Assembly: GCF_963675165.1 (NCBI RefSeq)
Contig: NC_087382.1
Location: forward strand, 2,271,567 to 2,335,566
From: Halichondria panicea
Lineage: Eukaryota; Porifera; Demospongiae; Suberitida; Halichondriidae
Length of the DNA: 64,000 nucleotides
Reading direction: 5' to 3'
Below are positions 1 to 64,000 of this stretch, one piece after another (position 1 is the stretch's first letter; each line of letters begins with the position of its first letter). The notes below the pieces were generated by a model. The model was given only the letters and a program-made list of their open reading frames with translations. It ran no database searches and had not been told where the DNA came from. The position numbers and the translations under genes were made by a program.

Positions 1-1290
1 ATTGTGTGTTGGACATATGCATGGCGACAACGATCTGTTGTTCATCAATCATGGAACAGTGCAAAGCTAAAACCTGCCGCAGTGTTTAAAATAATCGCTG
101 CCGTTGTATTTATACTCGGTGGATTAGAACTTCTGGTGCTGAGTTTCTTCTATAGAGCTGTGTTGTCACTACTCCTCCTTGTCATCGCCCTGTGGCCATA
201 CTGTACGCATTTGAATTCAAAACATTTCAAACTTTGTCTGTTGTGGAGTTGTGCTTGTGTCTCAGTTGCCGTGTTTCCACTTTTGCCCGTTGTTGGCAGA
301 AATGCTAATTATTATCTCGTAGCTTTCGCCGGAAGTATTGCCACAATATTCGTTTTCATTTTATTCCGTTTCCCCGAGATCAAGTTCAATCTCTGTTCAC
401 CAATCAACAGAATGCCTAAGGCACATCATCTGTTCAGTTTGCAAACTGTTTTACTGGCTGTTGCATCGTTCATGCCTCTCATCACTAACTGGTATTTCTC
501 ACAGAAAGAGTCTATCCCAACAATTATAAATATGTTCAGCTGGTTTAATTTACTGTTTGCGATAGTAGCTCCAAACTTTGGCCCTAAGAGTTTAGTCGGT
601 CGACTACTACACATTGCTCTGACATTCTTCACTGTATTTATTTTGCTAAGCACGACATTTGAAGCAATTTTCCTTCTATTGCTCTCGTGTTTGTTGTACT
701 TGTGGTTGTTAATGGAAGATTTACTTGCCTCAAAGGAATGTAAAAGTTCAATTTGGAATTGTCTCGTTTCCCACACTTTTACAAAAGTAGTAACTCTTGT
801 ACCAGCCGAGAGAGAGCCTGTTATAGAAGTGCTATCTATTGACGATCTGCGGAGAGTGTATTTTGCAATATTTTTCGGTATACTATCGTTTTTCGGACTT
901 GGGAATGTTGCAAGTATAAACACGTTTGACCCGTCTACTGTGTATTGTTTTCTAACTGTGTTTTCACCCTTCGTGATGGGGGCTCTGATCCTCTGGAAGA
1001 TGGTGATACCATTCATCTTCGTTAGTTGTGTGTTCAACTCTGTACTGAGTGTTTTGAATCGTTCTCTCCTCACCTGTCTGCTGATCATCTTAGTCATGTC
1101 CGATGTGATGGGATTGAATTTTTTCTTTCTCGTCAAAGATTTTGGGAGTTGGTTGGACATTGGAGTCAGTATTAGTCATTATGTGATTATTATGGTCATG
1201 AGTATTGGTATCGTTGTCCTGGTCGGCGTTGCTAGGTTACTAACAGGCGTGACTGTACTGCCTAGAAAGAACGAAGATCATCTTTGTTAG
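1..1290 (+). CDS. PIGN: GPI ethanolamine phosphate transferase 1, C-terminal membrane part (5' end outside window)
   Basis: The reading frame is open from the first base to the stop at 1288-1290 (about 429 residues). The protein is almost wholly hydrophobic, with ten or more likely membrane segments. Its last third carries the strongly conserved PIGN/Mcd4 tail: GLGNVASINTFDPSTVYCF, then SPFVMGALILWK, then a block containing DVMGLNFFFLVKDFGSWLD and IGVSISHYVI. In known family members this enzyme sits in the ER membrane and adds ethanolamine phosphate to the first mannose of the GPI anchor precursor. The N-terminal alkaline-phosphatase-like catalytic domain lies upstream of the window, so the first ATG at position 4 is not the real start. 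The whole piece is one exon. No frameshift or stop interrupts it. The antisense frame at 426-1160 is a shadow. Confidence 0.9.
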   Translation: MVCWTYAWRQRSVVHQSWNSAKLKPAAVFKIIAAVVFILGGLELLVLSFFYRAVLSLLLLVIALWPYCTHLNSKHFKLCLLWSCACVSVAVFPLLPVVGRNANYYLVAFAGSIATIFVFILFRFPEIKFNLCSPINRMPKAHHLFSLQTVLLAVASFMPLITNWYFSQKESIPTIINMFSWFNLLFAIVAPNFGPKSLVGRLLHIALTFFTVFILLSTTFEAIFLLLLSCLLYLWLLMEDLLASKECKSSIWNCLVSHTFTKVVTLVPAEREPVIEVLSIDDLRRVYFAIFFGILSFFGLGNVASINTFDPSTVYCFLTVFSPFVMGALILWKMVIPFIFVSCVFNSVLSVLNRSLLTCLLIILVMSDVMGLNFFFLVKDFGSWLDIGVSISHYVIIMVMSIGIVVLVGVARLLTGVTVLPRKNEDHLC

Positions 1291-1474
1291 TACTTTATTG
1301 CTATTATTGACTGCATTTAGGCCCAATGTCTCATATACTCATTACCTGTTTCTCAGTAAAATGCAATTGTTTAATTAATTTGATCATGTGTGATCTGAAT
1401 TGAATTTATATATAGGTATAAATATACAGCTAGCTATAAACTGTATACATTGCATGACTTATATACGTTATGGA

Positions 1475-1700
1475 ATTATTATGGAAAAGGGAAGGATGTA
1501 GATTGTGGATTCTCAGAATTGTGTGACCATCCTGTTTACCCTACTGAAACCTTTCTATGACCACTAATTAAATACCCCCAACCACATCATTTCATGAGCT
1601 AATAGGCTCAGTTTTACATGAAGCATGGACCTCCTTTTACTATATCTATAGACATTTCGCTGCAAGACCAGCCCCGCCCCTCTTTCTTAGAAGGGTATCC
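1475..1700. repeat. Dispersed or duplicated block, also at 20985-21235 and partly at 26440-26550
   Basis: The stretch containing CAGAATTGTGTGACCATCCTG, CTTTCTATGACCAC and, further on, GCTGCAAGACCA and CCCCTCTTTCTT recurs in the same orientation at 20985-21235, just 3' of LU-1. A shorter part recurs at about 26440-26550, 3' of LU-3. It is either a repeat family or 3' flank carried along during gene duplication. The rest of 1291-1954 shows no gene. Confidence 0.6.
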
Positions 1701-1954
1701 ACCTCTGATTCATAAGAATCATCCACACAAGACACTGGTACCGGTATATCGTCTTTCTTCTAATTACAGCGCCATTGATTTTCCAGTGGCGCACAAATAG
1801 AAAAACTAAAATTCCTGTTTGGCGCTTATCTTAGACTGAGTGGCGCTTAGCAATAGAACGTATATATAGCAGCTGCTTCCACGAGGCTATCATAGATCAG
1901 TTGTACATAATGCAAGCATCACCTACGTACATAAATTATATCCTTGATAAGTGA

Positions 1955-2216
1955 GGTGATATTCTTTGATGAAGGGTTGTCTTGCATCGGCCATAATTAT
2001 GCCTTCAGGTGTAAAGTCAATCTCAGCACCTCGGAGATCGTAAAAGTACTGCTCGTGATCATGCAAGATTCGTAGGTGATGCTTGCATGCATGCATTTCA
2101 AATTTAAAGAAATGAGCAAGATCGGAACTCTTTAGGTCTTTTTGTTCAGTTCCCTCCCCCCTCGATTATTAGGTCAATCTCTTCCTCAATCTCTTCTTCA
2201 ATACTCCTCAATCATC
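1955..2216 (-). pseudogene. Inverted, broken fragment of the VioB-like gene
   Basis: Read on the minus strand, this stretch matches the 3' part of the VioB-like gene at about 7915-8160. Shared landmarks in the same order are the AACAAAAAGACC block, AAAGAGTTCCGATCTTGCTC, the CATCACCTACGAATCTTGCA block and CCGATGCAAGACAACCC. Relative to the gene it has small deletions (near 2150 and 2133), an extra ATGC step in a GCATGC tract near 2085, and a 4-bp AATT insertion near 1993 that makes an ATAATTAT palindrome. These destroy the frame. It lies about 170 bp upstream of the candidate first exon of the intact gene, in opposite orientation. It is most simply a decayed inverted partial duplicate. Confidence 0.85.
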
Positions 2217-2380
2217 AATTTTATTTTTATTTTTTTGCCTGCCACTCTCAGCTCTGGTCTGTCTGTATTGCATATTGGGGATTGAAAGTCCATGAAACAG
2301 GTGTGGCCTTACGTGAGGAATTGCACATGCGCACACATTCACTGTAGCTAGGCCGGCCACAGCTAGGTACTCCGACCATC

Positions 2381-5300
2381 ATGAAGACCAGCACTCACTG
2401 GCTCTGTTTATTCTTTTTCTGGTAAGTTATTATATCAATACCTAGACTAGATACTAGATCTACTACTGAGTGTTCTCTCAGTCGTAATTCTCCTATAATT
2501 ATAGATCTACACCTCCATGCAATAGATTTAGCAAGTTGCTCACCATCATCTATTTTGCTTATGTGAGTTTTTTAGTACAAGGGAAGGGGTACATTGTATA
2601 TAATCATAGGCAGTATCTCTCTGAGTTCAATAATTGGCTCAGGGACTGTACCGTATAGCAGGTAATTTTCGGGGGACAAAATATTCGTGGTTCAGCAATA
2701 TTGAGACATTTCGTGGGTAATATTTTCGTGATTGGAGCTTCAACCACGAAAACCACGAATATTTTGCCCCACGAAAATTACCTGCTATACGGTATATAGA
2801 TTATGCTAGTTTTTAGCGTAATAAGGTGCCACATTATAATAATTACACTGGTAAGGTGGCCGTATTAGGAGGTTGGAAAAGCTGTTTTTTTTATCTCCAA
2901 TTAGAAGGCGACCCTCTAAAGACAAGCCATCCAGCCTCAAAACTAATTTTCCAACCTCCTAATACAGCCACCTTTACCAGCGTAATTATTTTAATGTGGC
3001 GCCTTAAAAAAGCTTATACGGTAGGCACTTTCTTGGGGTGAGAATTATGCTGGCGTAATGAAAACCTTTATATAGAGAAAAATAGACAGGCGTTGGAAAC
3101 ACACGTCTGTCAGTAGTATCATATATGGGTAATTTCATCTCCTTGACATATACCGTATAGCGGGTTATTTTCGTATTGGTGATATATTTCGTATTGTAGA
3201 GCATCATAGAACTACGAAATTATTCTACTGCAATAGGTTCAACGTCACTATCCTGAGCTGTACGACTCTATGAAATATTTAAATGGGTAGTTCATACGAA
3301 ATTTCCACCACCGAAAATTACCCGCTATATGATACCATAATTATTAACTATAGTGCAAACATGCATGTGCATATTTTTGTAATTTTCACATCACATGTGC
3401 ATGCACGTGGCCAATATTGTTATACTTGTGTGACATCATATGCAAAGATGGTATGTTGTGCTCGTGGAATACACACTGCATGCATGAGGAATAATGGGGC
3501 AATTTGAAAATAATAATAATAAGTTATTGACACTTTATTGAGTAATCTACCCAAGGCCTATAACTCAGGAATCTGGAAGCTTACCTAATTGCTGTGAAGT
3601 AGACACTAATTACAATGACATTCCGTTTGAAATCGATATGCCACGGCTGACTATAACCGGTAATTAGATACTGTTTTGGTGCAGCAATTCTAGGTATTAC
3701 AGTGCTTTTATGCATCTTTGCAACAAGCCGTATCACATAGTAAACCACAAATAGTAAACATGCAAACCACAGGCTGCTACAGGCCACACTGGTGTATCAT
3801 CCTCCACCTCATGTCCTTACTGTAAGCCTTAGATCTTAAATTTATTGAACACATCCTTTAAGCAGCTCATCAACAAGACAACATCACTATTTCTCAAATT
3901 CCAAATTTCCCTCCTTTAATAATAAGGTCAAGTACAGCCTGTACCCTGTGGTTTGTATTTGTGGTTTACAATGCGATACCAGCTTGTTGCAAAGGTGCAT
4001 AAAAGCACTGTATTTGGAAGTGTTGTTCATTTCACATTAGTCTCTACAGTGGCGTAGCCAGGGGGTGGCAAAGGAGGCAATTGCCCCCCCCCTTTTTTCT
4101 GGATCTCTACTACCAGTCTCAGCTCTAGATAGCTACATTCTTTGTGTCTCTATTAGTAATTATTGAATTAACAGTTACACGCATGTGCAAACAAAATAAT
4201 ACAGGTGGGGGGCATTGCAGAATGCTTCTCTGTGTGGGTGTGATTGCATGCTCCTCTGTGTGGGTGTGATTGCATGCTCACATTTGGCCACAAGTGTGCA
4301 ATATTGGGTCCATGTGGCATAACCAAGAATCACATTCACAATGTCTCAAACTCTGGATAAATTCTTTAAGCCACAGAAGCTAACTCTCAATCAAGGTATA
4401 TCCAACTTTCTTATAGTGACAATAACTATATCTATGCTAGCCTCCACTGAAATTATTTTGCTGATGACAGGAAGTGAAATTTAACCACAACTAATTAAAA
4501 AAGGGTGTGGCTTCCGTCCAAAAATTTTCTGGCCTAGCGGCTTTGCCCAGCTAGGTGTTTGCCCCCTCTTTCTGGCTATGCTTCTGCTCTACACAAGGGT
4601 ATCGAAACTATCCGCTTTACAGTGGAACCTCCCATAACGGACCCCTCCCACCAGAGGAGAACCTTCTATACAAGACGTTAGCTATGGCACGGATTGAAAT
4701 CACTATAATAATTATAAGTACACAAAAGCAGCCTCCCACGAGCGCACCTTCTTGATTCAGGACAGCTCCCAACTGACCAACTGTGCAAAACTGCCTCTTA
4801 TTACGGAAAACCATAAAACCACACCCACATTTATATCTTAATGTATTGCTAATCATACTGGCATACTATTGGCCAGAGTACTTCTCAGAAGATTTCTTTG
4901 AGCATCAGCTTGTAAGCCTCAATTGAAACGCGGATGTATATTATTCGAGGGTATAATTATATACAATCGCTCTCTTTCCTGGGTAGACTATGTAGTATGC
5001 ATGTAGTGCGCCATGCATGTGTAATAGTCACTGTATAATAAACTTGAGGGAGTGTATAATTATATATAGTGTTGGGACTGGCAGCGAAGGCAAGTCCCTC
5101 ATCATTGTTGTGCTTAAATTGTACAGGTTTGAACTTGCAAGTGCATCCTTCTTAGAAAAACCAAGGATTAACTTTTCTGGTCGATTTAGAGCAGATGTGT
5201 CCACACTGAACAATGGACCAACAAACTATGAGAAAGTCATGGAAGGAGAAGAAATTGTGGTGAAAAAATTTAACCCAGGAGGAACAAATACTTTCACAAT

Positions 5301-8300
5301 GATAGACTGCAGAGTCACTTCTGTAGTACTAGAAAATGGCTTGGCTATTGAAGACGAAATCATTGGTGAATTAATTGTGATTAATCCCGAGTCCTCTCTT
5401 CCAAAATTAATTACCCTTGATCCAGATCAACAAGATACTTCCAGTATTTACGGGATGAAGTTGGGTGTGAATTGGAGTATGCTAAGCAATAATGCTTTTA
5501 TTGGAGATTTTGTTCTTGCCATGCTCGAACGTGATTCCTGGTTTCGTCAAGCCAACTCCACAGATCCAGATAAGTACTGTGTTGACAAAAAAATCCAATG
5601 CTTAGCAGCCCACAGTGTTTCAAAACTTGTCAATGTTCAATGGTCGAAACAGTTGACTTCCAATGCTCTCAGATCTTTGAAAGAACACACACACAAGGAC
5701 AAGGAAGATGGATACACTCTTTCAATTATGTTAACGCTGTATAACTACAATAGGATGCCAGAAGAGCCTTGGTTTCTATATGGCAGCATAGTTGGCAGTA
5801 TCGGCATTTCGTCAGCTGGTGAGTCATTATCATTTCCCGAGAACAGAGTTATGAAGGCCATTAATAATATCCCTGTACCTGTTCCATCTTGGAGCCCGCT
5901 GTGTGCACTCATTAGTAATTTCACTACTACCACCTACTTTGATGTGTTTGGGTCAACCTTGGCAATTGATTTTAGCAACTCCATACCGATCGATACCAAC
6001 GGAGAACTTTGTCACCTCTACCGACTATTTGTATGTATTCTTGTGGATGATCAAGTTACTGTTGAACTTGTTGGTGAGCTTCCTTACATGGAAAAAGATT
6101 GGTACAAAATGACATCGGGCATTCAAGATTTTGAACTTACTGATCAGCAATTGAAATTTGTTCAAAAACGGAAAGTTATTGCAGTGTTTTTCAAGGCAAA
6201 GCCTGTTGAAAATACTTTGAAGCAAGGTGATCGATACCCAGTCTGTGACAATAACACTTTGTCCACTTCAAACTGTGTTTATATTATTCTCAGCGAGGAT
6301 CCGTACTTAGTAGCCCCAATGGACCATACGAATTACAGGCTCGAAAAAGGAGACTCTGCTGAAGCTAGACTAAAAGTGAGACACTACGGCGTTCAGCCGA
6401 GTGAGAAGCTCTCCCTATCCCTCTGTGACGTTAGCCCCAATGGCGATGCTACAAACTCGGACCTTAAATATACCCGCACACAGACAACCGGTAAAGATGG
6501 TATTGCCATATTTTATTTCGTAGCAGGTGATGTTGGAACTCCAAGAAAATATATTGACGGCCAGGTCTTTATATTCAACTACTGTGTTTGTGAGCAATGT
6601 GAGAAGATGAATTGTCAGCAGTGTTCAGTAAATGTAGGAAACACATTGTCATTCCTTGTGTGGAGTCATATGAAATACAAGAGACCGTATTTCTGGGACA
6701 CGCATGTAAAGCCAATCTTTTTTCAGTACCAGAAATTGTACCCAGTAATGAATAGTATTCTGAAACTCGGCGATTATGAAGCTGTAACAAAACCACGAAA
6801 TATCGATATGATTCTTTTCACAATGTCTATGGATATCAACCACCCAAGCTACATGCCAGCGTCTAGAGATCTCTCACCTACAAAAAAAGAAATGATCATA
6901 GAATGGTTGAGAACTGAAGACCACCCTCTAAATTGGGATACTCTGATTGAGAAGGAATATGAAATACCAAGTTTCTGCAATAGATCCTATTTATTTTATC
7001 GCGAGAAGCTGAGAAAGGAACTGGTGACAGAGAAATCACTCTCTTGGATCAAGAATTTCCCTAAAAATGAGTATGTAGCCATACTTTTGGATGGTTTAGG
7101 AGAAGATTCACTGCCAACGCTTGCAGAATCAGAGATAGCGCAATCCTTTTCTAAAGTTTCCACGGTCATAGAACAATCACATACCCAAACTCTCAAAGAA
7201 TGGAAAAATGATTTGTTCATTAGACGTACTATTGATGTGTTAAAAAATCGAGATCACTTAACAGATTCGTATATTGAAGCTCTGCTTTCTATGGTTCTAA
7301 AACTATCTAATGACGATAGCAATTCTCTTCCTAGTTGGTACACAAGCTCCCACTGCTCAAAAAGACAGCTAAAAGAAAATTTACAAATAGCTCTACAATT
7401 AGAATTTTCCACCATTCCTCCATACTTAACTGCTCTCTACTCTATCAAGGACGGGTACAATCAAGAGGCATACGAAATCATACGCTCAGTTGTAATGCAA
7501 GAAATGCTTCACATGGCACAAGCGGCCAATCTGCTCATTGCTATCGGTGGACGGCCAATAATAGACAGTGCACAGGTTGCCCCATCTTACCCCGGGAAGA
7601 TACCGGGAGGAGTGTTACCTGGTCTCAATGTAACACTACAGAAAGCATCTCCCAAGTATATTGCTGACGTGTTCATGATGATAGAATTCCCAAATGAATT
7701 GGTTTACGAAGACTCTTTTTCTAACAAAGAGAAAGAAATTAAGTCTCATGTGCTTACAATTGGAAAGTTTTATAAGAACATTCAACAGTGTATGATTGAA
7801 CTGTATGAAAAAGAAGGAGAAAATTTCTTTGACAAAGAAGCCAAGCAAATGACCTGGCCTTGGACAGCGCATGAAGATGGTATTAAGCTCGTAACTGTGA
7901 GCAGTATTGAAGAAGCCATTGACGCCATTAACGTGATAATTGAGGAGGGAGAGGGAACTGAACAAAAAGACCCTACTTATTTAAAGAGTTCCGATCTTGC
8001 TCATTTCTTTAAATTTGAAATGCTTGCATGCAAGCATCACCTACGAATCTTGCATGATCACGAGCAGTACTTTTACGATCTCCGAGGTGCTGAGATTGAG
8101 TTTACACCTGAAGGCATATGGCCGATGCAAGACAACCCGTCATCAAAGAATATCCCAAAAAATTCTCATTTATACCATGAAGCAAAAATATTTCACGACG
8201 TGTATCGATCTCTATTAAGGTCACTTCAAGCAGCCTTCAATGGACAACCAGATGCTATTAAAGAATCCGTTCCTCTTATGTCAAGCATGCAAATCCAAGC

Positions 8301-8394
8301 TAAGAAGCTGATGGCCATGGAAATGCCTTCTTCCCTACCTGGGCAGCCTAAGCAAACTTGTGGACCTATTTTTGACTATGATTGGCAGATATAA
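2381..8394 (+). CDS. VioB/RebD-type iminophenyl-pyruvate dimer synthase homologue with ferritin-like domain
   Basis: Exon 2 is 5127-8394, a single open frame of about 1089 codons. The splice acceptor TTGTACAG precedes it. A phase-matched candidate exon 1 is 2381-2421: ATG, 13 codons, then TG/GTAAGT. It encodes a hydrophobic leader MKTSTHWLCLFFF, giving about 1102 residues in all. Exon 1 is a proposal; the frame is also open back to 5017. Soon after the start comes FLEKPRINFSGRF followed by DVSTLNNGPTNY, typical of the VioB N-terminus. Near 7350-7560 lies the ferritin-like domain with QLEFSTIPPYL and the metal-site motif QEMLHMAQ. Near 8000-8040 a second helix reads HFFKFEMLACKHHL. Length is close to the roughly 1000-residue bacterial VioB. 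In bacteria this family couples indole-3-pyruvate imines on the way to violacein or rebeccamycin. The substrate here is unknown. No RebO/VioA-like oxidase is visible nearby. A half-palindrome GCACATGCGCACA lies about 50 bp before exon 1. Confidence 0.85.
2649..2795. mobile_element. MITE, CCGTATAGC(A/G)GGTAATTTTCG family, copy 1
   Basis: Terminal inverted repeats begin ACCGTATAGCAGGTAATTTTCG and end with the reverse complement CGAAAATTACCTGCTATACGG. The interior contains further inverted ATATTCGTGG blocks. It lies in the large intron proposed for the VioB-like gene. Related copies are at 22082-22290 and 25257-25468. Confidence 0.85.
2822..3006. mobile_element. MITE with about 60-bp terminal inverted repeats (TAAGG(T/C)GCCACATTA)
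   Basis: The left end TAAGGTGCCACATTATAAT mirrors the right end, whose reverse complement starts TAAGGCGCCACATTAAAAT. The arms continue through ACGCTGGTAAAGGTGGC and GTATTAGGAGGTTGGAAAA. The small ORF across it is a by-product of the repeat. Confidence 0.85.
3151..3336. mobile_element. MITE, CCGTATAGCGGGTTATTTTCG family
   Basis: The left end ACCGTATAGCGGGTTATTTTCG is mirrored by CGAAAATTACCCGCTATA at the right. The interior block ATTCTACTGCAATAG..TTCAAC is shared with the copy at 11669-11842. A partial relative is at 32920-33075. Confidence 0.8.
4047..4586. mobile_element. hAT-like non-autonomous element, CAGTGGCGTAGCC ends
   Basis: The left end CAGTGGCGTAGCCAGGGGG and a C-rich continuation are mirrored on the right, whose reverse complement begins CAGAAGCATAGCCAG. 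CAG..GGCGTAGCCAG ends are typical of hAT elements. No transposase is encoded. An exact 8-bp target duplication was not found, although CTCTAC occurs at both edges. Confidence 0.6.
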
Positions 8395-10183
8395 AACTAG
8401 CATCGATTCCAAGCCGCCCTCGAAACTCAGATATATTCCAGTTAAGACGATGTCATAATACGTGTGATTGTAGTATCAAGAAAATTACATATCACATTAT
8501 ACTGTATACAGGCAGATCGACATGACATTTATTTAAAATCTATGCTATTCGATTTGATATAATGATGGTAAATGTCATGGAGTTTAATGATTGTTACACA
8601 GTACACAGCATGTAATTTATTAGCCTCCTTCACAAGGCCTCAAAAAGTCTTGGAGGAAGAGCGGCCTGGGATCGAGGCTAGTAATTTATGTCAACCATAC
8701 CTAATACACACAGGGATTATGTCAGCTCACTATGCATGGTTAACCGATCATGCAAAAATAATTTTTTCCTCACTTTCACAGGGAACGTTGCTGCCATGGC
8801 ACCGCACAATATAATTATATACAACCGCGCTCAGGGCTGCACAGAGAAAAAGACGTGCTGATTTAGCACAGAAAACCGTGCTAAACAAATGTCTTCAGTT
8901 TTAGCACGTTTGCACATGTGCTAAACAACCTGATGTGCTAAACCGGCACATGTGCTAAATTCTAATGTGCTGAAACATCTGTGCTGATTGTATTGTGCTA
9001 AATTAATTTCAAACATTAAAAACAACAATACATCAATTCAGTATTAAAATTGTATCTAAACAAACGATAAGGATATACAAAAGTGAAAGGTTTCTTTTAA
9101 CATGCAAGTCTGCACTCAGATCACTGCAATTGCAAGATATACTGCCTTTGACTTCTCAGCATCACCTGCATGCGTGAAGTAGAAAAATATGTCACATAAA
9201 AGCCAGTAGAATTATAACCAAGTATAAGAATAATTAAGTGCGTACAGATTAGGTACATAACATCAGTCATAGCATGAACAAAGTATGCATTGCGATGAAA
9301 CTTATAATTATTATGGGGCGAAATAAGAAAAGTATTTGCTGTGATCCATGACAAATGCCAGTGCATGAAAAAGTACATGAGCCAAAAGCAAAGAATTCTA
9401 GCTACAGAAAGAGTCATATAACACAGGTAAGACCAAGAAGAAGAGTACGCAACACCAATAGTCTGTACACAGGAGGCAAACTCAATATTTGAATGTAACC
9501 ACAGTCACTTGAGATACAACAATAACAATAACAATGCTGATAAGGAAAAGCAATGAATAAAATTAGTGGTAATCATCACTAACGTTTATTCATCCATGAT
9601 TTTACAGTTTATACAACAGCATGTGGTTGTGACGTAGGTTAGACAGACTGCTTACTACGGTTAGTGGAGTTGCGTACTCTTCCTAAGAACTCTTAGTAAG
9701 ACATTATAGTCGTTTTTACGCACAATTAAGTTTGCGAGACTATGATAATGCAAATGAGTTCTTGTTGTGCTATTATAGAGCAGCATCAATATTCGGGCCC
9801 ATCAATTATCTCGTATAGAGAGCAGATTGAGAAGTTGTCTTCCACTGACAATACTCGTTGTAAGGGCTAAACAACAAATATAATCCACTACAAGCCTTCC
9901 CTTAATTAATTGTCAGAAAAGAGCTGCATATAAAGCTTAATCCGAAACGATATAAAAGTTTAATTAAACTGCGTTGTCCTATAAATTATTATATTAATAG
10001 AACTGTTAGCTTAAGAGGAACAGCTACAGCTGCAAGGCCGGGCAGACAATGTGCCACCAGGTGGCAGTATAGATTTGCATTAATTAGGAGGGTGTGTGGC
10101 AATCAAAAATCGTTTTGCGCACAAGGAAATTTGGGATTTCCGTAGCAGCAATTTTTATCAATTATGAACTTGCAAAGTGGTAA
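8395..10183. other. Gene-free stretch 3' of the VioB-like gene
   Basis: No coding exon with splice context was recognised. At 8850-9000 a short interspersed TGTGCTAAA / TTTAGCAC motif recurs about ten times, with some copies inverted. The rest is unique AT-rich DNA. Confidence 0.5.
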
Positions 10184-10647
10184 ATATAAAGTCCCCATTC
10201 CGTTTACGTAGTACGTGCATAATACACTGATACAGCGCAAATTAAACGCTAAAAAGGACGCTCAAGATAAGAACTTTTTTCTGTTGTTAAAATTACTTTG
10301 GTCACCCATGCAGCTATAGTTATCATGAAATTTTGCAGCTTGCTAGCTTTGTATTATAGCTACATGTAAGATAGCTATAGCAATTATGCTAAGATTAAAA
10401 TAGTGCGGTGAATGGTGCGTTATATTTCTTTGTTAGATCTATGTAGAACTATAGGCTTATAGCTAAGCAAAATTTAGCTGGATATTATGTTACTAGAGGA
10501 TTGTCGCTTTGTATTCAAAAACACAGCACACCGCATTTGTAAAGTGCAATGGTATATAGCAACGGTACAGTAAAATACGCTTTTAATACAGTACTTATCA
10601 AAATGGAAACACTTTAAACGTACTACGCAAACGGAATGGGATATTGA
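10184..10647. mobile_element. Inverted-repeat element (CCATTCCGTTTACGTAGTACG ends)
   Basis: TCCCCATTCCGTTTACGTAG at about 10190 is mirrored by CTACGCAAACGGAATGGGAT at about 10622. A partial relative with CGTACTACATAAACGGAA lies near 19960. There is no coding capacity. Confidence 0.65.
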
Positions 10648-11051
10648 CCGCTGTATACTAACAGGTTCCCTTTATGAAATAGGTTCTAAGATGCTAACAT
10701 TTGTGTAATATTTGCTGTATAATTGCACGTTGTCAGAATACATCGATAAATGTCCCATTTTAGGACAGCGGGATAATAATAGTTTTACAGATGTTAAATA
10801 TCGTTCTTTTTTCACTAGTATAGTTAGTCAGAGTAAAATTTTTCATCTTTTTCATCTTCAAAACATTGAACCTGGAAAATTATTGAGAAAAGAATAATTT
10901 ACAATTGTACAAATTTGCACAATCTTTAAATTGGGAAATTGTACAAATTTGTACTACATTTAAACAATTTTTAGTACATAATCATCAGATCTGTACAAAT
11001 TTGTATACATTAATTAAACAACGAGTCTCTCATAATTATATTTTCACCTAT

Positions 11052-11630
11052 ACGATGGCCGCGAAGGGTCACTCACCTACGCCTATGTCGCGCGTGGCTT
11101 TGTTATGCACCTATCAATGCAAAGTCCCACTACCCCCCTCCCGGGACAAGGGGGGATTTCTGGGAGCTTTGTTGTAAAACCTAGCCCTGGAGGTGGGAAC
11201 TTTGTACGTTAGTACTATCATAGCCGTTTGTCTCTATATTGTATTGCAATTATTATTGTGTCAAACTGTCATGCCCTGGGGTATTTGCCAAGGGTTTGTC
11301 AAATAAAATTGCCCAGGGGGAGAGTCTTTTGCACCTCCAAATTGACAAAGCCCCCCATTGTCCTGGGAGGGGGGTAGTGGGGCTTTGCATTGATAGGTGC
11401 ATTAGCCACGCGCGTTAAAAATTAAGCGCTTGTGGTAAGCACATTAAACGTAATTAAATTATTTCTAATGCCCGCGCGGTTAAACAAATAACCGCCAACA
11501 ATTTTTCAGGTAAGTCTGCACAGAGTCAAAGACATAATCGGTCACGCCACCGCGAGCGCAGCTAGCAAAGCTTCTGCGAGCGATTAATTGTGGCAATAGG
11601 CGGACGTGGGTGACCCTTCTTGGCCACCGT
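11052..11630. repeat. Inverted repeat, about 120-bp arms, interrupted right arm
   Basis: The left arm 11052-11172 runs GATGGCCGCGAAGGGTCAC, then GCACCTATCAATGCAAAGTC, then a G/C-run block. It is mirrored by 11330-11425 and 11590-11630. The right arm is split by about 165 bp, which suggests a nested insertion. A related GTAGTGGCAACACATTGATAGG block is near 25115. Confidence 0.65.
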
Positions 11631-11668
11631 ACACTCCTGATATGTAAATGCTTGTATAATTATAATCA

Positions 11669-11842
11669 TACGTATAGCGGGTTATTTTTGTATGGTGGAA
11701 ATTTTTGTTAATTTCATATTGAAGAGCATTATACGAAAATTAAAACTACGAAATTATTCTACCGCAATAGATTCAACATCACTATCCTGAGCTGTATACA
11801 AAAATTTCCCTCAACAAAAATTATCTGCTAGATATACGGTAT
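11669..11842. mobile_element. MITE, CGTATAGCGGGTTATTTT family, second copy
   Basis: It shares ends and the interior ATTCTACCGCAATAGATTCAAC and CACTATCCTGAGCTGTA blocks with 3151-3336. The right end is more eroded. Confidence 0.75.
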
Positions 11843-13550
11843 CATGCTTGTATAAAAATTAATTAGCTGTATACACAACTTACCTCTGCGGACTTTTTGT
11901 CCACTGTACAATTATGTCATCTATTTATGTCATTGTCTTCATTGACAAATTGCTTGTCCACCTTCTTTAGCAAATGATGTGTTTAGGTGGCTCGCCACAG
12001 TTTTGAATAAGGATGTCCTTTAAACCTGCAATTTAAAACGGAGAGACATTCATATAAATGTCATCTGTCATTATTGTATACATGTAAGTGGGTTAGATTG
12101 AATTAGAGGGATTTGCAACAGAGTGGTGCACGTTATGCTTTTAGCATTCGTGTTATGCCCTATAAACGAGGCTATTAAACTTTTTGATGGGTAGCTATAA
12201 CTCTTTTAAAATAAGAAAGTTGTGTTTCTTCGAGACATCTCTTTCAGGGCTGTATAACATGCCTATGTATACTTGCTACTGACTGATCAGACCCAGTAAA
12301 AAAAGATATTTCCAAGGTAAGCGTACTGGTGGGCTGAGCACATGCAGTTATATACTTGTAGTTTATATATTTGTAGTTTATTGAGGTGGTAACACTGATT
12401 ATGAATACTTTTGCACATGATGTTTACTGCCTTTGTTGCCAAGCCACACGTTGAGCTTTTATTTGCTTGGCTTTTATCCCTCCAGTTAGACATTGTCCGT
12501 GTACGTCTACTGAGTGGAGAGGTTTTAGTGACGAAATACGCTCCAATTATTGATATTGTATATATCATTTTTATCTCAGAGATCAAAGGAAACAAGTACA
12601 TCTATACAAGGACAACAAGTATAATGTAATTGCACACTCAGATACAGATGGGGGGGGGGGGGGGGTACCAAATTGCACACAACAATCGTTCTTCCTTTCG
12701 GAGTAGGTAAATCAGTTTTCCCTGGTTTCAAGAAACCATGGTCTCACTTGTTGTTGGAGATGTGACGTGACTCGACTAGGGTGCCACCTTCTGCTTGGAT
12801 GAAGGAGTTGATGACCCATTTCTCACTTGTGGGTAGAGTATATAGCTGCAACAAAAGCTTCACTGTATATTTTCAGCTTGCTTAATTGAGCTGAACTAGC
12901 TATATTCTTGCCAGCTGCACATGGTGTTGCTATAGCTTTATGATGTTGCAAACTTGTCCAGCTACATGCAGCTGTCTGTTATCTAGATAGATATAATTAT
13001 AGCTAGTATAGCTACTCTTTTAGGACAACCACTTATCAACTTGCTGTTCTGTCAGCACTGACCGTACCATTTATAGAAGGTATGTTAAGATCTATAATAT
13101 GCACTCAAAAATAATTATAATGAGGGGGTATGATTTATTCTAGACTTATTATTAGACTGCAATGGCTAATTTTCTCCTTTGTTTACCTCGCAGTGTCCCA
13201 AGCTAACAAGTAAATTGTTCCATAGCTACCTCTGCACAAGAGTCACCTACCAGCAGTCATGTTTGTCGAATGTAAATGTCTGCCCTAGATTCTAGAACAT
13301 AATTATTTGGTTGTCCGATGATTCTTATTTCAAATGGGAACAGTTTTTGGACACTGGAATTGGGATACAGTACCAACCTTACCTCTTCAATTTGCTCTGA
13401 CAACGCTCAGCAGGTACGTACTAATTGTGAAAATGATGTACGATGTGACAGCTATGAATGTACATGTCACTTGCTTATGCTTTAATAAATGTGGAGCATC
13501 TTTGAGAGTGCTCTGGCTATATAAATAATCCCTTTTATTTTTTATTTAAC
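11843..13550. other. Gene-free stretch
   Basis: No gene could be supported. It holds a 14-base G homopolymer near 12650. A short open stretch at 13334-13530 has no recognisable family and no paralogue in the window. Confidence 0.45.
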
Positions 13551-16350
13551 TAGCCATAACTCGAGAAAGAAGCTTTAATGCTAAATCCACAAATCAAAAT
13601 CCAAAAGAACGTGGCTAAAAGCCTATAGAAGCTTTTAGTTTTCGTCGCATTGCAACTGTTGAGCATGCAGTTACAGCTGGAACAGACACACAGACACACA
13701 CACACACAGTCAGCTTTACCGTATCCCTTGTGCGGCTACGCTTCGAGGCATAATTATACAAGTTATTGTCCACATCAGCATTTCAATACACAGCCAAAAA
13801 TCCACGGGCCGTTTCATGCCTGTTACGGGCCCGTTACAGGTATAAATCCACGCGGTGTATTCAACTGTTTGGTTAGATACTGTTTAGCAGCCTGTGGATT
13901 TCAGCATGTAATCAGCCGTGGAACGGGCTGTAAGCAGCCTGAGCACGGCCTGTAAGCAGCGCTATGTTCTCAGTTAGTTCCGGTTTGCTTTTATACAGTT
14001 AAAAGCTGAGTTTGGCATGAATAATTCAACGAAGTGTTAAAATTTTTAAGAAACAAACATAGCCAGACAGTTCGACAGTTTACAACACTAATAGGAATGT
14101 TTCTTCTAGTGCTTGTGCTGCTCGAGTGTGTCACTGTGTGTATAAAGAAGACACGTGAATAATGGTTGGAAAGAAAATAATGTTTCTTACATTTATAAAT
14201 TTTCTGTTTGACTGTTTGTACTACCAGCCATGTCCTCTGTCACAATGTGTGTATAAAGAAGACATGTGAATATCGTTGCAAAGAAAATAATGTTTCTTAC
14301 CAATATAATGTGTTGTTCGACTGTTCGTACTGTCCACAGACCAGCCATGTCCTCTGTCACTGTGTATATAGTGAATATCGTTGCAAAGAAAATAATGTTT
14401 CTTACCAATATAATGTGTTGTTCGACTGTTCGTACTGTCCACAGACCAGCCATGTCCTCTGTCACTGTGTATATAGTGAATATCGTTGCAAAGAAAATAA
14501 TGTTTCTTACCAATATAATGTGTTGTTCGACTGTTCGTACTGTCCACAGACCAGCCATGTCCTCTGTCACTGTGTATATAGTGAATATCGTTGCAAAGAA
14601 AATAATGTTTCTTACCAATATAATGTGTTGTTTGACTGTTCGTACTGTCCACAGACCAGCCATGTCCTCTGTCACTGTGTATATAGTGAATATGGTTGCA
14701 AAGAAAATAATGTTTCTTACCATTATACATTTTTTGTTTGACTGTTTGTACTGTCACAGACCAGCCATGTCCACAGCCAGTAACTTAACTAAAGCAAAAC
14801 ACAAACAAAGTTTTTATAATTATTATGAATGATTGCTTACCTGCCAAATTCTGATAGTTCCTAAAGTATAGGTGTGTCCACGATGCTGTAATTAGACCAA
14901 CCAATGTAAACGACAATAATTATTATTGTAAAATACCTTCTGGTCATGATGGGTTGAAATCATTGATGGCATGAGCATTCCAATTTATATATGTACATCT
15001 GTATGTGTGCATCAGTACACGAGTTTAAAGTGAGTTAAATAATTATTAATTGGCTCACATTCTCAAGTAGTGTGACAAGGAACCTCAATCTCGAGCTCAA
15101 TCAGTACAGTAATGATGACATAGACACAGGTACATCTGTGTGTGCATACATACGTAAACGAGTTCGAGTAAGTGAGTCAATAATAGAACCTGAATCTCGA
15201 GCTCGTAAAGTAATGATGACACAATATCATAGGTATACATTTTATATACCTCGTACTCACTTATATAGTAGTCGTTGTAGAGGTCCTTTTTAGATGTGTA
15301 TTCCTATACATAAGCAGCATATTGACCAACATTTTAAAAACCAGCTGAGCACTCACTTATATTAAACGTTGTAGAAGAAGTCAACAACCTGCGTCAGAGG
15401 CAACCAGATCTGCAATACGAAATAACTCCGTCAACATAATTATTTATACATTACCACATAAGCACACCTTGTAGCCTATAGAGCTAGACTCCTAGAGACA
15501 GTGAAAGAAGAATTGCAGAGACATCTAGCAGCTGACAAATGGACAGAAGTGAGTATTAATTAGACCTACTATACTAGCTCCTTATTTAGACTCTACTTAC
15601 TTCCTCTCTCTCTCTTTTCTTGCTAGCTGGCCTTGGCAGTCAGCTCCATAAATAATATAATTACTCCATCCATCCTTTAAAGCTGCAACTGAACGAGAAC
15701 ATCAAACTGAAGCACCTTTTCAGTCTCTTGGTGGATTTTGTAGCTAAGCAACTTTCTCTCTGCGCATGCGCATACACTGGCTGCACAGGCTGTAAGCAGG
15801 ACGTGGGTGGTACAGGCTGAAACAGGCCCGTTATTTACGGTCCGTATTCAGGACAGGATGTACGTGCTGTAACAGGCCTGTGGTTCCAGGATGTAAGCGG
15901 GCCGTGGGCGATTACATCCGCATACAGGCCCGTATTCCGGCCTGTATTCAACTGATTTTCCCCACGGGCCTGAAACAGGCCTGTGGATTTTTGGCTGTGT
16001 ATGCCAGGGAGATAATGATAAATGCGCTAACCACATTTTTCTAGTTGCTATATATGATACAGATGGCACTTACTGCCTTGACAACCACACGTTCGAATAA
16101 CGGCCGCGGATAATTTTTTTACTAAAACTGCTGCTAAAAATGTTATTATGCCTCGAGGCGTAGCCGCACGAGGGATACGGTAAAGCTGACTGTGTGTGTG
16201 TTTGTGTGTCTGTGTGTCTGTTCCAGCTGTAACTGCTCAACGGTTGCAATGCGACGAAAACTAACAGCTTCTATAGGCTTCTAGCCACGTTCTCTTGGAT
16301 TTTGATTCGTGGATTAGCAAACTAAAGCTTCTTTCTCGAGTTATGGCTAG
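13551..16350. mobile_element. 2.8-kb long-terminal-inverted-repeat element or foldback
   Basis: The arm 13551-13755 begins TAGCCATAACTCGAGAAAGAAG and includes a CA tract and GTAGCCGCAC..GCATAATT. It is mirrored at 16143-16350. Inside these, 13788-13960 and 15785-16002 are again inverted relative to each other (GGCCTGTGGATTTTTGGCTGTG and repeated ACAGGCC/GGCCCGT words). No transposase ORF is visible between the arms. The centre holds the 105-bp minisatellite. The right arm continues as a family copy to about 16500, which recurs at 42985-43375. Confidence 0.7.
14171..14775. repeat. Minisatellite, 105-bp unit, four near-perfect plus partial copies
   Basis: Unit starts (TTGCAAAGAAAATAATG) fall at 14276, 14381, 14486, 14591 and 14696, exactly 105 bp apart. 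Because 105 is a multiple of three, overlapping open frames appear on both strands. These are artefacts, not genes. Confidence 0.95.
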
Positions 16351-17143
16351 TTTGACTCACATTGAAGGCTGTTGCAGTCTCTTCAGAATCTTTCATAGCA
16401 TCATCTGTCCGCACATACTTTCTATTCAACATATGAGTTAGCCTTGCACTAAAGCGCTAGCTTTTTGTTAGCTACAAGACTCAGAAAATATCTGTTAAAA
16501 CAGCTAGCTAGCAGTAGCCATTGATTTGTTTGGACACACCCTTTATTATTCCTGTGGATGTAATGCGCATGCGCGCTCATTCCCCACGTGTGAGAAACCA
16601 AGATCCAGATCCAGATCCTCCTGGCAGAATCATCTTTGTCTTGAGGGCCTGGTAAGCCACAAAACACTACCATATAACAATATAGATAACAATATGCATG
16701 TACACAGGTCTGATATTATATACACTGAACTACAGATCCTGGAAGAATCAATTTTCTTCTTTCTTGAGGTCCTGGTAAGCCACATAATACAATAAATAAC
16801 AACAATAGATGCATGTAAATAAGTCTTTTCTTCTCAGTGACTTTATATAGGTAAGCTAACTTTAATATAAAATTCATTATAGAAACTAATATAACACTCT
16901 AATACTTTTGAGCGAAAGCAAAAACATGGCGAGAGGCATTAGCACAGCGCCAGCTTGAACACTAGTTAAAACTGCATCACAAACGGTTAATAATCAATAG
17001 TATGGCTACTCGTGCAATAAGGGATTTATAACAAGCACTGGCAAGGTTAATAGTTAGTATCCTTGCCATTGCTTGTTACTTGTGCTATTAATCCTATATT
17101 GCACTCTTAGCCATACGTACCATACTAGCTGTATAATTATGTA

Positions 17144-18094
17144 TTAAGGCCACCATAGACCAGGCAACTTTCAGGCAATTTGTTGCCTCAACAACTGCCT
17201 CGTGTATGTTACAAATTGCTTACAATCTGTTGTATGCAAGTTGTTGCCTGACCATGGTCAATAGATTTCCTGAAAGATCAAAGGATTTACTTTATCATTT
17301 ATTTGTTACACTAAGTCCGACACTACCTATATGCTGTCATAATGAAAGCACGCGGGTGCTGATGCCTCAGTGGAGGTGCCAAAGCTACATAACATAAATC
17401 TATACTAACAGCTTTATACACACAATAAACATTTTTGCATCAGGCAGCATCACAGGGAAACTTGGGTAATGATTGACCATGATTGTATTAATGGCTGCAT
17501 GAGCTCTCTTATCACTCTTGCAGCTACCATGCAATAGCAAGCGTTCTAGTGCAGAGCGAATTACTAAGTAGAGTAGCAACACTCAGTGAATAACGAACTC
17601 TTCTGAAAAGGCTGCAATGGCATTCCAAGTAAGCAAAATTCGAGAACAAAGCATTCAAGTATTTTGCAAATCCACAAATGAAAACATGACTATAGAAACT
17701 CTTATACCTGCACTTCATGATCCTTGAGCAGCTGTATAACAGTCTACACACACAAACACACTACTGTATACGTCGCTTGCGCATGTGCACCGAAGCATGA
17801 TTATCTGAACTAGTATCAAAAGCCATTTGTGAGTGGTAGAGGTTACTAGTGAATTTGAGACCCTGGTTTTATAAAGCCCCAAAATTAAGTTCGTATCCAT
17901 TTTTCTGACCAAATGACTCTATTTCGATGATTTCCCCTCCTTTCCCTTAGTGTCGTAACCAAACTTTTAACCACTAGTTTGGATACAAGGTCATGGTACA
18001 AGTATTGCATTCAGCGAGTTGCTTGTTGGTTGCTTGCAAATTTGCGGCAATCTGTTGCTTACGAAATTGCCTGAAAGTTGCCTGGTGCCCTTAA
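17144..18094. mobile_element. 950-bp non-autonomous transposon bounded by TTAA
   Basis: The left end is TTAAGGCCACCATAGACCAG followed by GCAACTTTCAGGCAATTTG. The reverse complement of the right end is TTAAGGGCACCAGGCAAC followed by TTTCAGGCAATTTCG. TTAA at both edges fits piggyBac-like targeting. The interior has no transposase. Confidence 0.7.
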
Positions 18095-18280
18095 TAGATA
18101 ATCATAACAATATATATCCTTTACCAAATCATGTATCGAGCGACCGTGTAACATGGAAGGGACTGTATGACTTTTATTACACACTTATTACCTTGACAAC
18201 ATAACCAAAGTTGCAGAACCTGAAGTATAATTATAGGTTTGTACACTCAATAACCAATTGCATAATGTTCACGGAAGTCG

Positions 18281-18412
18281 GTACAATATGTAAGTGTACA
18301 AATTTGTACAATATGAAAGTGTACAAATTTGTACAATATGAAAGTGTGCAAATTTGTACAATATGAAAGTGTACAAATTTGTACAATATGAAAGTGTACA
18401 AATTTGTACAAA
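18281..18412. repeat. Minisatellite, 25-bp unit (GTACAATATGAAAGTGTACAAATTT), about 5 copies
   Basis: Unit starts are at 18306, 18331, 18356 and so on, nearly perfect. The same GTACAAATTTGTAC word appears at 10900-11000. Confidence 0.95.
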
Positions 18413-19119
18413 TAACCAATACAAATAACCAATAATTATGTTACTTTAGTCACATATTTACTCCCTCCAGATCTATTCCTCTACTGGAAAACCCTGGAAA
18501 ATCCGGGATCCTAAGAACAGAAGGAAAACTGCTGTTTTACTATTTGGATTTACGCTATTGCAAACAGGAATTTTTTTCGCAAATGCACTATTGAGCAGTG
18601 ATGAAACTGTATGCTAAGTTACAGTCATTTTTCCTCGAGTGAAGACCAGTGACACGTTATTCCACTAATCTGATAGTATTTATGTGTGTGTTTATGTGTT
18701 AGAAAGATAACATATTTATTTATTTATCTTCACAATGCAAATACTACACATACTAAAGGTTGCGAATTGGCAAGTTGTGTCAATTATTACTCTATATTTT
18801 GTTTTTATTCGCATATCATAAAGGGAAGGTTAACTTCATAAGGTGACTATATAGACAGATAACTAAGTCAGATAAGTATGGTATACTGTTGCAATTGTTT
18901 TTTTGGGCGAAGCCACTATACCTAAAACATTGTGGCAATACAGCAGCATAATAATACATACCTCCAATTATGTCGATACTTTACAGTGGTCTGGTCATAC
19001 AAGGGTGTCCAGTATAATGCTCTCTCCAACACGTGTCACTTTCAACATCATCCTGCAATAATTATGGTTTTTCACATCAATTCTTACAACAATAATTAAT
19101 TAAAAAAGTACGACCACCA

Positions 19120-19657
19120 CAGGGGCGTTTCTAGAGATTGAAGCAGAGGGGTGCTCAAGAGCACAGAAAAAATGAGGTCGCGCGCATAGCGCGCGCGATT
19201 TTCCTCCTCCGCATTTATTGCGGTGCGTCTTTTACATGCATAGCGTGACAATTATGAGTCAGTCATCTTGTAGGATCTCCATGCACTATTCCCCTGGAGT
19301 ACATCCTAGCAAACTGGTCAATCACTGCAATGGGGATGTCCAGTCAGTCTAGTGTTAGTCATTGCTTCACACACTTCACAGTATCTCTCAGTGGAGCAAG
19401 AGGTGACTGCACTGGGAGAGTGCAGAGGTATTATGCATTACATAACAACATTGGAATGGCAATGCTGATTGCGCATGCTCAATTGGGCGTGGTCATGACT
19501 TGTCAAGATAGCTGCACACACGTACCTCTGGAGCTGCACTATACAGTTACTAATAATAGCTATAGCTAGCTACTGAGTGATAGGATTAGTTTCATGGTTG
19601 TCTGGGAGGACAGGGGGGTGCTCAAGCCCCCAAAGCCCCCCATTGTACACGCCACTG
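19120..19657. mobile_element. hAT-like non-autonomous element
   Basis: The left end is CAGGGGCGTTTCTAGAG. The right end GTACACGCCACTG has the reverse complement CAGTGGCGTGTAC. It carries GGGGGTGCTCAAG-type words near both ends. No transposase is present. Confidence 0.5.
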
Positions 19658-20080
19658 CACCATTTTGAAAGAACTTTAGACGTGAGAGGGAATTAGGCGT
19701 ATTTTTGGGAATGGCGTGGTTTCCCTCTGGGCAGTTGGCGTCTCACAACTATAATGTATATACACGTGAAAAGCAGTAGATCTAGTATGTACAATAATTA
19801 TAAATCAATATATTGAAACATAGCATAGTATGTACAGCATATAGCTAAGTAACTAGTCTAGCTACGATACTCGAGGTGACTAGGATTGTCTCTTTGTTTG
19901 TTTTTTTGCAAAATGTATACTTGCAACGTGCAACAACGCTTTTAGTACAGTGTAAACGTACTGGCGTACTACATAAACGGAACTTATATTGACCGCTTAC
20001 TGCATTATACAATAATAGTGCAACGTACGCTATGACAAGTACAGTCGAAAACGGCAGTGGTTCTTGGTCAGACATGCATG

Positions 20081-20733
20081 CAATGAAACTAAGCTTTATG
20101 TGTTAACGAATAGCTATAGCGCTCCGGACATTCACCGGGACCAGAGTAGTCTCACAGTAAAGAACTGTGAGTTTAAAATCCTGTATGACACCCAGGATTT
20201 TAAAGTAGAGGGGGGAAATATAAGGCATTCTTTTAAAAAAAGTCAACTGCATGTTATTTCAATACCCTGGTTAGTATACAGGCTATGGATACTCAGTCAT
20301 ACAACATTACTAATACCTGAATGCACATTTTAGGGGGGGGGGGTTGGAGCCAGAGGGGGATGCTCCCCCTGTGTACTGTATGACACCTTGGTACAATTGG
20401 CACAATAATTATTACAATGTATACAATATAGCTGTGCAATTACATTGTACAGATGCTCCCCTGTGTACTGTATGACACTGGTACAATACAATAGCTGTGC
20501 AATTACATTGTACAGATGCTCCCCTGTGTACTGTATGACACCTGGTACAATACAAAAGCTGTGCAATTACATTGTACAGAATGCTCCCCTGTGTACTGTA
20601 TGACACCTGGTACAATACAAAAGCTGTGCAATTACATTGTACAGATGCTCCCCTGTGTACTGTATGACACTGGTACAATACAATGAAACTAAGCTTTATG
20701 TGTTAACGAATAGCTATAGTGCTTCGGACATTC
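20081..20733. repeat. Minisatellite (about 63-65-bp units) bracketed by about 50-bp direct repeats
   Basis: Units GATGCTCCCCTGTGTACTG..ATTACATTGTACA repeat at about 20452, 20515, 20579 and 20644, with an earlier divergent copy at 20360. The segment is flanked by direct copies of a block beginning CAATGAAACTAAGCTTTATG at 20081 and 20682, differing at only a few positions. Confidence 0.85.
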
Positions 20734-20984
20734 AATTATGGGTATTGAATTGGGTAATGAAAATTGAGCCATTTTGGGAACTACGGCATAATGATATTAT
20801 TATGGTTTGTCTCTAGAAACAGTGACCTTATAATTCTGGAGACCCTGGAAAGTGTAAACATTGCTAGTGTTAACAGAACACAATGGAATATCTATATAGA
20901 GTAGGCATAAGAAAATAAGAGTGTCAAACTACTGATAGCTCTACAAGGCCGTAATTGTGAACTAGAGAAGGGTTTCATATTAAA

Positions 20985-21235
20985 GAAACTAGATCATGGA
21001 TTCCGCTCAGAATTGTGTGACCATCCTGTTAATTTGCCCTACTGCATGAAACCTTTCTATGACCACCAAAATACCCCCCACCATGGCATGCACGTAACTA
21101 GCTGGCTAGCTAGCTATTAGGCTTAGTTCTAAATGAAACATAGAGCTCCTAGCTTTTACAGTAGCTTTTACTATAGATAGAAGAAAAGACATTTTGCTGC
21201 AAGACCAACCCCGCGCCCCTCTTTCTTGGAAGCTC
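20985..21235. repeat. Copy of the 1475-1700 block, 3' of LU-1
   Basis: It carries the same ordered words as 1475-1700 (GAATTGTGTGACCATCCTG, CTTTCTATGACCACC, GCTGCAAGACCA, CCCCTCTTTCTT). It ends about 245 bp before the LU-1 stop codon side. Confidence 0.6.
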
Positions 21236-21479
21236 CCCCCCCCCGAAAAACATAAGCCAAATAACCTAATTTAACTCTAGTAACCCCCCTACACCTTTCT
21301 ACCATCCACACAAAATGGAGCATCATGGATATTTGATAGTAAACAAGCTAAACAATGCACCACAGTAACGAAATTAATGGTGACCTGTAAAAACAAAGTG
21401 TTGGCAGAACAAGGGGAGACATGAAACACAAAAAACAAAACATTGATTAAGAGCTATACCAAAGTCTCTTGAAGTTTAA

Positions 21480-22281
21480 TTACAGGCTGGTGTCCAGATC
21501 AACTTTACTAGAATCAGCCGATGATGTCATTACATCACTCGATGATTCTGGGTATGGGCCTGTGAAGCCTGTGATGATGACTTTGGTTTGAGTGTGCTTT
21601 CTCCATAAAATGTATACAAGGAATCCAGTTATGCTGATCAGTAACGCCACAGCGAGAACTACGATAATAGTCACTAATATGAATGTAAGAGAATTGTTCG
21701 GAATATTGCCTGCACTTGTGACACTGTCTGGTGACGTCTGCTGCGTTGTGGACCCATTAGTGGCAGTCCCCATAGTGGCAGTCCCCGCAGTGGCAGTCCC
21801 TATATATAGAAATAAGAATATACACGACAACTTATTGATGTGCTACAGTACTTTTATGTCCGGACACTGCCAAAATGGCTAACACACCAAATTACAATGA
21901 CTATAATTATAGGCTCGGATACCTCTCAAAACAAATTAATAATGCTTAACGAGCTTTCAACATTATATTTAAAAATTGCCTAATATAATTATACAGTGTA
22001 TACATTGTACACCCACCAAGTGATGTATGTTTCAGGTAGCTATACCATGATAAAATTAATAACGAGCTTTCAATTATCATATACCGTATAGCGGGTAAGT
22101 TTCGTGGGGTAAAAAATTCGTTCAACTCGAGAAATGGTGGTATTCGTGAGTAAAAATTTCGTTTAGTCTCGTGGCTGCACGGCATTCCTACGTTTCAATA
22201 AGCCACGCCTACGTTAAAATTTTGTGGAGGTCAGCCTGCCCACGAAAATAACGAATATTTTACCCCACGAAAATTACCCGC

Positions 22282-22370
<89 letters not shown>

Positions 22371-23540
22371 ATGCATAGGTGTGTGTGTGTGCATGTGTGT
22401 GTGTGTGTGTGTGCGTGATTCACTTACTTTCTGATGGCAACGTTGGGCTCAGGAAGTTGTTACAACGATCAACAGAGGAGCAACAAGAAACGATCTTTGA
22501 TTCACTATATGCAGAGCAGTTGATAAACCTTTCATCCACGCAGCCCCACACTCGCGAGTTACCCAATCGATTCAGTTCCACATAGCAACGCTTCCCGAGG
22601 CAATATCCAGGGTGTCCATTTAATGGAACTCCTTCAATTCTATTCTCACACTCTATCACTGTATATAATAATGGAGAGGAAGAAACCATATCACAACAAA
22701 CTCCAAAGAGATATACCCACTGTAAGACAGGAAACTGAGCATATGCCTAAGCATAATACGCATTGTACATCCACCAAGTGATACAAGTTTCAATTAAGTA
22801 AGCTACAAAACAAATATAAAATGCTTACTTAACGAGCTTTCAATTATTACATAAACACAAACATACAATTGCCATCTGTTGTGATGCTTGCAGTGGCAGC
22901 AATTACTTCATTGGTTGTGGACGAGACGTATTCTTCAGTGGTAGAGTCTTCATTAGTAGACTGTGAAATGATTGTCGGTGAAGTTGTTGCGGCAGTTTCA
23001 TTTGTTGTTGCAATGGTCGTTAGTTTATTTGTTGATGCCATGGCTGTTGGTTCATTTGTTGATGCAATGGTTGTTGGTACGTTTGTTGGTACTGTGGGTT
23101 CACTGGGTTCACTGGGTAGACGAGGGAATAGTTGAGTGTTGCAGTTTGCTTCACTAATGCAGCATTGTACAACATTCGTGCTCGTATCTCGCTGTCCACT
23201 GCAAGATTCTCTCCAGTGAGGGTTGGCGTTCTTGTTCAAACAGTAGTAATTTGTAATTGGTTCGTTTGATAGGTAATCTAATCCACGTTCTGCAACACAC
23301 AAGTCATCACAGCAAGTGGTGCTAAATATTGAAAAAGTCGACTTGCAGCACACTGCAGCAAAGAAAACACATTAGATATTTATTATTAACAACTCTACTG
23401 ATATGATAAAATACGTGAATCAAGGTAGCTAGTGTGCGTGTTACTTGTAGGATACTAGGCAATACCAACTCACCAGCTTGAGTAGCTGACGGTAGAGATG
23501 TGAGAAATATCAACAGCAACAAAAGACAGCCACTCCACAT
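21480..23540 (-). CDS. LU-1: single-pass receptor-like protein with two activin-receptor/Ly6-type ectodomains, no kinase
   Basis: Four exons in coding order: 23474-23540 (signal peptide, MWSGCLLLLLIFLTSLPSAT), 22867-23352, 22428-22658 and 21480-21799. All phases agree (1-1-1), giving about 367 residues. Exon 2 encodes a Cys-rich domain ending VVQCCISEANCNTQLFPRLP, then a long Thr/Ser/Ala stalk. Exon 3 encodes a second one with PGYCLGKRCYVELNR and ending CCSSVDRCNNFLSPTLP. CC-x4-CN followed by LxPxLP is the closing motif of activin/BMP type I receptor ectodomains and, more loosely, Ly6 domains. Exon 4 has a Gly/Ala/Thr stretch, one membrane helix (about 23 residues), then a short tail with PYPESSSD and an acidic/Ser end. 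No kinase follows, so it may act as a decoy or co-receptor. That role is inference. Exons 1-3 are almost identical to LU-3. Confidence 0.8.
22082..22290. mobile_element. MITE, CCGTATAGCGGGTAA family, in LU-1 intron 3
   Basis: The left end ACCGTATAGCGGGTAAGTTTCG is mirrored by ACGAAAATTACCCGCTATA. The right end runs directly into the GT microsatellite. Confidence 0.8.
22287..22415. repeat. (GT)n microsatellite in LU-1, next to the exon 3 donor
   Basis: About 60 GT dinucleotides with a few CA-type interruptions. They end 13 bp before the exon 3 boundary at 22428 (minus-strand intron side). A shorter tract lies at the same place in LU-3 (29325-29380). Confidence 0.95.
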
Positions 23541-23670
23541 GTTGACCTTCTCAGCTTTAGCTTCAGTTCTCTCGTAGATATTTATATAATCTGCACATTG
23601 ACTCAGGAACACGAAACTTATGAAACGGGGAAACATGATATCATTAGTTAGTGGTCAAGTGTGTGATAAT

Positions 23671-23682
23671 TGCGCATGCGCA
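23671..23682. promoter_or_regulatory. NRF1-like palindrome TGCGCATGCGCA upstream of LU-1
   Basis: A perfect 12-bp palindrome lies 131 bp upstream of the LU-1 ATG. The same motif sits 149 bp upstream of LU-3 (30629-30640), between LU-4 and RTK A, and upstream of RTK F. It matches the established NRF1 consensus YGCGCAYGCGCR. Confidence 0.6.
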
Positions 23683-24493
23683 AAACATAATACACTAGTG
23701 TTTTAAGCTGGCGCTGTGCTAATGCCTCTCGCCATGTTTTTGCTTTCGCTCACAAGTATTAGAAAGGTTAATAATTTGAAATAATTATGATTTAAAATTG
23801 ACAAAATAGCAATTGAATGAACATTAAACACAGTAACGAATAATACAAATTGAAAATAATGTAATTATGAGAAAAGGTTGGTTTGTGGCTTACCTGGACC
23901 TCAACAAAGAGTGATTCTGCAAAAGGTATTGAGCGCGCATGCGCATTAGATCTACATCCAGGAATGGGGTGTGTCTGCAAGTTCACAAGTGCCATGAACT
24001 TTGACCTTATAATTAATTTTTGTCTGTGATGTGGGGGCGGCTCCAGAGGATTATGCACATGAAACTTTAAATCTTCAATTAATACTAGATCTAGTGCAGA
24101 TCCATACAGGTAAAATTAATGTGCTCATGCATCCCAACATAATCATTGTAAGACTATTGAAATTAATACAGCAAACATTGTTTTATTGCACAAAAAACAA
24201 TTATTATTGTGAAAGAACAAAACCAGCCCTACCCCTTTTCAGGAATGGGGAATACCCCTTTCACAGCAGTAACTTAGCCTCGATTAAAATGCGGCCTAAA
24301 ATCGAGGCAAGAGTGGCAATACCCCAGGCGCTAGGCATAGCTAGCTACCTCATGCACAACTACAGCTAAGTACACATGCACAAGTTGTATAATATTGCAC
24401 AAGAGATAATAGAGATAATGATTATTGTACATTCATAAAAAAAACTGTTGACAGAACAACAAGGAACATAACATGTGAACACATTTTTAAGAG

Positions 24494-26037
24494 CTATTCC
24501 AAAGTATTTATTTTAATGTCAGTGCTTGTGTCAAAATATGCTGCACTAGAACCCGATGATGATGACATATCACTTACTGACTCAGGGTAAGGGTTTTTGT
24601 AGCGAGTGATGATGATGGTATTCATTTTATTCCAACATTTCCACAAAATGAATACAACGAATCCAATTGTGCACACCAGTAACAACACAGTGAGAATTCC
24701 GAAAATCATCAATAGCACGAGCGTAAAGTTGAGAGGATTAGCCGAATTGTCTGGGCCTGCACTTGTGTCTGGTGAAGTCTGCTGCGTTATAGATCCAGTG
24801 CTAGTCGCTGTAGAAATAGAAATAGAAATATCACACGACAAATTATTTGATATAATTATAATATAAATTACCGTATATCTTATAATTTATCGGACAGCAA
24901 AAAATAATTATTTTCCGGATATAATTGAAACAGATTTTTATAGAGCATGCGAAGTGTCTGGAACAAGCAAGCAGCTGCATGCAGTTGCGCACATTAAAAC
25001 AGGTTATAAAAGCAGTCTTTACTACGCAAAGCCAGGTCAAATCCCCCAGTATGGGGCCAACATTTCAGATCAAATTAGAGTCAAATCCCCCCGTATGTCG
25101 CAGGGGGGGGGGGGTAGTGGCAACACATTGATAGGTGCATAATCAATAAACGCAGGAAAGTGAACATAATTATTATAATTATTATGCCCACAGTAAACAC
25201 TGTACACCAAGCAGCATAAATAAATACAAAATGCTTAATAATGAGCATTCAATGATCATACCGCATAGCAGGTAATTTTCGGGGGACAAAATATTCGTGG
25301 TTCAGCAATTGAGACATTTCGTGGGTAATATTTTCGTGGTTGCTGCTTGCACTGCAGGTAAAGGTAGGCAAGGTCACTTCATTCGTGGGTAAAATATTCG
25401 TGGTCAGACCTCCAACCACGAAAACCATGAATATTTTGCCCCACGAAAATTACATGCTACACGGTATAAACAAACATGTATATTTATAATTACCTGCTGT
25501 TGTTGGCGTGGAGACGGTAGGTGAACTCGTTGCTGTTGGTTCGTTTGTAGTGGCCTCAGTGATGGGTCTGTATGGAGGGTAGGTTGTTGGTACTGTGGGT
25601 TCACTGGGTAGGCGAGGGAATAGTTGAGTGTTGCAGTTAGCTTCACTACAGCATTGTATGACAGTCGTATTTGTATCATTTAGTCCACTGCAAGATTCTC
25701 TCCAGTGAGGGTTGAGGTTCTTGTTCAAACAGTAGTAATTTGTAACTAGTTCGTTTGATAGGTATAATCTAATCCACGTTCTGCAATACACAAGTCATCA
25801 CAGCAATCGTTGGTCCTCCATCCTGTATCATCACCAACTGTGCAGCATACTACTGCAAAGAAAATTCATTATATTAATATAAGTGTATGCAACCATGTAC
25901 CAAGGTAGCTACTCCTAGTTCCTAGTGAGCAATACCAACCCACCAGCTTGAGGAGTAGGTGTTGTTTGTGTTGAAAACACTGGTAGAGATTCAAGAAATA
26001 TTAACAGTAACGAAAGACAGTCACTTCCACACGACAT
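24494..26037 (-). pseudogene. LU-2: diverged LU paralogue, frameshifted and missing one ectodomain exon
   Basis: Exons in coding order: 25944-26037 (signal peptide MSCGSDCLSLLLIFLESLP), 25494-25852 and 24494-24807 (membrane plus tail, PYPESVSDMSSSSGSS). Exon 2 is 359 bp. A phase-preserving exon would be 357 or 360. Against LU-1 and LU-3 it has two extra bases where GATTACCTATC reads GATTATACCTATC (about 25763-25768). The frame therefore stops soon after the first cysteines, while the following LSNELVTNYYCLNK continues in another frame to CCSEANCNTQLFPRLP. No exon for the second Cys-rich domain is found between 24808 and 25493. Exons 1 and 3 remain open. It could be a pseudogene, or the indel could be an allele or sequencing error. 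The first Cys-rich part starts VVCCTVGDDTGWRTNDCC, unlike LU-1 and LU-3. Confidence 0.75.
25257..25468. mobile_element. MITE, CCGTATAGC family, in LU-2 intron
   Basis: It begins ACCGCATAGCAGGTAATTTTCG and ends ACGAAAATTACATGCTACACGG. The first 60 bases are nearly the same as 2649-2710. It occupies the place where the missing LU-2 exon would be expected. Confidence 0.8.
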
Positions 26038-26788
26038 GTTGTCCTTCTTAGCTTCTCTTGTTTACTTCACACATGGTTGGAGGGGTGTGGCTAAGCTAGA
26101 GGGGAGGGGCTGCTTGTGTTCACAGATTGCCGCAGTAACTAACTCGAGACAACCCGAGGGCTAGCCTCGAATGTCCACTGTGATCAAGATGTGCATGCAC
26201 AGAACAACTATTCGCTTTCTGGCATGGATCGTGATAGATTTTGGCGTGGTACGAATACTCTCTGGTGAATGATACTCATCAGTGATCATAACTCCAATTA
26301 TTATAATTACGAGCAAGACATTGGAAGTATAATACTGATACACTATAATTATTCTAAATTTCCCTGTTAACAAAGTGTGCATGTACAAATAACCGATGAC
26401 TTAGCTGGAGAGGATTACAGACAGAACAAAACCAAAGAAGACAACATGAGAATAAGCTACATCATGGATTCCGACCATCCTGTTTATCCTACTGCACGAA
26501 ATCTTCTATGACCACCAAAATACCCCCCACATTACACGTAGTGCTGATCACATGATCTCCAGCCAATCAGCTAGCAATATATACCCAACACTTTTCACGA
26601 GAAATTCCTTGGAATAAATGTATAGCATGTATGGGTAGACTTGTGATATGCTATAGCTAGTGACAAACTATGCATTAAAACAATGACCTGTAAAAAAAAA
26701 AAAAAAAAAAATTGCTGGCAGACCAAAGGGGAGACATAGAACACAACAAGATATTTAAACGGAAAAACAAAAAACATTAATTAAAGAG

Positions 26789-29323
26789 CTATACTGAAAT
26801 AATATCCTTTTTAACTTCAGTAGTGGTGTCCAAATCTGCTGCACTAGAACCCAATGATGACAATACATCACTCGGTGATTCTGGGCATGGGCTTGTGAAG
26901 TCACTGATGACAGTTTTCGTTTCATTGTACTTTCTCCATAAAATGTACGTAACAAACGTTGCTATGCCGATCAGTAACAACACAGCAACAATTACTAAAA
27001 CGATCAATAGAATGAACATAAAGTCGAGAGAATTGTCGGAAATATTGCCTGCACTGACCGGTGACGTCTGCTGCGTTGTAGATCCAGTCCCCATAGTGGT
27101 AGTACCTATAGAAATAGAAAAATTAAAAACAGCAGACATGACAAACTATGTGTTAGTACTTTTACGTGCATGCATGTACACTGCAAGTGTGGACCCCCCT
27201 GTGTAACTGTAAGTGTGGACCCCCCCTGTGTAACTGTAAGTGTGGACCCCCCCTGTGTAACTGTAAGTGTGGACCCCCCCTGTGTAACTGTAAGTGTGGA
27301 CCCCCCTGTGTGTGGACCCCCTGTGTAACAATGACACCTCTTACAATGTGTATTCCCACAACTTAGTATAAATTATAAGTCCACAGATCCTGCATTTTGA
27401 GGTTTCAATGGTATTTCCACTGAAATTTACCATCTATTCTATGTTAATCTGCCAACCACACCCCAACACCCATCCATTACCCATACACTGACCATGCAAT
27501 GCAAATAACACAGTTCATTATTACAAGGATACTAGACCACCCACTCGTGTTTTAGGGCCTGAAATACAATTTTGTATAACACTTGGTTATAGGCCAATTA
27601 CATTGAAACCATCTCAGCAGCACCCTTAGAGCTACATAGTTGGATAATCTCAGTGATGTGTTTGCACCTCTGTGAAGTTTGACCATAATAGAGAGTTTAC
27701 AAGGAAGTACCTCTGCTCTGTTGTGGGGAATGACCTTTATAGAGGCTTCCTTTGGCAAGGTAGCCCTGACCTAGAGCATCTGTTGCATCATGGTTACAGG
27801 CTAACAAGGTTTCTCCTAATACAATTAAAAGCATACCAATGCCATTACTCAAGCACTCATTGTGTAGCTCACAATAGATTTAGGAAGAAAAAAGGGTTTC
27901 AAATTTTCACCACAGGTATGGGTTTTAGCACAGAGGAACATCTGCAATAACAAAACAAAGGGCCTCTTGTTGTCAAGGTAGCTGTTAATTGTGTTATCTT
28001 ATAGAGTGGATCAATTAGGACCACCACTGGACCAACTTCTCAGGAGGCTAAGCCCACAGCATTGCTGACAGATAACACTAAGCCACACAAGGGATACACT
28101 TAAAGCAGGGCTACCACACCAATAAAATGAGCTACACAACTACACCAGTCTGGTTGCCCTGCCCTGTGGTGTTGAAGTACTGCACTACACACAACCACAT
28201 GCCCTGCTATGCAGCACTATACACAACCACACAACCTGCTATGCAGCACTGTGGCCCCAACTTGCTGACCTAATTACTACAATAGTGACATATCCCAGCA
28301 ACACTGTACATGCAACAGTACCCAGCAATATAGGATATAACTGTTTCTGTGGCCTAAACAGAGTTAGCTATAGTACACTATACACTAGGAAAGTAACCAC
28401 TGAAAACAAGTAGCCTTGACTACTCTAAAACATCAAAGATACCATTATAGGAACTAACTTGCCAACACCACCACAAATTAAAGTAGGAAGCTGCTTGCAC
28501 ATGTGAGCTGTTGTAGGTGGCAATAACACAGGATATGCAGTAAGGGAAGAAGAGGTACAACATCAGACACACTAACCCAACGCTACATTGCTAGGGCATG
28601 ACTTAGGTATGACTTATAGATGTTATCTTAATGCAGAGCCTCCGGAATTAAAGAACAGGTAGCTAGGTTATGTGGTCAATAGCAACAGCAAAAAAAACTG
28701 CACAGTCCACATTATAATGAATCTGTATGGTGTTAAATTTTACTGTAGATCTTCACGACAATTCTTGTACTACCTACTAACTTGGGATGTCCCTACAACG
28801 TTTGCCAATGCTCTAAGATTTCCTGCTATACAGGATGTTAGCACCATGCACACATGCATACATAATATTATAATAGGTATAATCATTATAGGTATAGCAA
28901 CGAGTGACTAAATCCACAGAACACTATAAAAGAGCAACATCATTATGAGCACACGCACACACAAACACACACACACACATAGTTTCACTCTACCACACAG
29001 CACACTAGCTATAGGACACACTCATAAAGCAATTACAAGGTGTAGGTCACCACACTATGTCATTGCATAACACTTGAGCATAATAGAGTCACTTCAAGTG
29101 AACCACAATGCCATAGAAAAGTACCTTATCTCAAAGCATCTGTTATGAACTCTTGGTAATACTGTATCTCTCTCAGGCTTATACAATGGTTTTATTCATC
29201 ATTACAATGGGCATATTTACTGTTAGTTCCGGACTTATGGAAAGTGTTTGTGTCTTGTTTATAAGTGTATCGCCATCAGGGCTTATAGTTTCAATTAAGG
29301 GTATGGGAATCCATGCATTGTAC

Positions 29324-29360
<37 letters not shown>

Positions 29361-30480
29361 TGTGTGTGTGTGTGTGTGTGCGATCATAATTCACTTACTT
29401 TCTGACGGAAACATTGGGCTCAGGAAGTTGTTACAACGATTAAAAGAGGAGCAACAAGAAACGACCTTCGATTCACTATAAGCAGAGCAGTTGATAAACC
29501 TTTCATCCACGCAGCCCCACACTCGTGAGTTACCCAATCGATTCAGTTCCACATAGCAACGCTTCCCGAGGCAATATCCAGGGTGTCCATTTAATGGAAC
29601 TCCTTCAAATCTCTTCTCACACTCTATCACTGTATGGAGAGAAAGAAACCATATCACAACAAATACAAAGAGATATACCCACTGTAAGACAGGAAACTGA
29701 GCATATGCCTAAGTATAATACGCATTGTACATCCACCAAGTGATACAAGTTTCAAGTAAGCTAGTATAAAATGCTTAACGAGCTTTCAATTATCACATAA
29801 ACACAAACATACAATTGCCCTCTGCTGTGGTGCTTGCAGTGGCAGCATCATTGGTTGTGGACGAGACGTATTCTTCAGTGGTAGAGTCTTCATTAGTAGA
29901 CTGTGAAATGACTGTCGGTGAAGTTGTTGCGGCAGTTTCATTTGTTGTTGCAATGGTCGTTAGTTCATTTGTTGATGCCATGGCTATTGGTTCATTTGTT
30001 GATGCAATGGTTGTTGGTACGTTTGTTGGTACTGTGGGTTCACTGGGTTCACTGGGTAGACGAGGGAATAGTTGAGTGTTGCAGTTTGCTTCACTAATAC
30101 AGCATTGTACAACATTCGTGCTCGTATCTCGCTGTCCACTGCAAGATTCTCTCCAGTGAGGGTTGGCGTTCTTGTTCAAACAGTAGTAATTTGTAATTGG
30201 TTCGTTTGATAGGTAATCTAATCCACGTTCTGCAACACACAAGTCATCACAGCAAGTGGTGCTAAATATTGAAAAAGTCGACTTGCAGCACACTGCAGCA
30301 AAGAAAACACATTAGATATTTATTATTAACAACTCTACTGATATGATAAAATACGTGAATCAAGGTAGCTAGTGTGTATGTTACTTGTAGGATACTAGGC
30401 AATACCAACTCACCAGCTTGAGTAGCTGACGGTAGAGATGTGAGAAATATCAACAGCAACGAAAGACAGCCACTCCACAT
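26789..30480 (-). CDS. LU-3: single-pass receptor-like protein with two activin-receptor/Ly6-type ectodomains, no kinase
   Basis: Exons in coding order: 30414-30480 (signal peptide MWSGCLSLLLIFLTSLPSAT), 29813-30292, 29399-29629 and 26789-27105. Lengths 67, 480, 231 and 317 fit phase 1 throughout, giving about 364 residues. Domain order is as in LU-1: first Cys-rich domain ending QCCISEANCNTQLFPRLP, a Thr/Ser stalk, a second ending CCSSFNRCNNFLSPMFP, a membrane helix, and a tail with SPCPESPSDVLSSLGSS. Exons 1-3 with their introns are almost identical to LU-1, including intron sequence. The membrane exon is clearly more diverged. The last intron is about 2.3 kb against 0.63 kb in LU-1, because of inserted DNA. 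Binding partners are unknown. The fold resembles BMP/activin-binding ectodomains. Confidence 0.8.
27180..27325. repeat. Minisatellite, about 27-bp unit (AAGTGTGGACCCCCCCTGTG), 5 copies
   Basis: Near-perfect tandem units in LU-3 intron 3. They create spurious Cys/Pro-rich open frames on both strands. Confidence 0.95.
27400..29150. other. Unidentified insertion in LU-3 intron 3
   Basis: LU-1 lacks about 1.7 kb found here. The stretch looks less AT-rich than its surroundings and almost lacks the ATAATTAT word common elsewhere. No transposase, reverse transcriptase or long inverted ends were recognised. A 92-codon open frame at 27672-27950 has no splice or family support. Confidence 0.4.
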
Positions 30481-30628
30481 GTTGACCTTCTTAGCTTTAG
30501 CTCCAGTTCTCTCGTAGATATTTATATAATCTGCACATTGACTCAGGAACACGAAACTTATGAAACGGGGAAGACATGATATCATTAGTTAGTGGTCAAG
30601 TGTGTGGTAGTCCACATGCCAATGAGAT

Positions 30629-30640
30629 TGCGCATGCGCA
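30629..30640. promoter_or_regulatory. NRF1-like palindrome TGCGCATGCGCA upstream of LU-3
   Basis: Same palindrome and flank (ATTGCGCATGCGCAAAAC) as upstream of LU-1. The LU-1 and LU-3 upstream sequences diverge just outside it, so the motif lies in the conserved core. Confidence 0.6.
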
Positions 30641-30690
30641 AAACACAATACAAAATCAGCATCGCAACAGTATTTCAAGAGTAGTCTATA

Positions 30691-30934
30691 GTACCAAGGG
30701 CGTATAAGAGAAGAGGGCATGCAACTCACTATTAGTCCAACGTGCGAGCAAAAACTGCATTCGATCTATTTATAGCTATCAGCTATACCTGTACTTTGCA
30801 CCAAACTCCATTTAACAGAAATCTATTTTTAGATATTACTGTACTTTCCAGTAACATTACTCCGCCCATTCAGTTTTTGCTCGTGGACTGTTGCATGCCC
30901 TCTCGAGTCTTCTCTTATACGCCCTTGATAGTAC
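30691..30934. mobile_element. MITE with AAGGGCGTATAAGAGAAGA ends
   Basis: The left arm AAGGGCGTATAAGAGAAGAG then GGCATGCAAC..CGAGCAAAAACTG is mirrored by CAGTTTTTGCTCG..GTTGCATGCCC then TCTTCTCTTATACGCCCTT. About 60-bp arms, no coding content. Confidence 0.85.
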
Positions 30935-31140
30935 TGATCAATGATACTCTTATAATCATTTAATGTTTGTTGACATGTACACACAGCAAATCAAAATACT
31001 TTCAACATGGAAATACAAACTGCTATGTAGACAGTACTCAGTATCGGACGTGCATGAACGCTCGACACACTGTTAGCATCCGTGCCTGCAGATTAATAAG
31101 AGATAAGGTATTGTACTTGTAGTGGTTAATATATATATAC

Positions 31141-33917
31141 CTGCTAATATTGTTGTACCTCCATTATCTGTGATGGTTGCCATAGTCGTCTCCACGGTAG
31201 ATAATTCTAAAGCAGACAGTGTATTCTATTCTGTTCATAATAATTATGTTTACTTATACCTGTGGTTACATCATCATCTGTACTGTACGCAGTGGTCGCC
31301 ATAGTAGTCTCCACAGTTGATAATTCTATGGTGAACAGTTGTTTAATATGGTCATCTCATGTATATGCAAGCATCCAGTATAATTATAGATTTACAGTAC
31401 AATAGACTCTCGTTAATCTGGCCACCCTCCGAGTGCAAATTGACTGGGATAGTGAGTTGGCCGCATTTCACCGCGGCTAAAAAACAACCTTACCTCGAAT
31501 CTAATGACTAATTTTGCGGTTCTGTCTCGAGAATCATTATGCTCTCTATTAAGTGCCAATTTTATCTGCTATAAACCACACCTAAAACGTCATATCCGGC
31601 CGTAATAAACGTACATCAAAAACCTAGTTTGGGGCAGCCAGCACTGGCCAGCATACGGAATAGCGAGTGGCCGTACTTCAGGGTGAGTTTTATGCGGTAA
31701 ATGCAATCCATGCCAAACCAACGACCGGTATATCGAGGTGGCCGCACTTCAGAGCGCAGGAATAGCGAGAGTCTACTTTACCTGTGGCAGTAGTGGATGT
31801 GGTAGTGGATGTGGTAGTAGGTGTGGCGATGGGCGTGGTAGTGGGTGTGGTAATAGGTGTGGTGATGGGTGTGGCGGTGGGCGTGGTGGTGGTTGATGTG
31901 GTAGTGGGTGTGGGCCGTAACTGCTCATACAGCTGGCGAGTGTTACAGTCACTGCCATTGACACAGCATATCTCAATATCTCCATTATCACCAAGATACT
32001 TTTAGCATAGGAAATAACATTAACAATATATAGCATTATAATAAATCACATCAGTAAAGTGTACACAATGGTAATAGTAGGCACTTTGTTGGTAACAGTT
32101 TGTACATGCATGTACAAAATACATACTGTATTACTAGAATATTTTGCGGGTGAAAAAACCTTTGCAAATGAGCCAAATAAGCAGAAAATTTGACCCTTTG
32201 CTATCTAACTATTGTGTTCTGGAAAGGATCGTGAGTATTTACTAGTTAGGTTTTGCGGATTTTATTGATCAACCCTCGCAAAATTCGCAAATGTTTGATG
32301 CTCACAAAACATTCTAGTAAGGTTCTTACTCTATAGAAGACATCACCAGAAGCCCCTCCTCCTCCGCAGTTTGTGAAATAATCAATATCACTCCTCACAC
32401 AGAAGTAGTACACGCGGTGAATATCCTCTAGTGGGTAATACTCGACTGATATACGACAGCCAAACATGTCCGTTTCCGTAGCATTGCATTGTCCGTTCAC
32501 ACAGTTGTGGAAAAAGTTGGGAGAACATGAGCAGGTCAGAGCATTGCCAGTAGCTTCACTGCTTGTTTCAGGAGGAGTAACACTTGCTGAAAATGGAAGA
32601 ATCAATTTTTAATTTTTATTATCATCAAATTGTTTACAGATTAGAAATACATGCATAATTATGTATGTAGTAAAAGGACTCAGTGCCAAGTGATTGAATA
32701 TTGAAACACTTATGCAATTAAGGCAGACTGAACTCGTAATAATCATTAAGGTGTTAAAATTGAAAAGCTTGTTGCAAAAATCTGCACGTGATTCGGACGA
32801 GGTAACAGAGGATTGATATTATATAGCGAACATCATTCAGCAGTTAAACAGACTTGCTTGTGCCCAGTGAGGGCAATCCAGTGCTCTGTAATTATATGGC
32901 ATGTTGCATCACTAGACCATAACGGGTTATTTTCATTGTTGCATATATTCGTATGAACTATATACCCATTTAGTATTCATACAGCTAGGATTGTGACGTT
33001 GAATCTTTTTGTATGTATGATGCTCTTCAATACAAAATGTCTACTATACAAAATAATAACCCGCTATAAGTTATACCAGAACATAGGGCATGTTGCACTG
33101 TGTGTAAATGCAGTGGGGAATGATCTGCTTTTTGAGGCTCATAATGTCCTTTTTATAGGCTCCATCACTTTAGACTATAGTAGTGGGAAACAAAGCATGG
33201 AATCCAGTAAAACTAATGAATCACACAACGTCTATTATTAAAACTTGACCAATCAGAAGAGTTTAACGTCACAGTGTTTGGGTAACAAGTTAGTTATTGC
33301 AGGCGCCCTCATGCAACATGGCAAACATTTCACTGGATGACGTAATACCACTCGTGCTGGGAAATAACTAATCCACGTGATTAATCTTGACTCCCGAGTC
33401 AGCTTTATTGGTGTGATGGTGCTCTCCCCCACAGCACAACAAATACATTGCACCATTGGGAGCTAGTGCCAAGCAAGCATAAAGTTGGCACTTGTAACTA
33501 TATAGGTGTTTCAAGGCAACCACACCTGGAGCTATCTATACATGAGAGCCTTGTATTACATCCTTTTGCTTAGTTACTGTATATCAATTAATACGATAAA
33601 CCGAAGGCCACAACATTTCAAAGTGCTATAGCTATATAATTATATACACTTGATTCTTGACAACAGTCATAGACTCCAGTAACTTGTAGTACACTCCTGC
33701 CACAGATTATAGCTTTAGTAGATGGACTATAGTTATATATGAGATCTATATATATGTATATCAGTTATAGCTAAATATTGAGTGAACTATAGCTATAGCT
33801 ATAAGTTTATATAAATTATACTGACTTGTTTTACATGTGCATCTCACCTGTACACAATAGTATCAGCACTGACAGGGCAAACATCGTTGCTACAGAGTAG
33901 AGGACTGTTGACTCCAT
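31141..33917 (-). CDS. LU-4: secreted or membrane protein with one activin-receptor-like domain and Thr/Pro stalk (3' end not found)
   Basis: Exons in coding order: 33848-33917 (signal peptide MESTVLYSVATMFALSVLIL), 32330-32586, 31782-31998, 31260-31325 and 31141-31206. Phases agree (1, 0, 1, 1, 1). Exon 2 has CSCSPNFFHNCVNGQC, ending YFTNCGGGGASGDVFYR. Exon 3 completes the domain with ICCVNGSDCNTRQLYEQL, then about 40 residues of Thr/Pro/Ser/Ala stalk. Exons 4 and 5 are a duplicated pair of 66-bp stalk exons, both starting ELSTVETTMAT. A membrane or terminal exon should follow, but none was recognised between 31140 and LU-3. The gene may end in an unseen exon, or its end was lost. It lies head to head with RTK A, 174 bp between start codons. 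A MITE sits in intron 3 and another in intron 2. Confidence 0.7.
31397..31780. mobile_element. Inverted-repeat element with TAGACTCTCG ends, in LU-4 intron
   Basis: The left end AATAGACTCTCGTTAATCTG..GGCCACC is mirrored by GGTGGCCGCACTTC..AATAGCGAGAGTCTACTT. The right end touches the LU-4 exon 3 donor at 31781, so the splice site lies at the insertion edge. Confidence 0.7.
32129..32325. mobile_element. MITE with TTACTAGAAT(A/G)TTTTG ends, in LU-4 intron 2
   Basis: ATTACTAGAATATTTTGCGG at the left is mirrored by CAAAACATTCTAGTAAGG at the right. The right end stops next to the LU-4 exon 2 donor (GTAAGA). A left-part copy is at about 50318-50440 in an RTK C intron. Confidence 0.75.
32920..33075. 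mobile_element. Eroded MITE related to 3151-3336
   Basis: It begins near CATAACGGGTTATTTTC and ends AATAACCCGCTATAAG, with GATGCTCTTCAATAC inside in opposite orientation to the other copies. Confidence 0.6.
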
Positions 33918-34091
33918 TTTGTGAAAGACAAGCATGTCAGAGGACTGTTGACTCCTCTATCAATCTTCTAAAAGACATGCATGTCTCAAAACCTCTGTGC
34001 ACATGCGCATGCGCACTGCAAATCACCAATTTGATATGCGGATGTATGTGGTGAGGCTTATTAGCTTTGCTTGCTGATGAAGACACACACA
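33918..34091. promoter_or_regulatory. Candidate bidirectional promoter between LU-4 (-) and RTK A (+), with NRF1-like palindrome
   Basis: Only 174 bp separate the two divergent start codons. TGCGCATGCGCA lies at 34004-34015, 77 bp before the RTK A ATG and 87 bp before the LU-4 ATG. No TATA box is obvious. Two imperfect direct repeats of AGAGGACTGTTGACTCC (33899 and 33939) lie on the LU-4 side. Confidence 0.6.
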
Positions 34092-37000
34092 ATGAAGCAG
34101 CCCTGGAGCAGCCTACACACAGTATACTCCTCTGCAGTTGTTGTTTTTTTCCTACTTTTTTATGGCAACAGTGATGGTATGTGTAGTTACAGAATATGAG
34201 CATTTAGCTGCACACTCAAAGTCTATATACAGTGCTAGATCTATGATTGAGCTAGTGCATGTATTAAAGCTAACACACCTTTTATCTATCTCCACAGCTA
34301 CTCTCATCGTCAACGCTACCGTGGTATGTCCTAACGATACGATTATCTTCACCTGTTCCCTGCCGGGTGACAATGTCACATGGGAAGTGTATACACCACC
34401 AGGGTTTAATATTGCATTGAGACTAGTCGTGTCAGAAGCTCAACCAACTACGACATCAGCTGACCTTAGATTAGAAGGAGCTGTCACTGATTTCAGTAGA
34501 GGAAGGATTACAGCCACTCTAACGGTGATATCTTTCGGACTCGGATATGGAACCACAGTAGCATGTATTGGACAAGACACACTGTCCAGTGCAGATATCC
34601 TGACTATTACCAGGCCTGGTAAGATATTCTTGTTTTATAACAAGTCATGAAACTTATTTGTAGATCCACCTTCTGCTCCTGGCAACCTAACGTGGACAGC
34701 CGACATTGTCCCAGCTCTCTACTCCACAATCACCCTGACTTGGGACCATACCCCTCAACAGGATGTTTCTGTCAGTTACATCATCACTATTTCCCCACCC
34801 CCTCCATTTGGGTTACCATCTACCGTGGAAACCACCTTCGTAGTCATCAATGTCTCATACAACACTCAATACAACGTGACAGTCAGAGCTGTGAATTGTG
34901 CTGGTTCCAGTGATGCACTGGCTGTGATATCAGTAGACATTGGTAAGTGTGTTTGATTTGTTAAATTGTCCCTTTTCTGGGTACCTGACCCCCTCAGTAT
35001 AGTATCTCCATACCATGCACACACCTTTGTTAAGTTTCTTAGCTTTCATGTTTTATGACCATCAATGTAGGATGTTTAACACTTGGTTTGAATAACAAGG
35101 TATTTAACGGTTTGTTTCAAACCAATTTCTAAATAATGGAGAATGGAATTTTGATTACTCATAATTATGTTTTGGTGGTGATTGAAATTCAATGTTTCAC
35201 AGGAAACTGCACTGTACCTATTGAACCTACTAATGGAACTATAATAGCTACCTTGGTTGATGGTACCACAGTGGACTATGATAGTTTGAGCAATACAGTG
35301 TTGGAGGGAACTGTGCTGACTTACCAGTGTGGCAATGGACTCGCACTGTTTGGGTCAGTGAATATCACATGCACGAGTGATGGAGAATGGAGCTCTGATC
35401 CTGACCTGGTAGAATGCTGTAAGTGTAATGCAGTTATATACTGTAACTATAGGTAGTGTACCTTAAGGTGACATATATTTTCACAGGTAGATTTGTTTGC
35501 GATTTCACTATTTAGGTCATTTTGCTGGTATTAAATTCTTGCTCAAGTTGTGAAATTATCATAAAATTTCTAATTACTCGCAAGTAGTTTTAATGTAATA
35601 TCCAATTGTCTGTGAGAGTACACATTTTTGCGATTTTACTCTCATTCGCAAAAATAGCAGAAATTAATACCCGCGAAAATAAATTATGTCATTAAGGTAT
35701 TTAGAACATCAATCCAATGTTTTTGAGCAGTGTAAGAACTCACAATAATTATAATTATTATGAGAGTGTTCTTGTTTTGATTCTCATTACATTATAGTTG
35801 GTGGCGGCACTATTGTTTCCAACGCTTTTGAAATCATTATTGGATGGAACTCATCATTATGTTTTGGTGGTGATTGAAATTAAGACATCATGTAAATATT
35901 TCAATGTTTCACAGCCAACTGTACTGTACCTGAATTTGATGTTGAGCTCACTGGTGCAACTATAACAGCTACCTTGGTTGATGGTACCACAGTGGACTAT
36001 GATAGTTTGAACAATGAAGTGTTGGAGGGAACTGTGCTGACTTACCAATGTGACAATGGACTCACACTGTTGTTTGGGTCAGTGAATATCACATGCACGA
36101 GTGGTGGAGAATGGAGCTCTGATCCTGACAGGAACCGATGCTATTATAGTAAGTGTAAATATCTGCAGTTATACTGTAGCTAGGTAGTGTATTTAGAACA
36201 TCAATCCGATGTTTTTGAGCAGTCTATATTTAGTAACAATATTATAATTTATTATCTATTTTTATGTGGCCTATTACGATTCACGAATAAAAACTCATAA
36301 TTATTATGAGTGTATTCCTTATTATGCGAAACTGCATATACCTTGCTTACTCATGCACACCGAGGCATAATTATGAGTGTGTTCTTGTTCTTGATTCTCA
36401 TTACATTTACAGTTTATGGTAGCGCTGGATTCTCTGTGGTTAGCATCATTGTTTTCATTATTTTGTTTGTTGTATTGAGTTGGATTATGGTTAGTTTTGG
36501 AATCTACAAACGAAGAAAACGGTTGAGAAAACAACGACTTGCAACTACTGTATTGAGGTATTTAAGCTGTTATATTGTGTGGTATGAGTACAGTAGAACC
36601 TCGCTAATCCGAATAGAGCCGGACCAGACCCCAAATTAAAATTAAATTTCCGAATTAACAGATGTCATTAAGTGATTAGGAATATCATTAACAAAGACAC
36701 TTTTGTACATGTATTATGATATTACTGTGGCCAGAAGAGAAGCTGCTAGCTAGAATAGTTTTTTATCTCATCTTTCTTTTTAATAATTATAGTGAGTGTT
36801 GTGAGCTCTTTTCGTTTTCTTTGCAGTGGCCATTGTATTGAGCGAGGTATTAAGCAATACAATTATTGCTGATTCAGCAAAACAAGTTAGAGTGCACATG
36901 TGCAGTAGTCTATATTCTACTGATAGCCTCTCCCCTTTTTCAGTTTGCTATTATTTTGTCCGGATTTGTGAGGTTTCGGATGAGGTTCTACTGTATATGC

Positions 37001-38899
37001 AAAACACTCGGTTAATGTGTATCCATGCATGACACATTGAAACTATGGTAACCTTCAATGGTCCTTACTATCTTTCTTTGTCTAGGCATGATCTTGCAGC
37101 ATTACCTGCCAACTCTTACGATCCCTTACGGTTCAATAGAGGCACAATGGAGTCTACCCTGAGTTCAGATCAGTGTCCATCAGAGTCAGAAACTACACCC
37201 CGATACTATAGAATTAGTCGTACATCTCAAGTGTCCTTTACCGATAATCGTCAGTCTTCTATATCAGAACCACCTATTGCTATCGATGATGCAAGAGAAG
37301 AACCTACCACTGTGAACAGCACAGAGTTGCCGCCGGAGACGGTACCCCAATTTCCAACAACTGGTCCTACAGCTCAAGTGTCTGCTACCGATGGACATTA
37401 CTCTTCCATATCAGAACCATCTATTGCTATCGATGATTCAAGAGAAGAATCCACCGCAAACAAAACTTCAACTGGCACAGGAACAGCTTCCACTGCTGGG
37501 ACAAGTGTTGAAGAGGTTTCAAGTGCTATAGCCAATGCTTGTACGTTACTAACAAGTTGGTACACACAGTTTTTACCAGTAGAAACGGCCCAAATGTTGC
37601 AATTGCTGGGGCTCTCAAGTCAGAGCATACTGTGCTATTGTATTTCCTAAACGAATATCGTACGATTGACGTCTGCATTATATAATACAAGTATTTGCTA
37701 ACCTGTACTTTGTAGTCTTTGTAGTCACATGATCACTCTGTGTTCATCCAGGGTCACTGATACTTGGTAATGTGATGAAACTGCCTGATCTATCAGAATC
37801 TCTAAAGATACCAGGATCTCAGCTAAAACTGAGCAGTGACCCCATTGGACAAGGTGAGAGACAATACTTATTTCTCTTCTATTGTACATAATTGTGCACA
37901 CTGTGTATTTCGTATTGTGCATGTACAGTGAGTCTTTTTTAATCTTTCAAACAATATTTTCCAGGGGAAACTGGAATGGTATACAAAGGTTTACTAATGA
38001 ACTGGAAAGATGAGCCATTGCAAGCTGTGGCCGTGAAGACATTAAAAGGTAGCAACATTCTCACACAACTATATAGCTATTTATACTATTTAGCATATGT
38101 GACAGGGCCTAGGAAAACAACCCTTATGGAGCAAACTAATTAATTGTATTTTATTGCTTAATTAAATAAAGCAATGCTTAAGCTTCAAATTGATTACAAT
38201 ATCACTCACTTTGCACCTTCCTACCCCAAAATATTTTCGGGTGAAAGGGGGACAGTATTGACCTACCGTTTTGAGAAAAATTAATAATGTTCCAAGTTCT
38301 ATCCGCATACAAGAACAGCATGAATAAAATTCAATGGCTGCCTTGTAACGGCTATACAAAAAAATTTTCGGATCAAAAATTTTTTTTTAAGTTAGAGGAG
38401 ATATTGAAGTTTCTTCTTATGAAAGAAAACCAAAATCCTAAAATAGCTCTAAATATTTTACTTTGTAGTGTACTGAACATTATTAGTTTGCTCCATAAGG
38501 GTTGTTTTCCTAGGCCCTATCACATATATCAAGAGCTGTACATAACTGTATAGTATAGAAAATCAAAATTGGTACAATTACTTTAAATGTCTTATTTTTA
38601 GGTTTGTTTTCTTCTTCGGATATTCAATTTCTGATGAGTGAGATTATCAAGATGAAGGATTTCAACCACCCTCACGTCATGCCCCTGATTGGAGTGTGTT
38701 TAGATGCTGGACCCGGTGTTTCCATGGTGATGCCACATATGACCAATGGGAGTGTACTGGATTATTTGAAAAAGGAGAGAAGTGGTTTAAAATTGACTGA
38801 TAACTGCAGCAAAGAAAAGGTCAGACACTTGACTATTTTTCTAAAGTACATTTCGTGCACAGTACATATAATCCATTCTCACACTACACGTACACGCAT

Positions 38900-38944
<45 letters not shown>

Positions 38945-40062
38945 GGCACAGAGTGTCAGGAAGCTGCTGTTGAGAATGTGTCATCAGATTGCCCTAGGAA
39001 TGGAATATCTCTCTCAGCAAAGATTCATTCATCGAGACTTGGCAGCACGGAACTGCATGTATGCCTTACATATACTAATTGCTGTACGTTTATACTTTAT
39101 TACTGCAACCGTCTGTTCAGGTTGGACTCTAGTGGTGATGTCAGAGTTGGTGACTTTGGACTGGCCGAGGACGTCTACAGCACTGGATATTTTAGACAGA
39201 ATGAACGAGCTGATATCAAGCTGCCCTACAAGTGGATGGCATTGGAAAGTCTAAACGATGCCATCTTCACAGAGAAAACAGATGTGGTACGTTTCAACTA
39301 GCTCTTAGTAAAATTATACAACATTTCAATACTTCAATACCCCCTACAGTGGTCGTATGGAGTGACTATGTGGGAGGTTTTCAGTGGCGGTCAGATTCCT
39401 TATCCTGGAGTAGACGTCAGGACTCTTGTCAAGTTCCTTCAGAGAGGAAACCGATTGGACGCTCCCGTTAACACTGCCTGTACTGCTGAAATGTGAGTCA
39501 GTTTGTGCATGCAAGCATTGAGGGCTTCTTTTTTTAGTATTGAGTGGGCCAATTTTTCAAAATTGAAAGATGCGTTTTGTAGGAGGTATATAATTATGTG
39601 TTTATATGGCTACTCATATCAGACCTAGAATGCTGATGTTAATGGTTGTTCCACATCACTCCAGCTCAGCGGTGATGCAGAGATGCTGGCTAGAGGATTA
39701 TGAAGAGAGGCCATCCTTCACTGACTTGTCTTCAATAATGGACGCCATGCTCTCCTCTGTGTCTGACTACGCTGAACTGAACATGGAGCTCCCTCATAAT
39801 AGCCAAGACCCCATAGGTGATCAATGGCTGTATCTGTAACTGCACTGTTGGTACAATGTGTATGTCTCAAGTAATGAGATTAGTATAGCCAAGACCCAAA
39901 TACCCTATAAAGTGTCTATAGCATGTGTTAGTAGGCCACCTCTTCATTATGGCCGTTGTTACCACCAACAAAATGTGACTGGTTTGGATTTTTGCAGATA
40001 TGAGTGGATATGACGATTTAAACGAGTCACTAAGGAACAGAGTGACAAGAACTGACCAATAG
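34092..40062 (+). CDS. RTK A: receptor tyrosine kinase with Ig-like, FN3 and two Sushi domains
   Basis: Fifteen exons with consistent phase: 34092-34176, 34298-34618, 34664-34942, 35203-35418, 35915-36148, 36413-36557, 37086-37540, 37752-37853, 37965-38048, 38602-38819, 38952-39058, 39121-39286, 39350-39492, 39665-39816 and 39998-40062. The sum is 2772 bp, 923 residues. Order: signal peptide; Ig-like (VVCPNDTIIFTC..VACIG); FN3 (DPPSAPGNLTW..YNVTVRAVN); two Sushi modules (CTVP..YQC..ITCTS..C); membrane helix; a 151-residue juxtamembrane exon with an internal repeat (SSISEP.IAIDD.REE); kinase. Kinase motifs: [71 protein letters not shown] and [14 protein letters not shown]. These fit an active Met/Axl-like tyrosine kinase. 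The C-terminus has a tyrosine in [11 protein letters not shown]. The ligand is unknown. It is the only complete RTK in the window. Confidence 0.9.
36591..36993. mobile_element. pogo/Tigger-like MITE in RTK A intron 6
   Basis: CAGTAGAACCTCGCTAATCC at the left and GATGAGGTTCTACTG at the right form inverted ends flanked by TA on both sides. This fits Tc1/mariner-pogo target-site duplication. There is no transposase. Confidence 0.75.
38096..38527. mobile_element. MITE with about 45-bp inverted ends, in RTK A intron 9
   Basis: ATATGTGACAGGGCCTAGG then AAAACAACCCTTATGGAGC is mirrored almost base for base at 38483-38527. The equivalent introns of B, C and F lack it, so insertion followed duplication of the array. 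Confidence 0.9.
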
Positions 40063-40249
40063 CCAATAGATTGATAACTATAGTAGCAATTTTATTCTTA
40101 CTGTAGTGTTTTTACTTGAACTTTTTTCAAACTGTTCCAATAATAATTATAAATACGGCAATCATAATCAATAGTTTTTACTGACTATATATAAATGTTC
40201 TAATTACCTGCTACTTGTATAATTATGTTAAAAAGTTTCTTAAGGTAGT

Positions 40250-40372
40250 TCCTCTGGTATACACGATAGTAGTTACGTGAGGCTATTAATAATTGGCTCA
40301 AAAAGCAATACTTGACAGTGCATGTGCTTTTATACACAGGGTGACCATTCCTCTGTATAGGTATCAGCTGGA
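40250..40372 (-). pseudogene. Block X relic downstream of RTK A
   Basis: It shares TACACGATAGTA..GTGAGGCTATT and the TTGACAG..TTTATACACAG..GGTATCAGCTG words with the better copy at 58108-58420. It has no intact frame and joins directly to LU-type sequence at about 40373. Confidence 0.5.
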
Positions 40373-40574
40373 ACCCTGGGTAGGTTGTTGGTATTGTGAT
40401 TCATTACACAGCAAAAACACTGAATGCATCATTAATTGTATTTTAGTGTCATTTTAACAATCAAAAGATGCGTTATATTTATACGAGTATCTTTTTACTG
40501 TGTGGGTAGTCAAGGTAACGGAATAGTTGAGTGTTTCAGTTTGCTTCAAAACAGTATTGTACCACATTAGATGC

Positions 40575-41325
40575 TTTTATTTTTTATTTTTTTATTTTTT
40601 TATGAAACATGTAATGACAAAGTGAGTGAGGACAAAGTGGGGGCAGAATAAATTAAAAAGTAAGATAAAAATAAATTAAGATAAAAATAAATTAAAAGTG
40701 ACTAAGTGAGTCCATCTAGAGCAGGAGGCAGAGTGGGGGCTCTGTGAATCAGCATAAACGCATTGCCCTGCCACAAAACCAAGCTGACTCTGCCGAAGAG
40801 GTATTTAGTTGTGTCCGTATCTCGGTCGGCACCTGATCGGAGACGAATCGATCGGCCGATGACTTGAATCGTCGAGATGAAATCCTCCGCCAGACCTCCA
40901 AGATTTTCAGCGACAAGAGGGACACATGTCAGACCTGCATTGCGGCAGTTCTGAAGGTTAGAAGCCAACTTGCGCTGGACTCCCACTTGGAGAGCGTGGC
41001 CCTGGGTATGCGCAGCTACTGACAGTGTGAGGGGCTGGGGAGGAGAGATGACGTGGACATCGAGAGCGGCTGGACGGCCGTTGGACCAATTGGGGAGAAG
41101 GACGTCCGCAGGGCGAGCACTAGACTCTGCAATAAGGCCTGGAGTTTCAATGGAGGGGCCCAGAGCGGCAGATTGAGCGGCCTTGAAGACCACGTCTCTA
41201 ATGGCGTTGTGACGACTGATACGGTCGCTAATGCCCCCGCAGCTCACCTAGTGGTCACCGAAGGGGTCAGCAACACAGCGACACTCGGGGCAGGTAAACT
41301 GGTCGTTGTGCAATGGGACGACAAT
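40575..41325 (-). mobile_element. 5'-truncated non-LTR retroelement, 3' end of ORF2 only
   Basis: The minus-strand frame carries a zinc-knuckle-like FTCPECRCVADPFGDH, an in-frame TAG at 41248-41250, then VSCGG..SRHNAIRDVVFKAAQ. Further on are RPADVLLPNWSNGRPAALDV, HALQVGVQRKLASNL and VPLVAENLGGLAEDF. This order (Cys/His knuckle, RHN, RPAD..w..g..alDv) is the tail seen after reverse transcriptase in many invertebrate retroelement proteins. It may be a restriction-enzyme-like nuclease fold. The 3' side ends in an A-rich tail (T-rich on the plus strand, 40580-40605). Its base composition is much more GC-rich than its surroundings. The reverse transcriptase part is absent and the reading frame is dead. 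Confidence 0.75.
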
Positions 41326-41599
41326 GATTTAGTTGAGTGTTGCAGTACGACATTTACGCATTTCTCAGTTAGTCCACTGCCTAGTGATGATTGAGATTCT
41401 TGTTTAACACAGTAGTAAATTGTAGTTGGAACATTCTGCAACACACAAGTCATCACAACAGTGATTATACAGACTCCCATCAGCACTATCCTTCAAGCAG
41501 TAGAGTAGATATTTCTTCACTCTTATTACTACCGGTATGTGTTCTTGTGTGCTGTCCCCCTGCACATTAGCCAGACCCTGGAGAGTAAGCCAATAATAG

Positions 41600-41611
41600 T
41601 GCGCATGGGCA
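41600..41611. promoter_or_regulatory. Degenerate NRF1-like site upstream of RTK B
   Basis: AGCCAATAATAG then TGCGCATGGGCA matches the RTK F promoter block (59870-59893) with one base lost from the palindrome. It lies 178 bp before the RTK B ATG. Confidence 0.45.
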
Positions 41612-41789
41612 GCAAGACCACAGCATTGCCCACTACAAAACCCAGATCCTGTATATAAAGTATTAAATCTAGTCATACGGTATTACCCTCTCTCTATTGG
41701 CCTTGTGACTCACCTCACCATCGATGGTTCTGTGTTATCAAAGGCTCTTTGGTGTTATATTGCTGAGCTAGCTATATAGATCTAAAACT

Positions 41790-43034
41790 ATGAAACTGAA
41801 AACAAGTTCAGTCTCTACCTTGTTATTTTTAATATTTGTCAGAAAAAGTCTTGCTCAAGTCATCACTACTGGTCAGAGTAGACAGGGCAATGAGATTACG
41901 TTTACCTGTGAGTCCTTTGACCAAGAAGCGATTAAGATTCGTGTAGTCAGTGTCATTGCTGATGGTTCGAATGGCACTGCACCATTTGTTAATGTGTCTA
42001 GGACTAGTACCACAGCAATGGCTAGGTTCACCGTAACTCCATCAGATGAGAAGGCTGCTTATTGTGGAGCTGGTAATGTGTCTACAAATTTGGTATATTT
42101 TGGAGGTGAGTATAAAATTATTGTATGCACGTTTTGCTTGGCTACAGCTCAGTTCTTGAGCCTGCATGGTCAATTTTTGTATCCCAGTGAACTGTATGTG
42201 TTTCATAAATACAGCATCTCCTGTTCTGAAAACAACTTTAACAAGACTACTTGCAATTGTTGGAAGTGTACATACACTAGAATGTTCTTATGAACTAGGC
42301 ACAGCAAGTGATGATATTGACCCCTACCATCATATCTGGTTTAAAGATCAATCCAATGATATTATCACAGAAGAATTAAGTCGAACACTAAATATTTCTA
42401 TTACAAGGCAGTCACCTGATATTGCTAATTACACCTGTGCTCTGAGGATGAGGGAATGCAGTGCATGTGGACGACTGGTCGATTATCCTTCTTTGAATAC
42501 ACCACAATTTCAGCTTACTAAAGTTGGTAAGTTCATTAATATTATTTTGCTGGTGTGAATGAATCATCATAGTGTAGTGCCTCTTTCAATTGATGTCGCC
42601 CCTGTTTCCCAAAACGTGTCCGCTGGTACTCCTGTCACTTTTGTGTGTGCTGCCGAGGGAACAAGTATAGACATTATATGGCTGTATGATGGAAATACCT
42701 ACACTGCTAACAATGAAAATGTAAACATTTCCAGCGTGGATTCGGCTTATGTTCGGAGTGAATTAGAATTATCATCCCCTTCGAGTAGTGGAAGTGTTAT
42801 TTGCATTGTTCGTCAATTGTTTGATGGTACGAATTCGCTGGACAACAACAACTTTAACAACAATTTACCAGGTCAGAACAGAAGGTCCACTGCAGAGCTC
42901 ATAATAATACCAGAAACAACCTCTCCTACCACTACTATGCTTACTATCTCTACAACAACAGCTGCAACAGGTACTATGTATGTGCATGATGCCTCGAGGC
43001 GTAGCCCTACAAGGGATGTGTGTGTGTGTGCATG

Positions 43035-43103
<69 letters not shown>

Positions 43104-46100
43104 GTGAATTTCAACTGTAACTATTACAATGCAATGACAAATAACAGCTGCTTTGAGCCACGTTCTTTTGGATTTTGATTCATCTACATTTGTAAAGCTT
43201 CTTTTTCGAGATATGACTCACACGGTGGGTGAAGGCCTCTTAGCATCATTATTCTGATTGCACAGTTTTCTATTCAATTTATGAGTTAGCCATACAGCTG
43301 TTTGTTAGCCATATAGCTGTTTGTTAGCCATACAGCTGTTTGTTAGCTATAAGCTTCAGAAAAAACCTGTAAAGCTGAATGCATGTATAGCCAGACGCAG
43401 CCCTTGTGAACTCTGACCTCATTGCATGCAGATCCAACTTTTTTTTGTTATTATTCATTGACAGGAAATGCAAAATACCAAACTTACTAAGATTATCAAG
43501 CCATCAGATAGACTTCTGTTCCCATGCATTAAGCTCCTCTCCTATAATGACGGTGTGGAATTCAATTCTCTCATTGTCAACACTTGCAAACAACAATAAG
43601 AACATAACATTGTACAAAACAAATAAACTAATTACTTCTTCGATAACAATTTGAGCGAAGCAAAACATGCTGAGAGGCATTAGCACACGCAGCGACATTC
43701 ATTGTATAGAGAAGTATTCAATCTGCCACTGCATGCCTAGCTATAATATTTCTGTGCTGGCTTAACGATGAAAGTAAGTAGATCACCTTCATGAAAGTTG
43801 TTGTGGCACATACTGATACACTGTACGTGATAGTGGCAATGGTATTTTGTGTGGGGACGTGACGTGGTTGATACGGATATTTATTACATTGCTAAGAACT
43901 CACAAACATGCTTACTCTTGACTCCCATTTCAGGTACCGTCACTGTGACAGCTATCATCATCCTTTCTCTTGCTGCAGTAGGGACAAGCTTTTTCATTGT
44001 CTCAGTGACTTGTTTCATAGTTTGTTTTGGGCTCCACAAACGAAGACAGTTGCTGAAAGCAAACCAAATAATTGCAACAACTGGTTTAAGGTACATGCAT
44101 TACTGTACTTAAAGTTTGCCATGAAAATGACTATAAAACCAGCACTGGGCTAAATATACTTATGCATAATGTTTACAATTGAGACCTTCAGTGACTACAT
44201 ATAATCCCCATGATTTGCAGTACCTGATAAAACCATCTCACCATTTTATCCTCTGTCAACTCCTTTCAGTGACATACAAGAAACTACACTGAGTACTAAC
44301 GAGATGCAAAGTACCGAGTTGCCGCCGGAGACGGCACCATCACCCCGATTTCCAACAAGTTTTAACACAGCTCGAGTGCCTACTACTGATAGACATTACT
44401 CTTCCACAACAAAACAATCTACTGGTATTGATGATTCAAGAGAAATATAGTTTTTATTGTTAGGAATGGCCCAAGGCTGTATATGCGTATATAGTGCAAC
44501 AGCTGCTAAATCTCTCAAGTCAGAGTATAGACCGTAACCATGTAGCGGATGTATTTCGAGGGTGTAACTGTTGATGATGGTTTTCGATGTACCGTGAACA
44601 TACCAATATCGCGTGCATGCATCATGGCTGGTATTTAGCGAAAATTAAATCCTTGCATGTATATAAGCATGTAGTCACATGATCACTCTGCGTCCAGGGT
44701 CGCTGATACTTGGTAATGCGGTGAAGCTGCCTGATCTACCAGAATCTCTAAAGATACCAGGATCTTGGCTGAAACTGAGCAGTGATCCCATTGGACAAGG
44801 TGAGCGCCCCATTGGACAAGGTGAGCGGATTACATGTGCAATGTAATATATCCTTCTAATGGGTGGCCTTGTAGGGGAAACGGGTGTGGTGTACAAAGGT
44901 ATACTGATGAACTGGAAAGATGAGCCATTACAAGCTGTGGCTGTGAAGACATTGAAAGGTAACTTAATTAATTTAATATGGCTGCCTTATGTGGCTAGAC
45001 AGTAACTGCACCTGGAGCTGTGCACATGAAGGGAAGGCATCCCACTATAACTATACATGGAAATGTGGTCATAGCTTTATCCCCGTAGTCAGCCGCTCCT
45101 TCTCTTTATTAATTATAGTTACAGGCTCTTGTTAATAGTCTGTACATATTATTTTTAGGTTTGTTTTCTTCTTCGGATATTCAATTTCTGATGAGTGAGA
45201 TTATCAAGATGAAGGATTTCAACCACCCTCACGTCATGCCCCTGATTGGAGTGTGTCTAGATGCCGGACCCGGTGTTTCCATGGTGATGCCACATATGAC
45301 CAATGGGAGTGTACTGGATTATTTGAAACAGGAGAGAAATAGTTTAAAATTGACTGATAATTGCAGCAAAGAAAAGGTCAGACGCTAGCACAGTTGTTTA
45401 ATTAAAAACTAAAATGCTTTTCTCTTGGGCAGGCCAACAGCTAGTAGGTTAGAGAGGTGGAGGCCTGCTAGCACAGAACCTAATTAATGGGCACATTCTT
45501 ATTAACCTGGCTACATTATAAAAGGTGATATCAGAGTGACCACTATGTAGACATGCTCACTCACTGTCTATACCACGTGTACAAACATGGTCACCACATA
45601 CGCTTGGAAAACAGGACGTGGTACAGTGACATTTTAACCCTTGGGCAGTCTACAGTGGTGAGGGTGACCCAGCTGCTATATCATGATAACACAGGTCCAA
45701 ACACATGCTATATATGGAGAATTTGAGGCCCATTACCCTGTCTGTATTATAGACTAGAGGGTGGTCTGCTAACACAGATCCAAACACATGCTCTATATAT
45801 ATGGAGAATTTGAGGCCCATTAATCTGGCTGTATTATAGAGGGTGGCCTACTAACACAGATCCAAACACATGCTATGGAGAGGAGAGTCTGAGACTTTTG
45901 GGCCCCATTAATCATATAGCTGACTAAATAAAAGCTGCATATACTACCATAGTTTAATCTGGTATAGATACACGTATAGCTTGATTAAATTGTGTGCTTA
46001 AATCAACGATTGCTCACGGATCGACCTACATCTTCATTATGAAGAGTGTAATCCATTCTCACACTACACACACACACAGGCACAGAGTGTCAGGAAGCTG

Positions 46101-47667
46101 TTGTTGAGAATGTGTCATCAGATTGCACTAGGAATGGAATATCTCTCTCAGCAAAGATTCATTCATCGAGACTTGGCAGCACGGAACTGCATGTACATTT
46201 ACAAAGCATCTTGCATTACATATTAGGCCACTCCAAGTGATATACTCTGGTTTCTGGTCCAGCGCCGGCATAATTCTTGGATTTCTATCTCATTATTCAG
46301 TCTACTACGCGTGTGCACAATGATGGTCCATGTGGCACAAAATAGTGTAATAATGGTATTCATTTGCAAAATAATGTAGCAAATAAAATTAATAATGACA
46401 TAATTATTGACAAAAGCCTCCCATGCACCCACAAGCAGTTAGACCAGAAACCAGAGTATCACTTGGAGTGGTCTTATAAGTCTATTTGCATTGACAAATC
46501 AGAAATCAGGAGTCTGTAAACAATGAACTCTCACTATACTAGCCATTATTGCATGTTATATAATGTCTGTCTAGCTAGCTATAGCTGAGTTGAGTGTTGA
46601 GACATATTATAATCTATCAGTACAGTAGTTAGGAACAGTTCACTTGATCAGACTACAACCCTCTGTTCAGGTTGGACTCTAGTGGTGATGTCAGAGTTGG
46701 TGACTTTGGACTGGCCGAGGACGTCCACAGGACTGGATATTTCAGACAGAATGAACGAGCTGATATCAAGCTGCCCTACAAGTGGATGGCATTGGAAAGT
46801 CTAAACAATGCCATCTTCACTGAGAAAACAGATGTGGTACATTTAACTAACTCCCAATAAAATAATATATACAATTAATATTTCAATACCCCCTGCAGTG
46901 GTCGTATGGAGTGACTATGTGGGAGGTCTTCAGTGGCGGTCAGATTCCCTATCCTGGAGTAGACGTCAGGACTCTTGTCAACTTCCTACAGAGAGGAAAC
47001 CGATTGGACGCTCCTGTTAACACTGCCTGTACTGCTGAAATGTGAGGGATACTTGTGCATGCAAGCATTGAGTGATTGTAACTTGATATGAATGGCCAAT
47101 TTCAAAACTGAAAGATGCGTTTATAGTTTTAAGAGAGGTCCTATAATTATGTGTGCTATAGGTATATTAACTTTATACCAGAGCCATTCTTGTTTCACAT
47201 CACTCCAGCTCAGCAGTGATGCAGAGATGCTGGCTGGAGGATTCTGAAGAGAGACCATCCTTCACTGACCTGTCTTCAAAAATGGACGCCATGCTCTCCT
47301 CTGTGTCTGACACCACTGAACTGAACATGGAGCTCCGTCATAATAGCCAAGACCCCATAGGTGATCAATGGGTGTATCTGTAACTGTATACTGTTGGTAC
47401 AATATATCTCTAACAAGTAATGAGATCATAACAACCAATACCTCATAGTCTCGATAGCATGAATGTGTTGGACCCCTGCATTTGTTAGTGGGCCACCCTC
47501 TATAATGCAGCCACTGTGACAGTAACTGCATGGTGTCACTTGTATGAAAATCACTAAACGATCAATATGTATTTTTTGCAGACATGAGTGGATACGACGA
47601 TTTAAACGAGTCGCTCAGGAACAGAGCAACTAGGACCAACCCTTACAAGCTCTCAACAATAGTTTAA
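41790..47667 (+). CDS. RTK B: Ig-like receptor tyrosine kinase with damaged juxtamembrane exon
   Basis: Ectodomain exons 41790-42105, 42215-42526 and 42578-42970; membrane exon 43934-44090. The kinase exons 44698-44799, 44875-44958, 45159-45376, 46086-46192, 46671-46836, 46899-47041, 47209-47360 and 47582-47667 are all open and in phase with RTK A. The fault is the juxtamembrane exon. Its usual acceptor is gone (CCCC for CAGG). A new acceptor at 44270 gives the right frame, but a deletion removed its 3' half and donor, so the frame ends SREI-stop at 44448-44450. The product would be a 452-residue membrane receptor without kinase. A weak phase-1 donor at 44425 (ACTG/GTATTG) would restore the kinase frame. 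Skipping the exon would not (phase 2 to 1). The ectodomain has Ig-like features: [39 protein letters not shown]. The P-loop exon donor region has a 21-bp tandem duplication (44800-44821). Confidence 0.8.
42985..43375. repeat. Copy of the 16143-16500 repeat in RTK B intron 3, with GT/GC microsatellite
   Basis: ATGCCTCGAGGCGTAGCC, a GT tract (43017-43105), TTGGATTTTGATTC, AAGCTTCTTTTTCGAG and ATGAGTTAGCC occur in the same order as at 16143-16440. A short triplication of TTAGCCATA(C/T)AGCTGTTTG follows at about 43290-43345. Confidence 0.8.
45660..45905. repeat. Minisatellite-like direct repeats in RTK B intron 8
   Basis: Three units of roughly 85-90 bp contain GAGGCCCATTA, CTGTATTATAGA, GGTGG(T/C)CT(G/A)CTAACAC and CAAACACATGCTAT. 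Related words lie in the same introns of C, D and F. Confidence 0.7.
46223..46476. mobile_element. MITE with AGGCCACTCCAAGTGA ends, in RTK B intron 9
   Basis: GGCCACTCCAAGTGATA..CTCTGGTTTCTGGTCC is mirrored by GACCAGAAACCAGAGTATC then ACTTGGAGTGGTC. A second copy of the family is at 57247-57519, in a different intron of RTK D. Confidence 0.9.
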
Positions 47668-47879
47668 TCTTGTGTTTCTATCGTAGCAGTTGTTATTGAC
47701 ATACATAACTTTACTTGAATTTGCAAATGAACTTTATTATGTTCACAGCAATATGGCAATCACTGTGTATACAGATTAAAATGTTATCTGGTCAGTATAT
47801 AACTCCTATATAATGAACTCTTGCTTCTACTTTATTATTTATAAATTCAAACCTAAGGTATAGCTGCATGGTACACAAG

Positions 47880-48015
47880 ATAGTATACGTAAAGCTATTC
47901 CAATCAACCAAGCAAATATTGCTGAGTATACTTGCTTCAGATATACGTAGATTCACAACTACATCATCATCAGCTCCCTTACGAAGTTGCTCAGGCTGAT
48001 AGAATAAGGTATCTA
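47880..48015 (-). pseudogene. Block X relic downstream of RTK B
   Basis: The minus strand contains the words encoding QLRKGADDDVVVNLRISE, then diverges into a frame without the ISDH continuation. It is homologous to 58108-58420 and 59060-59290. Confidence 0.55.
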
Positions 48016-48220
48016 TATTCAGACACAATGCATGTTCAGACACTCATTCTAAGGAAACAAGCAGTGATAAAAATTTTCTTTTGCACCATCTGATCAAGCA
48101 TGTGTTCTTATGAATGTATGCAAAAAAGAATTCAACTACTAAGTCTTCAAGAGCTGAAAACGTGCTAGTGTCTGATGAACGGTAAGAACAGACAAAAAAA
48201 TCGATCATCAGACACAACCT

Positions 48221-48969
48221 TCCCTCCGCTGCTAATTGTTGTGTATGTACAAGTTCACTTCTTTGACTTTTGCAGTTGCTCAATCTCACAATAATCACAT
48301 GACATCAACATGACTTGTGCTTTTAATAATAAGAAACAGGCAAGAGAATAATTATGCTGGCTATATAGCTATAGCTGTGTCTAATTCTAATATCTCTGCT
48401 GTGTCTGTCTGTGTTTTATCATGGCACATTTGCTACAATTCAACGGTATACAGTAATTAGGATATATGCAGACATTGAATACCCTATTTCAACATATCTA
48501 TTGATGAAATACTTTTACTCGTGGAGACCAATCGTTCAAACACAGACAGACACAGCAGAGATATTAAACACAGCTAGCTAGTCAGCTGCATAATCATGGC
48601 TTGCCTGCTTCTTATTAAGAAATATATGTTGTTGCAACATCTAATTATTATTGTTGTTTATTATATAATTATGGTAACCTGTTTCTACTTGCTATCAGCA
48701 TTTCTAGGTCCTGCTATACAGTACTTCTATATATGTCCTTAATGCTGTAAGAATTGTGATGTCACATTCATTGTGATTGAGCAACTGCAAAAGCCAACTG
48801 CAAAAGCCAACTGCAAGCCAACTGCAAAAGTCAACTGCGAACTGCAGAAGCCAACTGCAAAAGTCAACTGCGAACTGCAAAAGCCAACTTCAGAAGTGCA
48901 TGTAGTTGAACTGCAAAATGAACCGCAAATGCAATTAGTTTTTGCTGAGCTGTATAGATCTATAGAGCT
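48221..48969. promoter_or_regulatory. RTK C upstream region, split by about 680 bp of inserted sequence
   Basis: CTTCCCTCCGCTGCTAATTG at 48221 and GTTTTTGCTGAGCTGTA at about 48936 are 20-30 bp apart upstream of RTK F (59930-59980) but about 700 bp apart here. The insertion carries an 11-13-bp minisatellite (CAACTGCAAAAGC) at 48765-48905. No TGCGCATGCGCA palindrome was found near RTK C. Confidence 0.6.
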
Positions 48970-50439
48970 ATGAAACTAAAAACAAGTTTCTCTACCTTGT
49001 TATTTTTTATGTTTGTCAATGCTCAAGGTGACATCACTCAGAGTCAGAATATAGAGATGGCAATGAGATTGTGTTCAACTGTGAGTTCTTTGGAAACGTG
49101 ATTACGATTGGAGTGGTCAGTCTCCGTGCTGACAGTTCGAATGATACTGAAACATCTATTGGTACAAGCACACACACAAAGACATTCACCGTAACTCCAT
49201 CAGATGAGAAGGCTGCTTATTGTGAAGCTGGTGGTGTGTCCACAGATTTGGTATATTTTGGAGGTGAGCAGATAATTACTTAGGCAATATTATAATAGTT
49301 GCAATGTAATATTTGTAGTTTACTCGGCTACAGACCAGATTGATACAGTTATGTAATGTCTATAATTATAGTCAATTACGTAGATTTATGTATGACCTGT
49401 ATATTAATTATTTATACAGCAATACCTGTTCTGGAACCAACTGTAACAAGACTACTTGCGATTGTCGGAAGTGAACTTATACTAGTATGTCCTTATGAAC
49501 TAGGCACAGCAAGTGATCATATAAGCCCCTACCATCATATCTGGTTTAATACAGACAATTCCAACGTTGCAATCCCAGAAGAGTTTAATCGAATACTGAA
49601 TGCTTCTGTTTCAAAGCAGTCACCTAATTTTTCTACTTATACCTGTGCTCTGAGGATGCAAGAATGCAGTGCATGTGAATCAGTGGTTGAGTATCCTTCT
49701 TTTAATAGACCACAATTTCAATTGACTAAAGTTGGTAAGTTCATATGCTTATTATATATAATGATGAATGAATCATTATGTACAATATCACTGCAGTGCC
49801 ACTTTCAATTGATGTTGCCCCTGTTACCCGAAATGTGTCCGCTGGTTCTCCTGCCACCTTTGAGTGTGCTGCCAATGGAACGAGTATAGAGATTATATGG
49901 ATGTATAATGGAGATAGCTACACTGCTGACGATGGAAATGTAACCACCTCCCGCATAGACTCGCCTTATATTCGGAGCATATTAAAATTATCATCCCCTT
50001 CCAGCAATGGAAGTGTTATTTGCATTGTTCGTCAATTGTTTGATGGTACCGTTTCATCACTGAATAACAACGACTTTAGCAACAGTTTACCAGAACAGAT
50101 CATGAACTCTACTGCAGAGCTCATAGTAATACCAGGAACAACCTCTCCTACCACTATGCGTACTACCTCTGCCACTACTCTCCCTACTACCTCAACAGCT
50201 GGTATGTGATTGTGCATGGAGGTATTTAATAAGTGTATCCATGCACTGCTGATCATGAGCTATTATTATACTGTGCCGGTATATGATTCCCATGATTATT
50301 GTATACCATAATTATTACTAGAATGTTTTGCGGGTGAAAACCTTTGCTAATGAGCCAAATCAGCAAAAATTGACCTTTTGCGATCTATATCTATTGTGTT
50401 CTGGCAAGGATCATGTGTATTTATATAGGCTGTTTTGCA

Positions 50440-50730
50440 GGGATCTAGAAGCCCAAAGGCACTGATTTAGTATCCCGAGTGTAGTGAGGGTACTACAAGT
50501 GGCTGAGGGCTTCTAAATCACATGGACACAGACAAAACAGTGTCTAACTCATTTAGATACTAGTGCGCATGCGTGAAACCGCTTGACTACAATACAATTA
50601 CTTGACAACGGGATACTATAGGTATATACTAAGTAAATTTGCAGGTACACTAAGTCCCATAGTATACCTGCTCTGAGGCACTATTCCCATGTACTTTCCA
50701 TGTAGATCTTATCAAAATAATAGTGTCTAA
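50440..50730. repeat. Dispersed element in RTK C intron 3, second copy in D (56318-56545)
   Basis: Both copies have GGCACTGATTTAGTATCCCG, GTGGCTGAGGGCTTCTAAAT, CTAACTCATTTAGATACTAG and GTCCCATAGT in order, in different introns of the two paralogues. AGGCACT..AGTGTCT words at both ends suggest an eroded inverted-repeat element. Confidence 0.7.
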
Positions 50731-52739
50731 TTTAGGTTTTACGATTTTATTTTGGCGAATTGATTAAACCTTGCAAAGTTTGCTATTATACTCACAATAA
50801 TTATTTCTTGACCGTTAAGCGTTGTACTCGTAGCATGCATGTATAATGGATAGTCTTTATAGGGCCTTATAATTATACATTGCTAAAAACTCACAAACAT
50901 GCATGCTTACTCTTGACTTCCATTCCAGATACTAGTGCTGCAATAGCTGTCATCATCCTTACACTTGCTGCAACGGGGGCAGGCTTTTGCATAATATGTA
51001 TAGTTTGTTTTGGGCTCTACAAACGAAGACAGCTGTTGAAAGCAAACCAACTTGCAAGAACTGGTTTAAGGTACTTAAAGTTTACATTTAGACCAGTATT
51101 TAAAACTATAAAACAAGCACTATAGGCTAAAATGAATGCATAACTTTTACAATTGAGACTCTGCATGGTTACCTTCAATGACTATATTAAGTTCATCTCT
51201 CTCCAGGCATGATCTTGCATTACCTGATAATACTATCCGACAACTGTCAACGTTAACTCCAATCAATGGCACACAAGAATCTACCCCGAGTACCAATGAG
51301 GTGAACAGCTCAGAGTTGCCGCCGGAGACGGTACCCCGATTTCCAACAACTGACCCTACAGCTCAAGTGTCTATTACCGATGGACATCACTCTTCCATAT
51401 TGGAACCATCTATTGCTATCAACGATTCAAGAGGAGAATCCATTGCAAATGAAACTTCTACTGGCACAGAAAAAGCTTCCACTGCTGGGAAAAGTGTTGA
51501 AGAGGTTTCAAGTGCTATAGCCAATGCTTGTACGTTACATGAACTAATTGTGATTACTAAGAACTTTTGGTAGAAATGGCTAAAATTTAGTGCAATTGCT
51601 GGGCGTCTCAAGTGCGTAAGCTAGTCGGGTGCCGCCACTCTCTATATTTAATTTCTGAGCGAATATGTGTACAAGTTCAAGATTTAGGTTTGCGTGCATG
51701 CGCGCGCGCACTGTTAAAATGGTGGGTTAAATAACACACGTAGTGTGCTTGTTGCACTGCTTATATTTGTTTATAAACAAACTGAACAACAATCCCATAA
51801 ATAATGTATTACTTCTTCGCTGACCTATATACACGGTACGGCTTTGTAGTCACATGATCACTCTGTGTCCATCCAGGGTCCCTGATACTTGGTAATGTGA
51901 TGAAGCTGCCTGATCTACCAGAATCTCTAAAGATACCAGGATCTCAACTGAAACTGAGCAGTGATCCCATTGGACAAGGTGAGAGAATGTATCTTATTGT
52001 ACTTGTACAGTGTGTATTTTATATTTCAAACACTGACAAATGAACTGGCTTGAATTGTTTCCAGGGGAAACTGGAATGGTGTACAAAGGTTTACTAATGA
52101 ACTGGAAAGATGAGCCATTGCAAGCTGTGGCCGTGAAGACATTAAAAGGTAATTTTATATGTCTGCCTTATGTGCTGCTGGGAGCTGAAGGGAACCTCAC
52201 TACATGTGTAGAAGAGCTGTTGTCTCCTATTAATTTTAGTAGTGTATTTGAAACAATTGGTGCATGTGTTCCAGTGACTAAAACGAACAATTAGGTTTGT
52301 TTTCCTCGTCGGATATTCAATTTCTGATGAGTGAGATTATCAAGATGAAGGATTTCAACCACCCTCACGTCATGCCCCTGATTGGAGTGTGTCTAGATGC
52401 CGGACCCGGTGTTTCCATGGTGATGCCACATATGACCAATGGGAGTGTACTAGATTATTTGAAAAAGGAGAGAAGTGGTTTAAAATTGACTGGAAACTGC
52501 AGCAAAGAAAAGGTCAGACACTAGCACTGTTAATGACTAAAATAGTGCTTCCCTTGGGCAGACCAACAGTGGTCGTAAAATAGGTGGCCTGCTAACATAG
52601 GCTAAATACATGCTATATATGGAGACTGCATGTGGAGGGTGTGTGCATGACCTGTTTATTGAGTGACCGCAATAATTATAGACATAACTAATCCGCTAAA
52701 TATGAGCTCATATCCCGATCACCCACATGCATGCCTCTT

Positions 52740-53095
52740 TTTAATGAGCAAGCTGGAATTCCTGGGAACACAGCTGGTATAGAGTGAAACCTTATATTGT
52801 GGTCAGACTCACCCTTGAGCATGTAGACTAGTGGCCAGCTAACACAGGTCCTGGGAACAGAGTGAAACCTTATATTGTGGTCAGACTCACCCTTGAGCAT
52901 GCAGACTAGTGGCCAGCTAACACAGGTCCTGAAAACACAGCTGGTATAGAGTGAAACCTTATATTGTGGTCAGACTCGCCCTTGAGCATGTAGACTAGTG
53001 GCCAACTAACACAGGTCCTGGGAACACAGCTAGTATAGACTTATATTGTGGTCAGACTCACCCTTGAGCATGCAGACTAGTGGCCAGCTAACGCA
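52740..53095. repeat. Minisatellite of about 90-110-bp units in RTK C intron 8
   Basis: Four units contain GTGAAACCTTATATTGTGGTC, AGACTCACCCTTGAGCATG, TAGACTAGTGGCCAGCTAAC and ACAGGTCCTGGGAACA. Single units lie in D (55670-55755) and F (63535-63600). Confidence 0.85.
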
Positions 53096-53239
53096 GGTAC
53101 AAACATATGGAGAGACATTCCATACCTGGCTAGCGGACTCATACAGATACATGTACATGTGAATTGTGTTTTCTAAATCTACCATTGCTTTCGGGCCCAA
53201 ATCTTCCATTTAAAGAGCATAATCCCATTAATTCTCACA

Positions 53240-53299
53240 CTACACACACACGCACGCACGCACGCACACACACACACACACACACCACACGCACGCACG

Positions 53300-53347
<48 letters not shown>

Positions 53348-53361
53348 CACACACACACACA
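53240..53361. repeat. (CA)n/(CACG)n tract at the RTK C exon 9 acceptor
   Basis: The CA tract ends ACACAGGCACAG, and the last AG is the splice acceptor at 53368. Equivalent tracts are A 38900-38944, B about 46066-46079, D 55892-56178 and F 63762-64000. Confidence 0.95.
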
Positions 53362-54776
53362 GGCACAGAGTGTCAGGAAGCTGTTGTTGAGAATGTGTCA
53401 TCAGATTGCCCTAGGAATGGAATATCTCTCTCAGCAAAGATTCATTCATCGAGACTTGGCAGCACGGAACTGCATGTATGCCTTAAATATAATAATTGCA
53501 TTGAGGTATCTGTACGTTTATACGTTATTACTACACCGTCTGTTCAGGTTGGACTCGAGTGGTGATGTCAAAGTTGGTGACTTTGGACTGGCCGAAGACG
53601 TCTACAGCACTGGATATTTTAGACAGAATGAACGAGCTGATATCAAGCTGCCCTACAAGTGGATGGCATTGGAAAGTCTAAACGATGCCATCTTCACTGA
53701 GAAAACAGATGTGGTACGTTTCAACTAGCTCTTAGTAATATTTCAATACCCCCTGCAGTGGTCGTACGGAGTGACTATGTGGGAGGTCTTCAGTGGCGGT
53801 CAGATTCCCTATCCTGGAGTAGACGTCAGGACTCTTGTCAAGTTCCTACAGAGAGGAAGCCGATTGGACGCTCCCGTTAACACTGCTTGTACTGCTGAAA
53901 TGTGAGGGATACTTGTGCATGCAAGCATTGAGTGATCGTAACTTGATATGAATGGCCAATTTCAAAACTGAAAGATGCGTTTGTAGTTTTTAGGAAGAGA
54001 GGTCCTATAATTATGTGCTTAGCTATATTAACTTTATACCAGAGCTATTCTTGTTCCATATCACTCCAGCTCAGCGGTGATGCAGAGATGCTGGCTGGAG
54101 GATTATAAAGAGAGGCCATCCTTCACTGACCTGTCTTCAATAATGGACGCCATGCTCTCCTCTGTGTCTGACTATGTTGAACTGAACATGAAGCTCCCTC
54201 ATAATAGCCAAGACTACATAGGTGATCAATGGCTGTAATTGTAACTGTACTGTTGGTACAATGTATATATATATGTACCTCTGACAAGATGAGATCATAA
54301 TGTTCAAAACGCAATATTCCTAAGTCTCCGAAGCATTTGTTTTGATCTGTGTTAGCAAGGCTACCTCTTTTCACAGCCACTGTACATGGGGTGACAGTAA
54401 CTGCATGGTGTCACTCGAAGATCACTGAACGGTCAGTATGTATTTTTTTAATTGCAGACATGAGTGGATACGACGATTTAAACGAGTCGCTCAGGAACAG
54501 AGCAATTAGGACCAACCCTTACAAGCTCTCAACAATAGTTTAATCATGTGTTTCTATCGTAGCAGTTGTTACTGACATAACTTCACTTGAATTGGTGCAA
54601 ATGAATTTTGAAATATTCACAGGAATATGGCAATTATTAGCAATATATATATACAGGTTAAAAAGTGACTAGCTATCCGGTAACTTCTATACTTATACAG
54701 CACATCTATAGTTAGCAGTTAGTGTTTCAAACTATAATTATTTAATTTATGTACACAGCTAAATAACACCACAGTG

Positions 54777-54880
54777 TTATTCTAATCTGGTCACGCCCAC
54801 CTGGTTGAGCTCGTGATGGACCTTGTTGAAGATCAGTGCCTTGTCGTAGTCGGCCGTGTACCTCTTCACAATATCATGTA
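54777..54880 (-). CDS. Unidentified terminal exon (about 33 codons)
   Basis: The minus strand reads CATGCAG acceptor, then an open frame with [17 protein letters not shown] and [16 protein letters not shown], then TAA. Codon use looks coding (many third-position C/G), unlike the AT-rich surroundings. No upstream partner exon was found on the minus strand before RTK D. It may be the last exon of an unrelated gene moved here, or a relic. The family is not recognised. Confidence 0.4.
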
Positions 54881-55887
54881 CTGCATGGAGGAGCAAACAA
54901 TTGGTAATTAATTGAGAACTCAATAGGAATCATTAATTAATGTACTGCTGTGTATACTCTAAGAACTGGATTTTGTTTTCACATTTCGTGATTACTCTAT
55001 ATGTAGATCACCCTCTATAATACAGACAGGATATAATGAGCCCCAAATTCTCCATAGCTTGTGTTTCAACCTTTGTTAGCAGGCTACCTCTTTATTATAG
55101 CCACTGTTGGTCTGCTTGAAACAAATTTCACTGTACGTTAGCATGTTAATTAACAGGATATAGCTAGGCATTATTTATAACTACTGTGAGTACTATAATC
55201 GTTTGTAGTCTTTTAGCTAGCTAGGAGAGCAAGTTTTGGTGTTGTGCTTCCGTATATTCTCTTCTTTCTCCGTACACTCACAATTCCTCCGTGAAACTTC
55301 ATGGATAGTCTTTATAGGGCCTTATAATTATACATTGCTAAAAACTCACAAACATGACATGCTTACTCTTGACTCCCATTTCAGATACTGGTGCAAAGAA
55401 AAGGTCAGATAATAGCAAAGGGTTTAATTTCTAATGACTAAATACTGAGGAGACTTCTTTTAGAGTATATAGTGCTTCTTTAGCTTGGGCAGACCAGAAG
55501 TGGTCGTAAAAGAGGTGGCCTGCTAAACACACAGGTTCAAATACATGCAATAGACATGACTTATCGGCCATAGCTCACAAACCATTGTTCCTTATGAGCT
55601 CATATCCCGATCACCCACATGCATGCCTCTTTTTGATGAGCCAGCTGGAATTCCTGGGAACACAGTTGGTATAGAGTGAAACCTTATTATTATTGTGGTC
55701 AGACTCACCCTTGAGCATGTAGACTAAATAAAGAAGTGGCCAGCTAACACAGGTCCATTATGCTATGGAGACGTTGCATGGGGCCCATTAACCTGGCTAG
55801 CGGAAAGGGCTCATACTGAATTGTGTTCTAAATCTACGATTGCCCAAATTTTCCATTTTAAAGAGCATAATATTACTCATTCTTACA

Positions 55888-56180
<293 letters not shown>

Positions 56181-57246
56181 CACAGAGTGTCAGGAAGCTG
56201 TTGTTGAGAATGTGTCATCAGATTGCACTAGGAATGGAATATCTCTCTCAGCAAAGATTCATTCATCGAGACTTGGCAGCACGGAACTGCATGTACGCTT
56301 ATAAAGTATATAGTGTAGGCACTGATTTAGTATCCCGAGCGTAGCAAGTGGCTGAGGGCTTCTAAATCACACAGGCACCTCCAAAACAGTGTCTAACTCA
56401 TTTAGATACTAGTACACATGTGCAAACCTTGCCATTGAGGCTTGACTACAATACAATTACTTAACAATGGAAGACTAAGTAAATTACAGGTATACAAGTC
56501 CCATAGTGAGGCACTTTTCCTATATGTACTAGATCTTATCAACTATAGTGTCTATAATCCCCATTGAATAAGAGTAATTGCAATAATATATGCATTGAGA
56601 CGATAGGATATACGATAATCGATAGTCTATACCTAGTTACTGAATATCAAGGACCTTTCAATTGAAATGCCAAATGTGCAATAGAAATCACTGCACAATT
56701 GATCAGTACAATGTATACCGATAAGCAGTTCATTGAGACTGCAACTGTCTGTTCAGGTTGGACTCTAGTGGTGATGTCAGAGTTGGTGACTTTGGACTGG
56801 CCGAGGACGTCTACAGCACTGGATATTTTAAACAGAATGAACGAGCCGATATCAAGCTGCCCTACAAGTGGATGGCATTGGAGAGTCTAAACGATGCCAT
56901 CTTCACTGAGAAAACAGATGTGGTACGTTTCAACTATAGCTTTTGCAAACTACACATTTTTCAATATTTCAATACCCCCTGCAGTGGTCGTACGGAGTGA
57001 CTATGTGGGAGGTCTTCAGTGGTGGTCAGATTCCCTATCCTGGAGTAGATGTCGGGACTCTTGTCAAGTTCCTTCAGAGAGGAAGCCGATTGGACGCTCC
57101 CGTTAACACTGCCTGTACTACTGAAATGTGAGTCAGTTGGTGCATGCAACCATTGAGGGCTCGTTACTTGTCATTGAGTGGCCATTTTCAAGATTGAAAG
57201 ATGCGTCTTTTAGTTTTTAGGAAAGTCAATAATTTTGTGTGTTCAA

Positions 57247-57519
57247 CTAAGGCCACTCCAAGTGACACTCTGGTTTCTGGTCCTGAAGTTTTTCTAATTG
57301 CATGCGGGCGGGCGGCTTTTCTCATTATGTCATATCAATTTCACCTTATGAATCTCATTATTTTGCAAATGAATATCATTATCACACTATTTTTTGCCAC
57401 ATGGGACTATTCTGCGCATGCGTAGTAATAGAAATCCAATAATGAGATAGAAATCCAAGAATAAAATTTGATGCGGGTGGTGGACCAGAAACCAGAGTAT
57501 CACTTGGAGTGGCCTAACC
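57247..57519. mobile_element. MITE with AAGGCCACTCCAAGTGA ends, in RTK D intron 11
   Basis: Inverted ends AGGCCACTCCAAGTG..CTCTGGTTTCTGGTCC and GACCAGAAACCAGAG..CACTTGGAGTGGCCT. Same family as 46223-46476, with a different intron position. Confidence 0.9.
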
Positions 57520-58107
57520 TAGAACGCTGCTTTTAAATTATCTCACTCCAGCTCAGCGGTGATGCAGAGATGCTGGCTGGAGGATTCTAAAGAGAGGCCA
57601 TCCTTCACTGACCTGTCTTCAATAATGGACGCCATGCTCTCCTCTGTGTCTGACACCACTGAACTGAACATGGAGCTCCCTCATAATAGCCAAGACCCCA
57701 TAGGTGATCAATAGCTGTATCTTTAACTGCACTGTTGGTACAATGTATCTCTAACAAGTAATGAGATCATAATCATATACAGTTTAGATCCAATACCCCA
57801 AACTCTCCACAGCAGCATGTGTTAGTAGACCACCTCTTCATAATATTGTTACCAAGGCGACTGCAAAATATATGCTTCGCTTCGAAAATTGTTTATTTTT
57901 GCAGACATGAGTGGATACGATGATTTAAATGAGGCACTAAGGAATAGAGCGACAAGAACTGACTAATAGCCAGCAATTATTTTTACTCATCTAAACGTGT
58001 TTCTATAGTAGGAATTATTTTTACTGTATTGATTTCACTTGATAATGTTCACAGCAATATACGGCATTATTATACGTACTAAAAAGTTATCTGCTAACTC
58101 TCCTCTG

Positions 58108-58420
58108 GTACACGATAGTATGTAAGACTATTGGCTTCAATATTCCAATCAGCCAAGCAAATAATTTTTATCGCTGAGTCTTGACAGCAGAGTGCCTTTA
58201 TACGCAGAGTGGCCATTCCCCTGTAGGTATCAGCTACACTGTGGTCGGAGATAACTTCAGATATACGTAGATTCACAACTACATCATCGTCAGCTCCCTT
58301 ACGAAGTTGCTCGTGCTGATAGTTGCCATAGGTGATTAGGATCGTGACGGTCATTTTGATTCTAATGGTGGTGCCTTCGTGACTATAATTATATACTATT
58401 ATAAAGCTTAGGTACATTTG
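58108..58420 (-). pseudogene. Block X: unidentified minus-strand coding-like segment, best copy
   Basis: The minus strand is open from about 58477 to 58094, with TVTILITYGNYQHEQLRKGA, DDDVVVNLRISEVISDH and YRGMATLRIKALCCQDSAIK. Four homologous blocks lie downstream of RTKs A, B, D and E. Synonymous-looking differences between this copy and 59060-59290 (for example CGT/CAT, GTA/ATG wobble) suggest it was once protein-coding. The family is not recognised. No signal peptide or splice partner was found here. Either one exon of a larger gene or a relic. Confidence 0.45.
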
Positions 58421-58518
58421 TTGACATGGCAGTATAGAGCTATATATACGGTATTTAAGCTTGTTGCATACCACCACACATCTTAAAGTTTCTTAGCTTT
58501 CATTTATGACCATCATAA

Positions 58519-58889
58519 CCATCCTTCACTGACTTGTCTTCAATAATGGACGCCATGCTCTCCTCTGTGTCTGACTATGCTGAACTGAACATGGAGCTCC
58601 CTCATAATAGCCAAGACCCCATAGGTGCATGATCAATGGCTGCATGTGTCTGTAACTGTAGACAATGTATTATTTTAAGTAACAAGAATAGTATAGCCAA
58701 CCCCACTTCAAAGTGCATGTGTTAGTGACCACCTCTTCATTATGACCATTGTATACCACAATTAATTAATTAAGCTAGCAAAAAAATGTTACTGCAACAA
58801 ATTTATGCTTGATATTTTTGCAGACATAAGTGCATGGATACGATGATTTAAACGAGTCGCTAAGGAACAGAGTGACAAAAACTGACCAA
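58519..58889 (+). pseudogene. RTK E: remnant of the last two RTK exons
   Basis: 58519-58624 matches exon 14 from [15 protein letters not shown] onward but lacks its 5' part and acceptor. 58824-58889 matches the last exon but has a 4-bp GCAT insertion (ATAAGTGCATGGATACG for ATGAGTGGATACG) that shifts the frame. Clearly dead. Confidence 0.85.
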
Positions 58890-59059
58890 TTGCCAACATT
58901 ATCTCGTTACTAGATTGATCACATGTTTCTACTGTATAGCAATTCTATATTGCATTTTACTTAAACAAAAATGTTCAGAGCGATATACGGCAATAATTAT
59001 TATACAGACTAAGGAGTTCTGCAAACTTTTACTTGTTACATGTGTTCAAAAGTCATGGC

Positions 59060-59290
59060 TTCAATATTCAATCAGCCATGCATGCAAATATAATTTTGCT
59101 CATCAGTACTTGACAGAGTTAATTCCCGGCTATATATATAGGTATCAGCTGCACCATGGTCGGAGATAACTTCAGATATATGTAGATTCACAACTACATC
59201 ATCGCCAGCTCCCTTACGAAGTTGCTTGGGCTGATAGTTGCCATAGGTGATTGGGATTGTGATGGTCATGTTAATTACAATGTTGGTGCC
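59060..59290 (-). pseudogene. Block X, second copy (downstream of RTK E)
   Basis: The minus strand encodes MTITIPITYGNYQPKQLRKG, then DDVVVNLHISEVISDHGAAD, then loses similarity at a TATATA expansion. Homologous to 58108-58420. Confidence 0.45.
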
Positions 59291-59384
59291 TTCATGACTA
59301 TACCATCACATCAAGTTTCATCCGTGGGTATGACAGCAATAGGCATTTATTAATGCAATGCTTGTTAATGTTGTCATGTAGTGG

Positions 59385-59885
59385 CCAGAGTGATGGGTCT
59401 GTGTGGAGGGTAGGTTGTTGGTACGGTGGGTTCACTGGTTATAGTCGAGGGAATAGTTGAGTGTTGCAGTCTGCTTCACTACAGATCAACTTTCGCCAAT
59501 AATAGTGCGCATGCGCAATAACTAAATAAAGCTTGATTACTACATGTATAAAGTTTCATCATGACAGCAGTAGGTATTTGTTGATGCAATGCTTGTTAAT
59601 GTTTCCATAGTGGCCTCAGTGATGGGTCTGTATGGAGGGTAGGTTGTTGGTACTGTAGGTTCACTGCATGGGTTCACTAGGTAGGCGAGGGAATAGTTGA
59701 GTCTTGCAGTCTGCTTCAATAGCATTGTACACACTCACCGTGCTTTTATCAGCTAGCCCACTGCAAGATTTCCCCCAGTTATCAAAGGATTGGTCACTTT
59801 TTGTCAAGTTCAAGTTATATATACTCCAATCTTCAATACCCATAATTTGCAGCTCACCCTGAGAATGTAAGCCAATAATAGTGCG
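59385..59885 (-). pseudogene. Two broken LU-type exons upstream of RTK F
   Basis: 59385-59480 and 59600-59885 both carry, on the minus strand, GGGTAGGTTGTTGGTAC and GAGGGAATAGTTGAGT. These are the end of the LU first Cys-rich domain (TQLFPRLPSEP). The second copy extends upstream through GKSCSGLADKSTVSVYNA and YNLNLTKSDQSFDNW. The CC pair is lost (IEADCKTQ preceded by YNA), there are stops, and no signal exon is seen. A duplicated CATGATGACAGCAGTAGG-type block separates the two. Confidence 0.75.
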
Positions 59886-59893
59886 CATGCGCA
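59865..59893. promoter_or_regulatory. CCAAT plus NRF1-like block upstream of RTK F
   Basis: AGCCAATAATAG then TGCGCATGCGCA (59882-59893), 108 bp before the RTK F ATG. A second copy of the block is at 59494-59517, next to the other LU relic. The same arrangement in degenerate form precedes RTK B. Confidence 0.6.
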
Positions 59894-60000
59894 GTAACTG
59901 TAGATCATCTAATGATTATGGAGCTGGAGGTGTCTTCCCTCCGCTAATTGTTGTGTACAACATAATTATAGTTTTTGCTGAGCTGTAGATCTATAGAGCT

Positions 60001-63000
60001 ATGAAACTAAAAACAAGTTTCTCCACCTTGTTATTTTTTATGTTTGTCAATGCTCAAGGCGACATCACTCAGAGTCAGAGTAGAGACGACAATGAGATTA
60101 CGGTCAACTGTGTGTCCTTTGGAAATAGAGAGATTGAGATTAGAGTAGTCAGTCTCCATGTTGATGGTTCGAATGATACTGAAATATTTGTCGATGAGTC
60201 TACTAGTATCACAGAGGCTACATTCACCGTAATTCCATCAGTTGAGAAGGCTGCTTATTGTGAAGTTGGTGGTATGTCCACAGATTTGGTATATTTTGGA
60301 GGTGAGCAGATAATTACTTAGTCAATAGCTAATAGTTACAATGTAATATTTGTAGTTTACTCGGCTACAGACCAGATTGATACAATTATGTAATGTCTAT
60401 AGTCAATTACGTAGATTTATGTATGACCTGTATGTATATTTATACAGTAATACCTGTTCTGGAACCAACTGTAACAAGACTTCTTGCGATTGTCGAAAGT
60501 GTACATACACTAGTATGTCCTTATGAACTAGGCACAGCAAGTGATCATATTCGCCCCTACCATCACATCTGGTTTAATACATATGTGTCAAACAATGTAA
60601 TCCCAGGAGAGTTTAGTCAAACACTGACTATTTCTATTACAAGGCAGTCACCTGATGTCACTACCTATACCTGTGCTCTGAGGATGCAGGAATGCAGTGC
60701 ATGTGAACAAGTGGTCGATTATCCTGCTTTGAATAGACCACAATTTCAATTGACTAAAGTTGGTAAGTTCATATGCTTATGTATAATGATGAATGAATCA
60801 TTATGTACAATATCACTGCAGTGCCACTTTCAATTGATGTTGCCCTTGTTACTCAAACTGTGTCTGCTGGTTCTCCTGTCACCTTTGAGTGTGCTGCCGA
60901 GGGAACGAGTGTAGAGATCCAATGGCTATATAATGGAGATACCTACACTGCTGACGATACAAATGTAACCACCTCCTGCATAGACTCGGCTTATGTTCGG
61001 AGCATATTAGAATTATCGTCCCCTTCCAGCAGTGGATTTGTTATTTGCATTTTTCATCAATCGTTTGATGGTACCATTTCATCACTGAACAACAACAACA
61101 ACTTTGACAACAGTTTACCAGAACAGATCACAAGCTCTACTGCACAGCTTATAGTAACAACCTCTAATGCCATTACTATGCCTACTAATTCTACTGCAAC
61201 AGGTATTATATAAATGGTTTGTGTGGGCCCTGTAAGGATTTTGTCCCAAGGGTGATTGAGCTGTCTAATAACCACAGGGTCTGTAGAGACTAGCTTGACA
61301 ATAGTGTATTATATCACTGTATGCATGTACCATACCCTCGCGAAAATAGGACCATCCCCTCTTTTGCTTCAAAGTTCTTGCACAAGGGTATTTTGACTTG
61401 ATTATACGCCCACCCAGAATGAACAGTTAGTTGCAGAGAAAGGTAACAACTAACACAAATCTCAGAACAAAGTCATCACCTGCAAACTTTGTCCATCTTT
61501 TGGGAAGTTCCTGCTGCTACTTCTGACGAGCAATGAATAGAGTCAGAGTCCACTTCTTCATGTTCATTCTTATCATGCTTCAATCGTACTCATGCATTAG
61601 TTTATAACATTGTTATTGTCAATGAAAATACAGACATAGCCACAAGTGTAAGCCTCGATTTGAGGGTGGGCATATATTCGAGTGAAAACTCGCTGTTTGC
61701 GATTATAAGTCTGAGTGGGCGTATTCTCGCGAGGGTACAGTACAATTATTATTGTAAGAAATAAGGATTATAACAGTCTTGCTCTTGAACTTCAGGTACA
61801 CCTCTAAGTGTGAGCGTTGTAATTGGAACCACTGCGGCCATTATTATCATTATTTTGTTTGTTTCATTGAGCTGGGTTATAGTTTGTGTTCGGATCTACA
61901 AGCGAAGAAAACTGTCGAGAACACAACAACCTGCAACTGACAATGTGCTGACTCAGAGGTAATCCGTAATACAATTTTATAGACACATTTCTCATTGTGC
62001 AAAAGCTATAGAAATAATTATTAGAGATGCACAACTTTTCATGAGACACATACCTCTTTATGATCTCGCATCCTTATCTGCTATTATCATCAGACCAATT
62101 TATCCACTGTCAACTCCTTTTGATGAGACCTCTACAACTGGTCGTACATCTCAAGTATCTCTCACCGATAGACATCACTCTTTTAAACCATCTACTGATA
62201 TTGATGAAGAAGAGTCCACTGCAAACGAAACTCTTAATGTCACAGGAAAAGCCTCTGAGGGAAGTGTTGAAGAGGTTTCAAGTGCTATAGCCAATGCTTG
62301 TACGTTACATGAACTAATTATAATAATGTGTGCATGCAAGATTACTAAAACCTTTTGGCTAAAATTTAGTTCAATTGCTGGGCCTCTCAAGCACGTAAGT
62401 TAGTCGGACGCTGCCGCCCTCTAATTTCGAGCAATTAATTATGTGTAAACTATTGTACAAGTTCACAATTTGGGCTTGCGTGCATACAATACCAATATGT
62501 ACTTCTTCACTGACCTATGTATACGGTATGGTATACGTACAGCTTTGTAGTCACATGATCACTCCGTCCAGGGTCACTGATACTTGGTAATGTGATGAAG
62601 CTGCCTGATCTATCAGAATCTCTAAAGATACCAGGATCTCAGCTGAAACTGAGCAGTGATCCCATTGGACAAGGTGAGAGATATTACGTACGTATCTTCT
62701 ATTGTACATGTACAGTACGTGTATTTCTTATTTTGCATGATCAGCACCGTATAAAAATTGTTGCAAAACCTTGTTTCCAGGGGAAACTGGAATGGTGTAC
62801 AAAGGTTTACTAATGAATTGGAAAGATGAGCCATTGCAAGCTGTGGCTGTGAAGACATTGAAAGGTAACTTACACAACCAGCTAGCTACATGTTATATAA
62901 ATGTAGCTATTGAAATACCAAATCAAATGTACAATCACCTTTTATATATATAATTATGTATCGTCTTATTTTTAGGTTTATTTTCTTCTTCGGATATTCA

Positions 63001-63193
63001 AATTCTGATGAGTGAGATTATCAAGATGAAGGATTTCAACCACCCTCACGTCATGCCCCTGATTGGAGTGTGTCTAGATGCCGGACCCGGTGTTTCCATG
63101 GTGATGCCACATATGACCAATGGGAGTGTACTGGATTATTTGAAAAAGGAGAGAAATGGTTTAAAATTGACTGATAATTGCAGCAAAGAAAAG
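60001..63193 (+). CDS. RTK F: Ig-like receptor tyrosine kinase, 3' part beyond window
   Basis: Exons 60001-60301, 60448-60762, 60822-61202, 61796-61958, 62025-62299, 62572-62673, 62781-62864 and 62976-63193, all in phase. 613 codons are present. The start MKLKTSFSTLLFFMFVNAQG is a signal peptide. Three Ig-like units follow (ITVNCVSFG..AAYCEVG; LVCPYELG..YTCALRMQEC; VTFECAAEG..FVICIFH), then a short Ser/Thr linker and a membrane helix. The juxtamembrane exon has lost the acceptor used in A and C; ATTATTAG at 62017-62024 supplies one in the right phase. The kinase N-lobe has GQGETGMVYKG, AVKTLK and [23 protein letters not shown] and DFG exons must lie beyond the CA tract at the window end. No lesion was seen in the visible part. 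Confidence 0.85.
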
Positions 63194-63759
63194 GTCAGAC
63201 ACGTACTAGCAAATGGCTTGATTTCTAACTGCATGGAGACTTCTTAGAGTAGTGCTTCCCTTGGGCAGACCAGAAGTGGTCGTAAAAGAGGCAGCCTGCT
63301 AACACACAAGTTCAAACACATGCCATATATGGAGACTTGTTATTAACCTGGCATGACTTGCATGCTTCACACTTTATGACATGACTCACCCGGCCATACC
63401 ACTAGGTTCCTATATTATGAGCTCACACCCAGATCACACACCATATATGCCTCTAATACAATTATCACACCCACACCACATATGCTTCTTTTGGATGAGC
63501 CAGCTGGGGTTCCTAGAAACACAGCTCTTGGTACAGTGAAACCTTATACTGTGGTAGACCAACAGTCCAACAGTGGTTGTAATAAAGGAAGTGGCTGCTA
63601 ACACAGACAGGCCAAATACATGCTGTGGAAACATTGTATGGTGCCCATTAACCTGGCTAGCAGAAAGTATATAGACTCTATAGGCTCATGCATATAATTA
63701 TATGCAGATACATCAACGATTCCCAAATATTCCATTGATAAGTGTAATCCATTCTCACA

Positions 63760-64000
<241 letters not shown>

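Follow-up and report, generated by a model that had tools for sequence, protein, structure and literature searches.

A bacterial-type gene family related to VioB in the sponge Halichondria panicea: eight intron-bearing paralogs predicted to encode secreted, two-domain ferritin-like proteins

The locus and its genomic setting

The window analyzed here, a 64,000-nucleotide stretch of the genome of the sponge Halichondria panicea, contains a gene with a short proposed leader exon, a long intron and a main exon encoding a two-domain protein (Table 1). The genome comprises 131.46 Mb in 39 contigs; the gene lies within one of 7.6 Mb, and its neighbor, as the original prediction had stated from the bare sequence, is PIGN (a match of 6.9e-81 at 4-1290). 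The window also encodes tyrosine-kinase, Sushi and Ig domains, which fits an animal. The N-terminal motif of VioB and the ferritin-like motifs that had been reported from the main exon were both recovered, the former as SFLEKPRINFSGRF...STLNNGP in the region where exon 2 starts and the latter within a match to PF12902 (E=1.8e-55; 188.6 bits against a curated cut-off of 22.3; residues 752-966). A decayed antisense fragment of the same gene precedes the start codon by about 170 nt, and decayed fragments of the gene family exist in the genome.

Table 1. Coordinates of the gene and its predicted parts (positions in the window; residue numbering of the window protein, P0001)
Feature	Start	End	Strand	Remarks
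Decayed antisense fragment of the same gene	1958	2210	-	88% over 264 columns; 137 nt at 99%
Exon 1 (proposed), 41 nt	2381	2421	+	signal-peptide-like leader MKTSTHWLCLFFFW; ends two bases into a split Trp codon
Phase-2 intron, 2705 nt	2422	5126	+	GT-AG; acceptor phase and position common to eight copies
Exon 2	5127	8394	+	main coding exon; single open frame of 1088 codons from 5128 to 8391, TAA stop at 8392-8394; surrounding stop-to-stop frame 1132 aa
Signal-peptide end, W/FELASA (predicted)	5127	5145	+	proposed cleavage after ASA, before SFLEKPRINF
N-terminal VioB-like domain	5146	6963	+	residues 7-612; matched by blastp to bacterial N-proteins; hhalign colinearity with VioB
Linker, ~130 aa	6964	7353	+	differs among paralogs; short or absent in bacterial rows (alignments)
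Ferritin-like domain, PF12902	7381	8025	+	invariant E759, E792, H795, E853, E942, H959

A family of eight intact paralogs

The gene had been presented as a single one; it is indeed real and intact, but it is one of eight intact full-length paralogs distributed over five contigs (C6, which is the window gene, C14a, C14b, C11a, C11b, C3a, C3b and C1). A search of the genome with PF12902 returned exactly eight places, all of them above the cut-off. Over exon 2 the other seven copies are 89, 89, 60, 59, 53, 45 and 45% identical to the window gene. The frame is open in all eight, their GC content (0.39-0.43) is like that of the window, and the copies are under purifying selection, with dN/dS values of 0.16-0.33 in the 11 of 28 paralog pairs for which dS could be estimated.

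These observations bear directly on whether the sequence might be a contaminant or a non-functional remnant, a reading for which the decayed fragments of the family could be cited. Since eight copies are open, dN/dS is well below 1 and the GC content is host-like, both a contaminant and a dead remnant are excluded; the long contig, the adjoining PIGN gene and the intron common to copies on five contigs point the same way. We therefore rejected this reading, whose probability we consider negligible, in agreement with the earlier view that contamination was unlikely.

A conserved putative leader exon upstream of the main exon

Exon 1 reads ATGAAG...TTCTG and is followed by the donor gtaagt, while the acceptor at 5126/5127 reads ttgtacag and is followed by GTTTG. 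The two exons join in frame, reading MKTSTHWLCLFFFWFELASASFLEKPRINF, and the joined N-terminus is MKTSTHWLCLFFFWFELASA, followed by SFLEKP. An AG acceptor is present at the same codon and in phase 2 in all eight copies, and the intron measures 122-1240 nt in the six other paralogs with a proposed leader exon. A strict scan for leaders, based on a GT[AG]AG donor, phase 2 and an open mini-exon, recovered four phase-compatible mini-exons upstream of the window gene and one or two per paralog. The leaders obtained from it (MKTSTHWLCLFFFW, MKTSTPWLYLFIIW, MKTSTHWWLCLFICW, MKVFYLSCCLCLW, MKVLYLSCCLYFW and MQGDRSLLLLLAW) all end in an intron-split Trp codon. A hydrophobic leader with a canonical donor and this Trp junction is found in six of the eight genes, as against at most 1.3% of random trials per gene (300 Markov sequences per gene, 3 kb upstream), a control in which the Trp-junction criterion was fixed only once the leaders were known. 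The leader of C1, MHKFQWVQLLVLLW, has the donor gtaggt and was picked among 29 relaxed-donor candidates, and the homologous leader exon of C3a gives a TAG at the junction codon. When the DNA of C6 is compared with that of C14a and C14b, the likeness peaks from the ATG to about 10 nt past the end of exon 1, and the alignment of these leader exons contains one in-frame 3-nt insertion.

Were exon 1 spurious in the window gene, the protein would start inside exon 2 or elsewhere and have another N-terminus. This reading can draw on in-frame ATGs that precede the acceptor in C6 (at 5017), C14a, C14b and C1, the last of which has in the frame of exon 2 an ATG offering the unspliced alternative MIDLIYTLLLYR ahead of FQLAAA. 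In C11a, C11b, C3a and C3b, however, exon 2 is an open frame without an ATG before the acceptor and hence is not translatable alone; the ATG at 5017 was accordingly rejected as the start of the family. The conservation of acceptor, leader and donor and the outcome of the random control further weigh against a spurious exon 1, which we hold to be very improbable. The mini-exon had been put forward in the original prediction as a phase-compatible leader. The in-frame join and the comparative data, namely the acceptor in 8/8 copies, leaders in 6/8, the control and the conservation, lend this strong support, and that choice of exon 1 is very probably correct.

Sequence features suggestive of secretion

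In alignments the leader plus FxLASA sits exactly ahead of residue 2 of the bacterial proteins: these start with MS[YF]L, and the S encoded at 5146 is the counterpart of that second residue. We infer from this that the leader would be cleaved after ASA. By eye, a small-x-small cleavage site behind a hydrophobic leader can be recognized in six of the eight copies, and C11a and C11b have Leu at the -3 position. The cysteine content of the copies is 1.4-1.9%, compared to 0.64% for 22 bacterial chains taken together. Ten cysteine positions are the same in all eight copies, which would suit a secreted protein with disulfide bonds. For N-glycosylation sequons there is no clear enrichment, with 3-7 per copy as against up to 9 per bacterial pair.

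The ferritin-like domain and its candidate metal site

None of the six residues listed for the ferritin-like domain in Table 1 varies among the eight copies, the 20 bacterial rows with an N-terminal partner and VioB, and each is kept in 20 or 21 of the 21 other rows. Such a set is typical of a dinuclear metal center within a four-helix domain, in which these residues would be the candidate metal ligands. With a profile of the copies, the best solved relative is 3hl1 (1.5e-25), a chain of 317 aa that has the ferritin-like domain in common with the window protein and is too short for the VioB-like N-terminal part. The profile also matches the bacterioferritins 9viw and 1nf4, where only part of the helix region is covered. 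VioB/RebD-type enzymes, which join two tryptophan imines, are termed heme enzymes in the accounts given in PMC10851217 and PMC5476825; it counts against a diiron reading that it makes no use of heme, unlike this published description.

Relationship to VioB

The NCBIfam profile TIGR04492 for VioB, the iminophenyl-pyruvate dimer synthase, gives the window protein 16.4 bits (E 0.0015), far below the equivalog cut-off of 1250, whereas the C-terminal half of Chromobacterium subtsugae VioB alone reaches 1020.9 bits on it. By contrast, hhalign of the eight-copy profile against VioB yields a match (Prob 93.9, E 1.5e-7) that extends over 700 columns and pairs residues 7-953 with 2-829. The two proteins share the order of their parts, the N-terminal motif, the motif YMPxxR(D/E)LS and the candidate ligand set; VioB differs in having no leader ahead of its MSILDFPRF. 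Judged by these profile comparisons, in which VioB was the enzyme compared directly, the homology of the window protein to VioB spans its length and holds at superfamily level only. Hence, of the original assignment as a VioB/RebD homolog, the colinearity and the common ligands stand, and membership of the VioB group does not: orthology to VioB is rejected by the score and by the position in the tree described below.

Two-gene cassettes in bacteria and their ebo neighborhoods

When bacterial and archaeal genomes were scanned with a pattern, ten loci were identified, seven of which match over most of the length (five from Chromobacterium, and one each from Streptomyces sp. NRRL F-2580 and Caulobacter ginsengisoli) and three in the C-terminal part only. 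The two halves are encoded side by side by individual genes in most bacteria, the N-terminal domain having its own gene in 19 of the 20 N-partnered rows; Streptomyces sp. NRRL F-2580 has them fused. Blastp matches to the bacterial N-proteins, obtained with a small set of ORFs, range from 3e-33 to 2e-48. The bacterial cassette, seen in Chromobacterium, Mycetohabitans, Aureibacter and Gloeothece, comprises a hypothetical protein starting with MS[YF]L and a ferritin-like protein, both homologous to the corresponding parts of the window protein (~27-38% identity), in the same order and with matching motifs and candidate ligands. The sponge gene differs from it in that it encodes a fused chain with an additional linker and more cysteine, has a leader exon and an intron, and occurs in eight copies. 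Matches were found in 12 of 299 sampled genomes of the phylum of Chromobacterium and in 8 of 296 of that of Streptomyces, which suggests that the family is sparse among bacteria. Among plasmids 166 records match, and at least six of them span 80% or more of the query at a single place (20 of the 166 were listed and seven looked at); the viral contigs scanned gave no match.

Neighboring genes were checked in a subset of the known loci, namely 16 with an N-terminal partner (including six from Chromobacterium, L001, L003-L006 and L107, three from Azospirillum and two from Mycetohabitans) and six others. Genes of the ebo system occur in the fetched stretch of 10 of the 16 N-partnered loci (eight with all six genes, one with four and one with two) and in none of the six loci lacking the partner. 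The fetched stretches of the other six N-partnered loci contain no ebo gene, that of L107 being only 5 kb long. L013 and L014, from which the ebo queries were taken, match themselves in this check, but their annotation is independent; the names EboE, EboA and EboC are those of the record annotation. At one Mycetohabitans locus a LodA/GoxA oxidase and a tryptophan 7-halogenase are encoded upstream of the relative. Co-transfer of eboD or of a LodA oxidase was looked for in the sponge genome but not found: unlike the bacterial cassettes, which are often located beside ebo genes, it has no match to DHQ synthase (eboD, the only ebo gene searched for) and none to LodA_N. This implies that these bacterial partners, at least, have not been retained, and that the reaction may differ.

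Phylogenetic position

To both halves of the protein separate trees were devoted, with roots placed for drawing only and with sampled relatives that are all bacterial. The eight copies form one group in the C-domain tree (100/100; identical rows and rows under 250 aa dropped) as well as in the N-domain tree (100/99; rows under 480 aa and contained duplicates dropped), the latter being subject to a risk of long-branch attraction and to uneven composition, also for C3a and C3b. In the C-domain tree they fall within a 98/98 group that contains all 20 bacterial rows with an N-terminal partner, and are nearest, albeit weakly (82/94), to three actinobacterial rows, two from Actinomadura, for which no partner was detected. 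This tree has no VioB row, as VioB gave no match to the C-profile constructed from the copies. The N-domain tree unites the eight copies with the bacterial cassette proteins to the exclusion of VioB and one Gloeothece protein (100/99), a placement based on the N-terminal part of one VioB sequence and involving long branches. The stem branches of the copies are also long (1.12 and 1.56).

On the evidence of these trees, the window protein belongs to a sister group of VioB, a bacterial family that is often ebo-linked. The bacterial-type origin that had been claimed for the gene is thus sustained for the genomes sampled, as in both trees the copies are one group among bacterial sequences. The profile and the phylogeny by which the earlier assignment was to be judged give a divided answer, in that bacterial rows do group with the copies while the dimer-synthase profile remains far under its cut-off. 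The gene should accordingly be assigned not to VioB/RebD but to a sister family that is often ebo-linked, and be regarded as one of eight members instead of a single gene.

Proposed history and function, and the alternatives

The explanation that we favor, and think on balance the probable one, is that a gene acquired from bacteria, now fused, intron-bearing and expanded, encodes a predicted two-domain secreted enzyme, a metal oxidase acting on small molecules. A bacterial two-gene cassette would have been acquired once, fused either beforehand or later, and the acquired gene would then have gained a 5' exon encoding a signal peptide before being duplicated. The leader is predicted to direct the protein into the secretory pathway and to be cut off after ASA, such that the mature chain would begin at bacterial residue 2 and be stabilized by disulfides. 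The C-terminal four-helix domain could bind a dinuclear metal center, probably of iron, through the six candidate ligands, and use O2 or peroxide to oxidize or couple a small amino-acid-derived substrate held together with the N-terminal domain. This chemistry is modeled on that of VioB and RebD, which act on tryptophan imines; by analogy with them, the secreted protein probably oxidizes or couples a small amino-acid-derived molecule.

A closer adherence to this model would make the protein a true bisindole synthase of the VioB/RebD type, coupling two tryptophan-derived imines into a pigment precursor. The shared N-terminal and YMPxxR(D/E)LS motifs, the common ferritin-like ligands, the colinearity with VioB and the oxidase and halogenase genes adjoining a bacterial relative speak for such an enzyme, but the 16.4 bits against a cut-off of 1250, when half of a real VioB reaches 1020.9, and the exclusion of VioB from the group uniting the copies with the cassette proteins make it quite improbable. 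Alternatively, no metabolite might be made at all, the secreted protein instead binding metal or scavenging peroxide and so handling iron or peroxide outside the cell. The profile matches to 3hl1 and the bacterioferritins, the retention of all candidate ligands and the absence from the genome of matches to DHQ synthase and LodA_N agree with this; yet the bacterioferritin matches span only part of the helix region, a conserved N-terminal domain of ~600 aa would be left without a role, and the bacterial relatives often adjoin ebo genes, so that we regard a mere scavenger as unlikely.

A different objection concerns the source of the gene, which could be an older eukaryotic family or a transfer between eukaryotes, for example via fungi, rather than a direct bacterial gift. 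In fungi, PF12902 genes are described next to lodA/lodB-like genes in the account of PMC4417212, and a paper on Schistosoma vesicles names PF12902 among the domains it lists (PMC7563238), an entry that we suspect to be a label for an ordinary ferritin. The long stem branches and the purely bacterial sample of relatives also leave room for such a history. Against it, all relatives within reach of the search are bacterial, and it is among the N-partnered bacterial rows that the copies fall; we deem such a history distinctly unlikely. We accordingly retain acquisition from bacteria as the preferred reading.

Implications

The natural products of sponges are frequently attributed to their symbionts. 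Eight intact genes have seemingly acquired both an intron and a signal for secretion, so that an enzyme from a family known chiefly from bacteria may be produced and exported by the sponge itself; on the preferred reading the genes would offer a host-encoded candidate in this field. We offer, as a tentative possibility only, that the sponge possesses its own secreted and expanded set of oxidative small-molecule enzymes, derived from bacterial ebo-linked clusters, which make extracellular pigments or defensive metabolites otherwise credited to microbes. If the preferred reading is right, a bacterial metal enzyme was turned into an animal secretory protein by the gain of a signal-peptide exon, and the eight copies let the steps be traced. 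On the bacterial side, the recurrent association of the VioB-like pair with an ebo neighborhood could be a clue to what some ebo clusters move.

In the open-licence literature we met no report of such an animal gene family. The main text of two papers on ebo does not contain the word ferritin, and that of a 2026 compendium of animal transfers contains neither ferritin nor violacein. Prokaryotic genes in a sponge genome were reported by Conaco et al. 2016 (PMC4784904), in whose main text the words ferritin, VioB, violacein and signal peptide are absent; according to that account the prokaryotic-type genes of their sponge, like the window gene, have introns.

Repeats and decayed copies around the VioB-like gene

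The partial copy of the gene's own 3' coding region lies about 170 nt 5' of its start codon, and a transcript initiated upstream of this antisense fragment could fold upon itself. No comparable antisense match was found in the regions fetched around each of the other seven intact paralogues. The inverted repeat within the intron looks like a small mobile element, and sequence resembling it is present 5' of two paralogues, C3a and C1. In C3a the homologous leader exon yields a TAG codon once joined; its exon 2 is intact, with 93% identity to that of the paralogue C3b. Further decayed members of the family were detected as two fragments on contig C6 with about 39 kb between them, each retaining the identical set of three pieces.

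Features of the window and of related loci
Feature	Location	Remarks
Decayed partial copy of the gene's 3' coding region	window 1958-2210	antisense; 137 nt at 99%
Inverted repeat, TACCGTATAGCAGGTAATTTTCG...	window 2649-2794	within the gene's intron; arms 44 nt at 95%, spacer 58 nt
Tandem repeat, MVRNIIFFATIFTIYTVTEDMAGLWTVRT... reiterated	window 14193-14832	long open frames on both strands
Recurring Ig, Sushi and tyrosine-kinase exons	window 34138-62403	
Decayed family fragment	L033 6056-6451	contig C6, 4.427 Mb
Decayed family fragment	L034 5925-6319	contig C6, 4.466 Mb
LodA/GoxA CTQ oxidase and tryptophan 7-halogenase	L017 2495-5556	upstream of cassette

Neighborhoods of the bacterial cassettes and of the sponge paralogues

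In bacteria of several phyla, genes of the ebo cluster adjoin the cassette of a VioB-like N gene and a ferritin-like gene (loci L001-L006, L012-L014 and L017); the word "ferritin" is absent from the main text of the ebo papers examined. The source of locus L017, with its oxidase and halogenase, is a Mycetohabitans isolated from Rhizopus microsporus. In the sponge window, the recurring exons of Ig, Sushi and tyrosine-kinase type have the appearance of a receptor-kinase family arrayed in tandem. A kinase-like frame also occurs 5' of the C14 pair of paralogues (L027 8603-8980).
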